A stretch of 64,000 nt of DNA, taken from contig NZ_QEKQ01000008.1 of assembly GCF_003096655.1 (NCBI RefSeq), positions 62,001 to 126,000 on the forward strand. Reading direction: 5' to 3'. A model generated the notes under the pieces. That model was not told where the DNA came from and ran no database searches. It worked only from the letters and a program-made list of their open reading frames with translations. This DNA is from Tamilnaduibacter salinus (GTDB lineage: Bacteria; Pseudomonadota; Gammaproteobacteria; Pseudomonadales; Oleiphilaceae). A program made the translations under genes and the position numbers. Numbering within the stretch: position 1 is the stretch's first letter; each line of letters opens with the position of its first letter. Of this stretch, positions 1-64,000 are shown piece by piece.

Positions 1-282
1 GAGAGGCCGGCTGTGATTGAGGGTGGCAATCCCGGCATGGCGACAGGCGGAATGGGCGACGTGTTGTCCGGTATCATCGGCAGCCTGCTCGTGCAGGGGT
101 TGCCGGCGTTTGAAGCGGCCTGGCTGGGTGCCAGCCTGCATGCGGAGGCCGGGGACCGGGCCGCCCGGAAACAGGGGCAGCGAGGGCTGCTGCCAATGGA
201 TTTGATCGGTGAGCTGCCCGCCTGCCTGTCGGACAGTGAACGGGTGGGTGCGCCGGGGAGCCCGGCCGATGGAGAGGAGTGA
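1..282 (+). CDS. nnr: Bifunctional NAD(P)H-hydrate repair enzyme Nnr, C-terminal end (partial)
   Basis: Only the last ~93 codons are in the window; the frame is open from base 1. The segment [16 protein letters not shown] is the ADP/ATP-dependent NAD(P)HX dehydratase (NnrD/YjeF C-terminal) signature, with the conserved Asp of GMGDVLSG. The family dehydrates damaged, hydrated NAD(P)H back to NAD(P)H in the cytosol. The gene ends with TGA at 280-282, four bases before the tsaE start, and nnr-tsaE-amiB is a common gammaproteobacterial order. The N-terminal epimerase domain, if present, lies outside the window, so bifunctionality is inferred. Confidence 0.88.
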
Positions 283-286
283 CGCT

Positions 287-805
287 ATGGGGCTGTCCCG
301 GACGATCCGGATACCCGATGAGACCGCCACGGAACAGTTCGGGGCGCTTTTGGCCCAGTCGGCGCGGCAGCTCGAGTTCGGTGTGCTGATCTATCTGCAC
401 GGTGACCTGGGCATGGGAAAGACCACGCTCGCCCGCGGGCTGGTGCAGGGGCTCGGGCACCCGGGTAATGTGAAGAGTCCGACCTACACCCTGGTTGAAC
501 CCTACGACCTGCTGGAGCCGCCGGTCTATCACTTCGACCTGTATCGGCTGGCTGATCCCGAAGAGCTGGAGTTCATGGGCATTCGCGATTATCTGAATCA
601 GCAGGCAATCAGTCTCGTGGAATGGCCGGAGCGTGGTGCCGGGCTATTGCCCGGAGCTGATGTGGCTATTGAATTGACGCCCGCCCGACCGGGCCGCATG
701 CTCTCCGTCACGTCCGGCACTCAGACCGGTCAGGCGCTGGTGGCGGCTCTGTCTGAACAACTGGGCGATGGCTGGATTGACGAAACGGAGGCAACAGAAT
801 CATGA
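287..805 (+). CDS. tsaE: tRNA threonylcarbamoyladenosine biosynthesis ATPase TsaE
   Basis: A 172-residue P-loop ATPase of the YjeE/TsaE family. Walker A is GDLGMGKTTLARG, followed by the family segment KSPTYTLVEPY and the DLYRLADPEELE motif. TsaE works with TsaB and TsaD to make the universal t6A37 modification on ANN-decoding tRNAs. The start at 287 was chosen because GGAGAGGAG at 271-279 is well spaced before it; longer in-frame starts at 209 and 269 would overlap nnr. The stop overlaps the amiB start by ATGA (802-805), so translation is probably coupled. Confidence 0.95.
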   Translation: MGLSRTIRIPDETATEQFGALLAQSARQLEFGVLIYLHGDLGMGKTTLARGLVQGLGHPGNVKSPTYTLVEPYDLLEPPVYHFDLYRLADPEELEFMGIRDYLNQQAISLVEWPERGAGLLPGADVAIELTPARPGRMLSVTSGTQTGQALVAALSEQLGDGWIDETEATES

Positions 806-2160
806 AGCGCAGAGCAGACGGTGTCGGGCGCCTTGTCGCCGCATTGGCAGGGGTGGCCGGTCTGATGCTGATGAGCCTGTCGGTTGCCGCCGGTAACGCC
901 GTGGAAAACGCCCGCCTGTGGCCGGCTCCGGACCACACGCGCCTGGTCTTTGATCTGGAATCGGGTGTCGAACACCGGGTGTTTTCGCTTGAAAACCCGC
1001 GCCGCCTCGTCATCGATATTGAGAACGTGCGTCTGGCAGCACAACTGTCGGGGCTGGAGCTTGACGGCAGCCCCATCCGCCGGATCCGCAGTGCGCCCCG
1101 CAACGGCGACGACCTGAGGGTGGTGCTGGATCTGGACGACGCCATTGAGCCACGAAGCTTTGAATTGGAGCCGAACCAGAAGTACGGCCATCGACTGGTC
1201 GTCGATCTGATGAATAAGAACCAGTCGCCGGACCGCGCCGCCGGCCAACCCGTGATCTCCCGTGATGACAGCGGCAAACGTGACATTGTGGTGGTGATTG
1301 ATGCCGGCCACGGTGGCGAGGATCCGGGCGCGATCGGTCCGTCGGGCACGCATGAAAAGGACGTCGTCCTGGAATTGGCCAAGCGCCTCAAGAACCGGAT
1401 TGAGCGTGCGGAGGGCTATACGGCCCGACTGACCCGGACCGGCGATTACTACATCGGTCTCAGAAAGCGCACGGTTCTGGCGAGGGAGCATAAGGCGGAC
1501 CTGTTCATATCGGTGCATGCCGATGCCTTTCGGACGTCCGCCCCCCGAGGGGCATCCGTGTTCGCCCTGTCGCGCAGTGGCGCAACATCGGAAACCGCGA
1601 AATGGCTGGCGCGACGGGAGAATCGCTCGGACCTGATCGGTGGCGCCGGCAGCCTGTCTCTGAAAGACAAGGACGACACGTTGGCCGGCGTGTTGCTGGA
1701 TCTGTCCATGACAGCCAGCATCAACGCCAGCGTGGGCGTGGGTGACCATATACTGGACTCGCTGGATCACGTGACCCGGCTGCATAAATCCGGTGTTGAG
1801 CAGGCGGCATTTGCGGTGCTCAAGTCGCCGGACATTCCTTCCATACTCGTGGAAGCCGGATTTATCTCGAACCCGGAGGAAGAGCGCAAGCTGCAGCGCG
1901 CGACTTATCAGAACAAGCTCGCAGAGGCGGTGTTCAGTGGTGTTGAAAGCTACTTCCGTCGCTCTCCGCCACCGGGCACACTGCTGGCCTGGCGGCAGAA
2001 TCAGGGCGGCGGTACGGATTCATACCGGGTTCGCCGTGGCGATACGCTCTCGGACCTGGCGCGGCGGAATTCGACGACTGTCAACCAGATCAAGCAGCTG
2101 AATGGTCTGAGTAGTGATCAGGTCGTGGTGGGGCAGACGCTCAAAATTCCCGCCTCATGA
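802..2160 (+). CDS. amiB: N-acetylmuramoyl-L-alanine amidase AmiB (AMIN, Amidase_3, LysM)
   Basis: A 452-residue periplasmic cell-separation amidase. An N-terminal signal peptide (about residues 1-29) is followed by an AMIN domain (~35-130), an Amidase_3 catalytic domain (~160-385) and a C-terminal LysM repeat (~405-450). Zinc-ligand and catalytic motifs are visible: DAGHGGEDPG (His170), EKDVVLELA, SVHADAF and ILVEAGFISN. The enzyme cleaves the stem peptide from MurNAc at the septum and in related bacteria is activated by LytM-domain proteins. The LysM tail is absent from E. coli AmiB but usual in Vibrio and Pseudomonas. Position between tsaE and mutL supports the name amiB. Confidence 0.95.
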   Translation: MKRRADGVGRLVAALAGVAGLMLMSLSVAAGNAVENARLWPAPDHTRLVFDLESGVEHRVFSLENPRRLVIDIENVRLAAQLSGLELDGSPIRRIRSAPRNGDDLRVVLDLDDAIEPRSFELEPNQKYGHRLVVDLMNKNQSPDRAAGQPVISRDDSGKRDIVVVIDAGHGGEDPGAIGPSGTHEKDVVLELAKRLKNRIERAEGYTARLTRTGDYYIGLRKRTVLAREHKADLFISVHADAFRTSAPRGASVFALSRSGATSETAKWLARRENRSDLIGGAGSLSLKDKDDTLAGVLLDLSMTASINASVGVGDHILDSLDHVTRLHKSGVEQAAFAVLKSPDIPSILVEAGFISNPEEERKLQRATYQNKLAEAVFSGVESYFRRSPPPGTLLAWRQNQGGGTDSYRVRRGDTLSDLARRNSTTVNQIKQLNGLSSDQVVVGQTLKIPAS

Positions 2161-2223
2161 TTCGCTGATTGCTCTGTTAGACTGTGCCTTTCGGTTTTAT
2201 CGGAGAGAGGCAGCGAACACATC

Positions 2224-4113
2224 ATGACGGCCATTCGGCAGCTCAGCCCGCGTTTGTCCAACCAGATTGCCGCCGGTGAGGTGGTGGAGCGGCCGGCCTC
2301 GGTCGTGAAAGAGCTGGTCGAGAATGCGATCGACGCCGGGGCGGACCGCGTGGACGTCGAGGTCGAGCAGGGCGGCGTCAAGCTGATTCGGGTACGCGAC
2401 AATGGCCACGGTATTGCCGAAGCGGATCTGCCACTGTCATTGAGTCGCCACGCGACCAGTAAGATCAGTGATCTGGATGATCTGGAGGCGGTGCCGACCC
2501 TGGGGTTTCGGGGCGAAGCGTTGGCCAGCATCAGTTCTGTGTCGCGCCTGACGCTGACGTCCCGCACGTCGGCCTCGGAAGCGGCTTCCCGGGTCGAAGC
2601 GGAAGGTCGTGAGATGGACGCGCGCCTGTCGCCGGCGGCCCACCCGGTGGGCACCACCGTCGAGATGCGGGATCTTTTCTTCAACACCCCGGCCCGCCGC
2701 AAGTTCCTGAAAACCGAGAAAACGGAATTCGGGCACATCGAGGAGTGTCTTCGTCGTCAGGCGCTGGCCTGTTTCGAAACCGGCTTCTCCCTGCGTCACA
2801 ATCAGAAGGGCATCCAGAACCTGCGACCCGCTGCAGAGCAGACGGACCGCGAGCGTCGGGTGGCGTCCCTGTGCGGTCGTCAGTTTATGGACAACGCGGT
2901 CGTCATTGATGCGGAAGCCTCCGGGTTGAGGCTTTGGGGCTGGGTGGCCCTACCCACCTTCTCGCGCAGCCAATCCGATCTGCAGTATTTCTTCGTCAAC
3001 CGCCGGGTCATCCGGGACCGCCTCGTGGCCCATGCCGTGCGCCAGGCCTATCGGGATGTGCTCTACAACAACCGCCACCCTGCATTTGTTCTTTACCTGG
3101 AGCTGGACCCCGCCAACGTCGATGTGAACGTTCATCCGACCAAGCACGAGGTGCGCTTCCGGGACGGGCGACTGGTGCACGACTTCATTTTCCGGACCCT
3201 GCATCGGGCGCTGGCGGATGTGACGCCGGATGACCACCTCCATGGTGCCATGGTGGAGTCCATGAACCGGGAGCAACAGGCGGCCAGCCAGGGAATGGGG
3301 CCCGCGCCGCCCGTCATGCCCGCGAGTGGTGGCTATCCGGGGCCGGGTGCGGGATCGGGCGGCGCGGGGCAGCCCGTGGACTGGCAGGCCAGCGACCAGA
3401 TGGCGTTCTATCAGTCGCTCAACAGCGGCGGCGGTACCGCGCCGACGGCCGGCCCGGGCGCGGGGCAGGCAGGGTCGGCGCCAATGGCGGCCATGCCTGC
3501 AGCGGCGCCGGCACCGCACGAAGGCTCTGAGCCGCCGTTGGGGTATGCGATCGCCCAGCTCCACGGTATCTATATTCTGGCGCAAAGCAGCCGTGGAATG
3601 GTGGTTGTGGACATGCACGCCGCTCACGAGCGCATCACCTATGAGCGCATGAAGCAGGCGCTGGAGGCGGAGAACCTGCGCAGCCAGCCATTGCTGGTCC
3701 CCTTGACACTGGCCGTGAGTCAGCGGGAAGCGAGCGTTGCGGAAAGCCACGATGCGGATCTGCGCACGCTGGGTCTGCAGGTTGAACGCATGGGTCCGGA
3801 AACCCTGGTGGTTCGTCAGGTGCCCGCGCTGTTAAGGGAGGCGGATACGGAGCAACTGGTGCGCGATGTCGTATCGGATCTCATGACGCATGGGCGGTCT
3901 GATCGGGTCGAAGCCCGCATCTGGGAGCTGCTCAGCACCATGGCCTGTCATGGCTCGGTGCGGGCCAACCACGCGCTGACCATTCCGGAAATGAATCAGC
4001 TTTTGAGGGACATGGAAGCGACTGAGCGCAGTGGCCAGTGCAACCACGGTCGCCCCACCTGGACCGTCATGACGCTCAGTGAGCTGGACAAGCTGTTCAT
4101 GCGTGGTCAATAA
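2224..4113 (+). CDS. mutL: DNA mismatch repair protein MutL, endonuclease-type
   Basis: 629 residues. The N-terminal GHKL ATPase shows [18 protein letters not shown] and [11 protein letters not shown] Gly/Pro/Ala-rich linker (~residues 350-435) joins it to the dimerisation domain. That domain carries [12 protein letters not shown] (Asp463), which fits the D-[QM]-H-A-x2-E-x4-E nicking motif, plus the later MACHGSVRA and CNHGRPTW motifs. E. coli MutL, which relies on MutH, lacks this set; Pseudomonas-type MutL has it. It should therefore be a latent, MutS-activated nickase. The start follows GGAGAGAGG. It is separated from amiB by 63 bp and runs into miaA. Confidence 0.96.
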
Positions 4114-4117
4114 CGCA

Positions 4118-5116
4118 ATGAGGAATGACGCCGCGCCGCCCGCGATTTTCCTCATGGGGCCAACCGCCTCTGGCAAGACCGATCTGGCGCTGAGTCTGTG
4201 CGAGCGATTGCCCTGCGATATCATCAGTGTGGATTCAGCGATGATTTACCGGGGGATGGACATCGGGACAGCCAAACCCTCGGCGGAAGAACTGGCGAGA
4301 GCGCCGCATCGTCTGATCGATATCTGCGATCCGGCCGAGACCTATTCGGCTGCCGACTTCCGGGACGATGCGCTGGTGCTCATGGACGATATTTCCCATC
4401 GCGGACGGATTCCGCTGCTTGTCGGCGGCACCATGATGTACTACCGGGCGCTGCTGCTCGGGCTGTCGGATCTGCCCCCTGCCGACCCGGCTGTTCGCCG
4501 GGAACTGGAGCAGGAGGCCGACGAGCTCGGCTGGGCGGCGCTTCACAGGCGGTTGCAGTCGCAGGACCCGGTGGCCGCTGAACGCATCCATCCGAACAAC
4601 CGCCAGCGCCTGACGCGGGCCCTGGAAGTCATCCGTCTGACCGGTCGCCCGATTTCCGACGCCTGGGCATCGCCCTCATCCGAGGGCGTGGATTCCACGT
4701 ATTCAACCCGGTGGCAGGCAGACGGGAGGCATGCTCTGCCGTATAATCCCGTCCAACTGGCCGTTGCGCCCGCCAGCCGTCCGGTGTTGCATGAGCGTAT
4801 TGCCCATCGCTTCGAGCGGATGCTGGAACTTGGGTTCGTTGATGAGGTCAGAGCGTTGTACGAGCGACCGGATCTGTCCCCGGCGCTGCCGTCGGTCCGG
4901 TGTGTCGGCTATCGACAGGCCTGGTCCTGGCTGGCGGGAGAGGTCGACTACCCGACGTTCGTTGAGCGGGGTAAGGCCGCCACCCGTCAACTCGCCAAGC
5001 GGCAGCTGACGTGGTTGCGCAAATGGCCGGATCTTCACTGGCTGGACGCCCAGTCGCCGGACCCGACGCTGGACGCCTTGAAAATCCTGGGGTCCCGCAC
5101 CATCTTTAACGAGTAG
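4118..5116 (+). CDS. miaA: tRNA dimethylallyltransferase MiaA
   Basis: 332 residues; the P-loop [12 protein letters not shown] is at ~14-25 and is followed by [20 protein letters not shown] and the [12 protein letters not shown] motif. MiaA transfers a dimethylallyl group to the N6 of A37 in tRNAs reading UNN codons; miaB, which thiomethylates the product, is also in this window at 44.9-46.2 kb. An in-frame ATG at 4079 would overlap mutL by 35 bp; ATG 4118, four bases after the mutL stop, gives the usual family length. It has no strong Shine-Dalgarno, so coupling to mutL is likely. Confidence 0.95.
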
Positions 5117-5166
5117 ACGATGTATTTCAGACGATCTGCTATTAAAAAAGAACAGGAGAATAAATA

Positions 5167-5412
5167 ATGTCAAAAGGGCAATCCCTACAAGACCCTTACC
5201 TCAATCAGCTGCGCAAGGAGCGCATCCCCGTTTCAATCTTTCTGGTGAATGGCATCAAGCTGCAGGGCCAGGTGGAATCATTCGACCAGTTTGTCATTCT
5301 GCTCAAGAATACGGTGAGCCAGATGGTGTACAAGCACGCCATTTCCACGGTCGTGCCGGCCCGGAATGTCCGGGTGCAGCAGAACCCCGGTGAGCCGGAA
5401 CCGGAGGAGTAA
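5167..5412 (+). CDS. hfq: RNA chaperone Hfq
   Basis: 81 residues with both Sm motifs: [19 protein letters not shown] (Sm1 start, with the Q8/F-type proximal-face residues) and [12 protein letters not shown] (Sm2, YKHA motif). The hexamer pairs small RNAs with mRNAs. A clear AGGAG lies upstream of the ATG. The acidic C-terminal tail (EPEPEE) is short, as in Pseudomonas Hfq and unlike E. coli's long one. The 50-bp gap after miaA is AT-rich (ATTAAAAAAG) and could hold part of an hfq-specific promoter, but no clear match was seen. Confidence 0.97.
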
Positions 5413-5419
5413 CTCTTTT

Positions 5420-6718
5420 TTGTTTGAACGACCCGATGTCGGTGAGCGGGCCGTTGTTGTCCACGTCGATTTTTCGTCGCAGGGGGATTCGGAAGATCTC
5501 GGTGAGTTCCGGGATCTGGTCCACTCAGCGGGTGTCGAGGTGGTGGCCACGGTTACCGGCAGCCGAAATCAGCCCAGCCCACGGCTGTTCATTGGACGGG
5601 GCAAGCTGGAAGAAGTCCGTGACGCGATTCGCGAGACCGGCGCCGACGTGGTGCTGTTCAACCACGCCCTCAGTCCGAGTCAGGAACGCAATGTTGAGCG
5701 CGAGGTCCGGTGCCGGGTCCTCGACCGCATCGGCGTAATCCTCGATATTTTTGCTCAGCGGGCCCGGACCCATGAGGGGAAACTGCAGGTGGAGCTGGCG
5801 CAGCTTGATCACATGGCCACGCGCCTGGTCCGGGGCTGGACCCACCTTGAACGTCAGTCCGGTGGTATCGGGACGCGGGGGCCGGGCGAAACCCAGCTGG
5901 AAACGGACCGTCGCCTTCTCAGGGCGCGGATCAAGAAGATTCACAATCGCCTGGAGAAGGTCCGTAAGCAGCGTGATCAGGGGCGCCGGGCGCGTCAGCG
6001 CGCCGACATCCCGACAGTCTCGTTGGTGGGCTATACCAACGCGGGCAAGTCGACGCTGTTCAACACGATTACCACGTCGGGCGTTTATGCCGCCGATCAG
6101 CTGTTTGCGACCCTGGATCCCACCATGCGGCGGCTCGAACTGCCGGACGTCGGGCCAACGGTGCTCGCCGACACGGTCGGTTTTATTCGCCATCTTCCGC
6201 ACCGGCTGGTCGAGGCCTTTCGTGCCACACTGGAAGAGACGGTTCAGGCCTCTCTGCTGCTCCATGTGGTGGATTGTTCCAGCGAGCACCGTGACGAGAA
6301 CATGATCCAGGTTGACAGCGTTCTGGAGGAAATTGGCGCCGAGGATGTGCCGGTTCTGGAGGTGTTCAACAAGATCGATCTGCTCGACGACTTCTCACCC
6401 CGTGTTGATCGTGATGAAAACGGCGTGCCGGTTCGCGTCTGGGTGTCCGGTCAGACTGGGGCCGGGCTGGACCAGTTGATCGATGCGGTTGTGGAGCGGG
6501 TTTCCGAGGATGTCCTGCACCAGTCCGTGGTGCTGGGCCCAACCGATGGCAAGCTTCGGGCGCTTCTGCATCAGGCCGGCTCTGTCGTGGATGAGCAGTA
6601 CCGCGATAATGGTGATGCCGTTATGGAAGTGCGCCTTCAATCCCGGGACTGGTACCAGTTGCTGAGCCGGGCGGGCGTCGAAGCCAGCGCGGTCAGGCTG
6701 GCGGAGAACGGACACTGA
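5420..6718 (+). CDS. hflX: Ribosome-associated GTPase HflX (TTG start)
   Basis: 432 residues. The N-terminal HflX domain has GRGKLEEV and the downstream GTPase domain has G1 GYTNAGKSTLFN, G3 DTVGFIRHLPH and G4 NKIDLL. HflX splits stalled 70S ribosomes, notably after heat stress. The start is set at TTG 5420 because GGAGGAG (5403-5409, within the last hfq codons) is ten bases upstream, and the resulting N-terminus FERPDVGERAVVVHVD matches the usual family start. Earlier in-frame ATGs lie inside hfq. The 7-bp gap after hfq implies co-transcription. Confidence 0.93.
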   Translation: MFERPDVGERAVVVHVDFSSQGDSEDLGEFRDLVHSAGVEVVATVTGSRNQPSPRLFIGRGKLEEVRDAIRETGADVVLFNHALSPSQERNVEREVRCRVLDRIGVILDIFAQRARTHEGKLQVELAQLDHMATRLVRGWTHLERQSGGIGTRGPGETQLETDRRLLRARIKKIHNRLEKVRKQRDQGRRARQRADIPTVSLVGYTNAGKSTLFNTITTSGVYAADQLFATLDPTMRRLELPDVGPTVLADTVGFIRHLPHRLVEAFRATLEETVQASLLLHVVDCSSEHRDENMIQVDSVLEEIGAEDVPVLEVFNKIDLLDDFSPRVDRDENGVPVRVWVSGQTGAGLDQLIDAVVERVSEDVLHQSVVLGPTDGKLRALLHQAGSVVDEQYRDNGDAVMEVRLQSRDWYQLLSRAGVEASAVRLAENGH

Positions 6719-6773
6719 TGCCCCCGCATTCGAAGCGGTTTATGGACCGCGAGGGACTTGCATGCGGCCGGGC

Positions 6774-6802
6774 TTGTTCAGCAAGGCTTTAGTCCCTAGT
6801 AT
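6774..6802 (+). promoter_or_regulatory. Putative sigma-70 promoter for hflKC
   Basis: TTGTTC (6774-6779) is followed, after exactly 17 bases, by TAGTAT (6797-6802), a near-consensus -10. It lies in the 119-bp gap between hflX and hflK, giving a leader of about 30 bases before the hflK ATG. Assigned by eye only. Confidence 0.4.
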
Positions 6803-6837
6803 TTGCACCCATTCGACACCTTTTGACGGAGACTGTT

Positions 6838-8034
6838 ATGGCCTGGAATGAACCGGGTGGCAACCGTAACGATAATGACCCCTGGGGGACCGGGGGCGGT
6901 CGCGGCGGTGATCAGGGACCGCCGGATCTGGATGAGGCGCTGCGCAAAGGCCTCGACAAACTGAATCAGTTCCTTGGGGGGCGCAAAAGCGGTAGTGGCG
7001 GTGGTTCCGGTGGGGGAAGCAACGCCGGTTTTGGCGCCATCCTGGCGATTGCCATCATTGTTGTGATCGGTCTGCTTGGCTGGCAGTCGTTTTATACGGT
7101 GGACGAGCAGGAGCGCGCGGTCGTACTGCGTTTCGGTGAATACCACGAGACAAAGAATCCCGGCCTTCAGTTCAAACTGCCCATCATTGATAGCACCCGC
7201 CTGGTGCGCGTCACGAACGTCCGGACGGCGGAATCCACCGGTCAGATGCTGACTCAGGACGAGAACCTGGTTTCTGTCGATCTGCAGGTTCAGTACCGCG
7301 TCTCGAACGCCCGGGACTATGTGATCAATGTGCGCGACTCGAACCAGGCGCTGGCGTTTGCAACGGACAGCGCGCTGCGCCATGAGGTTGGCAGCTCCAC
7401 GCTTGACCAGGTGCTGACCGAGGGGCGTGCCGCTTTGGCGATCAACGTCGAGCAGCGGCTCCAGACGTTCCTGGAGGAATACGGCACCGGTCTGCAGATC
7501 GTGAAGGTCAACGTCGAGAGCACGCAGCCGCCCTCGGCCGTGCAGGATGCCTTCCGTGAAGTCCAGCGTGCCAAAGAGGATGAACAGCGACTCGTTGAGG
7601 AAGCCGAAACGTACCGTAACAAGGTGGTTCCGGAAGCCCGTGGTCGTGCCCAGCGTCTGCTGGAAGAGGCCCAGGCCTACAAGGAAGAGGTGATCCAGCG
7701 CGCCCAGGGTGAAACGGCCCGCTTTACCGAATTGCTCAACGTGTACAAGAGCGCACCGACGGTGACGCGACAGCGCATGTACATCGACACCATGCAGAAT
7801 GTTCTGTCCAGCTCCAGCAAGATCATGGTGGACAGCAAGAACAGCGACAACATGATGTACCTGCCGCTGGATCGACTGATGAAGGGCGGGGGAGCCGTCA
7901 GTCAGAGCAGCAGTGGCTCTGGCAGCGCCTCAGGCAGCCGCTCCGGTAACCAGCCCGACATCAAGAGCCTGACGGATCAGGTGATTCAGGAGATCCGCCA
8001 GCGTAATAATTCCAGCACTCGGAGGGGGCGTTAA
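6838..8034 (+). CDS. hflK: FtsH protease regulator HflK
   Basis: 398 residues. A cytosolic Gly/Asn/Asp-rich N-terminus is followed by one membrane segment (~62-83) and a periplasmic SPFH/band 7 domain with the VDEQERAVVLRFGEY signature; a Ser/Gly-rich tail follows a coiled-coil with alternating Glu/Arg/Ala. HflK and HflC form a large membrane cage around FtsH and restrain its degradation of membrane proteins. The ATG at 6838 follows GGAG at 6828-6831; an in-frame start at 6823 would precede that site and is less likely. hflC starts two bases after the stop. Confidence 0.95.
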   Translation: MAWNEPGGNRNDNDPWGTGGGRGGDQGPPDLDEALRKGLDKLNQFLGGRKSGSGGGSGGGSNAGFGAILAIAIIVVIGLLGWQSFYTVDEQERAVVLRFGEYHETKNPGLQFKLPIIDSTRLVRVTNVRTAESTGQMLTQDENLVSVDLQVQYRVSNARDYVINVRDSNQALAFATDSALRHEVGSSTLDQVLTEGRAALAINVEQRLQTFLEEYGTGLQIVKVNVESTQPPSAVQDAFREVQRAKEDEQRLVEEAETYRNKVVPEARGRAQRLLEEAQAYKEEVIQRAQGETARFTELLNVYKSAPTVTRQRMYIDTMQNVLSSSSKIMVDSKNSDNMMYLPLDRLMKGGGAVSQSSSGSGSASGSRSGNQPDIKSLTDQVIQEIRQRNNSSTRRGR

Positions 8035-8036
8035 TA

Positions 8037-8915
8037 ATGAGTCCGAAAGCGATTCTTGGTCTGGCTGGCGCCCTGATTGTGGTTCTGGTGGTGTCGTCCA
8101 GTGTGTATATCATCCCGGAAACCCACCGTGGCGTACTGCTCCGGTTTGGTGAGCTGGTGGAAACCGGCGTCCCGGCTGGCCTGCACTTCAAGGTACCTGT
8201 GATCGATGAGGTGCGGGAGTTCGATGTGCGGGTGCTGACCAATGACCTGCCGGCGCGTCAGTATCTGACCATTGAGAAGAAGCCACTGGATGTGGATTCC
8301 TACATTGCCTGGCGCATTCGTGACGTGGACCAGTTCTACCGGGCGACGGGCGGCAATGAGCTTCAGGCGGTCAATCTTCTGTCATCTCGTGTCGACACCG
8401 GCCTGCGTGACGAATTCGGTGTCCGGACGATGCACGAAGTGGTGTCCGGGCAGCGTGACGAGTTGATGTCAGAGCTGGTCGCACGCATCGATAAGACGGT
8501 CCTGGAGGAGCTGGGCGTTGAGCTGCTTGATATCCGGGTCAAGGCCATTGAGCTGCCCCAGTCGGTGAGCGAAAACGTCTATCGCCGGATGCGCACTGAA
8601 CGCGAGAAGCTGGCTCAGGAGTTCCGCTCCCGTGGTCAGGAGCTGGCCGAAGGCATCCGTGCCGACGCGGACCGTCAGCGGACCGTCGTTCTCGCCGAGG
8701 CCTTCGCCCAGGCGGAAACCCTCCGTGGTGAAGGTGACGGTCAGGCGGCGACGATTTACGCCAATGCCTATCAGAATGATGAGGAGTTCTACAGCTTCTA
8801 TAAGAGCCTGTCGGCCTACGAGAGTACCTTCTCGAGCAAGGACGACATTATGGTCATCGACTCCAGCAGCGACTTCCTGCAATACATGGAGAACCTGAAC
8901 GGCCGTCGCGAGTAA
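8037..8915 (+). CDS. hflC: FtsH protease regulator HflC
   Basis: 292 residues: an N-terminal membrane anchor (~4-24), then an SPFH domain (ETHRGVLLRFGELVETGVPAG) and a helical region with RTEREKLAQEFRSRGQE. The C-terminal part, AETLRGEGDGQAATIYA, is the HflC/prohibitin signature. It partners HflK, encoded two bases upstream. It is followed by a strong rho-independent terminator, which ends the tsaE-hflC transcription block. Confidence 0.96.
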   Translation: MSPKAILGLAGALIVVLVVSSSVYIIPETHRGVLLRFGELVETGVPAGLHFKVPVIDEVREFDVRVLTNDLPARQYLTIEKKPLDVDSYIAWRIRDVDQFYRATGGNELQAVNLLSSRVDTGLRDEFGVRTMHEVVSGQRDELMSELVARIDKTVLEELGVELLDIRVKAIELPQSVSENVYRRMRTEREKLAQEFRSRGQELAEGIRADADRQRTVVLAEAFAQAETLRGEGDGQAATIYANAYQNDEEFYSFYKSLSAYESTFSSKDDIMVIDSSSDFLQYMENLNGRRE

Positions 8916-8941
8916 GGCTGGCGTTCAAGGGTGATCAAGCG

Positions 8942-8973
8942 ACCGGAGCCCCGTTGTGGGCTCCGGTTTTTTT
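8942..8973 (+). terminator. Rho-independent terminator after hflC
   Basis: A perfect 10-bp GC-rich stem (ACCGGAGCCC, 8942-8951; GGGCTCCGGT, 8958-8967) with a 6-base loop runs into seven T residues. It lies 27 bases after the hflC stop. Confidence 0.92.
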
Positions 8974-9134
8974 GTGTCGTGCGAATGTGTAGAATTTCGG
9001 GGCCGCAAATGTGGCGCGATCCGGACTCCGGGTGCCTTTCCAGACGAGACGTTCCAGATGGAAAAGAGCGCGCCGAACCGAGCCCTGACAACTTTGATCT
9101 TCCCGCCCGCCGGGCGTTGACGGACTGAATCATC

Positions 9135-10319
9135 ATGACCGCATCCGACCGCTGGCTGTTGCCGGATGGTGTCGAGGACATCCTGCCTCCACTGGCCAGC
9201 CAAATCGACGCATTGCGCCGGGACATCCTGGATCAGTTCCAGCGCTGGGGTTACGAGCTGGTGATCCCACCGCTGATTGAATATCTGGAGTCCCTCCTGA
9301 CTGGCACTGGTAATGATCTTGCCCTTCAGACCTTCAAGCTGACCGATCAGCTCACCGGTCGCATGATGGGCGTGCGTGCTGACATGACGCCGCAGGCGGC
9401 CCGGATTGATGCGCACACGCTGCGCCGCCCGGGTGTGACGAGACTGTGTTATGGCGGTCACGTGCTCAACACGCGCCCCCAGCATCTGCTGACAGGCCGG
9501 ACTCCGATCCAGGCCGGTTGCGAACTCTTCGGTAGTGCCTCGCCCCATGCCGACCGGGAAGTGATTCAGCTGATGCTGTCAACCGTGCGGCGTGCCGGTG
9601 TTGCGGACATGCACCTGGATCTGGCGCATGTGGCGATCTATCAGGAACTCATTGCCGCCAGCGATTTTGACCGGGATACCGAGTCTGCGATTTTCGATGC
9701 GATGCGTCGCCAATCCCTGCCGGAGCTTGATGAACTGCTTGGCGACTGTCCGAACGGGACGCCCGGCGCCTGTCTCCGTCAGCTGGCGCGACTGAGTGGT
9801 GGGCCTGAGGTGCTCGGCAAGGCCCGAACGCTGTTGCAGGACGGCCCGGAGAAAGCGCTGAAAGCGCTGGACGAGCTGACACGAATGGCGGATGGGATTG
9901 CTGCGTCCTGCCCGGATGTGGCCCTGGGCTTCGATTTCTGTGAATTGCGGGGTTACAACTACCATACGGGCCTGGTTTTCGCGGTCTACGTGCCCGGCCA
10001 TGGCCAGGCCGTCGCTCAGGGCGGGCGCTACGATGCCATCGGCGGCGATTTTGGTCGTGCCCGGCCCGCGACGGGGTTCAGTGCCGATGTGCGGGCATTG
10101 GTTGCATTGGGCGCCCGGCCGAGCATTGAGAAGAGCGGCGCGATCTGGGCCCCTGTCAGCGACGATCCGGCGCTGGCCCGGTTGGTGGACGAGCTCCGGG
10201 AAACGGACACCGTGATCCAGGCATTGCCGGACGACAGCGGCGACCCAGAATCCCGTGGCTGCGATCGCCAGCTTGTCCAGAACGACGGGCAATGGGGCAT
10301 TGAGCCGATTGAATCCTGA
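9135..10319 (+). CDS. hisZ: ATP phosphoribosyltransferase regulatory subunit HisZ
   Basis: 394 residues, related to class II histidyl-tRNA synthetase but without an anticodon-binding domain. It starts RWLLPDGVEDILPP and has motif 2-like VRADMTPQAARIDAH and the late FCELRGYNYHTGLVFAVYVPG and GGRYDAIGGDFGRARPATGFS. HisZ activates the short HisG in histidine biosynthesis and confers histidine feedback, so a short-form hisG is predicted elsewhere. hisZ-purA after hflC is the pseudomonad order. The 219-bp gap upstream holds the hflC terminator and a TAGAAT at 8990-8995 that might be a -10. No clear Shine-Dalgarno precedes the ATG. Confidence 0.93.
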   Translation: MTASDRWLLPDGVEDILPPLASQIDALRRDILDQFQRWGYELVIPPLIEYLESLLTGTGNDLALQTFKLTDQLTGRMMGVRADMTPQAARIDAHTLRRPGVTRLCYGGHVLNTRPQHLLTGRTPIQAGCELFGSASPHADREVIQLMLSTVRRAGVADMHLDLAHVAIYQELIAASDFDRDTESAIFDAMRRQSLPELDELLGDCPNGTPGACLRQLARLSGGPEVLGKARTLLQDGPEKALKALDELTRMADGIAASCPDVALGFDFCELRGYNYHTGLVFAVYVPGHGQAVAQGGRYDAIGGDFGRARPATGFSADVRALVALGARPSIEKSGAIWAPVSDDPALARLVDELRETDTVIQALPDDSGDPESRGCDRQLVQNDGQWGIEPIES

Positions 10320-10348
10320 CCCAGCAGCGCAGTAAGCGCATCAAATAA

Positions 10349-11710
<1,362 letters not shown>

Positions 11711-11729
11711 TGTCGTTTCAATGGCCATG

Positions 11730-11903
11730 TAGCCGATGTCTCCGACTTCGGAGTCGCCTGCCAAGGCGACCGCGCAGGATCGCATCGAAGGTGCCAGGGT
11801 AGCGGCTGGAGGCCATTGCCTACGCTGCATTTGATGGTCATCCATGACGCCAAATGCGACCGGGACATCCCTGTCCCTCCTCCGGCAATGGCCTCCAGCC
11901 GCT
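11730..11903. repeat. Structured intergenic repeat, copy 1 (multi-hairpin)
   Basis: In the purA/cmoB convergent gap. It begins TAGCCGATGTCTCCG and contains several hairpins: TCCGA/TCGGA, GTCGCC/GGCGAC, GTCAT/ATGAC flanked by GCATTT/AAATGC, and GGGACA/TGTCCC. A perfect 20-bp inverted repeat (11801-11820 with 11884-11903) encloses the last two. A related element lies at 15723-15846. No reading frame is evident. It could be a palindromic mobile unit or a transcribed structured RNA; its place between convergent genes would also suit termination. Confidence 0.75.
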
Positions 11904-11944
11904 TCCTGATCAAACCGTGACGTTACCGTCAGGGAGCTGTTGTT

Positions 11945-11975
11945 TTTTCCGTGTCCGTCTGTGTTTTTCCGTGGC
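11945..11975. repeat. CCGTG-type dispersed repeat, single end
   Basis: Reads TTTTCCGTGTCC, then CTGTGTTTTTCCGTGGC. It is the same motif family as the element ends at 40.9-41.0 kb, 47.1 kb and 63.98 kb. No matching inverted partner was seen nearby, so this may be a solo end or a decayed element. It lies 34 bases before the cmoB stop. Confidence 0.6.
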
Positions 11976-12008
11976 AACCTGGCCTTTCGTCGTTGTCCGT
12001 CTGACCCG

Positions 12009-12992
12009 TCACTTCGTTGCAATCACCGTCGCCCGAACGGGCCCCGGATAACCTTCAATGGTTTTCGATGAATCGTCCGGGTCGAGAAAGTCGGGCAGGG
12101 ACTGGAACTGCATCCAGTCGGTCGGTCGCTGCTCCTCGGTGGTCGTGGGCGTCACATCCACGACCCGCGCGTCCCGGAACCCGGTGCGGTCGAGCCAGCG
12201 TAGCAGCGTATCGCAGCTGGGCAGGAACCAGACATTGCGCATACGCCCGTAGCGATCCTCCGGCATCAGGCTGTAGCCCTCCGGCCCGTCCACGACCAGG
12301 GTTTCCAGTACCAGTTCGCCGCTGTCCCGCAGGGTGTCCTTCAGTTCCAGAAGGTGATCCAACGGCGAGCGTCGGTGATAGAGCACGCCCAGAGAGAAGG
12401 TGGTGTCAAAATACTGCAGACCGGGTGGCAGGTCTTCAAGCTTCAGTGGCAGCAGGTTGACCGCTTCGTCGCGGACGTAGTCGCGGACGCTGAAAAACTG
12501 CATCAGAAACAGCAGCCCCGGGTCGACACCGATCACCTGCGCTGCGCCGACTCCCCGCATCCGCCAGCAGTGATAACCCGACCCACAGCCGATGTCGAGC
12601 ACGCGTCGCCCGGTCAAGTCGCTGAGGTAGGGCGCGATGCGCTGCCATTTCCAGTCCGAACGCCACTCGGTGTCGATATAGGTCCCGAAAAAATCGAAAG
12701 GCCCTTTTCGCCACGGCATCAGTCCGCGCAATCCCGCCTCGAGAGAGTCGTGCTGAGGCGCTCTGAGGTCGGCGGCTGAACGCAGGGTGATGGCATCGGC
12801 GTTGAGGTCCGCCTGGACCTCATGCAGCACCGGCAAACGGGAAAGGGCCTCGCTCCAGCGTTTCATGTCGCCGTGGGGGCGAAGTTCGAAGCGACGGTGA
12901 AGTTGATCGCTGATCACCCGGGCCCAGTCGCCCTGATGATTGGTTTCGAGATCGGTCAGTAGCGGTTGAAAACGTTGTTTCCAGTCAAACAC
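12009..12992 (-). CDS. cmoB: tRNA U34 carboxymethyltransferase CmoB (GTG start)
   Basis: 327 residues. The N-terminal helical part is followed by a class I methyltransferase fold with VLDIGCGSGYHCWRM and GVDPGLLFLMQF, and the family segment GPFDFFGTYIDTEWRSDWKW. CmoB uses carboxy-S-adenosylmethionine, made by CmoA, to build cmo5U34 in tRNAs. It lies 12 bp downstream of cmoA on the same strand, so the two enzymes of the pathway are co-expressed. The start is GTG, giving FDWKQRFQPLL, as in homologues. Confidence 0.95.
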   Translation of the reverse strand: MFDWKQRFQPLLTDLETNHQGDWARVISDQLHRRFELRPHGDMKRWSEALSRLPVLHEVQADLNADAITLRSAADLRAPQHDSLEAGLRGLMPWRKGPFDFFGTYIDTEWRSDWKWQRIAPYLSDLTGRRVLDIGCGSGYHCWRMRGVGAAQVIGVDPGLLFLMQFFSVRDYVRDEAVNLLPLKLEDLPPGLQYFDTTFSLGVLYHRRSPLDHLLELKDTLRDSGELVLETLVVDGPEGYSLMPEDRYGRMRNVWFLPSCDTLLRWLDRTGFRDARVVDVTPTTTEEQRPTDWMQFQSLPDFLDPDDSSKTIEGYPGPVRATVIATK

Positions 12993-13004
12993 GGGGCAGT
13001 CCTG

Positions 13005-13775
13005 TTATTGGGAGCGAACGGCCAGTAGTGAGATGAAGCTGAAGCACTGGTACCACACGATCACGGTATCAAAACCGGCCTGCTCCAGACGCTCGCGATG
13101 CGTTGCGAGTGTTTCCGGGATCAGTACCTGTTCCAGCGCGGACCGCTTCTGGCTGATTTCCAGATCCGAGTAGCCGTTGGCCCGTTTGAAATCGTGGTGC
13201 AGGTCGGTCTGCAGTTGCTGCTCGGCCTCGTCCTCGGCCCGGATTTTCTCAGAGAGGATCAGTGCACCGCCCGGACGGGTCGCCTCAAAGATGCGGCGGA
13301 GCAGTGGCAGACGTTCGTCCGGCTCCACGAACTGAAGGGTGAAGTTGAGTGTGGTGACCGAGGCATCCGACAGGGGGGTGTCGAGAATGTCATCGCAGTG
13401 CAGCGAGACCGGCGCCGGATGGTCGTCCAGGGCGATGAAGTGCTGGCATCGCTCGATCATGTCACTGGCGTTGTCTACGCCGATGATCCGGCAGTCGCGA
13501 TCGCCCACGCCGTGGCGCATGGCCAGCGTCGATGCCCCCAGCGAGCAGCCCAGGTCGTAGCAATGGCTGCCGTTCTGGGCAAACCGGTCGGTAATGATGC
13601 CGATCATGGGAATGATCGTTGTGTAGCCGGGGACCGAGCGACGGATCATGTCCGGGAACACTCGCGCCACCGCGGCGTCAAAGCGGAAGGCGTTGTCGCT
13701 GCCCGCCTGACTGTAGAGTCGGTCGGTCTCGAACAGCGGCGCCTTCGGTCGGTCCGGATTACTCGGGCGTGACAT
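13005..13775 (-). CDS. cmoA: Carboxy-S-adenosyl-L-methionine synthase CmoA
   Basis: 256 residues with the SAM-binding YDLGCSLGASTLAM and IGVDNASDMIERC, and the CmoA-specific N-terminal FRFDAAVARVFPDMIRRSVPGY. CmoA joins SAM and prephenate to give carboxy-SAM, the substrate of CmoB. Its start overlaps the end of the upstream small membrane-protein gene by 17 bp, so the minus-strand set from srkA to cmoB is probably one operon. Confidence 0.96.
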   Translation of the reverse strand: MSRPSNPDRPKAPLFETDRLYSQAGSDNAFRFDAAVARVFPDMIRRSVPGYTTIIPMIGIITDRFAQNGSHCYDLGCSLGASTLAMRHGVGDRDCRIIGVDNASDMIERCQHFIALDDHPAPVSLHCDDILDTPLSDASVTTLNFTLQFVEPDERLPLLRRIFEATRPGGALILSEKIRAEDEAEQQLQTDLHHDFKRANGYSDLEISQKRSALEQVLIPETLATHRERLEQAGFDTVIVWYQCFSFISLLAVRSQ

Positions 13776-14154
13776 CGGTGCCCTCTTCCTCGGGGAGCGG
13801 CTTGCTGGCCTGCTGCTTCTCCTTACGGATTTCCCGTGGCGTCATGGCGCAGCGGATGCCTCGGTTCTTGTAGTCCACCAGCACGCCCTTGAGCGTGGCA
13901 TCGGTGTCTGAGCCGACGCCGAGGTAGCCGTTGTAGCACTCGGCGTGCAGTTCGGACGACTTCGGGGACATCCGGTAGTCCTCGCGTGGTCCTACGTAGA
14001 TCGCGCGGAATTCGCCCACCGGCACTTTGGCCTTGTCGCGTGTGTGTTTGATGTGGCCAGTCACCTCCAGGGTGGCGACCGTGGCGAGGACGGCGACGAA
14101 CGCGGTGACCAGTAGTGCCCGCACGGAATATCGGCGTTCAGTATCAGAGGCCAT
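13759..14154 (-). CDS. Small membrane-anchored protein of unknown function
   Basis: 131 residues. A single hydrophobic segment (~14-30, VTAFVAVLATVATLEV) follows a short basic N-terminus, so the rest is probably periplasmic. The soluble part has two cysteines (in AECYNGYL and IRCAMTPRE) and a charged Lys/Glu tail. I do not recognise the family. It abuts the srkA stop with no gap and overlaps cmoA by 17 bp, so it is certainly part of that operon. The two cysteines could form a disulphide; this is a guess from location. Confidence 0.75.
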   Translation of the reverse strand: MASDTERRYSVRALLVTAFVAVLATVATLEVTGHIKHTRDKAKVPVGEFRAIYVGPREDYRMSPKSSELHAECYNGYLGVGSDTDATLKGVLVDYKNRGIRCAMTPREIRKEKQQASKPLPEEEGTDVTPE

Positions 14155-15153
14155 TCAGAACTGTCCTATCACGTTGATTGGTGGTGCCTGCAGAGCGCCC
14201 AGTTGCTCCCGGAGCGACAGCAGCAGGTCGGACCAGAACCGTTGCCGCGCAAACCAGGGGAAAAAGCGCGGGAAAGCCGGATCATCCCAGCGCCTTGCGA
14301 GCCAGGCTGCGTGAGTCATTTGACGGAAGCAGCGCAATGGTTCGATCAGATACCGCTCGCGCCGGTTGAAGTCCCGGAATGTCTCATAGCCTTCCAGAAG
14401 TTCGGTGAACTGCTGGCTGCGTTCGGTGTCATCGCCGTTGAGGAGCAACCAGAGATCCTGGATGGCCGGCCCCTGCCGGCAATCGTCCAGGTCCACGAAC
14501 AGCATGCGTTCTTCCCGAACCAGAATATTACCGCCGTGGCAGTCGCCATGCAGCCGGACCGTCTCAATCGGACCCGCGTCGTCGATACGTTGGCGGCAGT
14601 GTTCGATCAGGTCCGGAATCAGTGAATCCCACGCCGGCCGCAGATCCTCCGGAATCCAGCCATTCCGGGTAAGGTAATCCGATTCCCGCACGAGTCCTCC
14701 AATCAGATCGAAGGCGGGGCGATGCCGGAATGGCTGGCGGGCGCCGATGTTGTGCATCTGGCCAAGCCATTGTCCGAGTCGCCAGAGCATGTCGGTCTCA
14801 CTGGTGTCCGGTGCCTGGCCGCCACGCTGGGCAAACACGGCAAACAGGAAACCGGCATGTTCCCCAAGTGATGTGCCGTTGGGCATGACGGTGGGCGCGA
14901 TGACGGGAATCTCCGCCGCTTCCAGCTCGTGGGAGAACGTGTGCTCCTCTTCGATCTGCTCGCGGGTCCAGCGGGTCGGGCGGTAGAACTTGGCGATCAA
15001 TGGCGAATCGTCCTCGATGCCAACCTGATAGACCCGGTTCTCGTAGCTGTTCAGCGGGAAGATGCGCCCATTGGCAACGTAGCCGGCAGACTCAATAGCA
15101 TCGAGCAGTGTGTCAGGTGTCAGGTCATCGTAAGGGTGCGCGCTGTCGGCCAT
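14155..15153 (-). CDS. srkA: Stress response kinase A (SrkA/YihE)
   Basis: 332 residues of the aminoglycoside/homoserine-kinase-like protein kinase fold. Visible motifs are FPLNSYENRVYQVGIEDD near the N-terminus, the catalytic loop RLHGDCHGGNILV, and the metal-binding FVDLDDCRQGPA. E. coli SrkA (YihE) is a Ser/Thr kinase that delays stress-induced death, reported to counter MazEF. Length equals the family norm. It is first in the minus-strand set with the small membrane gene and cmoAB; a hairpin repeat lies just upstream. Confidence 0.93.
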   Translation of the reverse strand: MADSAHPYDDLTPDTLLDAIESAGYVANGRIFPLNSYENRVYQVGIEDDSPLIAKFYRPTRWTREQIEEEHTFSHELEAAEIPVIAPTVMPNGTSLGEHAGFLFAVFAQRGGQAPDTSETDMLWRLGQWLGQMHNIGARQPFRHRPAFDLIGGLVRESDYLTRNGWIPEDLRPAWDSLIPDLIEHCRQRIDDAGPIETVRLHGDCHGGNILVREERMLFVDLDDCRQGPAIQDLWLLLNGDDTERSQQFTELLEGYETFRDFNRRERYLIEPLRCFRQMTHAAWLARRWDDPAFPRFFPWFARQRFWSDLLLSLREQLGALQAPPINVIGQF

Positions 15154-15191
15154 GAAAGTCCCGGCAGTCGGTGGTTGTCAGGGGGCGTTAG

Positions 15192-15236
15192 TGTCTCGGT
15201 TGGCTCAGTCGGTCAGCGAATCAGCCAACCGGGACA
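15192..15236. repeat. Short palindrome related to the CTAG element ends
   Basis: TGTCTCGGTTGGCT (15192-15205) pairs with AGCCAACCGGGACA (15223-15236), 13 of 14 positions, around a loop containing GTCAGCGAAT. The sequence resembles the termini of the 18024-18293 element (TGTCTCGTCTGGTTAATTCGC) and looks like a miniature of it. It lies between srkA and the next upstream minus-strand gene and could fold in RNA from either strand. Confidence 0.65.
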
Positions 15237-15244
15237 CAAGTCTA

Positions 15245-15670
15245 TCACGGCCGGCCGGGGTTGCGCTCCCGCATGGCGGACAGGTGGTACCAGTTGTTGT
15301 CGAGCTCCCAGCGAATGCGCTCGATGCCGGTACCCGCGGTCACCAGGTTGCCAGCGCGCGCCTGAAGACGGGCGTATTCCCGTTCGGCCCGTTGCCGCTC
15401 ACGATGATCCTGCGGCAGCGACCGCATGCCGGGAAACAGCGTCTCCAGAGCCTGGCGGATGCCAACTTCCCGGGAGCGCAGCGTGCTCATGACGGCCGTG
15501 TCCCCATCCACTCTCAGGACCCGGAACAGGTACGGGTAGTTGTCGAGTTCCGTATCCGCCTGAAGCTGGTTGTTGAGTGTGATGACTTCGTAGCCCCGCC
15601 AGCCAAGCCAGCCCACAAACAGGGCGGCGACAAGCATAACGATAACAAATTGTCTGGAATCGGACTTCAT
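15245..15670 (-). CDS. Small membrane-anchored protein of unknown function
   Basis: 141 residues from the ATG at 15668-15670, preceded by GGGAG; an ATG at 15703 would add 11 residues. A hydrophobic anchor (~9-25, VIVMLVAALFVGWLGW) is followed by a probably periplasmic region with ELDNYPYLFRVLRVDGDTAVMST and a charged helix (RERQRAEREYARLQ). The family is not recognised. It is transcribed toward srkA, 91 bp apart across a palindrome. It is short but its codon pattern and Shine-Dalgarno look real. Confidence 0.7.
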   Translation of the reverse strand: MKSDSRQFVIVMLVAALFVGWLGWRGYEVITLNNQLQADTELDNYPYLFRVLRVDGDTAVMSTLRSREVGIRQALETLFPGMRSLPQDHRERQRAEREYARLQARAGNLVTAGTGIERIRWELDNNWYHLSAMRERNPGRP

Positions 15671-15722
15671 GGTGACATGCTCCCTGCAAATCGACATTCC
15701 CAAAACGTGGTTACCCGTCAGT

Positions 15723-15846
15723 TAGCCGATGTCTCCGGCTTTGGAGTCGCCCGAAAGGCGACTGCTATCCGCTCTCAACCACGATGCACTTGGTCGTCCC
15801 TCACGACAAATGCGACCGCGACGTCCCTGTCGCTCCTTCGGCAATG
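15723..15846. repeat. Structured intergenic repeat, copy 2
   Basis: Related to 11730-11903: both start TAGCCGATGTCTCCG and end with an AAATGCGACC to CGGCAATG segment. Hairpins are kept while sequence changes: GCGAC/GTCGC here against GGGACA/TGTCCC in copy 1, and GTCGT/ACGAC here against GTCAT/ATGAC there. This copy is about 50 bp shorter and lacks the 20-bp outer inverted repeat. It lies in the 267-bp gap between a DMT exporter and the small membrane gene; the rest of that gap shows nothing else. Confidence 0.72.
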
Positions 15847-15937
15847 ACCGCCCGCCGGATAAAGGAATGACTGCCACGTTGAGCTCATGCAGCATCTTGG
15901 CAATATGTGAGGCACGAGGCAGGCAGTATACCGCGAT

Positions 15938-16846
15938 TCATCCTCGTATTGTCGCCTGCTGCCGGGAGGCGGCGATCAGGCCAATCAACACCAGTGCACC
16001 GCCGATGGCGTGATACAACTCGATGGACTCGCCGAGCACCGGCACCGCAATCAGGGCCGTAAACACCGGGATCAGGTAGGCAAACAGGCCCGCCGTTCCC
16101 GGTCCCATTTCCCTCAGTCCGTTGATCCACAGGGAGTAGGCCGCCACGCTGGGCAGGGTGCCGACATAGAGCAGTGCCCCGACTGTCCCGGTGTTGAGCG
16201 CAAAGCCACCTTCGCGGGCGAGCTCCCACAGGTAGAATGGCAGAATCATGGGCACGCCCAAAGTAATCAGGATGCACAGCAACGGAAAGGGCGGAATGGC
16301 CAGAGGCCAGCGTTTTAACAGCACGGAATAGAGTGCCCAGCAGGTGATCGACAGGACCATCAGCACGTCCCCGGGGTTGAAGGTGATGCTAAGGATGCGA
16401 TCCGCGCTGGCCTGGCTCAGGATGGTCAGCACGCCGGCGAGTGCCGAGATCAGGCCCAGCCACTGCCAGCCTCCGGGGAGAACCCGAAGAATCAGGGCGG
16501 ACAGAAGCACGATCATCAACGGCATGGTCGCTGCGACCAGAGCGATGTTGATGGCCGTCGTGCTCTGCGCCGCGAGGTAAAGAATCGTGTTGTAGGCACC
16601 GACACTGAACAGCGCCAGTACCAGTACCTTCAGCCGGTTCTGCCGCAGCGTATGGCGGTACCGGTAGAACGCCCGGATGGTGAACGGTAGCAGGTAGATG
16701 CAGGGAATGAACCAGCGCCAGAAGGACAGAGCAAGCGGCGGAATCGTCTCAGCCGTCGCCCGGGCCACCAGCGCATTCCCGCCCCAGAACAGTGTTGTCA
16801 TCACCAGTCCGGTGATGGCGAGGGCTCGTTGCCGCTGGAACGACAT
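15938..16846 (-). CDS. EamA/DMT-superfamily metabolite exporter
   Basis: 302 residues with about ten hydrophobic segments and the two-repeat EamA pattern: FWGGNALVARATAETIPPLALSFWRW in the first repeat and LPSVAAYSLWINGLREMGPGTAGLFAYLIPVFTALIAV in the second. Such proteins (RhtA/YdcZ/YedA type) move small metabolites or amino acids across the inner membrane; the substrate cannot be told. The ATG at 16846 has GGAGACC upstream and is preferred to the ATG at 16867, which has no ribosome-binding site. The gene is divergent from the oxidoreductase at 16924. Confidence 0.88.
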   Translation of the reverse strand: MSFQRQRALAITGLVMTTLFWGGNALVARATAETIPPLALSFWRWFIPCIYLLPFTIRAFYRYRHTLRQNRLKVLVLALFSVGAYNTILYLAAQSTTAINIALVAATMPLMIVLLSALILRVLPGGWQWLGLISALAGVLTILSQASADRILSITFNPGDVLMVLSITCWALYSVLLKRWPLAIPPFPLLCILITLGVPMILPFYLWELAREGGFALNTGTVGALLYVGTLPSVAAYSLWINGLREMGPGTAGLFAYLIPVFTALIAVPVLGESIELYHAIGGALVLIGLIAASRQQATIRG

Positions 16847-16923
16847 GTCACCCGGTCTCCTACGCATGATTCATGAGGCGGTCATGCTACCATGCCGGCC
16901 CCGACAGCTTGGGGTCGTTGACC

Positions 16924-18027
16924 ATGGAAACCTTTGACACGGACACGGTGATCATCGGCGCTGGTGTTGTGGGGCTCGCCGTCGGGCGGGCCCTCGCGCT
17001 GTCCGGCCAGCAGGTGTTTGTGCTGGAACGTCGCGATCACTTTGGGGAGGAGACGTCCTCCCGCAACAGTGAGGTGATTCATGCCGGGATCTACTACCCG
17101 GATGATTCCCTCAAGGCCAGGCTCTGCATTGAGGGCAAACAGCGGTTGTATGAATACTGCCGCGAACGCGGCGTGCCCCATCGGAACACGGGTAAGTGGA
17201 TCATTGCAGCCCACCAGGGTCATGAGGCAGCGCTGTCCGACATTCTGACGCGGGCCGGGCGATTGGAGGTTCCGCTTGAACGGGCCGGTCAGGAGCAGGT
17301 CCGCCGGGCCCTCCCGGCGGTCACCGCGTCATCGGGTCTCTATTCACCGACGACGGGGATCATCGACAGCCATGCCCTGATGCAGTCTTTGCTGGCTGAC
17401 ATGGAGGGTGCCGGCGGCCAGTTGGTATGCCGATCGCCCGTCGAACGCATCGAACGACAGGTCGGCACTCACGAGCTTCTTCTGGGGGGCGACGTGCCCT
17501 GTCGGTTGCGCGCAACGCGGGTCGTGAATGCAGCGGGTCTGTGGGCGATCGATCTCATGAGGCGCTGGCAGGGGTATCCCTCCGACCACATTCCTGTGCC
17601 GCACTTTGCCCGGGGCAGTTACTTCAGCTATCCGGGGCAACACCCATTCAGCACGTTGGTCTATCCCGTGCCCGAACCCGGTGGGCTGGGCGTTCACCTC
17701 ACGCTCGATCTGGGCGGGCAGGCCCGGTTCGGACCCGATGTGGAGTGGGTTCAGACGCCCGACTGCCGGTTCAGTGAGAATCGGCGTGACCGCTTTGCGG
17801 ATGCCATCCGCCAATGGTGGCCGGGCCTGGAGCCGGCCCGCCTCCAGCCCGCCTACGCCGGAGTGCGTCCCAAGCTTGGCGGACCGGAGGATGGATTCCA
17901 GGACTTCCGGATTGAAGGCCCGCAGCAGCATGGCGTTGACGGCGTGGTCCAGCTACTCGGCATCGAGTCGCCCGGACTGACGGCCAGTCTGTCGATCGCG
18001 GAGCGGGTCAGGGAGCTGCTCGCCTAG
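16924..18027 (+). CDS. FAD-dependent oxidoreductase, L-2-hydroxyglutarate oxidase (LhgO)-like
   Basis: 367 residues of the DAO/glycine oxidase fold. The FAD-binding motif VIIGAGVVGLAVGRALA is near the N-terminus. The segment SSRNSEVIHAGIYYPDD, the LKARLCIEGKQRLYEYC stretch and the late YAGVRPKL resemble L-2-hydroxyglutarate dehydrogenase/LhgO. Members oxidise L-2-hydroxyglutarate or similar 2-hydroxyacids, passing electrons to the membrane. It is shorter than E. coli LhgO (about 420), so the substrate is uncertain. Start 16924 skips 17 unrelated residues of a longer frame. Its TAG stop (18025-18027) lies within CTAG, the left edge of a palindromic element. Confidence 0.82.
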   Translation: METFDTDTVIIGAGVVGLAVGRALALSGQQVFVLERRDHFGEETSSRNSEVIHAGIYYPDDSLKARLCIEGKQRLYEYCRERGVPHRNTGKWIIAAHQGHEAALSDILTRAGRLEVPLERAGQEQVRRALPAVTASSGLYSPTTGIIDSHALMQSLLADMEGAGGQLVCRSPVERIERQVGTHELLLGGDVPCRLRATRVVNAAGLWAIDLMRRWQGYPSDHIPVPHFARGSYFSYPGQHPFSTLVYPVPEPGGLGVHLTLDLGGQARFGPDVEWVQTPDCRFSENRRDRFADAIRQWWPGLEPARLQPAYAGVRPKLGGPEDGFQDFRIEGPQQHGVDGVVQLLGIESPGLTASLSIAERVRELLA

Positions 18028-18293
18028 TGTCTCGTCTGGTTAATTCGCTGACTTACTGCGTGCCTCTGACGGTTCTGGGCAAGGCGTCAGTCCGCAGGCG
18101 GGGTCACTCCCCGTCAAGGGCTGACAACGCCGCTCCAGAGCCGTCAGCGGCGCGCCCTTCGGGAGCCCCTGAAAGGTCTGATAGCCGCGTTGCGCTGACT
18201 CGATTTGGAACCACCAAACCGTCGCCATCGCGCCTTGCTCTCAGACCTTTCAATGGCTCAGTAAGTCAGCGAATTAACCAGACGAGACACTAG
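18024..18293. mobile_element. MITE-like element A with perfect 34-bp inverted ends at CTAG
   Basis: CTAG plus a 30-base terminal inverted repeat (TGTCTCGTCTGGTTAATTCG onward) at 18024-18057 is matched perfectly by 18260-18293. A nested inverted repeat TGAAAGGTCTGA / TCAGACCTTTCA (18170-18181 with 18241-18252) and CCGCT/AGCGG further in make it strongly foldable. There is no transposase frame. CTAG at both edges fits a target duplication of the type made by some IS5-family elements, so it is probably a non-autonomous derivative; the parent is not in the window. Confidence 0.85.
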
Positions 18294-18458
18294 GAGTCTG
18301 CGCGGCAGAAAGTCGCACCGCTGCGACCGCCCCGCTGCGGTCCCTTTTGAGCGCTCATTTTCGTTACATAGAACCACTATGCGCCTCAAATGACCGTCAA
18401 AATGGCCTCGCAGTGGGACGATCTCGCCTGGCGCGATTTCTACCGCGCAGACTCCTAG
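18290..18458. mobile_element. MITE-like palindromic element B, sharing CTAG with element A
   Basis: CTAGGAGTCTGCGCGG(C)AGAAA at 18290-18311 is mirrored at 18437-18458 (TTTCTACCGCGCAGACTCCTAG, written left to right in two halves), one mismatch. The interior is also imperfectly palindromic (TTTTGAGCG against CGTCAAAA). It abuts element A at CTAG 18290-18293 and ends at CTAG 18455-18458, whose reverse strand supplies the comF TAG stop. No reading frame is present. With element A it fills the whole convergent gap, where it may also act as a bidirectional terminator. Confidence 0.82.
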
Positions 18459-19111
18459 GTGTTTGGCGTCCGCGCCAGTACCCAGACTTCAATCGTTGCC
18501 GCCCCGTGCTCCCGGAGTATTCGGCTGGCGGCGCGCACGGTTGCGCCCGTGGTCATGACGTCATCCACCAGGGCGACGTGGCTGGGAACGGGGCCCCGAA
18601 CCCGGTAAGCGCCCTTCAGGTTGGCGAGTCGCTCCCGTCGGGAGAGGCCGGACTGTGTCTGGGTGTGATTCGCCCGTGTGAGCGACTGCCGGTAGACGGG
18701 AATGTTCAGCTGCCGGCTCATCCAGATGGCAATTTCCTCCGCCTGGTTGAAACCGCGGCGACGCTCCCGGGAGGGGGCCATTGGCACAGGAATCAGCGCC
18801 TGAGGGGGTGTTCGTCCGGCGTCCCGCAGTCTTTCGGCGAACAGTCGCGCGAGTGGTTTTCCGTCGGGGCGCTGTTTCTGGTACTTGAAGCGACTGATCA
18901 GCGCACTGACTGGGAATTGATAGGCCCAGGGCGCCACGACCCGGTCAAACGGTGGCGGATTCCGATGGCAGGCACCACACAGCCCCCGTTCCCCGAAACG
19001 ACCCGGCAGGGCACATCGCACGCAACCCTCTGGATTGGCAGGCAGATCGGCTTCGCAGTCCGGGCAGAGAGCAATCCTCGTTGTGGGCGCCAGGCAGGCC
19101 ACACAGGCCAT
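18455..19111 (-). CDS. comF: ComF/GntX family amidophosphoribosyltransferase-like protein
   Basis: 218 residues. An N-terminal zinc-ribbon-like part (CVACLAP, CPDCEADLP, CVRCALPG, CGACH) is followed by a phosphoribosyltransferase domain with the PRPP loop VALVDDVMTTGATVRAA and the family segment RRRGFNQAEEIA. ComF proteins serve DNA uptake in competence; the E. coli relative is GntX. Next to bioB, as in pseudomonads. ATG 19111 is chosen because longer starts (19180, 19189) would place the BirA-type operator and the bioB promoter inside the coding region; many ComF proteins do have a short N-terminal extension, so the start is unsettled. Confidence 0.85.
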   Translation of the reverse strand: MACVACLAPTTRIALCPDCEADLPANPEGCVRCALPGRFGERGLCGACHRNPPPFDRVVAPWAYQFPVSALISRFKYQKQRPDGKPLARLFAERLRDAGRTPPQALIPVPMAPSRERRRGFNQAEEIAIWMSRQLNIPVYRQSLTRANHTQTQSGLSRRERLANLKGAYRVRGPVPSHVALVDDVMTTGATVRAASRILREHGAATIEVWVLARTPNT

Positions 19112-19127
19112 GGCGGGGCGGGGCCAG

Positions 19128-19159
19128 TTGTTAACCTTTTGGCGGACAAAGGTTGACAG
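19128..19159. promoter_or_regulatory. BirA (biotin repressor) operator
   Basis: TTGTTAACC, 14 bases, GGTTGACAG. The known proteobacterial BirA site is TTGTnAACC-N14/15-GGTTnACAA; 17 of the 18 half-site positions agree, counting n as free. The right half overlaps the -35 of the bioB promoter, so BirA-biotinyl-AMP binding would block bioB transcription, the standard arrangement. Confidence 0.85.
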
Positions 19160-19180
19160 CGACCTGGGTGTCCTTATCAT
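19153..19180 (+). promoter_or_regulatory. Sigma-70 promoter of the bioBFHCD operon
   Basis: A consensus TTGACA (19153-19158) and, 16 bases on, TATCAT (19175-19180). It gives a leader of roughly 70-75 bases to the bioB ATG at 19259. It overlaps the BirA operator. Assigned by sequence match only. Confidence 0.7.
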
Positions 19181-19258
19181 CGTTCGCATCCATGCATCAC
19201 GTTCCTGACCGGCCTGTGTTCCGAGATGGCCGGTACGCATATTGTGGGAGACCCTGTC

Positions 19259-20317
19259 ATGACCGCTGCGACGATTCGCCACGACTGGACCCTGTCGGAA
19301 ATCCAGGCCCTGTTTGACCTGCCGTTCAATGATCTGATGTTTCGGGCGCAGGCGGTTCACCGGGAGCATTTCGATCCCAACGAAGTACAGGTCAGTACCC
19401 TGCTGTCCATCAAGACCGGTGCCTGCCCCGAAGACTGCAAGTACTGCCCGCAGAGCGGTCACTATAATACCGGACTTGGCAAGGAGAAACTGCTGGAACT
19501 GCAGAAGGTCGTCGATGAGGCGCGTGCGGCGAAAGACAAGGGCGCGAGCCGTTTCTGCATGGGGGCGGCCTGGCGCAGTCCCTCCCGCAAGGACATGCCC
19601 TACGTGCTGGACATGATCCGTGAAGTGAAATCCATGGGCCTGGAAACCTGCATGACGCTGGGAATGCTCAGCGAGGATCAGGCGGGCGAGCTGGCCGAGG
19701 CCGGGCTGGACTACTACAACCATAACCTCGATACCAGCGAGAAGTACTACAACCACATCATTACCACCCGGACCTTCCAGGATCGCCTCGACACGCTCGA
19801 CAACGTCCGCAAGGCCGGCATGAAGGTCTGTTGCGGCGGCATCATGGGCATGGGCGAGGACATTACCGACCGCGCCGGACTGCTGATGCAGCTGGCCAAC
19901 CTGCCCCAACAGCCGGAAAGTGTCCCCATCAATATGCTGGTGAAGGTGCCGGGCACGCCGCTGGAAGATGTGGAGGATCTGGACCCGTTTGAGTTTGTCC
20001 GGACCATCGCTGTGGCGCGCATCCTGATGCCGGCATCCCACGTCCGCCTGTCCGCCGGGCGCGAGGAAATGAACGAGCAGATGCAGTCGTTGTGCTTCCT
20101 GGCGGGGGCCAACTCGATCTTCTACGGTGAGAAACTGCTCACCACCGACAACCCGGAAGCGGATGAGGACCGGAAACTGTTCCGCAAACTGGGCATCCGC
20201 CCGGAAGAGCGTGAAGACGTCCAAACGGATGATGAGCGTGAAGCCGGCCTGGTGACGGCTGTTCAGGAAGAGCGCAACAAGCACCTGTTCTACAACGCTG
20301 AAAGCCAGACTGCCTGA
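19259..20317 (+). CDS. bioB: Biotin synthase BioB
   Basis: 352 residues, a radical-SAM enzyme with the CxxxCxxC cluster motif [16 protein letters not shown] and, for the [2Fe-2S] site, the later [32 protein letters not shown] and RLSAGREEM motifs. It inserts sulphur into dethiobiotin as the last step of biotin synthesis. The ATG at 19259 follows GGGAG by eight bases; an upstream in-frame ATG (19226) lacks this. First gene of bioBFHCD; bioA is not in the window. Confidence 0.97.
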
Positions 20318-20327
20318 GGCCTCCGCT

Positions 20328-21497
20328 GTGAGGGATTTTGCCGCGGAACTGGAGCAGCGCCGGGATCAGGGTCTGTACCGTCAGCGCCGTGAAGTGGATT
20401 CACCGCAGCAGCCGGAGCTCGTCGTGGACGGGCGCCCCATGCTGGCATTCTGCAGCAACGACTATCTGGGGTTTGCGAACGACCCCGCGATCATTGAGGC
20501 AGCTCGCGCGACACTGTCTTCGGCGGGACTGGGTGGCGGCGCCTCGCACCTGATCTGCGGCCACCATCGGGCCCATCATGAGCTGGAGCAGACGGTGGCG
20601 TCTTTTACCGGGCGGGAGGACGCCCTGTTTTTTTCCACCGGCTACATGGCCAATATGGGCGTCATCAGCGCGCTGGCGGGACGGGGGGATACGATTTTCT
20701 CCGACCGCCTCAATCACGCGTCGATCATTGACGGCTGCCTGTTGAGCCGGGCCCGCATCCGCCGCTACCCACACGGTGACACGGAGGCCCTTGCCGAACA
20801 GCTTGCCGGAACCGAGGGCCATAAAGTCGTGGTGACGGACGGGGTGTTCAGCATGGACGGGGATCTGGCACCGCTGGCTGAGCTGGCCCGGCTGTGCCGG
20901 ACCCATGACGCCCTGCTGGTGGTGGATGACGCCCACGGTTTCGGCGTGCTCGGTGAGGGCGGTCGGGGCAGTCTTTCCGCGTGTGGCCTGGGGCAGGACG
21001 ATGTACCGGTCGTGATTGGAACGCTGGGCAAAGCATTTGGTACCAGCGGCGCGTTCGTGGCCGGGTCGTCCCTGATGATGGACTATCTGGTGCAGAAGGC
21101 GCGGACCTACATCTACACCACATCCATGCCGCCGGCGATCGCGGCGGCCAGTACCGCCAGCATCCGGATGGCGATGGCGGCGGACGATCGCCGCGCTCAT
21201 CTGCGGAACCTGATCGACCGGTTCCGCCGCGAGACACAGGCGATGGGCTACGCGCTCATGCCATCGGACACCCCGATCCAGCCCATCCTGATTGGTGGTG
21301 CTGCGGAGGCCATGGCGCTGAGCCGGGCGCTTGAAGGGCACGGAATCTGGGTGACGGCGATCCGGCCGCCGACGGTTCCCCAGGGCGAGTCCCGTTTGCG
21401 GGTCACGTTGAGCGCTGCGCATACCGAGGCCCATCTGGACCGGTTGCTACAGGCGCTGGCCGTGTGCCGCCAAGAGATTGGTCTGACCGCTGCCTGA
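20328..21497 (+). CDS. bioF: 8-Amino-7-oxononanoate synthase BioF (GTG start)
   Basis: 389 residues of the PLP-dependent alpha-oxoamine synthase family. It has LAFCSNDYLGFAND, SHLICGHHRAHHELE, DGVFSMDGDLAPL, VVDDAHGFGVLGE and the PLP-lysine motif GTLGKAFGTSGAFV. It condenses pimeloyl-ACP with L-alanine. The GTG start follows GAGG by eight bases and is ten bases after the bioB stop. The product feeds BioA, then BioD and BioB. Confidence 0.96.
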   Translation: MRDFAAELEQRRDQGLYRQRREVDSPQQPELVVDGRPMLAFCSNDYLGFANDPAIIEAARATLSSAGLGGGASHLICGHHRAHHELEQTVASFTGREDALFFSTGYMANMGVISALAGRGDTIFSDRLNHASIIDGCLLSRARIRRYPHGDTEALAEQLAGTEGHKVVVTDGVFSMDGDLAPLAELARLCRTHDALLVVDDAHGFGVLGEGGRGSLSACGLGQDDVPVVIGTLGKAFGTSGAFVAGSSLMMDYLVQKARTYIYTTSMPPAIAAASTASIRMAMAADDRRAHLRNLIDRFRRETQAMGYALMPSDTPIQPILIGGAAEAMALSRALEGHGIWVTAIRPPTVPQGESRLRVTLSAAHTEAHLDRLLQALAVCRQEIGLTAA

Positions 21498-21507
21498 GAA
21501 CAACACC

Positions 21508-22242
21508 ATGAGTGAGGAACTGACGACCACCCTGATCAGTGGCTGGGGCGCGCCCGTCTCGATGATCGCACCGGTGACCGGGACCGACGCCGACCACACC
21601 GACCCCCACAGCCTCGATGAAGATCTGATTCACCCCCGTGAGACCGTGGACGATGCGGCAGCGCGTCTGCTGGAAGAAGCGCCGCCTGCCAGTGTCTGGG
21701 TCGGCTGGTCATTGGGGGCTCAGGTCGCGGTTGCGGCCGCCCATCAGGCGCCCGATCGCGTTCAGGGGGTGGTCACACTGTGTGCGACACCGTGTTTTGT
21801 AGAACGTGACGACTGGCCGTGCGGGATGGATCGTGACACGTTCGACGAGTTTCACCGGGCTGCCCACGACACACCCGAACGGGAATGGCATCGGTTCATG
21901 CTTTTGCAGATTCGCGGGGATCGTCATGAGTCGTCCGCCCGGCGGCAATTGCGGCGGTGGCTGAATGCGGGTCCGCCAACGTACGATGCCACCCTGATGG
22001 ACACACTTGGCTGGCTCGCCAGCCTGGACGAGCGAGACCGCTGGCAGACCATACCGGTCCCGTCCCTGCATCTGTTCGGTGATTGCGATCAGCTGGTCAG
22101 CGCCGACACCGCGTCGCATCTTCGCTCGCAGGGGATGAATACGGCGCTGATTCCTGATATGGCCCACTGGCCCTGGGGGCACTACACCGAAGAGGTCTCT
22201 GAACGGATTGATCGGTTCTACCACGAGGACGTCCAGTCATGA
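21508..22242 (+). CDS. bioH: Pimeloyl-ACP methyl ester esterase BioH
   Basis: 244-residue alpha/beta hydrolase. The nucleophile elbow is GWSLG (Ser68); the acid is the second Asp of LFGDCDQLVSAD and the base the His of DMAHWPWGH. The oxyanion region reads SGWG rather than the more usual HGWG. BioH removes the methyl group that BioC adds, releasing pimeloyl-ACP for BioF. Its place directly between bioF and bioC argues for this role over a general esterase. It overlaps bioC by ATGA. Confidence 0.9.
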   Translation: MSEELTTTLISGWGAPVSMIAPVTGTDADHTDPHSLDEDLIHPRETVDDAAARLLEEAPPASVWVGWSLGAQVAVAAAHQAPDRVQGVVTLCATPCFVERDDWPCGMDRDTFDEFHRAAHDTPEREWHRFMLLQIRGDRHESSARRQLRRWLNAGPPTYDATLMDTLGWLASLDERDRWQTIPVPSLHLFGDCDQLVSADTASHLRSQGMNTALIPDMAHWPWGHYTEEVSERIDRFYHEDVQS

Positions 22243-23027
22243 CCCATGCCATTGCGATTGCCGAAAAGCCGGACGTGGCGCGTGATTTTGGCGCCGCCGC
22301 CAGTGGTTATGACGGCGCGGCGCGCCTTCAGCGTCACATGGGCGATCAACTGCTGTCGCAGTGTCGTCTGTCGCACGCCAGTGCTGTGACCGATCTCGGT
22401 TGCGGCACGGGCTGGTTTACGGCACGTCTCGCAGAGGCGCTGCCAGGCGCCCGATTCACGGGGGTGGACCTGTCGCCGGGCATGCTGGCACAGGCGCGCA
22501 GTAGTCGCCGGATGGATGCTGACTGGGTGGTTGCTGATGCCGAGCAACTCCCACTGGCCGACAACAGTCAGGATCTGGTATTCAGCAACCTGATGATCCA
22601 GTGGTGTGATGCCCCGGGCCGGGTGCTGGCGGAGTGTCGCCGTGTGCTGCGCCCCGGCGGGCAACTACTTGTGTCCACTCTGTTGGACGGAACGCTTCGC
22701 GAGCTGCGTCAGGCATGGCAGGTTGCGGACCCGGATGTCCCGCACGTCAATCGTTTCGAGACGCCGGAGGGCTGGTCACAGATTGTGAGCCAGGCCTTTC
22801 ATGGTGCCCGCCTGACCCGGGAAACGGTGACTCTGGGCTACGAATCGCCCCGGGCGTTACTGCGCGAACTCAAGGAGCTTGGCGCCCACAACAAGAGCCC
22901 GAGTCGGCGCAAGACCGCCACGGCACCGGCCCGCCTGCGGGCTTGTTTCGATGCTTACCCGCGCCTTGGGGACGGACGTGTGGAGGCCACCTACAAGGCG
23001 GCGTATCTGTCAGTCATCCCGGACTGA
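22239..23027 (+). CDS. bioC: Malonyl-ACP O-methyltransferase BioC
   Basis: 262 residues, class I SAM methyltransferase: motif I VTDLGCGTGWFTARLAE, GVDLSPGMLAQAR, and the family segment VFSNLMIQWCDAPGRVLAECRRVLRPGG. BioC methylates malonyl-ACP so that it can be extended by fatty-acid synthesis to pimeloyl-ACP methyl ester. Start overlaps the bioH stop (22239-22242), so the opposing methylation and demethylation enzymes are translationally coupled. Confidence 0.95.
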   Translation: MTHAIAIAEKPDVARDFGAAASGYDGAARLQRHMGDQLLSQCRLSHASAVTDLGCGTGWFTARLAEALPGARFTGVDLSPGMLAQARSSRRMDADWVVADAEQLPLADNSQDLVFSNLMIQWCDAPGRVLAECRRVLRPGGQLLVSTLLDGTLRELRQAWQVADPDVPHVNRFETPEGWSQIVSQAFHGARLTRETVTLGYESPRALLRELKELGAHNKSPSRRKTATAPARLRACFDAYPRLGDGRVEATYKAAYLSVIPD

Positions 23028-23057
23028 TTTCCAACCACTGATCTGAAGGGCACCCCG

Positions 23058-23750
23058 ATGACCCGAAAAACCTATTTCGTCACTGGCACCGATACCGGCG
23101 TGGGCAAAAGTGTTGTCACCGCCGCGATTCTTGAGGCGGCCAACCGCCAAGGCCTTCGAACGCTGGCCATGAAGCCGATTGCCTCTGGCTCCGAAGAAAC
23201 GGCGGATGGCCTCCGGAATGAAGACGCGTTGCTGCTCCAGAAACACATGAGCGAGTCGTTGGACTACGACCTGGTCAACCCCATTGCCATGGCGCCTGCC
23301 ATCGCCCCTCATGTAGCGGCTGGGCAGGCCGGCCGTCAGTTGAGTGCGCAGCGGCTGACTGGACTGTGCCGTGGTCTGCAGACCCGTCCGGGGGACCTCC
23401 TGCTGATCGAGGGAGCCGGTGGCTGGCGGGTACCGCTCAATGAGCGGGAAACGTTTGCGCAGGTGCCAGGGGCTCTCGGCGTGCCGGTGATCCTCGTCGT
23501 TTCGCTGAAGTTGGGGTGTATCAACCACGCGCTGCTGACAGCCGAAGCCATCCTTCGGGATGGCCTGACTCTGGCGGGGTGGGTCGCGAACCGGACCGAG
23601 GAGACGCCGATGGCCGTGGAGGCGGAGAACCTCGACTACCTTCGGAGTCACTTACCGGCGCCCTGTCTGGGCGAACTCCCCTGGGCCCCGGACGCGAATC
23701 CGGTATCGCTGGCCGATTATCTGGATCTGTCGCCGTTGGTTGAAAACTGA
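23058..23750 (+). CDS. bioD: ATP-dependent dethiobiotin synthetase BioD
   Basis: 230 residues with the P-loop VTGTDTGVGKSVVTAAIL, the substrate-lysine region LAMKPIASGSEE, and LLIEGAGGWRVPLNE. It closes the ureido ring of dethiobiotin from 7,8-diaminononanoate, CO2 and ATP. Last recognisable gene of the biotin operon, 30 bp after bioC. No terminator is evident after it; the next small gene starts 51 bp on. Confidence 0.96.
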   Translation: MTRKTYFVTGTDTGVGKSVVTAAILEAANRQGLRTLAMKPIASGSEETADGLRNEDALLLQKHMSESLDYDLVNPIAMAPAIAPHVAAGQAGRQLSAQRLTGLCRGLQTRPGDLLLIEGAGGWRVPLNERETFAQVPGALGVPVILVVSLKLGCINHALLTAEAILRDGLTLAGWVANRTEETPMAVEAENLDYLRSHLPAPCLGELPWAPDANPVSLADYLDLSPLVEN

Positions 23751-23801
23751 ACAGGGTTGTGGTCTACTTGGATCAAGTTTCTGAAATACGAGGTGGTGGC
23801 C

Positions 23802-24053
23802 ATGATCAACAACGCATTGGGTGTTGGCCTCCAGGGCGTTCAGGAGGGCATGCGGGGCCTGGAAACGACGGCGCGCCAGATCGCGCGGGCCGGTCAGGAT
23901 GGCCTGCAGGGTGCCAATAACGCTGATGGGGCCGGTGGCATCACCGAGCCGCTCGTGAACTCCCAGCTGTATGAGCGGAGCGTTGAGGCGTCTGCACAGG
24001 TGGTGAAGACGGCTGATGAAACGGTGGGCACCCTGCTCGATACCACCGCCTGA
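23802..24053 (+). CDS. Small protein resembling the C-terminal part of flagellar rod/hook (FlgEFG) proteins
   Basis: 83 residues. The N-terminal helix (LGVGLQGVQEGMRGLETTAR) and the C-terminal SQLYERSVEASAQVVKTADE then VGTLLD resemble the terminal helices of FlgE/F/G-type axial proteins, with the middle missing. A gene of this size sits after bioD in pseudomonads as well (from memory). There is no flagellar operon here. The start at 23802 has GAGG eight bases upstream; an earlier in-frame ATG at 23757 has none. Function unknown. Confidence 0.7.
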   Translation: MINNALGVGLQGVQEGMRGLETTARQIARAGQDGLQGANNADGAGGITEPLVNSQLYERSVEASAQVVKTADETVGTLLDTTA

Positions 24054-24085
24054 GTCCCGGTCCGTCCGGGTCTTCGGAGAGACAC

Positions 24086-24856
24086 ATGCCTGTCGGGTTA
24101 ACCTCCAGTACGCCTGTTTTCCCTCCCAGTATCGGTACCGGTGTCCAGCCGGAGCGTCCGGGCCGGTCGGACGGCCAGCCCACGGCGACGGCGGAAGACT
24201 CCCGTCGCCCCGTATCATCCGGTTCCGAGAGTGCCCGCCCCCGAAATTCAGCCCCGAACCAGTCGGCCCGGAACGAGTCGAATGCGTCCGGGCAGGGCGA
24301 GGATCAGCGATCGTCGTCGACATCCAGCGAGGAGGAGCGTCAGGGAGTCGGCGCTGAGCGAGGGGTTGATGGCGAGCCGCTGACCCGGGGTGAGCTTCGG
24401 GAGGTGCGACAGCTGGAGGCCCGTGATCGGGAAGTCCGCGCGCATGAGAGAGCTCATCAGGCTGTTGGCGGACAGTATGCCGGTTCGCCTCAGTACACCT
24501 ATACCCAGGGTCCCGATGGTGACCGGTATGCCACGGGTGGTGAGGTTTCCATTGATGCCGCACCGATCAAGGGGGATCCCCAGGCAACGCTCGAGAAAAT
24601 GCGGATCGTCCGCGCGGCGGCTCTGGCGCCTGCCAATCCCTCCGCCCAGGACCAGCGGGTTGCTGCTGAGGCCACTCAAGCGATGCTCCAGGCTCAACTG
24701 CAGCTTGCCCGGCAGGAGTCCGGTGTCAGTCGTCTGGAATCGACCGGAGAAAGCGGAAAGGAAAGCCGGTCGCGCCAGCCCGCCGCCTCTTCCTACGAAG
24801 TGGTCGCCCTGAACGGCGACCGTGCCGATACGGAGCCCTTCCGGGCCAGCGCCTGA
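24086..24856 (+). CDS. Putative metalloprotease, SprA-related family
   Basis: 256 residues. The first ~110 are low-complexity, rich in Ser, Arg, Glu, Pro and Gly. The conserved domain follows: EVRAHERAHQAVGGQYAG, with a His120-Glu121-x-x-His124 motif of the zinc-protease kind, then YTYTQGPDGDRYATGGEV and the helical ALAPANPSAQDQRVAAEA. This is the SprA-related/putative catalytic metalloprotease family; activity is not established to my knowledge. No signal peptide is seen. It is 32 bp after the flagellar-like small gene, with GGAGAG before the ATG, and the two are probably co-transcribed. Confidence 0.75.
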   Translation: MPVGLTSSTPVFPPSIGTGVQPERPGRSDGQPTATAEDSRRPVSSGSESARPRNSAPNQSARNESNASGQGEDQRSSSTSSEEERQGVGAERGVDGEPLTRGELREVRQLEARDREVRAHERAHQAVGGQYAGSPQYTYTQGPDGDRYATGGEVSIDAAPIKGDPQATLEKMRIVRAAALAPANPSAQDQRVAAEATQAMLQAQLQLARQESGVSRLESTGESGKESRSRQPAASSYEVVALNGDRADTEPFRASA

Positions 24857-24952
24857 CCTTCTCTGTTCTTCTGATCGTGTTTGATCCGCACACGCTGTGC
24901 CGATTCTGGCGCTTGTGGCCGGTTTTGAGGCCTATGGCGCGGGCTGAAGGTA

Positions 24953-24982
24953 TTGACAATCCCATCCCTGCAAACGTATGTT
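24953..24982 (+). promoter_or_regulatory. Sigma-70 promoter of the acyl-CoA dehydrogenase gene
   Basis: TTGACA (24953-24958), 18 bases, TATGTT (24977-24982), in the 263-bp gap after the metalloprotease-like gene. The leader to the ATG at 25120 would be ~130 bases. The rest of that gap shows no other recognisable element. Confidence 0.55.
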
Positions 24983-24997
24983 TCAAACAGCCGTTTA
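24971..24997. promoter_or_regulatory. Tandem PsrA/FadR-like operators
   Basis: Two back-to-back sites of the form AAAC-N4-GTTT: CAAACGTATGTTTC (24971-24984) and CAAACAGCCGTTTA (24984-24997), sharing one base. PsrA of pseudomonads, a TetR-family repressor released by long-chain fatty acids, binds (G/C)AAAC-N2-4-GTTT(G/C). The first site covers the -10. This predicts fatty-acid induction of the dehydrogenase. Confidence 0.55.
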
Positions 24998-25119
24998 ATT
25001 GTCCGCCGGCCATCCGTCGGCGCTCAACATTAAGGCGTCGTCCAGCGTCGGCGCCCGAGTCAACCTGAGGCTCAATGCCGGAATGTCCGGCCACAGGGCC
25101 GAAAACCGAGGTGGAAGTC

Positions 25120-26919
25120 ATGCCTGATTACAAAGCGCCCCTGCGTGATATCAAGTTCGTCATGTCCGAGCTGCTGGACAGTGAGCAGCACTACGCCAGT
25201 CTGGAAGGTGCCGAAGACGCAACGCCGGATATGGTAGATGCCATCATCGGAGAAGGTGCCAAGTTCTGTGAACAGGTGCTGTCACCGCTGAACCAGGTGG
25301 GCGACCAGGAGGGCTGTACCTGGAGCGAGGACGGCGTGAAGACGCCGACCGGTTTCAAGGAAGCCTATCAGCAGTACGTCGAGGGCGGCTGGCCGTCCAT
25401 GGCGGCGGACGTTGAGTATGGCGGCCAGGGGCTGCCGAACTCCGTCAACCTCGTCATGAGTGAAATGGTGGGGACCGCCAACTGGGCCTGGGGCATGTAC
25501 CCGGGGCTGAGCCACGGTGCCATCAATACCCTCGAAAGCCACGGCACCGAAGAACAGAAGCAGACCTACCTGACGAAACTGATCAGCGGTGAGTGGACGG
25601 GCACCATGTGCCTGACCGAGGCCCACTGCGGTTCCGACCTGGGGACGCTTCGCTCCAAGGCAGAGCCCAACTCGGACGGCAGCTACAGCATCACCGGTAC
25701 CAAGATCTTCATCTCGGCCGGCGACCACGACATGGCCGAGAACATCGTCCACATTGTCCTGGCCCGTCTGCCGGACGCGCCGAAGGGCACCAAGGGCATT
25801 TCCCTGTTCATCGTGCCCAAGTACCTGCCGGGTGAGGATGGCAGCGCTGGTGAGAAGAACGCCGTCAGCTGCGGCTCCATCGAACACAAGATGGGTATCC
25901 ACGGTAACGCCACCTGCGTCATGAACTTTGATGGCGCCAAGGGCTGGCTGATCGGCCCGGAAAACAAGGGGCTGAACTGCATGTTCACCTTTATGAACGT
26001 GGCCCGTCTGGGAACCGCGATTCAGGGGCTGAGCCATGCGGAGCTGGGCTTCCAGGGGTCACTCGACTACGCCCGTGAACGTCTGGCGATGCGTGCACTG
26101 TCGGGACCGAAGAACCCGGAAGGCAGCGCCGACCCGATCATCGTCCACCCGGACGTGCGCCGGATGCTGCTCACCCAGAAGTCGATTGCCGAGGGTGCCC
26201 GTGCCCTCATTTACATGGCCGCGCAGCAGAGCGATATCCTGCATCAGGGCAAGACCGAGGAAGAGCGCCAGGCTGCGGACGACATGATGGGTTTCCTGAC
26301 CCCGATTGCGAAGGCATTCCTGACCGAAATGGGCCACGAGTCCGCCAATCTGGGTGTGCAGGTCTTCGGCGGTCACGGTTACATTTCTGAGTGGGGCATG
26401 GAGCAGAACGTTCGCGATGCCCGCATCGGCATGATCTACGAAGGCACCACCGGCATCCAGGCGCTGGACCTGCTGGGCCGGAAGGTTCTGATGACCCAGG
26501 GCGAGTCCCTGAAGGGCTTCACCAAGCTCGTGCACGTGTTCTGCAAGGAGAACGCGGATAACGAGCAGATGAAGGAGTTCATCGAACCGCTCCAGGCGCT
26601 GAACAAGGAGTGGGGCGAGATCACCATGACCATTGGCAAGAACGCCATGAAGAACCGGGACGAGGTGGGCGCTGCCTCCTTCGATTACCTGATGTACTCG
26701 GGTTACGCGGTCTTCGCCTACCTCTGGGCCCGTATGGCCAAGGTAGCGCTGGACAAGATGGCGGAAGGCACTGAAGAGGAAGCGTTCTACAACGCCAAGG
26801 TGGAAACGGCCCGCTTCTACTTCAAGCGTCTGCTGCCGCGCTCACGCGGGCACGTGGCCATGCTTGAAGCGGGCGCGGACTCACTGATGGCACTGCCGGA
26901 AGATCAGTTCGCGTTCTGA
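25120..26919 (+). CDS. Acyl-CoA dehydrogenase, ~600-residue DmdC-like type
   Basis: 599 residues. The short N-terminal domain (MPDYKAPLRDIKFVMSELLD) is followed by the standard dehydrogenase N, middle and C domains and an extra C-terminal domain. CLTEAHCGSDLGTLRSKAEP is in the flavin region and YEGTTGIQALDLLGRK carries the catalytic base (Glu441). This architecture is shared by the 3-methylmercaptopropionyl-CoA dehydrogenase DmdC and by pseudomonad enzymes next to the bio operon. The substrate may be fatty acyl-CoA or a short thioether acyl-CoA. The start at 25120 gives the conserved N-terminus. A paralogue is at 32978. Confidence 0.9.
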   Translation: MPDYKAPLRDIKFVMSELLDSEQHYASLEGAEDATPDMVDAIIGEGAKFCEQVLSPLNQVGDQEGCTWSEDGVKTPTGFKEAYQQYVEGGWPSMAADVEYGGQGLPNSVNLVMSEMVGTANWAWGMYPGLSHGAINTLESHGTEEQKQTYLTKLISGEWTGTMCLTEAHCGSDLGTLRSKAEPNSDGSYSITGTKIFISAGDHDMAENIVHIVLARLPDAPKGTKGISLFIVPKYLPGEDGSAGEKNAVSCGSIEHKMGIHGNATCVMNFDGAKGWLIGPENKGLNCMFTFMNVARLGTAIQGLSHAELGFQGSLDYARERLAMRALSGPKNPEGSADPIIVHPDVRRMLLTQKSIAEGARALIYMAAQQSDILHQGKTEEERQAADDMMGFLTPIAKAFLTEMGHESANLGVQVFGGHGYISEWGMEQNVRDARIGMIYEGTTGIQALDLLGRKVLMTQGESLKGFTKLVHVFCKENADNEQMKEFIEPLQALNKEWGEITMTIGKNAMKNRDEVGAASFDYLMYSGYAVFAYLWARMAKVALDKMAEGTEEEAFYNAKVETARFYFKRLLPRSRGHVAMLEAGADSLMALPEDQFAF

Positions 26920-26944
26920 ATGACCGCCGGATGTCGTTCTGGAT

Positions 26945-26977
26945 ATGCCCGCCAGCAACAAGGCGGGCATTTTTTTA
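26945..26977 (+). terminator. Rho-independent terminator after acyl-CoA dehydrogenase
   Basis: ATGCCCGCC (26945-26953) pairs perfectly with GGCGGGCAT (26962-26970), eight-base loop, then seven T residues. It lies between the convergent dehydrogenase and response-regulator genes. Confidence 0.92.
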
Positions 26978-26994
26978 TCCGTTAGGGCGGGCGG

Positions 26995-27630
26995 TCAGCG
27001 GAGACCGAGCGGATCGACAGCGCCGGCTGCGATGGCAATGCCCGTGACATCCTGAACCCGACTCACGCCAAGACGCTTCATGACCCGGGAGCGATAAAGG
27101 TCGACTGTCTTGGTGCCGACACCCAGCATGTCAGCGATTTCACGGCTGGTATAGCCTCGCGCCAATGGCAGAAATACGTCCTTCTCTCGGGGTGTCAGTC
27201 GGGCCATCCGAGCCTCGATGTCCGGGTGGAAGCGCTGAACGTTGTTGCTCGATCCATAACTTTGAATGGCCTGCTGGACGCTGTCGAGCAGTAACTGTTC
27301 GTTGAAGGGTTTTTCAATAAAATCGAAGGCGCCGCTTTTGAAGGCGCGAACGGCGATGGGCACGTCCGCGTGACCCGAGATGAACAAGACCGGAAGCTCG
27401 ATGCCTTGGCTCTGCAACTCCTCCTGTACATTGAGCCCACCCAGACCCGGCATCCGGACATCAAGGATGATGCAGCCGCCCAGATTGGGGTCCACATGCT
27501 CAAGGAAATCCCGTCCGTCCGTGAATCCTTCAACCCTGAGGCCGACTGATTCAAGCAGCCAGCGGGTTGAATCAAGCATGCCAGTATCGTCGTCAACGAC
27601 ATAAACCACTTTGTTGTCCAGGTTTTTCAT
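26995..27630 (-). CDS. FixJ/NarL-type response regulator
   Basis: 211 residues. The receiver domain has VYVVDDDTGMLDS and the phospho-acceptor Asp57 in CIILDVRMPG, then FISGHAD and the conserved Lys of FDFIEKPFNEQ. A LuxR-type helix-turn-helix (LTPREKDVFLPLARGYTSREIADMLGVGTKTVDLYRSRVMKRLGV, given here as its span ~144-190) follows; this arrangement is FixJ-like. It is 48 bp downstream of the PAS histidine kinase and surely its partner. It lies among acyl-CoA catabolism genes, so control of those genes is a fair inference. Confidence 0.92.
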   Translation of the reverse strand: MKNLDNKVVYVVDDDTGMLDSTRWLLESVGLRVEGFTDGRDFLEHVDPNLGGCIILDVRMPGLGGLNVQEELQSQGIELPVLFISGHADVPIAVRAFKSGAFDFIEKPFNEQLLLDSVQQAIQSYGSSNNVQRFHPDIEARMARLTPREKDVFLPLARGYTSREIADMLGVGTKTVDLYRSRVMKRLGVSRVQDVTGIAIAAGAVDPLGLR

Positions 27631-27678
27631 AACGCAGTCTTATTCGCGGTTTGTTGCAAGGGCCTGGTCTTTGCTCAG

Positions 27679-29475
27679 TCAGGAAGAACGCTTTTCGTCC
27701 GGAGCCTGTTCACCCGGGAACCGGCAGATAAGTTCAAGCCCGCCCTTTGGGCCGTTGCGGGCATCCAGGAAGCCGCCAAAGCCTTCAACGAGCGACCGAC
27801 TCATGGAGAGGCCAAGGCCGAGTCCCTGTTCCTTACTGGTATAGAAGGGGGTAAAAATGTTTCTCAGTCCTTCTTCGCTCATACCGGGGCCCTGGTCCCG
27901 GACCGTGACAATCAGGCTGCCGTCTGGGCCTGGTGTTGTGCTGATGTGGATGTCGGACGATTGATTGCCCCAGCGTTCGCAGTTCGCATCAATGGCGTTG
28001 CGAATTAGGTTCAGAAGCACCTGTTCGATGAGAACGGGATCTGCTGTGATCTGGGGGCAGCGAGCTTCCAGTGCCTGGTGGATGGTGACATGTTTCTTGT
28101 CGGCTTCCCATCGACAGAGCTGGACGGCGGTCTGAATCACCTCGTCGAGGGCAATGCGGCAGACCCGTCGTTGGCCTTTCTGCAGAAAATTTCTCAGGCG
28201 CTTGATGACTTCAGAGGCGTGATTGGCGTGGTGAGTGATTCTCTGCAGCCCCTCCCTGACCTTCTCCAGACGAGTCTCGTCGAGGGGCGGTTCAAGGTAA
28301 CGCTGACTGGCATTTGCATAATTAACAATCGTAGCCAGGGGTTGGTTCATCTCATGGGCAATCCCCGACGCCAGTTCACCCATCGTGGCGAGTCGGGCTG
28401 CATGCGCAAGCTCTTCCTGGTGGCGTCGTTGCTCGCTTTCCCGCAGGGCGCGCTCGGTCATGTCCCGATTGACCAGCGAGTAGTAGGGACTGCCTGTGGC
28501 CGGCTGATGTGACAGGAGAACAAGAGAGACCGGCAGAGCCCGCCCCGCTCCGATGATGTGCAACTCGCTCTCGGTCTCCCAGACCCCATACTTGTCCGCC
28601 TCGGGCAGGCCGTTGGCTATCAGGCGATCCAGTTCCGATGAGTCCATTAGATCCGCCAGGTGCGGTAAATCGTCTTCGTCCCGTTCCTCAAGCCCGAGCG
28701 CCTTGCGTGCAGCAGGGTTCACGTACGTCAGTCGGCCCGAACGCTCCGAGAACAAGACAAGATCGGTGTTCGCCTCCACAACCTGAGCAAGACGTCGATT
28801 GGTCTCGGCGGAATTGACGCGGGCGGTCACGTCCCGAGAAACACTGATGATTTCCACAACCGCGCCGGTGTACGTCTCGCGGATGGCCCGGCAGGCGGTT
28901 TCGAACCAGCGACGGGAGCCGCTTCGATGTGTGACCTGAAGGGTCAGCGTGGCATAGCCGGTTTCACGGAGTTGGTTGCTGATCTGGTCGCCCTGATCGG
29001 TAAGTTCCCCATTCTCGATAATAAAATGGAGTGGCTTACCCCTGAGCGTTTCTGGCGAGTAACCAAGCAGTCGCCACGAGGCGGGCGAAGCGTCTATGAA
29101 GTCACCGTTGGGGGCATGACGGGAGATCAGATCGGTCGTGTTTTCAGTAATCAGCCGGTAAAGCCGATTTGACCGGGTGGCCTCGTCGATAATGACGGTT
29201 TCGGGCGTCACGTCCCGCGCACGAGCGATGACCCGGTTGCGATCCGGATCGGGGACAAACTGCCAAAGCAGGGTGATAGTCTCCAGCCGGCTTTCCACGC
29301 CCGTAATGGCCCGCTTCTGACGAATGCAGGCTTGTGCCAGTGCTGCCACGTTCACTGGAAGAAGCGCCTCCGGACGGCTGCCGGCCGCCTCATTGCCTTC
29401 CAGAATCCGCCCGTCGCTGGTCAGGATGAGGCAGGGCTCTGGGTCGTGTGGCAGTAACAGCCCTGAGTTGGTCAT
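27679..29475 (-). CDS. Cytosolic multi-PAS sensor histidine kinase
   Basis: 598 residues and no membrane segment. About three PAS-like regions (roughly 10-100, 120-230 and 245-350, the second with NGDFIDASPASWRLLGYSPETLRG) precede a HisKA domain with ASGIAHEMNQPLATIVNYA (His374) and a HATPase with LLNLIRNAIDAN, DQGPGMSEEGLRNIFTPFY and the Gly-rich GLGLGLSMSR. The layout is FixL/DctS-like but the signal is unknown; I did not see a sure haem-binding His. AGGAG stands four bases before the ATG. It is divergent from the acyl-CoA ligase gene across a 146-bp gap with a palindrome. Confidence 0.92.
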   Translation of the reverse strand: MTNSGLLLPHDPEPCLILTSDGRILEGNEAAGSRPEALLPVNVAALAQACIRQKRAITGVESRLETITLLWQFVPDPDRNRVIARARDVTPETVIIDEATRSNRLYRLITENTTDLISRHAPNGDFIDASPASWRLLGYSPETLRGKPLHFIIENGELTDQGDQISNQLRETGYATLTLQVTHRSGSRRWFETACRAIRETYTGAVVEIISVSRDVTARVNSAETNRRLAQVVEANTDLVLFSERSGRLTYVNPAARKALGLEERDEDDLPHLADLMDSSELDRLIANGLPEADKYGVWETESELHIIGAGRALPVSLVLLSHQPATGSPYYSLVNRDMTERALRESEQRRHQEELAHAARLATMGELASGIAHEMNQPLATIVNYANASQRYLEPPLDETRLEKVREGLQRITHHANHASEVIKRLRNFLQKGQRRVCRIALDEVIQTAVQLCRWEADKKHVTIHQALEARCPQITADPVLIEQVLLNLIRNAIDANCERWGNQSSDIHISTTPGPDGSLIVTVRDQGPGMSEEGLRNIFTPFYTSKEQGLGLGLSMSRSLVEGFGGFLDARNGPKGGLELICRFPGEQAPDEKRSS

Positions 29476-29486
29476 AAATCTCCTGG

Positions 29487-29504
29487 TATAGTGAATATAC
29501 TATA
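29487..29504. promoter_or_regulatory. Palindromic putative operator between kinase and acyl-CoA ligase
   Basis: TATAGT-N6-ACTATA lies twelve bases upstream of the kinase start and ~118 upstream of the ligase. It also carries TATAAT (29501-29506, plus strand) and, on the minus strand, TATTAT/TATAGT, possible -10 elements. A site for the divergent pair's own response regulator is one reading; a plain pair of promoters is another. Confidence 0.4.
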
Positions 29505-29621
29505 ATACCTATGTGCAATCACCATATTCGACTGTTCGTGACACTATTCTGTTACTGGCTATTTTAGCCACTCTATTGGATTTCTGAAGTCTACAAAAAC
29601 AAGATTGACGAGGTCATCGGT

Positions 29622-31250
29622 ATGTCTTCCATCTACGAACACGAACTGTCACCGGTCCCGGCAAACTACTCGAGCATTTCTCCTGTTGATTTCCTGGCCC
29701 GTACCGCGAGCGTCTATCCGGATTACCCGGCCGTTATCCATGGCGCCATCCGACGAAACTGGGCGCAGACGCACGAGCGGTGTCTGAGACTGGCCTCGGC
29801 TCTCCAGGGGCGGGGAATTGGCAAGGGGGATACCGTTGCCGTAATGCTTCCGAATATTCCGGCGATGCTGGAATGCCATTTCGGTGTGCCCATGATTGGT
29901 GCCGTGCTCAACACCCTCAATGTGCGCCTGGATGCTGATGCCATTGCCTTCATGCTGGAGCATGGCGAGGCGAAGGCGTTAATTGCCGATCGGGAGTTCG
30001 GTGATGTGGTGCGTCAGGCCGTGCGGCACCTGGAGAATCCGCCCCTGCTGATCGATGTGGATGACCCCGAGTACGGCGAAGGGACGGCTGTCAGCGACCT
30101 GGAGTACGACGCCTTCCTGCAGGAGGGTGATCCGGGGTTCGAGTGGCAGGTGCCTGACGATGAGTGGGACGCCATTTCACTGAATTACACCTCGGGCACC
30201 ACCGGTAATCCGAAGGGTGTGGTCTACCATCACCGCGGCGCTTTTCAGAACGCCATGGGGAATCAGGCCGTCTGGGGCATGGGGCAGCACCCGGTCTACC
30301 TCTGGACTCTCCCAATGTTTCATTGTAACGGCTGGTGTTTCCCGTGGACTGTCACGGCCATGGCCGGGACCCACGTCTGCCTGCGGCGTGTGGACCCGGA
30401 GAAGATTCTGCAGCTGATTCGTGATCATGGGGTCACGCACATGTGCGGCGCTCCGATCATCCTGAATGCCTTGCTCAACGTCCCGGAAAACGCTCGCCCC
30501 GGCATTGATCATACGGTGAGTGCCATGACGGCAGGGGCTGCACCACCTGCCCAGGTCATCGGTGCCATCGAGCAGATGGGTATCCACATCACCCACGTTT
30601 ACGGGCTGACCGAAGTATACGGACCGGTCACGGTCTGCGCCTGGAAGGAGCGTTGGGACAGCCTGAGCCTGAACGAACGCGCCACCCTCAAGGCGCGACA
30701 GGGGGTTCGCTACCCGACGCTCGCCGGCATGATGATCGGCGATCCGGACACCATGGAGCCGGTACCAAAAGACGGCAAGACCATTGGAGAGATTTTTCTC
30801 CGGGGTAACACCGTCATGAAGGGCTATCTCAAGAAGCCGTCGGCTACCGAAGAGGCCTTCCGGGGTGGCTGGTTCCATACCGGTGATCTGGCAGTGTGGC
30901 ACGAGGATGGTTACATGGAGATCAAGGATCGCCTCAAGGACATCATCATATCCGGCGGTGAGAATATCTCCACCATTGAAGTGGAGGACACTCTGTATCG
31001 CCACCCGTCGGTTCTGGAAGCTGCGGTCGTGGCCAGACCCGACGACCGATGGGGAGAGACGCCCTGCGCTTTTGTCACTCTCAAACCGGATGCTGAATCG
31101 GTCAGTGAGGAACAGCTTATCGGTTTCTGTCGTGAGCATCTGGCCCGCTTCAAGGTCCCGAAAACAGTGGTGTTCCAGGAGCTTCCCAAAACATCCACGG
31201 GCAAGATCCAGAAGTTCGTACTCCGCGAAGAGGCTCGGTCTCTTCAGTGA
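29622..31250 (+). CDS. Acyl-CoA synthetase (AMP-forming), DmdB-like
   Basis: 542 residues of the ANL superfamily: P-loop-like motif LNYTSGTTGNPKGVVYHH, HVYGLTEVYGP, WFHTGDLAVWHEDGYMEI, and the catalytic lysine region PKTSTGKIQKF. The N-terminus and the MFHCNGWCFPW motif are typical of the clade containing 3-methylmercaptopropionyl-CoA ligase DmdB and medium-chain ligases. With DmdC-like dehydrogenases on both sides it probably activates a short or medium acid for oxidation. Clade membership is from motif memory, so the substrate is open. Confidence 0.9.
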   Translation: MSSIYEHELSPVPANYSSISPVDFLARTASVYPDYPAVIHGAIRRNWAQTHERCLRLASALQGRGIGKGDTVAVMLPNIPAMLECHFGVPMIGAVLNTLNVRLDADAIAFMLEHGEAKALIADREFGDVVRQAVRHLENPPLLIDVDDPEYGEGTAVSDLEYDAFLQEGDPGFEWQVPDDEWDAISLNYTSGTTGNPKGVVYHHRGAFQNAMGNQAVWGMGQHPVYLWTLPMFHCNGWCFPWTVTAMAGTHVCLRRVDPEKILQLIRDHGVTHMCGAPIILNALLNVPENARPGIDHTVSAMTAGAAPPAQVIGAIEQMGIHITHVYGLTEVYGPVTVCAWKERWDSLSLNERATLKARQGVRYPTLAGMMIGDPDTMEPVPKDGKTIGEIFLRGNTVMKGYLKKPSATEEAFRGGWFHTGDLAVWHEDGYMEIKDRLKDIIISGGENISTIEVEDTLYRHPSVLEAAVVARPDDRWGETPCAFVTLKPDAESVSEEQLIGFCREHLARFKVPKTVVFQELPKTSTGKIQKFVLREEARSLQ

Positions 31251-31319
31251 GTCTGGCGCGGCGGTCGCTCGGTATCGCTGCGGATCGAAAGCATTTCCAA
31301 TCGCTCAAACAAAAACAGG

Positions 31320-31344
31320 GGCGTACCAATCAGAGTGGTACGCC
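31320..31344 (+). other. Hairpin in the leader of the permease gene
   Basis: GGCGTACCA (31320-31328) pairs perfectly with TGGTACGCC (31336-31344) around a 7-base loop. There is no T-run, and the hairpin ends a few bases before the GGGGAG ribosome-binding site. It may protect the downstream message, set relative expression after processing, or be a protein-binding palindrome. Confidence 0.5.
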
Positions 31345-31361
31345 ACGGGGAGATAGTGTCA

Positions 31362-32741
31362 ATGCAACTCTACAACCGCCGTGATGGTCAGGAGCAGCCC
31401 TACTGGCCCTGTGGTCCGTTCAAGATTCGCCTGCCGTTTATCCATTACCGCTGGGAAGTGGCGGAAATGGTTCAGGGCCTGATTATGTTTGTGGTCAGCC
31501 TGGCGATGATTCCACTACTGGAGAAGTATCTGGGCCTGCCCTACGATGTCGCGCTCGCCTATGTTGTGATCTGTGGGGTCGGGTTTATGTTGCCCACCTT
31601 GCTGGGGGTGCCGCTGGTGCCTGGCTGGATTACCCCGGGTATCCCCGTGGTCCTGCTTTTCCTTGGCGATTATAAGCCAGGGGCAGAAGCCATTCAGGCG
31701 CTATTTGCGCTTCAGTTCCTGGTATTCCTGATCTTTCTGATCCTCGGTTTAACCGGCCTGGGGAGCAAGCTGGTCCAGCTGATCCCGCGTTCAATGAAAG
31801 GTGGCATTATTATTGGTGCCGGCATTGCGGCCTTGATGGGGGAGATCGAAGCCGGCGGGCGTCTGGCGGAGACGCCGATATCACTGATCCTGGGTGGACT
31901 GGTGTGTCTCTATCTGATGTTCTCGCTCTCTTTCAAGGGGTTCGTCGAGACCAATCCGATTGCCCGTAAAATCGCGAACTACGGAATGGTGCCAGGTATG
32001 GTGGTGGCCATTCTGGTCGGATTCGCCTCCGGAGAATATGAGGTTCCGAGCGTCGATATGGGCATTACCCAGCCGGCATTCGGCCAGCTTTGGAGCTATT
32101 TGCCTTTTACGGTCGGCTTTCCGGACCCCTCGGTCTTTCTCTACGCCGTGCCAACGGCCGTTATTGCCTACATCATCGCCTTTGGTGACATCATAGTCGG
32201 TAAGTCACTGATGGACCGGGTTGATCATCTACGTCGGGATGAGGTGATCGATAGCAGTATCGACCGGGTCCATCTGGTGACGGCTATCCGCAACGGCGTG
32301 CACGCATTCTTTGCGCCTTACCCGGGGTTAGCTGGTCCCATCTGGACCGCAGTGACCGCGACGATGGCGGAACGCTACAAATACGGTCGTCGTGCGATGG
32401 ATTCCATCTACAGTGGCGGTGGGACCTTTTGGATAACCGGTTTCATCGCGGTGTTCGTCCTACCCCTGGTGAGCTTCTTTCAGCCTGTGTTGCCCATTGC
32501 CCTGTCGTTGACGCTTCTGTTAACGGGCTATATCTGTCTGATGGTCGGGCTGGAGCAGCTTGAGAACAACACGGAACGCGGCATTGCGGGGACCATGGGC
32601 GTGGTCCTGGCGGTGTATGGAGCCGGTTGGGGGCTGGCAACAGGGGCTGTGTTGTATCTGCTGATCGAACGCACTGGGTTGATTGGATTCACCGAGGACC
32701 CGGAAGCCCCTGGCGTTCGTGGATCCGTCAACGAATCCTGA
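31362..32741 (+). CDS. Multi-spanning permease, NCS2/SLC23-like
   Basis: 459 residues with about twelve hydrophobic segments, beginning with a soluble QPYWPCGPFKIRLPFIHY and containing PGWITPGIPVVLLFLG, MKGGIIIGAGIAALMGEIEAG and YIIAFGDIIVG. The fold looks like the nucleobase/ascorbate (NCS2) or sulphate (SulP) type, but the match is loose and the cargo unknown. Its position between the ligase and the second dehydrogenase suggests uptake of the acid they degrade. ATG 31362, with GGGGAG ten bases upstream, is chosen over the in-frame start at 31335, which falls at the end of the hairpin loop. Confidence 0.75.
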   Translation: MQLYNRRDGQEQPYWPCGPFKIRLPFIHYRWEVAEMVQGLIMFVVSLAMIPLLEKYLGLPYDVALAYVVICGVGFMLPTLLGVPLVPGWITPGIPVVLLFLGDYKPGAEAIQALFALQFLVFLIFLILGLTGLGSKLVQLIPRSMKGGIIIGAGIAALMGEIEAGGRLAETPISLILGGLVCLYLMFSLSFKGFVETNPIARKIANYGMVPGMVVAILVGFASGEYEVPSVDMGITQPAFGQLWSYLPFTVGFPDPSVFLYAVPTAVIAYIIAFGDIIVGKSLMDRVDHLRRDEVIDSSIDRVHLVTAIRNGVHAFFAPYPGLAGPIWTAVTATMAERYKYGRRAMDSIYSGGGTFWITGFIAVFVLPLVSFFQPVLPIALSLTLLLTGYICLMVGLEQLENNTERGIAGTMGVVLAVYGAGWGLATGAVLYLLIERTGLIGFTEDPEAPGVRGSVNES

Positions 32742-32782
32742 GAGGAGATGTCGCGCCCCACCGCGACAGGACGATCTGTTTG

Positions 32783-32813
32783 GGAGCTGCCGCGACCGCG
32801 CAGCTCCTTTTTT
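32783..32813 (+). terminator. Rho-independent terminator after permease
   Basis: GGAGCTGC (32783-32790) pairs with GCAGCTCC (32800-32807), followed by six T residues. It closes the ligase-permease unit. The rest of the 236-bp gap has a TAAAAT (32890-32895) that may be a -10 for the next gene, with no clear -35. Confidence 0.88.
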
Positions 32814-32977
32814 CCGTCCATCGGCGACCCATAACGACCGGCGGAACGGGAAAAGAGCGATCGTCAATGAGAAAATGGGCGAATTCCTGTAAAATCCGCG
32901 CCTATAAATGACCAGCTCACAAGAAAGCTCGGCTCATCTCATATCTTCAACAACGCTCACATGAAGAGGATGTCTCG

Positions 32978-34768
32978 ATGGCAGACTATCAGGCGCCGCT
33001 GCGCGATATTCGTTTTGTTCTGAATGAGGTTTTTGATGCGCCGAACTTCTGGGCATCGCTCCCCGGAGTTGCGGACAATGTCGATCCGGATACCGCGGAT
33101 GCGATTCTGGAAGAAGCTGGCAAAATAACAGCCGGGACCCTCGCCCCAATCAACCGTGAGGGCGACGAGCAGGGTTGTCAGTGGAACGATGGCGAAGTCA
33201 CCACGCCGGAAGGCTTCCGCGAGGCCTACAAAACCATGGCCGAAGGTGGCTGGGTTGGTCTCGGCGGTAACCCCGAGTTTGGCGGCATGGGCATGCCCAA
33301 GACACTGGTTGCCCAGTTCGAGGAAATGATGCAGGGCGCCAACATGTCCTTCGGTCTGGCGCCGATGCTGACCGCCGGTGCCTGCGTGGCCCTGGACGCC
33401 CATGGCAGTCAGGAACTGAAGGAAACCTACCTGCCAAAGATGTACGACGGCAGCTGGACCGGTGCCATGGACCTGACCGAGCCGCATGCCGGCACAGATC
33501 TGGGCATCATCCGCACCAAGGCGGAGCCTCGTGATGATGGCAGCTACAGCATCACCGGAACCAAGATTTTCATTACCTGGGGCGAGCACGACATGACGGA
33601 TAATATTATCCACTTCGTGCTGGCCAAGCTGCCGGACGCGCCGAAAGGTCCCAAGGGCATCTCCATGTTCCTGGTACCCAAGTACGATGTGAACGAAGAC
33701 GGCTCGCTGGGTGAGCGCAACCACTTCAGCTGCGGCTCACTGGAGAAGAAAATGGGCATCAAGGCCTCGGCCACCTGTGTCATGAACTTCGATGGCGCCA
33801 AGGGGTATCTGGTGGGTGAGCCGAACAAAGGCCTCATGGCGATGTTCACCATGATGAACTATGAGCGCCTCGGTGTCGGCGTCCAGGGCCTGGGTGCCGC
33901 AGAAGCCTCCCTGCAGAACGCCCGTGACTACGCCATGGAGCGGACCCAGAGCCGTGCGCCCACCGGCCCGCAGGAAAAGGACAAGGCGGCCGACCCGATC
34001 ATCGTGCATCCGGACGTGCGCCGCATGCTCCTGACAATGAAGGGCTACGTCGAAGGGGGCCGGGCGTTCTCAACCTATGTCGCCCAGTGGCTGGACGTGG
34101 CGAAGTTCGCGGAGGACGAAGAGCGGCGCAAGCAGGGCGATGCGATGGTGGCCCTGCTCACTCCGGTGGCCAAGGCGTTCCTGACCGATCGTGGCCTGGA
34201 TGCCTGTGTCATCGGCCAGCAGATCTTCGGTGGTCACGGCTTCATTCGCGAGTGGGGTCAGGAACAGCTGGTCCGCGATACCCGCATCACGCAGATCTAC
34301 GAGGGGACCAATGGGATTCAGGCGATGGACCTGATGGGCCGCAAAGTCGTGGCAAACCAGGGCAAGTACTTTGAACTGTTTGCGAAAGACGTGGCTGCGT
34401 TCATCGAGGAGAACAGCGATAACGACGCGCTCAGACCGTATCTGGGGCAACTCGCGGCGGCGCTGGAACGCCTGGATGATGTGACGGAAACCGTCATCAA
34501 GCAGGCGGGCGAGAACCCCAACGAAGTGGGGGCGGCAGCCGTCGATTACCTCGACCTGTTTGGCCTGACCGCTCTGGGTTACATGTGGGCGATGATGGTC
34601 AAGGCGGCGGCGCCGAAAGCGCAAGACGATACGTCCGGTTTCTACACGGGCAAGCTCAAGACCGCGCGTTTCTACTTCGATCGACTGCTGCCCAAAACCG
34701 TGTCTCTGGCAGAAGGCATCCGCAGTGGAAGTGGTGCGATGATGGCGCATTCTGCCGAGGAGTTCTGA
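32978..34768 (+). CDS. Second DmdC-like acyl-CoA dehydrogenase
   Basis: 596 residues, same architecture as the protein at 25120-26919. The N-terminus MADYQAPLRDIRFVLNEVFD, flavin-region MDLTEPHAGTDLGIIRTKAEP and catalytic YEGTNGIQAMDLMGRK (Glu442) are all present. The two paralogues differ enough to suggest distinct substrates. GAAGAGGA precedes the ATG. Unlike the first paralogue, no AAAC-N4-GTTT operator was seen upstream, so the two may be regulated differently. A terminator follows. Confidence 0.9.
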   Translation: MADYQAPLRDIRFVLNEVFDAPNFWASLPGVADNVDPDTADAILEEAGKITAGTLAPINREGDEQGCQWNDGEVTTPEGFREAYKTMAEGGWVGLGGNPEFGGMGMPKTLVAQFEEMMQGANMSFGLAPMLTAGACVALDAHGSQELKETYLPKMYDGSWTGAMDLTEPHAGTDLGIIRTKAEPRDDGSYSITGTKIFITWGEHDMTDNIIHFVLAKLPDAPKGPKGISMFLVPKYDVNEDGSLGERNHFSCGSLEKKMGIKASATCVMNFDGAKGYLVGEPNKGLMAMFTMMNYERLGVGVQGLGAAEASLQNARDYAMERTQSRAPTGPQEKDKAADPIIVHPDVRRMLLTMKGYVEGGRAFSTYVAQWLDVAKFAEDEERRKQGDAMVALLTPVAKAFLTDRGLDACVIGQQIFGGHGFIREWGQEQLVRDTRITQIYEGTNGIQAMDLMGRKVVANQGKYFELFAKDVAAFIEENSDNDALRPYLGQLAAALERLDDVTETVIKQAGENPNEVGAAAVDYLDLFGLTALGYMWAMMVKAAAPKAQDDTSGFYTGKLKTARFYFDRLLPKTVSLAEGIRSGSGAMMAHSAEEF

Positions 34769-34814
34769 CGCGGAATCGAATCGGGCCGGTAGGTGCTGCC
34801 GGCTCGACCATCAA

Positions 34815-34852
34815 AGCCCGGAAGAACCATTGGTTCGTTCGGGCTTTTTTTT
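34815..34852 (+). terminator. Rho-independent terminator after second dehydrogenase
   Basis: AGCCCGGAAGAACCA (34815-34829) pairs with TGGTTCGTTCGGGCT (34831-34845) with two mismatches and runs into eight T residues, 46 bases after the stop. It separates the gene from the convergent endonuclease-like gene. Confidence 0.9.
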
Positions 34853-34867
34853 GCCACGACCAGAGCG

Positions 34868-35560
34868 TCAGGACGCGTCACCCCAGATTGAATCGTCGAA
34901 CATGGCGTCCGGGTTGGTAATGAAGCGGTTGTCATTACCCTGCAATTCACGAATACGGTGATTGCGTGTCAGCTCCAGGTCTCCAGGCGGGTCGGCCTGG
35001 TGCCAGCGCTTAAAGACATCATTGGAGCCCGGCGCCGGCAGGTCGTAGGTGTCCATGACATACACCACGCCCCGGGCGACATCGCCTTTGATCCGGTCGG
35101 GTGGCTCAATGTTCTGGAAGCCCTCTTTCAGACCGCATTCGCCTTTGGGTGCTGTGGAGGTCATCTCACCGTAGCCGGCGTTGCGGCGCTTCATTTCAAT
35201 ACGGCTCTTGATGGGCACCATGTTGTGCAGATCCGACGCGACGTGCCGGTAGACCTCGCTGTTGCGCTCGCACTGGGACTTGGTGCCACAGCGCAGCGCA
35301 TCCCGGACTCGATTCAGGGGGTAGATGTACCCCTGGGTGATGAGAAAACTGTCCTGGCCAAACTGTTTGTTGCAGAAAAACGTGTTCCCACCCTGTTTAT
35401 AGAGTTTGCCCCAGAAGATGTCTTCGACGGTTTTTTCCGGGTTGGAGAAGCGATTCTGGGCGTGTCCGGGAAGAATGAACAGAACAGAAGCAGTCAATGC
35501 CGCTCCTGACACCAAGGCGATCAGGCGGGTGAAAAAAGAGGTTGTCGTGGTTTTCGTCAT
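34868..35560 (-). CDS. Endonuclease I (EndA) family-like protein lacking the catalytic Glu-His
   Basis: 230 residues with a signal peptide (~1-35, ending GHAQ), hence exported. FFCNKQFGQ, the cysteine-containing LRCGTKSQCE, VYRHVASDLHNMVP, GDVARGVVYVMDTYDL, FKRWHQADPP and RNHRIRELQGNDNRFI line up with periplasmic nuclease EndA/Vvn. In that family EWEHVVP carries the catalytic Glu-His; here the matching stretch reads TQGYIYP, giving Gly-Tyr (about residues 77-78). It may therefore bind nucleic acid without cutting, or cut by another residue. It starts with ATG in an isolated unit. Confidence 0.72.
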   Translation of the reverse strand: MTKTTTTSFFTRLIALVSGAALTASVLFILPGHAQNRFSNPEKTVEDIFWGKLYKQGGNTFFCNKQFGQDSFLITQGYIYPLNRVRDALRCGTKSQCERNSEVYRHVASDLHNMVPIKSRIEMKRRNAGYGEMTSTAPKGECGLKEGFQNIEPPDRIKGDVARGVVYVMDTYDLPAPGSNDVFKRWHQADPPGDLELTRNHRIRELQGNDNRFITNPDAMFDDSIWGDAS

Positions 35561-35767
35561 AATGATTACTCCTCAATCCCTGGCTGGGTGAGCGAATCTA
35601 TATCGCCGCCGGAACGTTGTTGGAGATTCCTACCGTTCATTATAGGACGGCGGCAGTGTCTGAGACGCAAGGATTGTAGGACATTGACTACAGAATGTAA
35701 GCATTTGCATCTAAACCGGTGGGCTTTGGCCTGAATGGCAATGGGCCAGGCGCCAGCGGTGCGCCGT

Positions 35768-35794
35768 CGATCAGCGAATGAACCAGACTCCTAG
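35768..35794. repeat. Fragment of a CTAG-type element end
   Basis: GATCAGCGAATGAACCAGAC followed by TCCTAG resembles the right end of element A (GTCAGCGAATTAACCAGACG...CTAG at 18265-18293). It stops at the same CTAG (35791-35794) where element C begins, repeating the end-to-end layout at 18.3 kb. No left partner was found. Confidence 0.55.
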
Positions 35795-35957
35795 CCCGCA
35801 TTTCTCACCAAGGGTTCGGATTTTGCGCGCCCCTGGCTTCACATCTGGGCCAAATGGCCCTTGGACGGGGCTACGGCCACGCCCGGCGGTCCATTTGGCC
35901 CACCTGTTTCCCCAGGAACACGCAAAATCCGAACCCTTCGTGAGAAATCCGGGCTAG
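35791..35957. mobile_element. MITE-like palindromic element C between CTAG sites
   Basis: CTAGCCCGCATTTCTCACCA (35791-35810) and the following AGGGTTCGGATTTTGCG are mirrored at 35921-35957 with two mismatches over 37 bp, and pairing continues inward (GGGCCAAATGG with CCATTTGGCCC). The whole 167-bp unit can fold into one hairpin. No coding capacity. The right CTAG supplies the holA TAG stop on the reverse strand. The remaining 393-bp gap to the endonuclease-like gene (35561-35767) shows no clear feature. Confidence 0.83.
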
Positions 35958-36955
35958 CGGAGTGCGGTTGCCAGTTCTCTCAGGTAATACCAGGCCGACA
36001 TGCGCCCATAGCCTTTGGCGGCGCGGTCGATGTCGCTACATTGCGTCAGAGCGGCCCGGAGCCGGATCGGGCTGAGTCTTGAGCCGGCTTCCTGGAGCTG
36101 TTGTGCGCGTTGTTTCGGGAACACGCGCTGGCGTTGACAGAATGCGGCGGGCGATTCGCCATGGCGGCGTGCCTGCTGGAGCTGCAGGGTCATCCGGATG
36201 TCCCGGCTCAGTAGCCCCAGCAGTGGCAGCGGATTCTCGCCTTCCTGCTCCAGAACGCCCAGAATCCGGTGGGCCTGTCGGACCTGTCCGCGCATCAGGG
36301 CCGCAATGAGCTCGAACGCGCTGAAACGGGCGCTGTCCATGACGGCCTGCTCAATAAACGTATCATCCAGGGTTTCATCTGGAGCGAGCAGGGCGAGTCG
36401 ATCGACTTCCTGACTGGCCGCCAGCAGATTACCCTCCAGGCGTTCGGTGAGGGCTTCAAGGGCACCTTTCGTCAGGTGCAGGCCACGGCTGTGAGCGCGT
36501 TTGCGCAGCCACTCCGGGAAGCGCTCGGGATCCAGTGGCCAGATCGGCACGTGAACCCCGTGGTTCTGTAGCGCTTTGTACCATTTCTTGCGGGTTTCGG
36601 AACGTTCCAGGCGGGCGCCGATCAGCAGGACAATGACGTCTTCAGGCGGCCGGGTCAGCGCCTGTTCGATCACGGCCTGGCCATCATTGCCCAGTCGGCC
36701 ACTGCCGAGGTGAACCTCGATACGGCGCTTCTCTGCGAACAGGGACAGGGCATTGAGTTCTTCCCCCACCACCTGCCAATCCAGCTGCTGATCGGCATGA
36801 TAGACCTGCCGGTCCTCGTATCCTGCTTTCCGCGCGGCGTCACGGATTTCATCACAGGACTCCTGAACGAGCAGCGGCTCATCGCCGGAGACCAGATAGA
36901 CCGGTTTGAGGCCTTTCTCCAGTGATCGGGTCAGTTCATGGGGCTTGGTCGTCAC
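35954..36955 (-). CDS. holA: DNA polymerase III subunit delta HolA (GTG start)
   Basis: 333 residues, the usual length. YLVSGDEPLLVQESCDEIR at the N-terminus, LSLFAEKRRIEVHL, and GLHLTKGALEALTERLEGN are typical of the clamp-loader delta subunit, which opens the beta clamp. The GTG start lies 20 bp inside the end of lptE, behind GGGAG. The stop TAG lies in the CTAG edge of element C. Order leuS-lptE-holA is the common gammaproteobacterial one. Confidence 0.95.
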   Translation of the reverse strand: MTTKPHELTRSLEKGLKPVYLVSGDEPLLVQESCDEIRDAARKAGYEDRQVYHADQQLDWQVVGEELNALSLFAEKRRIEVHLGSGRLGNDGQAVIEQALTRPPEDVIVLLIGARLERSETRKKWYKALQNHGVHVPIWPLDPERFPEWLRKRAHSRGLHLTKGALEALTERLEGNLLAASQEVDRLALLAPDETLDDTFIEQAVMDSARFSAFELIAALMRGQVRQAHRILGVLEQEGENPLPLLGLLSRDIRMTLQLQQARRHGESPAAFCQRQRVFPKQRAQQLQEAGSRLSPIRLRAALTQCSDIDRAAKGYGRMSAWYYLRELATALR

Positions 36956-37493
36956 GAGAGGGCTCCCCGGTGGCCTGTTGGCGGCGGATGGCCCGGACCC
37001 GGTCCTCGGTCATGGGCGCGAGCCGAAAGATGACCTGCTGCGCGAGACGTTGATAGAGCGACGTGCGGATGGCCTCCTCCTCGCGCTGTTTGGCCAGGAC
37101 GTTGGTGTCGTCGTAGCGATAGATCTCGCTCGCTTCGATATCCGCACTCGCGATCAGGGGCACGTCGTCTGGTGCCGTTAACTGGAGCGTCACGTCCTGG
37201 CGCAGGTCGTACTCCGCAGTGGCGGCATCCAGCGTGATCGCGCTGGCGCGGCGGCGTTCCCGGAATGACCCGAGAAAGAGCCGGTGCGCGTGGTTGCCGG
37301 GCGCCTTGAGCTCAACGCCCCCATCGCGAAGCTGGCTTCGAACGCCGTCGCAAAGCGCGTTGGGAACGCTTTCCGCGCAGGTCACCGATAGAGGCTGAAC
37401 AGCGGCCGGGACCGGCGCGGCCCCCCGCAGCTGGAAGCCGCAGCCAGCCAGCAGAGCGGAGCCGAGCAGTACGAGGGCGCGGAATAGCGGCAT
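36936..37493 (-). CDS. lptE: LPS-assembly lipoprotein LptE
   Basis: 185 residues with a lipoprotein signal ending LLAGC (lipidated Cys18) and then GFQLRG, the LptE hallmark. LptE plugs the outer-membrane LptD barrel that inserts lipopolysaccharide. It sits between leuS (9 bp) and holA (20-bp overlap), as in E. coli and Pseudomonas. The tail is rich in Arg, Gln and Asp and has no recognisable motif. Confidence 0.93.
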   Translation of the reverse strand: MPLFRALVLLGSALLAGCGFQLRGAAPVPAAVQPLSVTCAESVPNALCDGVRSQLRDGGVELKAPGNHAHRLFLGSFRERRRASAITLDAATAEYDLRQDVTLQLTAPDDVPLIASADIEASEIYRYDDTNVLAKQREEEAIRTSLYQRLAQQVIFRLAPMTEDRVRAIRRQQATGEPSRDDQAP

Positions 37494-37502
37494 CAGAGGC
37501 CC

Positions 37503-40211
<2,709 letters not shown>

Positions 40212-40271
40212 CTAACGGGGCAAGAGGGCATGAGGCCCACACAGTCCCGCCGATCACGGGGAGGCAAGCCC

Positions 40272-40835
40272 ATGAGTGATGACCCGAAGTCCCACTTTTC
40301 CGGTAAAGCCCTGGAAGCATACAACCGCATGCTCGAGAAGGTGCAGTCCCGGCTCACGGAGGTTGAAAAACAATCCGCTGACACCCTGCGAGAGGGCCTC
40401 GAGGAAGCGGTGGAGGCCGAAACCCACATCGCCGAACTGACGCGCGAAGAGATTGATCTGCTGGCGGCCTATGTCCGGCGTGACGTCTCGCACTTGATGC
40501 AGTTTGTTGACGAGACGGGGGAGGGCGTCGGTGAATGGCTTTGGCTCGACCTGGCCCTGCTGGAGCGCCAGCTCCGCGATCTGCTTTTCTCCATTGCCGA
40601 CCAGACCCGTCTGGACACGCTGGAGCTCGAACACAAGCTGGACCACGATCCGGGCCAGTACATCAGCGGGGAAATCGCCACGGCCGGCGTGCTGCGATGT
40701 GTGAACTGCGACCACATGATCTGCCTGGTTGAAACCAGCCACATCCACCCCTGTGACGCCTGCGGCTCGCACTACTTTGAACGGGTAACGGCCCGGTGGC
40801 CGCGGGATCCGGAGACCGAGTCGGCTGTGTCGTAG
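40272..40835 (+). CDS. Zinc-ribbon protein, DUF1451/YbeL family
   Basis: 187 residues. A charged, helical N-terminal two-thirds (ALEAYNRMLEKVQSRL, ELTREEIDLLAAYVRRD) ends in a zinc ribbon: CVNCDHMICLVETSHIHPCDAC, i.e. two Cys-x2-Cys pairs. It is the YbeL (DUF1451) family, whose function is unknown; the E. coli gene is also next to leuS. The ATG at 40272 has GGGGAGG well placed; the upstream in-frame starts reach into the leuS leader and lack one. Confidence 0.9.
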   Translation: MSDDPKSHFSGKALEAYNRMLEKVQSRLTEVEKQSADTLREGLEEAVEAETHIAELTREEIDLLAAYVRRDVSHLMQFVDETGEGVGEWLWLDLALLERQLRDLLFSIADQTRLDTLELEHKLDHDPGQYISGEIATAGVLRCVNCDHMICLVETSHIHPCDACGSHYFERVTARWPRDPETESAVS

Positions 40836-40858
40836 GGGCTGGCATGATGTCGATGTTT

Positions 40859-41017
40859 GCTACGGAAAACACGGAAAAGGGCGGTTTTAAAGTTGGAAAG
40901 TTGTAAAGCGGGTAAGCGTCCGGTGCTTCGACCAAGAAAACGTTAAAACCTTAAGACTTTCAAGCTTTTTGATCCCGCCCGAAGGGCGTTTCCGTGCTTT
41001 CTGTGTCTTTCCGTGGC
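40859..41017. mobile_element. CCACGG-type inverted-end element
   Basis: The left end GCTACGGAAAACACGGAAAA (40859-40878) is an inverted match to the right end at 40989-41017 (TTTCCGTGC, CTGTGTCTTTCCGTGGC). The interior (40883-40970) holds AT-richer, partly inverted segments (GGTTTTAAAGTTGGAAAG and CCTTAAGACTTTCAAGC) unlike the surrounding base composition. No frame. It fills the 221-bp convergent gap between ybeL and lnt. It is a probable non-autonomous element of the family also seen at 47069-47175. Confidence 0.68.
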
Positions 41018-41056
41018 CCAAAGGGGTCTCTTTATTGCGGATCGGTTAAGAGTACG

Positions 41057-42598
41057 TCAGCGCCCGTCGTGCACCGCCCGGGACGGCGTTGGAATGATCC
41101 TCGGCCGGGCAAACACGATCAGGATCATCGCCAGGGTCAGCACGGGCCAGGACTGCGTTGCCATGAACGGTGTCTGTCCGTCGACCGGGTAGATTTCGCC
41201 ATGGAGCACGGTTCGCTCGAACTGCGGAATCCGCGTCTGAACCTGCCCCTGTTCGTCGATGATGGCCGTGACGCCATTGTTCGTGCCACGGAAGACGTAA
41301 CGCCCGGTTTCCAGTGCCCGCATGCGCGCGATCTGGAGGTGCTGGTGGGGGCCGATCGACCGGCCAAACCAGCCATCGTTGCTGATCGTCAGCAGAAAGT
41401 CGGTGCCGCTCGCATTACGGGCCACGAAATCGGGGTAAGCGATTTCATAGCAGATGAACGGCATGATGGACTGCTGGCCTGCTGTCAGTGGGTCCTGATA
41501 AGCCGGCCCGGGTGAAAACTCCGACATGGGCAGGTTGAAAAAGCCGATCACTCCGCGTAGCCACTGGCTCAGCGGTACATACTCCCCGAAGGGCACCAGC
41601 TTCTGTTTGTCGTACTGTCCACCACCGTTGCCCACGGCGATGATGCGATTGCGGTAGGTGAAGTCGTCGATCGACCGTTTATAGCCATGCCAGGGAATGC
41701 CGGTAATCAGCGTACTGTCGTCCCCCAGACGGTCCCGGATGACATCGAGGATGGGGCCGGCGCGATCCTGCAGGATGGGGATGGCCGTTTCCGGCCAGAG
41801 CACAAGATCCGACCGCCAGTCGTCCTCGGTGAGTGCGAGATAGGTCTGGACCTGGTCCTGGAGAAATTCCGGATCCCACTTGAGCTGCTGGGGCACATTC
41901 CCCTGCATGGCGGCGACCGTCAGCGGCGTCTCGGCCCGTTCGGTCCAGCTGTGATTGGTCAGCAGTGGCGATAGGCCCCATGTCAGCGCGACCAGCACGG
42001 TCGTTATGCCGGCGGCGGTCCGGCGGGACGATTGCAGGAGCACCAACACGCCATAAAGGGCGGCGCCGGTGGCGGTGATGACGAGGGTGACGCCATGAAC
42101 ACCGGTGATCGGGGCCAGCCCTGCCAGAGGACCATCCACCTGCGCCGTACCAAGATACAACCAGGGGAAACCCGTCAGTAGCCAGCCCCTGACCCAGTCA
42201 CCAAGCACCCAGACGCCCGGAAAGAGGATCAGCCGGCGGACGATGCCGGATCCGGACAGCCGCCCCCAGGCCCAAAGGGTGATCGCCGGGAACAACGCCA
42301 GCCCGGCCACGAAAATCACCGTCAGAACGACCGCAATGGGAAGGGCCGTATTGCCGTATTCGCTGATGCTGACATAGACCCAGGAGGCGCCGGAACCGAA
42401 CAGGCCGACACCGAACAGCCAACCGGCGCGGAATAGCGACCGGGGTGTCAGCGGGATCAGTGCCAGCAGAAGCAGCACCACGGACGGCAGAGCCAGCCAG
42501 GTCAGGCCAAATGGCGAGAACGTCAGCGTCTGCAGTCCTCCCGCCACCAGCAGCGCCAGGGCGGAGGGCCAGGAAAGCGATGAATTACTGGGTATCAC
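41057..42598 (-). CDS. lnt: Apolipoprotein N-acyltransferase Lnt (GTG start)
   Basis: 513 residues. About eight membrane segments are at the two ends, with a nitrilase-fold periplasmic domain between. Catalytic triad regions: Glu in LWPETAIPI, Lys in YDKQKLVPFGEYVP, Cys in FICYEIAYPD. Lnt adds the third acyl chain to lipoproteins at the inner membrane. The GTG start overlaps corC by 14 bp. The order miaB-ybeZ-ybeY-corC-lnt is conserved. It would act on the LptE lipoprotein encoded nearby. Confidence 0.95.
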   Translation of the reverse strand: MIPSNSSLSWPSALALLVAGGLQTLTFSPFGLTWLALPSVVLLLLALIPLTPRSLFRAGWLFGVGLFGSGASWVYVSISEYGNTALPIAVVLTVIFVAGLALFPAITLWAWGRLSGSGIVRRLILFPGVWVLGDWVRGWLLTGFPWLYLGTAQVDGPLAGLAPITGVHGVTLVITATGAALYGVLVLLQSSRRTAAGITTVLVALTWGLSPLLTNHSWTERAETPLTVAAMQGNVPQQLKWDPEFLQDQVQTYLALTEDDWRSDLVLWPETAIPILQDRAGPILDVIRDRLGDDSTLITGIPWHGYKRSIDDFTYRNRIIAVGNGGGQYDKQKLVPFGEYVPLSQWLRGVIGFFNLPMSEFSPGPAYQDPLTAGQQSIMPFICYEIAYPDFVARNASGTDFLLTISNDGWFGRSIGPHQHLQIARMRALETGRYVFRGTNNGVTAIIDEQGQVQTRIPQFERTVLHGEIYPVDGQTPFMATQSWPVLTLAMILIVFARPRIIPTPSRAVHDGR

Positions 42599-43436
42599 GA
42601 CGACGGACCTGAATCAGCCGGATCACTCGGTTATCAGCGTTGAGAATGGTGAAGGTGAAGCCTGAAAAGCTGATGGTTTCACCCCGGCGGGGAAGGTGCC
42701 CGAACTCGCGCAGAACCACGCCACCGATCGTATCGAACTCTTCCTCGTCAATGTCGGTGTTGAAGAACTGATTGAAGTCATCCACCGGCGCCTGCGCCTT
42801 GACGGCGAAGCTACCATCGGCGCGACTTTTTATGTGAGCTTCCTCGTCCACATCGTGCTCGTCCTCGATTTCACCGACGATCTGCTCAAGGACGTCCTCG
42901 ATGGTGATCAGGCCCGCTGTGCCACCGTACTCGTCCACCACAATCGCCATGTGGTTGCGGGTTTCCTTGAACTCCTTGAGCAGCTGGTTCAGCCGCTTGC
43001 TCTCCGGAACGAACGTCGGTGGGCGCAGCGTTTCGCGGATACGGGACCAGTTCAGCTCGTTGTTGACGGCCAGCGGCAGCAGGTCCTTGGCGAGCAGCAC
43101 TCCGACCACATCGTCCTGACTGTCACCGATGACCGGGAAGCGGCTGTGGGCCGACTCCACGATTTCGGGCAGAAAGTCCTTGGGATCGGAACTGGATTTG
43201 ACGGTCACCATCTGGGAGCGGGGGATCATGATTTCATCCGCCCTCATGTCGGTCACCTGCATGGCCCCTTCGATGATGCTCATGGCATCGGCATCAATAA
43301 TGTTCTGGGATTCGGCGTCCCTCAGGACTTCCAGAACGTCGGCCAGTGATTCCGGGTCACTGGAAAAGGCCTGAGACAGGCGTTCCAGCCAGGACTTGGT
43401 GGTGCCCTCGCTGCGACTCGACTGATCGTCGCTCAT
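42585..43436 (-). CDS. corC: CorC/YbeX-type CBS-domain protein
   Basis: 283 residues, soluble. Two CBS domains (~70-190, beginning [21 protein letters not shown]) and a C-terminal CorC_HlyC domain (~205-280, [22 protein letters not shown]). E. coli CorC was linked to magnesium/cobalt efflux, and YbeX more recently to ribosome metabolism. ATGA overlap with ybeY and 14-bp overlap with lnt show tight coupling. Confidence 0.93.
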
Positions 43437-43906
43437 GAGTCCTTGTCCGTTTCCTCTGTGACGTAGGGGTTGGCGATGCCCAGTCCGGCCAGCAGCCGGA
43501 TTTCAAGGGCTTCCATAACGTCCGCGTCGGCATCGTTGATGTGGTCATAGCCCTGCAGGTGAAGCATGCCATGAATCACCATATGTGCCCAGTGGGCGGA
43601 CAGGGACTTGCCCTGATCCCGCGCTTCGCGCGCGACGACGTCCGCGCAGATCACCAGATCGCCCAGCAGTGGGATGGTGAGTCCGTCGGGGGCTTCGAAC
43701 GGGAAGGACAGGACGTTGGTCGGGCGGTTCCTGTCCCGATAGGTATGGTTGAGGTTGGAGCTTTCCTCAGGGCTGACCAGACGAATGGTGACCTCGGTGT
43801 CCGTGTCGCCCATCCAGGCCGTTTCTGCCCAGCGCCGGAAGTCCGGCTCTCCGGGACAGTCGTTGCCCTCAATGGCCGTTTGCAGATCGAGCGTCAGACG
43901 GCTCAC
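43433..43906 (-). CDS. ybeY: Endoribonuclease YbeY (rRNA maturation factor)
   Basis: 157 residues with the zinc-binding [11 protein letters not shown] motif, and [10 protein letters not shown] before it. YbeY takes part in 16S rRNA 3' end maturation and 70S quality control. It overlaps ybeZ by four bases and corC by four, inside the conserved ybeZYX-lnt cluster. Confidence 0.95.
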
Positions 43907-44880
43907 TGCTCCGCCTCTCCGTCGTGGTCATCGTAAGCCTCAACAATACGCTGAACCAGCGGATGACGCACGACATCGCTGGCGCCAAAGCGCGTGAAAC
44001 CGATGCCCGGCACGGTGCGCAGCACCTCCGCGGCGTGGATCAGGCCGGAGTGCTGGCCGCGGGGCAGGTCCACCTGGGTGATGTCGCCGGTAATGATCGC
44101 CGTGGAGCCAAAACCGATCCGTGTCAGGAACATCTTCATCTGCTCCCGGGTGGTGTTCTGACTTTCGTCGAGAATGATGAAGGCGTTGTTGAGCGTCCGG
44201 CCCCGCATGAAGGCCAGTGGTGCGATCTCAATGATGTTTTTCTCAATCAGGCGTGTGACCTGATCAAAGCCGATCATCTCGTAGAGGGCGTCATAGAGCG
44301 GACGCAGGTACGGGTCCACCTTCTGGGCGAGGTCGCCGGGCAGAAAGCCGAGTTTTTCGCCTGCTTCCACCGCCGGGCGGACCAGCAGGATGCGCTTGAC
44401 CTCTTCATCCTTGAGTGCTTCGACGGCACACGCCACGGCCAGCCACGTCTTGCCGGTACCGGCGGGGCCGATGCCAAAGTTGACGTCGTGCGTCCGGATG
44501 TTGTGAACATACCACTGCTGGTTGGGGCTTCTTGGTTTGGCCTGGAATTTCGGTGTCTTGATGACAATGTCGCTGCCATCAAAGGGCTGCTCATCCGGCA
44601 GCCGCTCGAAACCCGATTCGCGGATGTACAGGTGCACGGTTTCCGGTGTCAGGTCTTCCGCCGCCTCCGTCTCCCGGTACAGGTGGCGCAGTACCTCAGC
44701 CGCAGCCGTCGCATGTTCCGAGGGACCTTCAACCCGGAAGTGGTGGCCCCGGTAGCCGATACGCACGCTCATGCGCCGCTCGATGTGTTTGAGATGCTCG
44801 TCGAACTGGCCGCAGAGCATGGCCAGCCGACCGGCGTCGGCGGGCATCAGGTCGAATTCGCGGGTGTCGGTGCTGCTCAA
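43903..44880 (-). CDS. ybeZ: PhoH-like ATPase YbeZ (probable TTG start)
   Basis: 325 residues from TTG 44880. A KH-like N-terminal region ([20 protein letters not shown]) precedes a PhoH ATPase with P-loop [17 protein letters not shown] and Walker [10 protein letters not shown]. YbeZ partners YbeY in RNA metabolism. The TTG is preferred because GAGG stands just upstream, it starts ten bases after the miaB stop, and the protein then opens SSTDTREF like homologues. The ATG at 44955 would overlap miaB by 65 bp; the ATG at 44847 would lose the conserved opening. Confidence 0.9.
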
Positions 44881-44890
44881 AAGGGCCTCG

Positions 44891-46231
44891 TCAGTGGAGT
44901 TGATCGTCGATGGGGTGTCCCCGCAGAGAGTTGGGGAGCGCCTCGACGATTTCAACGTCGATGAAATGTCCGACCACTTCCGGGTCGTCGTGGCGGAAGT
45001 TGACGATGCGGTTGTTCTCGGTGCGCCCGGCGTACTCGCCCGGATCCTTCTTGGACAGGCCGGTCACCAGAATACGCTCAATGTTGCCGACCATCTTGCG
45101 GCTGATGTCCATGGCCTGCTGGTTGATGCGGTCCTGCAGGATCTTCAGTCGCTCTTTCTTGACGGCTTCCGGCGTGTCGTCCGGAAGATCGCTCGCCGGT
45201 GTGCCGGGGCGGGGGCTGTAGACAAAGCTGAACGACACGTCGAAGCCGATGTCGTTGATCAGGTTCATCGTCTTTTCAAAGTCTTTTTCCGTCTCACCGG
45301 GGAAGCCGACGATGAAGTCGGAGGAAAAGCTGATGTCCGGGCGGACCTGGCGTAACCGGCGCAGCTTGGACTTGTACTCCAGCGCGGTATGGCCACGCTT
45401 CATCAGCGCCAGTATCCGGTCAGAGCCCGCCTGGACAGGCAGATGCAGATGACTGACCAGTTCCGGCACCTCACCGAACGCCTCAATCAGCGAATCACTG
45501 AATTCGACGGGGTGGGAGGTGGTGAAGCGGATGCGGTCGATGCCATCGACGGCGGCGACCATGTGGATCAGCTCCGCCAGATCGATGGTGTCGCCGTCCT
45601 CCGTTTCACCGTCGTACGCGTTGACGTTCTGGCCCAGCAGATTGATTTCCCGGACGCCCTGATCGGCCAGATGGCCAACCTCCGCCATCACGTCGGCCAC
45701 CGGACGGCTGACTTCTTCGCCCCGGGTGTAGGGGACGACGCAGAACGTGCAGTATTTGCTGCAGCCTTCCATGATCGACACAAACGCAGTGGCACCCTCC
45801 GCCCCTGGTGAGGGCAGGTTGTCGAACTTCTCGATTTCCGGGAAGCTGACATCGACCACGCCCACGTCACCGTGTTTGGCCTCGGTGATCATCTCCGGCA
45901 GACGATGCAGGGTTTGCGGGCCGAACACCATGTCCACGTGCGGTGCCCGGTCGATGATGGCCTGGCCTTCCTGGCTGGCGACGCAACCACCGACCCCGAT
46001 GACCAGCTCCGGCTTTTTCGTCTTAAGCTGTTTCCAGCGCCCGAGTTGGTGGAAGACTTTTTCCTGGGCCTTCTCGCGGATGGAGCAGGTGTTGAGCAGC
46101 AGAATATCCGCCTCATCCGGTTGATCGGTCATCTGGACGTCTTCACCGGAACGCAGCAGATCGGCCATGCGGGATGAATCGTACTCGTTCATCTGGCAGC
46201 CGTGGGTTTTGATAAACAGCTTCTTGGTCAT
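44891..46231 (-). CDS. miaB: tRNA-2-methylthio-N6-dimethylallyladenosine synthase MiaB
   Basis: 446 residues. The N-terminal UPF0004 domain has three cluster cysteines ([34 protein letters not shown]), then the radical-SAM [17 protein letters not shown] and a C-terminal TRAM domain. It adds the methylthio group to i6A37 made by MiaA, encoded at 4.1-5.1 kb. Start 46231 gives the family [12 protein letters not shown]; an open frame reaching 46393 adds 54 residues with no similarity. First gene of the miaB-ybeZYX-lnt operon, divergent from trmH. Confidence 0.96.
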
Positions 46232-46367
46232 GCCTGGTGCACCGGGTGGTTCAAAGTAACCCGCTATTGTAACGCGCGAGGCCACCCTCAACCAGTGTCC
46301 GGGCCGTGACAGCGCACGGCTGGGTGGTATGATTCCTCGGCCGATGTCACAAGGAGACCGCGACCCC

Positions 46368-47069
46368 ATGACGCCTGAACGCATCGCCCGCATCCGACAG
46401 ACTCTGGACCAGCGCCAGCCCGATCTGAGGGTGGTGGCGGATCAGATTCACAAGCCCAGAAACATTTCCGCGCTGATCCGGACCTGCGACGCGTTTGCTG
46501 TCGCGAACCTGCATGCGGTCTGGAACCGGGATGGCTATCGGGCGTTCCGAAAGACGACAGGGGGCAGCTACCGGTGGGTGACGACCCACACCCACCGGAC
46601 CACCGGCGAGGCCATTGGGGCCCTCCGGGACAGCGGACACCGGATCGTGACAGCGCATCTGTCCGAGCGTGCAGTCGACTACCGGGATCTGGACTATACC
46701 CGGCCGATCGCAATCGTCATGGGGAGCGAGCTGGAGGGCGCGGGTCAGGACGCCATCGACCAGGCGGACGACCATGTGGTGGTGCCCATGATGGGCATGG
46801 TGGAGTCCCTCAACGTCTCCTCGGCCTGCGCCATCATTCTCGCCGAAGCGCAGCGCCAGCGACTGGAGGCCGGGCTGTTCGACCATCCCCGTCTACCGGA
46901 CGACGAATACCGCTCCCTCTTCTTCCGCTGGAGCCAACCCACAGTCGCCCGTTACTGCGATGATCGACGGTTGCCGTACCCGGAAATCGATCTGGAAACC
47001 GGTGACCTGGTGGATGGGGTCGGTTGGATGGAGGAAGTGCGGGAGATTCGTGGGAAAAGACGGGCTTAG
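46368..47069 (+). CDS. trmH: tRNA (guanosine-18-2'-O)-methyltransferase TrmH
   Basis: 233 residues of the SPOUT family: motif 1 [17 protein letters not shown], motif 2 [13 protein letters not shown], motif 3 [20 protein letters not shown], and a C-terminal extension usual in TrmH. It methylates the ribose of G18 in the D-loop. ATG 46368 lies ten bases after AAGGAGA; earlier in-frame ATGs (46329, 46344) do not. The stop TAG runs into the left end of a GCCACGG-type repeat. Confidence 0.94.
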
Positions 47070-47175
47070 CCACGGGAAGACACGGAAAGCACGGACGCAA
47101 GCAGCCAACGACGAATGATGTCTTCTGTTCGCGTCCGGAGGACGCCTTCCGTGTTTTTCAGTGTCTTTTCGTGGC
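47069..47175. mobile_element. CCACGG-type inverted-end element, short copy
   Basis: GCCACGGGAAGACACGGAAA (47069-47088) at the left is an inverted match to 47147-47175 (TTCCGTGTTTTTC, AGTGTCTTTTCGTGGC). The 51-bp core has CGTCCGGAGGACG. It begins at the last base of the trmH stop and fills most of the gap to yejK. Same end family as 40859-41017 with a different core, so the ends move or are conserved independently of the interior. Confidence 0.68.
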
Positions 47176-47216
47176 GAAAAATCATTCCGCGTCGTTCTGC
47201 GGATTCCGCGGCGGTC

Positions 47217-48233
47217 TTATCCTTTCTCTTCCAGATACCGCTTCAACTGCTCTTTCAGCGCCTTGGGCAGACGGGTGATGGTCAGGGCGTCGTTTTCGCG
47301 GTCGTAGTAAACGGCCTGGTTGACCAGGTCTGATGAGAAGGAGACGCTCATGCCGCCACCGGAGCCGGCGATACGGACAAGCTTCTTGACCTTGCGATGG
47401 TCCGGATGCAGGACCGTGTTTTCCGGCAGGTCCTGTTCCTGTGAAGCGAACTGTTTGAACTGCTCGGGCCTGTCCTCGTCGAGATAGCCGGACAGGGCAT
47501 CGATGGCGACTGGCTCGCCGAGCGCATGCTGTTCTTTGCAGAAATCGTAGGCCCGGGCGCGATACTGGCCCGCTTTCTCCGGTTCGTCGCTCTGGCTGGC
47601 GAACGCTTCGACGGCGTCCATGAACGTCAGGGTTTCCTTTTCGACATCCACCTGGTTGGTGAAGCCGCAGAGCTGGATAAACAACTCGCCCGGTTCCCCG
47701 GTCCCGCGTCCGCGGATGATGGTCAGGGGGTTATCGGATTCGCCGTTGCCCAGCCAGGCATCAATCTCGATGCGCAGCGCCAGGTTCAGCCGCGACAGGC
47801 TGAGCACTTCTGTGCCATCCAGCGCCTGATTGGCATCAAAGCGCAGCGCACTGTCCGTTTCGAGAACAAACAGGTAGGCCACGTCGCTGTCGGCCAGCGC
47901 CTCGTGAACGAGCATCAGGTGGCCCTGATACTCCTCCTGGCAGCCAGTCAGCAGTTCCTGCCATTGGCCGAACAGGCGGTCTGTCAGTGCCTCAAACCCC
48001 TGTTTGTCCTCAAGGTAGTCCCGGAGCCAGGCGCTAAAGGGACTGGTCGCGACGTCGTCCGAAAAGCGACCGTAGCCCTTGCCGGGTTTGGCATTGAACA
48101 GGCGTTTGAGTTGCTTGTGCAGTGCCTCATAGTCGCCACCCGGCTCGGCCAGTGCCGGCCCCGCACTGAGGCGAGCCGGCTGGCCAGGCTGGAGTTGGCT
48201 GGCAAACGCGGTGCGAAGCTGGCGGATCGCCAT
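47217..48233 (-). CDS. yejK: Nucleoid-associated protein YejK/NdpA
   Basis: 338 residues matching the 37-kDa nucleoid-associated protein family, with QLKRLFNAKPGKGYGRFS, FIQLCGFTNQVDVEKET and, near the end, AGSGGGMSVSFSSDLVNQAVYYD. YejK binds the nucleoid and topoisomerases in E. coli. It is three bases downstream of cysN, so it may be read from the cys operon, an unusual partner. Confidence 0.92.
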   Translation of the reverse strand: MAIRQLRTAFASQLQPGQPARLSAGPALAEPGGDYEALHKQLKRLFNAKPGKGYGRFSDDVATSPFSAWLRDYLEDKQGFEALTDRLFGQWQELLTGCQEEYQGHLMLVHEALADSDVAYLFVLETDSALRFDANQALDGTEVLSLSRLNLALRIEIDAWLGNGESDNPLTIIRGRGTGEPGELFIQLCGFTNQVDVEKETLTFMDAVEAFASQSDEPEKAGQYRARAYDFCKEQHALGEPVAIDALSGYLDEDRPEQFKQFASQEQDLPENTVLHPDHRKVKKLVRIAGSGGGMSVSFSSDLVNQAVYYDRENDALTITRLPKALKEQLKRYLEEKG

Positions 48234-48236
48234 GGA

Positions 48237-49898
48237 TCAGATGCGCTCGTGAGCGATCAGTTCGTCCACCAGCTCACCGGCCGTGCTGCCGAGATTGGTC
48301 TCTGCGTCCGCCTTGGCAACGGCGCCGGCGACGTCATCTGCAATGTCCACGACGATCGCGATCAGGCCGTGAGCGGTCAGAACCTGGGCCATCCGGCGGC
48401 GTTCGTTGGTGGTGCCAGCGTTGCTCTCGGTCAGCACCACTGACGTTCGCCCCAGATCGAACAGCTGACGTTCCAGCACGACAGCGAGGTCCTCTGCCTG
48501 ACTGCCGCTGCAGCCGATGATCAGCGGCTTCTGGGCCAGACGCTTGCTGCGCTCGTCGCTGGTGACCGGCTTCAGAGCGTCACCGCTGTCACGGGCGACG
48601 CCCTGAATCATGCCAGCGCCGATGGTCACGTTGGTCAACCGGTCAATAATGATGAATGAACCGGTGTGGCGATTGCGCTGGTAGGGATCGAAGGCAACCG
48701 GCTGGTTGAGGCTGACCTGGCACAGGCCAATCTCGTTCAGCGCCAGCTCGTCCCGGTCTTCCTGCATTTCCAGTGTGTTGACGTCCACCTGGTAGTGGAC
48801 CTCGGTGACCGTGCCGGATGTGGCTGTTGGTCCCAGTTTGATGTCGTAGAGGCGACCGGTGGCCATGGGCGCGTCGGTCATCCAGACGATGTGGGCGTCG
48901 AACCGGTTGCCCACCAACGGCTCGTCGCCGGTCTTGACCAGCATGTCACCCCGGCTGACGTCGATCTCGTCGTTCAGGGTCAGGGTCACCGCCTGATCAA
49001 TGTATGCTTCGTCCAGATTGCCATCGAACGTCACGATGTCCTTGACCGTGCTCTTGCGGCCGGAGGGCAGGGCGGTAATGGGATCGCCCGGGCGCACGAC
49101 GCCGGATGCGATCGTGCCGCTGAAGCCCCGGAAGTTCAGGTCCGGCCGGTTCACGTACTGGACCGGCAGCCGGAAGTGCTCCATGTTCTTGTCCCGGGAG
49201 AGTTCAACGTTCTCCAGGATCTCCATCATCGGCTGGCCGGTGAACCACGGCGTGTTCTCGCTTCGATTCACCACGTTGTCGCCTTCCAGCGCCGAGATGG
49301 GCACAAAGCGGATGTCCTGCAGGCCCAGCTTCTCAGCGAACTCCAGGTAATCACGCTTGATCTCTTCGAAGCGCTCCTCGCTGAAGTCGACCAGGTCCAT
49401 TTTATTGACGGCCACGACGATGTGCCGGATGCCCTGAAGGGAAGCGATATAGGTATGGCGACGGGTCTGGGTCAGCACGCCGTGCCGGGCGTCGATCATC
49501 AGGATCGCCAGCTGGGCTGTGGAAGCGCCGGTCGCCATGTTACGCGTGTACTGCTCGTGACCTGGCGTATCCGCGATGATGAACTTGCGCTTGTCCGTGG
49601 AGAAGTAGCGATAGGCAACGTCGATCGTGATGCCCTGTTCCCGCTCGGCCTGGAGCCCGTCCACCAGAAGCGCCATGTCGAGCTTTTCGCCCGTGGTGCC
49701 CAGTTTCTCGCTGTCAGCCTTGAGGCTGGCCATGTGATCCTCGTAGATCATCTTCGTATCGTAGAGGAGCCGGCCGATCAGCGTGCTTTTGCCATCGTCA
49801 ACGCTGCCACAGGTCAGCAGGCGCAGCAGTTCCTTTTCCTCATGCTGCTTGAGGTAGGCATTGATGTCTTCGGCAATCAGGTCGGACTGGTGTGACAT
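48237..49898 (-). CDS. cysN: Sulfate adenylyltransferase subunit 1 CysN with a vestigial APS-kinase-like tail
   Basis: 553 residues. The GTPase domain has P-loop [36 protein letters not shown] and AVNKMDLVD; the EF-Tu-like beta domains follow to about residue 455. The remaining ~98 residues (48240-48533) begin [20 protein letters not shown], align with the start of the CysC APS kinase of fused CysNC proteins, but lack the GxSGxGKS P-loop and are about half its length. The sulfurylase activity should stand; the tail cannot bind ATP in the usual way. A separate cysC, or none, is implied. Confidence 0.9.
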
Positions 49899-50023
49899 GT
49901 CTGTATTCCGTTTGTCGCGTCGTGAGCGTCCGGCAATGGGGCCGCTCTTCCGGTGTCTGGGTCGTCAGGGCCGTGGGTGGGCTGCCACCTCCGGCCGCTG
50001 AGGGTTCAGGCGGTTGCGCGGGA

Positions 50024-50932
50024 TCAGAAGTACCCTTCGCGTTTCTTCTGCTCCATGGAGCCGGCCGAATCGTGGTCAATCACCCGGCCCTCACGCTCGG
50101 AGCTCTTGGCCAGCAGCATCTCCTGGATGATGTCGGGCAGTGTGTCCGCCTTCGATTCGATGGCACCCGTGAGCGGGTAGCAGCCCAGGGTCCGGAAGCG
50201 GACGGACTTCATCATCGGCTTTTCGCCCGGCTCGAGTGGCATACGGTCGTCATCGACCATGATCAGCGTGCCATCGCGCTCCACCACAGGACGTTCTTTT
50301 GAGTAATACAGCGGGACGATCTCAATGTTCTCGAGATAGATGTACTGCCAGATGTCCAGCTCGGTCCAGTTGGAAAGCGGGAAGACCCGGATGCTCTCAC
50401 CCTTGTTGATCTTGCCATTGTAAATGTTCCACAGCTCGGGGCGTTGGTTTTTCGGATCCCAGCGGTGGTGCTTGTCTCGGAATGAGTAGACCCGCTCCTT
50501 GGCACGGGATTTTTCCTCGTCCCGGCGCGCCCCGCCAAAGGCCGCGTCGAACTGGTACTTGTCGAGCGCCTGCTTCAGTGACTGGGTCTTCATGATGTCG
50601 GTGTGCTTGGCGCTGCCGTGGGTAAACGGACCCACGCCGGCATCGACCCCTTCCTGATTGATATGAACAATCAGATCGAGGTCATACTTTTCCGCCATGC
50701 GATCCCGGAATTCCACCATTTCCCGGAACTTCCACGTGGTGTCCACATGCATCAGCTTGAAGGGGATCTTGCCCGGATAGAATGCCTTGCGGGCCAGATG
50801 CAGCATCACCGAGGAGTCCTTGCCGATGGAGTACAGCATTACGGGGTTATCAAACTCCGCGGCCACCTCCCGGATGATGTGAATGCTTTCAGCTTCCAGC
50901 TGTTTGAGATGGGTCAGATTGTATGTCGTCAT
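50024..50932 (-). CDS. cysD: Sulfate adenylyltransferase subunit 2 CysD
   Basis: 302 residues of the PP-loop ATPase family with [20 protein letters not shown] and the C-terminal [14 protein letters not shown] and [17 protein letters not shown]. CysD makes APS from sulfate and ATP, driven by the GTPase CysN encoded 125 bp downstream. The gap between them shows no feature. The gene is the first of cysDN-yejK. Confidence 0.96.
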
Positions 50933-50974
50933 GTCCTGCTACCAATCAGAAAAGCGCCGGGGGCCGCGAGTAAG

Positions 50975-51002
50975 CCGTCGGTTCCCGGAAAAAGCCCGAC
51001 GG
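50975..51002 (-). other. Hairpin in the cysD leader
   Basis: CCGTCGG (50975-50981) and CCGACGG (50996-51002) are inverted repeats in the 173-bp gap upstream of cysD. On the cysD (minus) strand a TATAGT possible -10 lies further upstream (around 51027-51032), so the hairpin would be in the transcribed leader. An ATTCC/GGAT palindrome near 51075-51090 could be an activator (CysB-type) site; this is tentative. Confidence 0.3.
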
Positions 51003-51105
51003 GGAGCTCAGCCCCATAATTGAGCAGAACTATACCAGAAGGGCCGATTTCATAAGAAGAAGCTTAGTTAGAGTATTCCTTTATATGGATATGAGCGAAC
51101 CGGCC

Positions 51106-52557
51106 CTATGACTCGTCCAGCTTCTTTTTAAGGATTTCATTCAGAACCTTGGGGTTACCCTGGCCTTTCGAGGCCTTCATCAAGGGGCCCATGAAACCGC
51201 CCATCAGCTTCTTGCGCTTCTTGGGGTCGGCTTCCCGGTATTGCTCAATCTGCTCGGGCATGTCAGCGAGCACACTGTCGACCAGCGCTTCCAGTTCACC
51301 GGTGTCGGAGACCTGCCTGAGGCCTTCGGCGTCGATGATGGCGTCAACGGACTGACTGTCGTCGTCCCAAAGGCGGTCGAACACGGTCTTGGCGCCCTTG
51401 GATGAGAGGGTGTCGTCTGTCAGCCGGGCCACCATATCGCCCAGTTTTTCCGGGGCCACGGGGCAGTCGCCGATGGTGCGGTCCTCGCTGTTGAGTCGGC
51501 CGCTGAGCTCACCGAGAATCCAATTGGCCACCAGCTTGGCGTCGCCACCCGTGCTGTGGGCCTTCTCGAAATAGCCGGCCGTATCGGCGCTGGCACTGAG
51601 CAGGTCGGCATCATAGTCGGACAGGCCGTAGGTTTTCTGGAAGCGTGCCCGGCGCTCGTCCGGCAGCTCGGGCATCATCCGGCGCGTCTCTTCGATGAAT
51701 GCCTCGTCGATTTCCACCGGCAACAGATCCGGGCAGGGGAAGTAGCGGTAGTCGTTGGCTTCCTCCTTGGTCCGCATTGAGCGGCTTTCATCCCGGTCGC
51801 CGTTGTAGAGGCGGGTTTCCTGAACAATCTCCCCGCCGTCCTCAAGGATGTCGATCTGGCGCTCCACCTCATGGTGGATGGCTTGCTCCATGAAGCGGAA
51901 GGAGTTGAGGTTCTTGGTTTCTGTCCGCGTTCCGAGCGTGTCAGAGCCGTGTGGTTTGACGGAGACGTTGACGTCGAAACGCATGGAGCCCTGGGACAGG
52001 TCGCCGTCACAGATCCCCAGCGACGTCACGAGCCCATGGAGTTTGCGGGCGAACGCGACCGCTTCTTCGGCGCTGTTGAGGTCCGGTTCGGTGACAATTT
52101 CGATCAGCGGGGTGCCGGCCCGGTTCAGGTCGATGCCCGTCATGCCGTGGAAGTCCTCGTGCAGGGACTTGCCGGCATCCTCTTCAAGATGGGCGTGGTG
52201 GATGCGTACCATCTTTTCCTCGCCGTCACCGACGGCGATGTCGACTCTGCCCGGCCCGACAATCGGCTCTGCCAGCTGCGTGGTCTGGTAGCCCTTCGGC
52301 AGGTCCGGGTAGAAGTAGTTCTTGCGCTCGAACACCGACCGTTGATTGATCTCGGCGTTCACTGCCAGGCCGAACAGCGTTGCGTAGCGGAATGCCTCGC
52401 GATTCGGCACCGGCAGGGTGCCGGGCATCGCCAGATCCACTGCGCTGGCCTGGGTGTTGGGTTCGGCACCGTAAGCGGTGCTGGTGCCGGAAAACAGTTT
52501 GGTTTGGGTGGCGAGCTGAACGTGGATTTCCAGCCCGATCACAACGTCCCATTGCAT
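51106..52557 (-). CDS. gatB: Asp/Glu-tRNA amidotransferase subunit GatB
   Basis: 483 residues. Cradle domain motifs [42 protein letters not shown] and [14 protein letters not shown], then the helical and YqeY-like tail ([20 protein letters not shown]). GatB binds the misacylated tRNA for GatCAB. Last gene of gatC-gatA-gatB. Presence of GatCAB implies indirect Asn-tRNA or Gln-tRNA formation. Confidence 0.96.
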
Positions 52558-52620
52558 GGTTTGTCTGCCTCCTGGTTCAGCCGCCGCAGCGGCTGACGCT
52601 CAAATCGTCTCGGTGCCGTC

Positions 52621-54066
52621 TTACGCGGGCGTCTGGCGGTGCCAGTCGGTCACCTGCTGGAATTGATGCGCGGCGTTCAGCAGCCGGCCTTCCTCGAAGT
52701 AATTGCCGATCAGCTGCAGGCCCACCGGCATGCCATCAATTTGGCCCGCCGGTATCGACATGGCCGGTAGCCCCGCCAGGTTGATGGCGATGGTGAAGGT
52801 GTCCTCGAGATACATCTGCACCGGGTCGTCGGTCTTCTCACCGATGCGGAACGCCGGCGATGGTGTGGCTGGACTCATCAGCAGGTCCACCTCGCTGAAC
52901 GCGTTCACAAAGTCCTGTTGGATCAGGCGGCGTACTTTCTGGGCCTTGAGGTAATAGGCGTCGTAGTAGCCGGCGGAGAGGGCGTAGGTGCCCACCAGAA
53001 TGCGGCGCTTCACCTCGGAGCCAAAACCTTCGGCGCGTGTGCGCGTATAAAGATCCATCAGATCCGACGGGTTCTCGCAGCGATAGCCGTAGCGGACGCC
53101 GTCAAACCGGGACAGGTTCGCCGAAGCCTCGGCCGGGGCAATGACGTAGTAGGCCGCAATGGCCAGATCGGCGTTCGGCAGGGAGACTTCGCGGACCTCC
53201 GCGCCGAGCTTTTCGTATTCCCGGATCGCTGCATTGACCTGCTCGGCCATCGCCGGGTTCAGGTCATCACTGAAATACTGCGAAGGCAGTCCGACCCGCA
53301 GGCCTTTCAGCGGCTCGTTCAGCGTGGCGGTGTAGTCGGGGACGGCCCGGCTGACCGAGGTGGCATCCCGTGGGTCGTGGCCCGCCATGGTGTTCAGCAT
53401 GAGGGCGCTGTCCTCGGCCGTGCGGGTCATGGTGCCCGCCTGATCAAGGCTGGAGGCGAAGGCAATCATGCCGTAACGGGACACCCGGCCATAGGTTGGC
53501 TTCAGGCCGGTGACCCCGCAAAGGGCAGCGGGCTGTCGAATGGAGCCGCCTGTGTCCGTGGCGGTCGCGCCTGGAATCAGTCGGGCAGCCACCGCGGCGG
53601 ATGAGCCGCCTGACGAGCCGCCGGGCACCCGCTGGTCGCCCCAGGGGTTGAGTGTCGCGCCAAAATAACTGCTTTCGGTGGATGAGCCCATCGCGAACTC
53701 ATCCATGTTGGTCTTGCCGAGGCAGACGGCGCCGGTGTCCCGCAGTCGGGAGGTCACTGTCGCGTCGTATGGTGGCACAAAATTGGCCAGCATTTTCGAG
53801 CCGCACGTTGTTGCCACACCATTGGTGCAGAAGATGTCCTTGTGGGCGAAGGGAATGCCGGTCAGCGGCGTTGCGCTGCCGTTGGCCCGGCGCTCGTCGG
53901 CGGCTTTGGCATCCGCCAGCGCGGCCTCGGGCGTGACCGTGATGAAGCTGTTGAGGTGGCGGTCCTGTTGCTCAATCCGGTCGAGGAACTGCTGGGTCAG
54001 TTCCACGCTGGAGCAATGGCCTGCGTCCAGGTCTCGGGCCAGTTCGGCAATGCTTTTGTCGTGCAT
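52621..54066 (-). CDS. gatA: Asp/Glu-tRNA amidotransferase subunit GatA
   Basis: 481 residues of the amidase-signature family. Ser-cisSer-Lys triad regions: Lys in PFAHKDIFC, cis-Ser in [15 protein letters not shown], and nucleophile Ser in [13 protein letters not shown]. GatA frees ammonia from glutamine for the amidation in GatB. Between gatC (44 bp) and gatB (63 bp). Confidence 0.96.
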
Positions 54067-54110
54067 GGTCCGGGTGTCCGTTCTGGGTCAGAAAGAATCG
54101 CGGTTTGATA

Positions 54111-55653
<1,543 letters not shown>

Positions 55654-55692
55654 CTGCCGGCTGCTTCCACAGTGGAAGCCCGGATGCCTGAT

Positions 55693-55730
55693 CGCCGCTG
55701 CGGATGACCGTCTCAGCGGCGTTGTTGTTT
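55693..55730 (+). other. Hairpin between mreB and mreC (possible attenuator)
   Basis: CGCCGCTG (55693-55700) pairs perfectly with CAGCGGCG (55714-55721) over a 13-base loop and is followed by TTGTTGTTT. The tail is not a clean T-run, so it may terminate weakly or protect the 3' end of mreB. It covers the first in-frame ATG (55704) of the mreC frame, hiding it from ribosomes. Confidence 0.5.
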
Positions 55731-55748
55731 CAGACGGAGGGTAACGCT

Positions 55749-56645
55749 ATCAAGACCATCTTCGCACAGGGACCCTGGCCGGGAATGCGCCTGATGGCGG
55801 TGGCCCTGCTGTCTCTCGTGCTGATGGTGGCGGATGCGCGCTTCCAGCGTGTCGATGACGTGCGCAGTGTACTCGGAACGATGCTGTCGCCGATTGTGTG
55901 GCTCGGGCACCTGCCGGAGGCCGTTGGTGAGTGGAGCGACAATGCGTTTTCGAGTCGCGAAGAGCTGCTGGCTGAAATCGACTCCCTCCGCGCCCGCCTG
56001 CTGGTTCTGGAGCGCCGTTCCAGCAAATACGCCACGCTCGCCGCCGACAACCGGGCGTTGCGCCATCTGGAAAGTGCCGCCAGCGAGCTGGATGAAAGCG
56101 TGCTGGTCGCCGACGTCATCGGCGTCACGCCGGATCCGTTCTCCCATGAGCTCATCATCAACAAGGGCGCTCGCGACAATGTCGGTGAGGGGCAGGCGAT
56201 CATCGATGCCGATGGACTGATGGGGCAGGTTATTGAAGTGAACCAGTTGACCTCCCGCGTACTGCTGGTCTCTGACAGCAGCCACGGGGTGCCCGTCAAG
56301 GTGCTGCGAAGCGGCGTCCGGGCGGTGCTGCTGGGTACGGGGCGTAAGGACACGCTCCAATTGATGCACGTTCCGGACACCGCTGACATCCGTGAGGGCG
56401 ACCTGCTGGTCAGCTCCGGCCTGGGCGGTCGGTTTCCGCGAGGGTATCCCGTCGCCCGGGTGGCGAGCATCGAAAGCCGGCCCGGGGCGGCCTTCTCGGA
56501 AATCGAGGCAGAGCCGGCGGCAGGTCTCAATACCAGTGACCTGGTGTTGGTGCTGTTCCAGAACGAGTCGCCGGCGCCGCCACCGACCACCCCGGGGGAC
56601 GAGGCGACAAAAGCGGGCGGTATGGAACAGGAGGCTGAAGGATGA
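55749..56645 (+). CDS. mreC: Rod-shape-determining protein MreC (apparent ATC start)
   Basis: 298 residues from ATC 55749. One N-terminal membrane segment (~13-30, MAVALLSLVLMVADARF) is followed by a coiled coil (ELLAEIDSLRARLLVLERR) and the periplasmic beta domain (VIGVTPDPFSHELIINKG). MreC joins MreB to the wall synthases. A perfect GGAGG (55736-55740) stands eight bases before ATC, and homologues begin at this point (usually MIKxLFA). The nearest ATG, 55704, is 15 codons upstream in a hairpin without a ribosome-binding site. Rare AUC initiation is therefore favoured. It overlaps mreD by four bases. Confidence 0.85.
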   Translation: MKTIFAQGPWPGMRLMAVALLSLVLMVADARFQRVDDVRSVLGTMLSPIVWLGHLPEAVGEWSDNAFSSREELLAEIDSLRARLLVLERRSSKYATLAADNRALRHLESAASELDESVLVADVIGVTPDPFSHELIINKGARDNVGEGQAIIDADGLMGQVIEVNQLTSRVLLVSDSSHGVPVKVLRSGVRAVLLGTGRKDTLQLMHVPDTADIREGDLLVSSGLGGRFPRGYPVARVASIESRPGAAFSEIEAEPAAGLNTSDLVLVLFQNESPAPPPTTPGDEATKAGGMEQEAEG

Positions 56646-57121
56646 GTCTGTCGGTCATCAGCTATCCGGTGTTTTTCGTCAGCGTCGTCGCTGCGATGGT
56701 TCTCAGTGTCTCGCTGTTCCCGGTCCAGTGGCTGGTGCTCCGGCCGGAATGGCTTGGGCTGATCGTGTTCTACTGGACCTTCCGGGCGCCGGGACGTTTT
56801 GGCGTGCTGGTGGCATGGCTGCTGGGCCTGATGCTTGATGTTCTGGAGTCCAGCACGCTGGGCGTCAACGCGTTTGCCATGGCACTGATCGCCTTCCTGG
56901 TGCTCACCACGCATCAGCGGCTGCGGATGTTCCCGTTGCCTCAGCAGTGTCTCATGGTGTTCCTGTTGTTGGGAATCAACCAGATGACTGTCCATTTTGC
57001 GGATCAGGTCCTGGGGTCGGGCACGCCCGGGTTCAGCTATCTGTTGCCGGCGCTGACCGGGGCGCTCGTCTGGCCATTTGTTTGCGCGGTGCTGGACCGT
57101 CTGAACCTGAAACTGGGGTAG
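56642..57121 (+). CDS. mreD: Rod-shape-determining protein MreD
   Basis: 159 residues, almost wholly hydrophobic with five to six membrane segments, including the DVLESSTLGVNAFAMALIAF region typical of MreD. It is an inner-membrane part of the elongasome with MreC and MreB. ATGA overlap with mreC. Confidence 0.92.
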   Translation: MSLSVISYPVFFVSVVAAMVLSVSLFPVQWLVLRPEWLGLIVFYWTFRAPGRFGVLVAWLLGLMLDVLESSTLGVNAFAMALIAFLVLTTHQRLRMFPLPQQCLMVFLLLGINQMTVHFADQVLGSGTPGFSYLLPALTGALVWPFVCAVLDRLNLKLG

Positions 57122-57124
57122 GGT

Positions 57125-57739
57125 ATGTCTGTTTCCGATTCGCTGATTCTGGCCTCGGCCTCGCCACGTCGGCGGGATCTGCTGCACCAGATCGGCCTGA
57201 CGTTCTCGGTTGCGCCGGTCGATATTGATGAGAGCCACCGGCCGGGTGAGCCCGCCTCTGACTACGTTGAGCGCCTGGCCCGTGAAAAGGCTGAGGCGGG
57301 TTATCGCCAGCACCCCGGTCACCGGGTTCTGGGCTCGGACACCACCGTGGTCCTGGATGGTGAGCCCCTCGGGAAACCCGTGGACCGGAACGATGCGCTC
57401 GATATGCTGCGGCGCCTGTCCGGGCGTGAACACGAGGTGCTGACCGGCGTGGCGCTGGCCAGACCGGAGGGTACCGGAAGTCGACAAGTCTCGACCCGCG
57501 TCTGTTTCCGGGAACTGTCGGAAGACGAGATGGTCGCCTACTGGGAGACGGGCGAACCGGTCGACAAGGCAGGAGGCTACGGAATTCAGGGGCGCGGCGG
57601 CGTTTTCGTCAGCGCCATCGAAGGCAGTTACAGCAACGTGGTCGGCCTGCCGCTCACCGAGACAGCGGATCTGCTGGCGTGGTCTGGGATGCCGGTCTGG
57701 CAGGTGTGGCAGACAACAACCGGAGAATGGAATGAGTGA
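57125..57739 (+). CDS. Maf family nucleotide pyrophosphatase (dTTP/UTP type, YhdE-like)
   Basis: 204 residues. LILASASPRRRDLLHQIG, then LGSDTTVVLDGEPLGKP with the catalytic Asp, and DKAGGYGIQGRGGVFV. Maf proteins hydrolyse canonical and modified nucleoside triphosphates and have been linked to septation. It lies three bases after mreD and overlaps rng by eight, so it belongs to the same transcript. Position after mreD identifies the YhdE-like paralogue; the specificity is by analogy. Confidence 0.93.
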   Translation: MSVSDSLILASASPRRRDLLHQIGLTFSVAPVDIDESHRPGEPASDYVERLAREKAEAGYRQHPGHRVLGSDTTVVLDGEPLGKPVDRNDALDMLRRLSGREHEVLTGVALARPEGTGSRQVSTRVCFRELSEDEMVAYWETGEPVDKAGGYGIQGRGGVFVSAIEGSYSNVVGLPLTETADLLAWSGMPVWQVWQTTTGEWNE

Positions 57740-59213
57740 GGAAATCCTGATCAACGTGACCCCCGTGGAAACACGGGTGGCCCTGGTTGAAAACGGGATG
57801 CTGCAGGAAGCGTACATTGAGCGCACGAGCCGGAAGGGCATCGTGGGCAATATCTACCGTGGCAAAGTGGTCCGCGTTCTGCCGGGCATGGAGGCGGCCT
57901 TTGTCGATATCGGCCTGGAACGGGCCGCGTTCATCCATGCCTCCGATGTGTCCGTGCCCGAAAACGGTGACGGCGCCGCGGAGGAGTCCTCCCGAAGTGT
58001 ACCGGACATCCGTTCCCTGCTGCGCGAAGGGCAGTCGCTGGTAGTCCAGGTCACCAAGGATCCGATCGGCACCAAGGGCGCCCGCCTGACGACCCAGCTC
58101 TCCATCCCCTCCCGGTATCTGGTGTTCATGCCCGACGCCAGCCACATTGGTGTGTCCCAGCGCATTGAGGACGACAACGAGCGCAGCCGACTGCGCACTC
58201 ACATTGAGCGTTGTGCCGAGGCCATGGGCGATGAGCGGGGTGGGTATATCATTCGGACTGCCGCGGAAGGCGTGCCCGAAGAGGATCTGCGTGCGGATCT
58301 GGAGTACCTGCACCGCGTGCTTCGCTCGGTCAACGAGCGGGCCGGGACCAGCCCGGTGCCGAGTGTGATCTATCAGGATCTGCCGCTGTTCATCCGCACT
58401 GTCCGGGACCTTGTCCGCTCGCAAACGGAAAAGGTCCGTATTGATTCGCGCGAGAGTCACCAGCGCGTGATGGCGTTCGTCGAGGATTTCGTGACCGAAA
58501 TTGCGGACATGGTCGAGTATTACCCGGGAGAGCGTCCGTTGTTCGACCTTTACAGTGTCGAGGACGAAATTCAGAAGGCTCTGAGTCGAAAGGTCCAGCT
58601 CAAGTCCGGCGGCTACGTCATCATCGATCAGACCGAGGCGATGACCACCATTGATATCAACACCGGTGCGTTCGTCGGCCACCGGAATCTGGAAGAAACC
58701 ATTTTCAAGACGAACCTGGAGGCCGCGCGGGCGATCAGCCGTCAGCTGCGCCTGCGCAACCTCGGGGGGATCATCATCATCGACTTCATCGATATGGAGG
58801 ACTCGGAGCACCAGCGTCAGGTTCTGCGGATGCTGGAGAAAATGCTGGAGCGTGATCATGCCCGGACCAAGATCACCGGCGTCTCTGAGCTCGGGTTGGT
58901 GGAGATGACCCGTAAACGCACCACCGAGAGCCTCGGACAGGTGCTGTGTGAGCCCTGTCCGATCTGTGAGGGGCGTGGATTCCTCAAGACGGCCGAAACG
59001 GTGTGCTATGAGGTGTTCCGGGAAATTATGCGGGTCAATCGTGCCTATGACGTTGGGGGGTATCTGGTGATGGCCTCACAGAAGATCGTGGACCGATTGT
59101 TGGATGAGGAATCCGATAACGTGGCCGATCTTGAAACGTTCATCGACAAGACGATTCGATTTCAGGTGGAACCGTTCTACAGTCAGGAGCAGTATGATGT
59201 GGTTCTCCTGTAG
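57732..59213 (+). CDS. rng: Ribonuclease G
   Basis: 493 residues. An S1 RNA-binding domain (~38-125, starting GNIYRGKVVRVLPGMEAAFVDIG) precedes the RNase E/G catalytic core with the Asp of IIIDFIDMED and the zinc-link CEPCPICEG. RNase G matures the 5' end of 16S rRNA and degrades some mRNAs. It lacks the long C-terminal scaffold of RNase E. Starts inside the end of maf. Confidence 0.95.
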   Translation: MSEEILINVTPVETRVALVENGMLQEAYIERTSRKGIVGNIYRGKVVRVLPGMEAAFVDIGLERAAFIHASDVSVPENGDGAAEESSRSVPDIRSLLREGQSLVVQVTKDPIGTKGARLTTQLSIPSRYLVFMPDASHIGVSQRIEDDNERSRLRTHIERCAEAMGDERGGYIIRTAAEGVPEEDLRADLEYLHRVLRSVNERAGTSPVPSVIYQDLPLFIRTVRDLVRSQTEKVRIDSRESHQRVMAFVEDFVTEIADMVEYYPGERPLFDLYSVEDEIQKALSRKVQLKSGGYVIIDQTEAMTTIDINTGAFVGHRNLEETIFKTNLEAARAISRQLRLRNLGGIIIIDFIDMEDSEHQRQVLRMLEKMLERDHARTKITGVSELGLVEMTRKRTTESLGQVLCEPCPICEGRGFLKTAETVCYEVFREIMRVNRAYDVGGYLVMASQKIVDRLLDEESDNVADLETFIDKTIRFQVEPFYSQEQYDVVLL

Positions 59214-59253
59214 GAATCGCACTGACGCGTAACCGGTCCTGAAAGGTCTTTGA

Positions 59254-62200
59254 ATGACCCGATCCTCTTCGGCTACCGATCCTGTTCGCCCGCCGATGGC
59301 ACTGCGCTGGCTTCGCCGGATCAGCAGTCTTGTCTGGTGGCTGGTGCTGGCCGCGCTGGTGTTGCTGGCGTTGTATGTCGGACTGGGGCGTCAGCTGGTC
59401 GGTCAGATCGACCGCTATCGTGACACGCTGACGACTCAACTGGCCGATCAGCTCGGCCAACCCGTGCGGATTGAGGCGCTCCGGGGCAGCTGGGAGGGGC
59501 TTGACCCGGTTGTGCGGGTCGACCGACTGCGACTGATGGACACAGAGGAGCCGACCGAGCGGGCCCTGACCCTGCGCCGACTGCGGATTCGTCCGGATGT
59601 TGTGGGGTCATTGCTGGCGGGCCGGCTGGTGTTCCGGGACCTGTCGGCAGACGGCCTGGACCTGACCATTCGCCAGTCCCGAGGCGGTAATCTCGGTGTG
59701 GACGGCGTTCGACTGGTCCGGCCTGAAAAGCTGCCCATCCGCGAGATCATCCGCACCGAGCCGCGGATCAAGCGCTTGATCAGCCGGGCTGGCGAATGGC
59801 TGTCGAATCCCTCAATCCGAATCAATCAGGTCGACCTGAGTCTGGCCGTTCCTGGCCAGCCGGATCAGACGTTTTTCATTCCCCGGCTGGTGCTCGGCTT
59901 TCATCAGGGCACTTTCCGCGCCTGGGGGCGTGTCATGAAGCCCCGTTCCACCACTCAGCTCCTGCGGTTCCACCTGGAAGGAGACCGGTTCTTCCGGGGG
60001 GAGTTCAATGGCCGTCTCTTTGTCGACGTCGATTCCGGCCGGTTATTTGATCCTTTGATGCAGGAGTACAGCTGGCGAGGCCTGGAGGTGGCGGGCTTTG
60101 ATCTGAGCGGCGAGGGCTGGCTGCATTACACCGATGGTGCGCTCCAGCGCGTCAATGCGAATCTGGAGATGCCCTGGTTGCAGCTCCGGCGGAACGGTGA
60201 GGACCGCCCCCCCATTGAATCCGTCTCGGCGCAGATTGGGTGGGTTCCGGCTTCGTCCGGCCCGGGGCAAATGGTGATTGAAGAGCTGACCTGGCAGTGG
60301 GATGGGCGCAAGGGTGGCCCCGTGGATGCCTTCTGGGCCCGTCGCGAAGCCCGTGATCAACTCTGGTTCAGTGAGTTGCCGGCGGGTCTGGTAATGGCCA
60401 TGGCGGAAGCGTTGGCGCCCATGCCGCAATCGCTGCGCGACACCCTGGCGAACTACCGGCCCGGGGGACACCTCACCGACGTGCGGGCGCAGTGGCCTGC
60501 GCCAGATGGCGGTTTCACGCTCGGTGCCGGCCTGGACGCCGTGTCCGTCCGTGCCCACGATGGGGCGCCGGGCGTGCAGAATCTGGATGGACGCCTGAGT
60601 ATGACTGCCCGGAGCGGGACGGTCGTCGCCGATGCCCGCGATATGACCCTGAGTTTTCCCAAGCTGTTTCGGGGGCCCTGGACGTTCCGGCAGGTTGAGT
60701 CGCAGGTACGCTGGACGATTGACGAGGGAGACATCCGGGTATGGTCCGACCGGATCGACATGGATTACCAGCAGGGCACCACCTTCCAGGGTGCGTTTGA
60801 CCTGCGACTGAACAACCCCGGTGACGATGTGCTGTCGATGCGGATCGACACACGCGATGCCCAGGCCGCCATGCTGGCGGATTTTCTACCCGCGAGAGTG
60901 ATTGACCGCGAATTCTACGATTGGCTGACAGGCGCCGTGGAAAGCGGGCGAATTGCTGAGGGGCGGTACTATGGCCACGGTAATATCACTCCGGGCTCGC
61001 CGGATGGCAGCTTCACCAGCAGTATGCAGTACCGCCTGGAAGACGCCCGTATCCGTTATCAGAACGATTGGCCCGCTCTGGTCGGCACCGATGCCGATAT
61101 TGCTGTTCAGGGTCGTCAGGCACGCATTCGCGTTGATCAGGCCCAGACTGGGGATCTTGCCCTCAAACCCTCTTTGATCCGTGTGGATGGCCGGCCGGAT
61201 CCGGCCATTGTGACCGTTGAAACCGGGGGGCGGTTCGACGGCGCCGCAGCCCGTCAGTGGCTGTTGGCCTCGCCTCTGTCTTCGTCCCTGACGCCGCTCC
61301 GGAATCTGGCGTTCAGTGGCCCCTTCTCGGCCGATGTGGCTCTCACGCTGCCGTTGTCGGACGACGCTTCGCCGGATCTGGACCTGACGTTTGCTCCGGA
61401 TGGCATGGCCATTCGCTGGCCCGATCCTGCCTTGTCCTGGCAGTCCCTGACCGGCACCGTCCGGTACCGGTCCGATGATGGCTTCCGGGCCGGCGATCTG
61501 TCAGCCCGTTTTTTGGGCGAGCCTGTGAGGGTCACACTGGCACGGCCTTCGCCGGAAGCATTCCGGCTGCACCAGCAGGGCGCGATCGACATGGGTCAAC
61601 TGAGCGATCAATTGGGCCGGGCCTTGCCGGGGCTGGAAGGGCGTATGGCTTACGATGCGGTCCTGGAGGCCGGGGGCGGGCGTGGTCCGAGGATGAGGTT
61701 GTCGTCTGGCCTGGATGGTGTTCAGGTTGACTGGCCGGCGCCACTGGACAAGGCGCGGGGAGCGGCGGCTCCCATCGATCTGATGCTGGACTGGTCGACG
61801 TCGAAGGCGAGGCGGCTGTCGGTGGACTGGCCCGAACGGCTGGGCGTGCGAGCGCGCCTTCCAGAAACCGGACCACCGTGGGTTCATATGACCGTGGGCG
61901 GCGGAATGGTGGAAGCGCCGAAGGGCGCCGGCGTGCGCATTACCGGGCAGTTGGAGACACTGGATGTCGCAGACTGGCGGAGCGCCCTGGCGCGCTTGAC
62001 GTCGGACAACGCGTCCGGCGGCACCGCGTTGCGCTCCGCCAGTCTCTCGGTGGGGCAGTTCGTGGCGGGAGATCTCTCGTTCGAGCGGCTTGGCATCGAA
62101 GCGGAGCGTTTGTCAGAGTCCTGGGAGCTGGCACTGTCCGGTCCGGACATGAGCGGGACCATCTCGATACCGGATGGCCCGTCGGAAGCCGTCGATGCCC

Positions 62201-63138
62201 GGTTCGACCGATTGGCGCTGAGCGCCGGGGATGATGCCAGCCGGGCCTCGGCAACTGAGGATGACACCATGCCCCGGTTTTTGGCGCTGTCCGTCGCCGA
62301 CTGGCCGGATGTCGACCTGACGGTTGAGCAGTTGCAGCAGGGGAGTCGGAACATGGGGCGCTGGTCGTTGCAGATGCGTACCGGGACGGACCAGCTGACG
62401 ATTGATCCGCTGACCGTACGGACCGGTTCCATGGCGTTCGAGGGGGAGCTGTCCTGGGCGCTGTCGTCAGACCGGATGCACGAAAGTACACGGCTCGACG
62501 GTCGCTTCAGCGGTGAGAACCTGGCGGACCTGAGCGCCTGGATTGACGGCAGTATTCCGGTGCGCAGCGAGAAAACCCGCGCGGAACTCCGTCTGAACTG
62601 GCCCGGAGGGCCCGCGGATCTTGATGTTGCGGAGCTTGGGGGAGATCTGAGTTTTCGCCTTGAGAACGGGGCGATCCTGGAGCAGGGCAACACCGCCCAG
62701 ATGTTCCGCGTCTTTGGCATTCTGAACTCTGACACGCTCTGGCGGCGGTTGCAGCTGGACTTTTCGGATCTCTATGAAGCGGGCGTGACGTTTGATGCCA
62801 TGTCCGGCAAGGCGCTGATCCGTGGTGGGGAACTGACCTGGCAGCCGGAAATGCAGATTGCCGGGCCCTCCGGCGCATTCCGTCTGACCGGCCGGACGGA
62901 TCTGGCCACCGAGGCGCTGGACATGGAGCTGGTGGTCGTCCTGCCGCTGACCCAGAACCTGCCTCTGGCGGCGGTGCTTATGGGCGCGTCCGCTCCGATC
63001 GGTGGTGCCCTGTTCGTTCTTGATAAACTGTTGGGGGATCCGTTAAGCAAGCTGACCAGCGCAACTTACTCGGTTCAGGGCACCTGGGATCAGCCCCGGG
63101 TGAACATGAAGACGGTGTTCGACACAGGTGGGGAGTGA
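59254..63138 (+). CDS. yhdP: YhdP-family AsmA-like envelope protein
   Basis: 1294 residues, the usual very large size. One N-terminal membrane segment (~28-50, SLVWWLVLAALVLLALYVGLG) anchors a long beta-rich periplasmic body made of AsmA-like repeats, ending in the conserved FRVFGILNSDTLWRRLQLDF and the hydrophobic PLTQNLPLAAVLMGASAPIGGA segment. YhdP, with TamB and YdbH, carries phospholipids to the outer membrane in E. coli. Next to rng and the nitrilase as in pseudomonads. Overall Asp/Arg-rich. Confidence 0.93.
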   Translation: MTRSSSATDPVRPPMALRWLRRISSLVWWLVLAALVLLALYVGLGRQLVGQIDRYRDTLTTQLADQLGQPVRIEALRGSWEGLDPVVRVDRLRLMDTEEPTERALTLRRLRIRPDVVGSLLAGRLVFRDLSADGLDLTIRQSRGGNLGVDGVRLVRPEKLPIREIIRTEPRIKRLISRAGEWLSNPSIRINQVDLSLAVPGQPDQTFFIPRLVLGFHQGTFRAWGRVMKPRSTTQLLRFHLEGDRFFRGEFNGRLFVDVDSGRLFDPLMQEYSWRGLEVAGFDLSGEGWLHYTDGALQRVNANLEMPWLQLRRNGEDRPPIESVSAQIGWVPASSGPGQMVIEELTWQWDGRKGGPVDAFWARREARDQLWFSELPAGLVMAMAEALAPMPQSLRDTLANYRPGGHLTDVRAQWPAPDGGFTLGAGLDAVSVRAHDGAPGVQNLDGRLSMTARSGTVVADARDMTLSFPKLFRGPWTFRQVESQVRWTIDEGDIRVWSDRIDMDYQQGTTFQGAFDLRLNNPGDDVLSMRIDTRDAQAAMLADFLPARVIDREFYDWLTGAVESGRIAEGRYYGHGNITPGSPDGSFTSSMQYRLEDARIRYQNDWPALVGTDADIAVQGRQARIRVDQAQTGDLALKPSLIRVDGRPDPAIVTVETGGRFDGAAARQWLLASPLSSSLTPLRNLAFSGPFSADVALTLPLSDDASPDLDLTFAPDGMAIRWPDPALSWQSLTGTVRYRSDDGFRAGDLSARFLGEPVRVTLARPSPEAFRLHQQGAIDMGQLSDQLGRALPGLEGRMAYDAVLEAGGGRGPRMRLSSGLDGVQVDWPAPLDKARGAAAPIDLMLDWSTSKARRLSVDWPERLGVRARLPETGPPWVHMTVGGGMVEAPKGAGVRITGQLETLDVADWRSALARLTSDNASGGTALRSASLSVGQFVAGDLSFERLGIEAERLSESWELALSGPDMSGTISIPDGPSEAVDARFDRLALSAGDDASRASATEDDTMPRFLALSVADWPDVDLTVEQLQQGSRNMGRWSLQMRTGTDQLTIDPLTVRTGSMAFEGELSWALSSDRMHESTRLDGRFSGENLADLSAWIDGSIPVRSEKTRAELRLNWPGGPADLDVAELGGDLSFRLENGAILEQGNTAQMFRVFGILNSDTLWRRLQLDFSDLYEAGVTFDAMSGKALIRGGELTWQPEMQIAGPSGAFRLTGRTDLATEALDMELVVVLPLTQNLPLAAVLMGASAPIGGALFVLDKLLGDPLSKLTSATYSVQGTWDQPRVNMKTVFDTGGE

Positions 63139-63139
63139 T

Positions 63140-63970
63140 ATGAGCGATCAGCGTGTGGCTGTCATCCAGATGGTGAGTGGACACGAACCTGAAACCAACC
63201 TCGCCGACGCCAGCCGCCAGCTGGAACAAGCCCGCGATGCGGGTGCCCGGGTGGCCGTGCTGCCGGAGAATTTTGCGGTGCTGAGCACACGTCAGATGCT
63301 GGAACGGGGCCAGTCGGAGATCTCACCCGATGGCCCAATCCGGCACTTCCTGGCGAGCGAGAGCCGTCGTCTGGGACTCTGGATTGTGGGTGGGTCGCTG
63401 CCCGCCGCTGTGCGGCCCGACGGCAGCCCGATTGAGGACCGGGTCCGGGCGGCTTGTTTCGTGTTTGATGACAAGGGACAGGAAGTGGCTCGCTACGACA
63501 AGATCCACCTCTTCGATGCGGAAGTGTCGGATGCGCAGGGCCGTTACCGCGAGTCGGACACGTTTGAGCCGGGGGAGTCGGTGGAAGTCATCGATACCCC
63601 GGTCGGGCGCCTTGGGCTGGCGATCTGCTACGACCTGCGTTTTCCAGAGCTGTTCCGGGCATTGCGGGAACGGGGTGCGGAGTGGGTGACCCTTCCCAGC
63701 GCCTTCACCTATCAGACCGGCTTCGCCCACTGGCACCCGCTGATCCGGGCCCGGGCCATCGAGAATCAGGTGTGGATGGTCGCCCCGGACCAGGGGGGCT
63801 GGCACTCCAGCAAGCGTCGGACCTATGGTCACTCGATGATCGTGGACCCCTGGGGTGCCGTCATTGCTGAGGCCGACGAGGGCCCGGACATCCGAACGGC
63901 CGATCTCGATCCACAGACCCTGGCCGGGTTGCGCGAGCGCATGCCGGTGTGGGGGCACCGGCGTTTGTAG
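63140..63970 (+). CDS. Carbon-nitrogen hydrolase (Nit1/deaminated glutathione amidase-like)
   Basis: 276 residues of the nitrilase superfamily with the triad Glu in VLPENFAVL, Lys in YDKIHLFDAEV and Cys in LGLAICYDLRFPELFRAL, and LPSAFTYQTGFAHWH as in the Nit branch. The eukaryotic Nit1 and bacterial YbeM cleave deaminated glutathione, a metabolite-repair role; this assignment is by branch similarity. The start at 63140 follows GGGGAG and lies one base after the yhdP stop. tldD usually follows, outside the window. Confidence 0.88.
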   Translation: MSDQRVAVIQMVSGHEPETNLADASRQLEQARDAGARVAVLPENFAVLSTRQMLERGQSEISPDGPIRHFLASESRRLGLWIVGGSLPAAVRPDGSPIEDRVRAACFVFDDKGQEVARYDKIHLFDAEVSDAQGRYRESDTFEPGESVEVIDTPVGRLGLAICYDLRFPELFRALRERGAEWVTLPSAFTYQTGFAHWHPLIRARAIENQVWMVAPDQGGWHSSKRRTYGHSMIVDPWGAVIAEADEGPDIRTADLDPQTLAGLRERMPVWGHRRL

Positions 63971-63983
63971 CAAGAGAGTGTTG

Positions 63984-64000
63984 GCCACGGAAAGACACGG
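63984..64000. repeat. CCACGG-type repeat, left end at the window edge
   Basis: GCCACGGAAAGACACGG, matching the left ends at 40859 and 47069, begins 13 bases after the nitrilase stop and is cut by the window edge. As in the 47-kb copy, it follows closely on a stop codon. Confidence 0.6.

Follow-up and report, generated by a model that had tools for sequence, protein, structure and literature searches.

Palindromic elements with IS1380-, IS1182- and IS630-type ends share CTAG edges in Tamilnaduibacter salinus

At the 3' end of holA in Tamilnaduibacter salinus, unrelated palindromic elements are joined at the tetranucleotide CTAG, and the outermost CTAG provides the stop codon of the gene. This arrangement raises the question of what the elements are, and whether gene ends attract them. 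We analyzed a window of 64,000 nucleotides (the whole stretch of DNA presented here), which belongs to a draft genome of 3.40 Mb in 23 contigs. Element C occupies positions 35,791 to 35,957, without assigned strand and with both CTAG edges counted in. Its left CTAG (35,791–35,794) is common to C and to an A-type end fragment, and its right CTAG (35,954–35,957) contains, on the minus strand, the TAG that terminates holA. The earlier note had described C as a near-perfect palindrome of 167 bp between two CTAGs. We confirmed the size and the edges, while "near-perfect" was slightly generous: the arms (35,791–35,860 and 35,888–35,957; 70 nt each) are complementary at 58 of 70 positions (83%) without gaps. 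Folded as RNA, C reached −133 kcal/mol (z = −14.2), and none of 200 dinucleotide shuffles folded equally well.

The holA gene (DNA polymerase III delta subunit) lies on the minus strand at 35,954–36,955 as an ORF of 333 amino acids with a Pfam match to HolA, which bears out the proposal that the right CTAG forms its stop. Three named relatives of this protein were found, all from Marinobacter species and 58% identical, and their C-termini fall at nearly the same position, a few residues apart at most. Because the protein ends agree, element C sits at the natural end of the gene, and holA has not been shortened. The A-like fragment proposed beside the left CTAG was also recovered: it occupies 35,748–35,790 on the minus strand and carries a GAGTCTGG tip, and over 41 bp (35,748–35,788) it is 85% identical to the terminal part of an A-type copy. 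Downstream of the array is an endonuclease I-like gene (34,868–35,560, minus strand; ORF and Pfam). No other genome of the genus was present among the genomes searched. Elsewhere in the window, 25,675–26,204 and 33,536–34,065 contain two pairs of stretches that are 75–80% identical and 7861 bp apart; the latter region lies inside a 596-aa ORF that resembles acyl-CoA dehydrogenase by eye, and the two are likely paralogous genes.

A second locus in the window shows the same arrangement with two other families. Element A, a putative MITE with IS630-type ends, occupies 18,024–18,293 including both CTAGs; it is a palindrome of 262 bp when these are left out. Element B, a putative MITE with IS1182-type ends, occupies 18,290–18,458, measures 161 bp between its CTAGs and shares the CTAG at 18,290 with A. 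Neither has an assigned strand, and neither contains a gene. The left CTAG of A includes the TAG stop of a FAD-dependent oxidoreductase gene (16,873–18,027, plus strand), and the right CTAG of B includes the TAG stop of a phosphoribosyltransferase-domain gene (18,455–19,150, minus strand, 5' bound provisional), which we take to be ComFC-like.

We analyzed how regularly CTAG borders the copies of each family. Similarity searches gave 68 matches to the elements in T. salinus, and 23 of these, shorter than our limit for near-full copies (at least 93% of full length), were left out of the edge counts. CTAG flanked both sides of 10 of the 14 near-full copies of A, 15 of the 28 of B and all three of C; counted edge by edge, 64 of 90 were CTAG and 12 were CCAG, read towards the element. 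The earlier note had allowed that C might occur only once, or that its CTAG edges might be lost in other copies. In fact, a fourth copy was found in a relative (G022), and all four copies are bounded by CTAG on both edges. The holA copy measures 159 bp inside its CTAGs, and the other two T. salinus copies and the G022 copy about 241 bp. C was present in 2 of 58 genomes and A, by similarity, in 10 of 58, T. salinus being included in both counts; of the 163 genomes from the family that were searched, 51 carry an A end followed by CTAG.

Some A-type elements carry, instead of TGTCYCGTCTGG, the second tip type GAGTCTGG, which resembles an IS1182 end. Such elements were found in the window at 35,748–35,790 and elsewhere in T. 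salinus at C3:113509, C3:139543, C7:129712 and C2:426799 (contig:position); they are possibly hybrids moved by an IS1182 transposase. We also observed tiny A-ended elements of about 31–36 bp between CTAG or CTAG-like edges, which are nearly two ends placed back to back (loci L038, CTAG 1501 to 1539; L283, 3744–3774; L273 and L280; also genomes G071, G104 and G126).

The ends of C point to the IS1380 family. A blastn search with the right arm of C gave 24-bp matches in seven plasmid records, and in all four records that we examined the match adjoins an IS1380-family transposase gene. One of these elements is the named ISMaq4, from the Marinobacter nauticus plasmid pMAQU02, with CTAG at both ends. 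ISMaq4 and related IS1380-family elements of Marinobacter and Halomonas carry CCCGGATTTCTCA at their ends and lie between two CTAGs (L180, L183), as C does, and a further one (L181) has one end slightly off this type. They differ from C in having a transposase gene; C has none and matches them at the ends alone. With the IS1380 element at L154, the terminus of C shares exact matches of 17 and 16 bp at the two ends, and the similarity is confined to these ends, with none found in the interior.

Fifteen IS1380 loci from relatives were compared. In six of them, from five genomes, each end shows CTAG and then CCCGGATTTYTCA: one element of G010 is represented twice (L151 and L177), and L153, L154, L157 and L178 come from four other genomes. 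In the remaining nine, CTAG on both sides was not observed: the ends of L150, L167 and L152 are related but bordered by CTAA or TTAA on both sides, a third G010 copy (L168) is bordered on both sides by TTAG, and the other five show one such end or none. The wider target of this IS1380 group therefore looks like YTAR, with CTAG as its palindromic form. C has terminal inverted repeats in common with the IS1380 elements and the same kind of target duplication, and by its ends and its edges C is classed as an IS1380 MITE. No match to an IS1380 transposase was found in the T. salinus draft genome.

For element B, the corresponding relatives belong to the IS1182 family. Among 49 records, the B end matched plasmids of Marinobacter M3C and Halomonas KO116, the other matches listed being partial. 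The KO116 plasmid carries an IS1182 element that matches B exactly across 18 bp at one end (18/18) and across 15 bp at the other; its protein, WP_035561699.1, scored 369 bits against NF033551 (cut-off 270). This element is bounded by CTAG on both sides, like B, and differs in having a transposase gene where B, at 161 bp, has none. At the same locus (L183), IS1380 and IS1182 transposase genes are adjacent, and CTAGs at 2437, 4001 and 5584 bound the two elements, the middle one being common to both. The IS1380/IS1182 pair (L183, 2437–5587) sits amid copper-related genes and is a transposase-bearing version of the array in the window. On the M3C plasmid, an element between two CTAGs has exact matches of 18 and 17 bp to the two ends of B, and its IS1182 gene is broken into two ORFs.

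Among 30 IS1182 loci in relatives, four have GAGYCTG/CAGCCTG tips and CTAG on both sides; they come from two genomes, with two copies apiece. In the other 26, many of them partial, CTAG on both sides was not observed. Since many IS1182 and IS1380 loci did not show CTAG on both sides, CTAG use belongs to subgroups of these families. B has its ends and its CTAG edge in common with the IS1182 elements, and no similarity to IS1182 interiors was found beyond the ends. Judged by these ends, B would be a MITE that derives from an IS1182 subgroup inserting at CTAG. We saw no B-type IS1182 in T. salinus; the sole IS1182-like match there (L233) has other ends. The sole PF01609 match in T. salinus (L096), at the same place, was rejected as a donor, as it has other ends and no CTAG edges. 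Two other transposase-like genes of T. salinus, named by eye, are IS3-like (C1:550-1224, at a contig end) and IS30-like (C5:216878-217804); neither fetched locus around them contains CTAG.

The origin of A was traced by searching 163 genomes for an A end followed by CTAG and fetching 40 stretches around such ends, mostly around ends listed without a partner. In the relative G130, two A-type ends lie 1178 bp apart, each followed by CTAG, around an ORF of 360 amino acids. This ORF encodes an IS630-family transposase (NF033545, 300 bits, cut-off 100; Pfam DDE_3). The ends of the element align with A over 22 bp at 95% identity and with a second A copy over 18 bp at 100%, with 19/24 and 21/24 positions agreeing with A, and nothing in its interior matches A. 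In Marinobacter SBY-1 and Pseudomonas MPC6, IS630 copies likewise lie between CTAGs, and their ends are related to those of A, though less closely (16–18 of 24). The IS630 elements of Marinobacter sp. SBY-1 and of G130 thus carry A-type ends between CTAGs as A does, and A differs as a gene-less palindrome of 262 bp. A combines IS630 ends with insertion at TA, and duplication of TA and duplication of CTAG look alike at such a site. Identified by its ends, A is probably a MITE of an IS630 (Tc1/mariner-type) element. IS630 itself is reported to favour the TA within 5'-CTAG-3' (Tenzen and Ohtsubo 1991, as referenced in PMC2170065).

Other searches with the A ends set the limits of this assignment. 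No pair of A ends at insertion-sequence spacing was observed in 58 genomes including T. salinus; the G130 element came from the search of 163 genomes. An IS630 copy of P. luteola, one of three plasmid relatives of the G130 transposase that we examined, did not show A-type ends. Plasmid searches with the A ends gave no match, unrelated weak matches or weak matches; weak ones in two Rhodococcus plasmids (H37 and H38; 27 bases including CTAG, 85%) lie 43 bp from IS630 transposase matches (H51 and H52). Viral contigs gave zero matches to the A end. An apparent A-ended element of 1.8 kb in G096 (L255) was rejected, as it is really an A element plus a separate end, with no transposase among its ORFs by eye. 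IS481 was considered as well, Bordetella IS481 being linked with an NCTAGN target; it was rejected as the source of A, with no A-type ends in 29 loci matching the IS481 model, many of which are IS3-like by score.

How unrelated elements come to be joined at one CTAG is illustrated by locus L002, where C sits inside an A-type element. Once C and one CTAG are removed, the alignment of the remaining sequence with A is ungapped at the site, and one single-base gap lies about 40 bp away; the restored site reads CTAG where A has CTTG. This shows a 4-bp CTAG target duplication for C. The window contains only six CTAGs in 64 kb, five of them at elements. Over a background of 184 kb, which consists of the window, itself picked for its elements, and six 20-kb stretches, we saw 31 CTAGs against 107 expected from a Markov estimate. 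Docking and chaining follow from this rarity and from the new CTAG that every insertion leaves behind.

We then compared the number of joints with random reuse of sites. The T. salinus sample (380,182 bases in 60 chunks, built around elements) contains 16 CTAGs that are flanked left and right by element ends, 5 of which rest on a match of 5–8 bases on one side. With 222 free sites, a rough figure extrapolated from the 12 CTAGs that lie outside genes and elements in 184 kb, random reuse predicts about 13 two-sided CTAGs (95% 8–19) for 61 insertions and about 18 (12–25) for 74 insertions; between 100 and 400 free sites, the mean for 61 insertions runs from 23 to 8. The observed number is close to the random expectation, so chaining needs no special attraction. 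The earlier note had held that unrelated families use one target and that each insertion creates the next. Both points are supported by C inside an A-type element with its CTAG duplication, the 16 two-sided CTAGs and the IS1380-CTAG-IS1182 series of KO116.

CTAG edges also decay. Very Short Patch repair has CTWGG as its context. Since B starts with G, its edges read CTAGG. Single T-to-C-type changes at B edges (for example L032, L033 and L035) gave CCAG in 10 cases and CTGG in one, read towards the element, and this bias from CTAG to CCAG agrees in direction with Very Short Patch repair. In E. coli and its close relatives, this repair tends to eliminate CTAG, according to the relevant part of PMC5337935. 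Near C8:155858, one edge has decayed to CTGG, and the gene as called extends past it into the element.

The remaining question is whether gene ends as such attract the elements, as the claim that CTAG 3' ends act as docking points implied. In the sampled T. salinus sequence, stops occur in 20 of 46 CTAG-edged arrays against 6 of 23 unoccupied non-genic CTAGs, an excess that is not significant (OR 2.2, p = 0.19); beforehand, six CTAGs within 80 bp of an element edge, two of them at stops, had been reassigned from unoccupied sites to arrays. When 58 arrays were found by similarity, whatever their edges, 18 abutted a TAG stop. Genes for these counts, and for the one in relatives, came from a simple codon-usage caller of our own instead of a standard annotation tool; it missed the stop of the gene at 18,455. 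In relatives, stops occur in 24 of 70 occupied and 9 of 53 unoccupied CTAGs (p = 0.04), a count that sees only intact-CTAG edges and is therefore biased towards sites where CTAG was kept as a stop. Stop placement is thus 1.7–2 times commoner at occupied than at unoccupied sites. CTAG is supported as the common target. Neither of the two data sets establishes that gene ends as such, or stop codons in particular, are favoured, and a mild extra preference is possible. A C-preceded TAG stop is one of few harmless targets, because the duplication keeps the stop, and this harmlessness would be enough to produce most of the gene-end pattern.

An active mechanism would read the same counts differently. 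Elements could be directed to gene 3' ends by transcription termination or stop context, with the stop CTAG as an active docking signal that is possibly retained because the palindrome ends the transcript. The excess of stops in both data sets and the very strong hairpin that C forms directly after the holA stop agree with such direction. We nevertheless consider it improbable, as 26 of 46 arrays lie away from stops, the T. salinus excess falls short of significance, the relatives' count sees only intact-CTAG edges, and the 551 bp around C contain only one weak terminator-like match where 0.3 are expected.

Two further readings concern the machinery of movement. Being palindromic, mostly intergenic, repeated and clustered, the elements could be REP/BIME-like palindromes, mobilized by a RAYT (tyrosine) transposase, rather than MITEs of DDE transposases. 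To our knowledge, REP/RAYT palindromes make no target duplication, so the direct CTAG duplication by C does not fit them, and both the end sequences and the CTAG edges agree with those of three DDE insertion-sequence families; a REP/RAYT origin is thus extremely improbable. We give just as little credence to a single transposase that recognizes the CTAG junction alone and moves A, B and C. The same edge on all three families and the occurrence of A-type bodies with either TGTC... or GAGTCTGG tips would suit it, but each end type is found on a distinct transposase-bearing element with a distinct transposase family.

The explanation that we consider very likely is that A, B and C are MITEs of IS630, of a CTAG-inserting IS1182 subgroup and of IS1380, respectively, which are mobilized in trans, converge on CTAG and come to lie at stop codons without any machinery aimed at gene ends. 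The three kinds of transposase, presumably supplied in trans, would cut at their respective ends; from the end sequences, we infer that IS1380, IS1182 and IS630 transposases mobilize C, B and A. The donor elements have probably been lost or reside on other replicons. The cut ends would be joined to CTAG and leave CTAG on both sides, with a 4-bp duplication for C; for A, a duplication of TA within CTAG and one of all four bases would look the same. Insertions inside genes are presumably selected against, and the tolerated targets would be intergenic CTAGs, C-preceded TAG stops, where insertion would retain the stop codon, and the edges of earlier elements. CTAG depletion and this set of tolerated targets would together produce arrays of unrelated elements and their placement at stops, with no dedicated gene-end mechanism.

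The arrays are ordinary in kind and unusual in combination. In Pseudomonas syringae, the small element MITEPsy1 duplicates CTAG or YTAA on insertion, according to the portion of PMC3189936 that describes it. It shares CTAG duplication with the elements described here and differs in its length of 100 nt, its other ends and its single family (same portion of PMC3189936). ISPsy32 has a CTAG target in the pertinent part of PMC8027508. In the open-licence literature, as far as its accessible parts go, we found single-family cases only and no description of arrays in which more than one family uses CTAG; the parts of PMC3281130 and PMC8024623 that bear on the subject added nothing on CTAG sharing.

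A broader and more speculative idea is that CTAG is a common refuge of three unrelated transposon families in the CTAG-poor genomes of the Marinobacter family, with C-TAG stops as privileged sites. Selection for the stop would protect CTAG from decay there, and gene 3' ends would become lasting nucleation points for palindrome chains that shape transcript ends. We regard this idea as rather unlikely, though less so than active direction to gene ends.

Overall, three unnamed repeat families gain likely transposase donors, and a puzzling gene-end arrangement is explained without a new mechanism. The arrays are a natural example of how transposons from different families assemble through one rare four-base target that they share, and they make the balance between CTAG loss by mutation and CTAG gain by insertion measurable.
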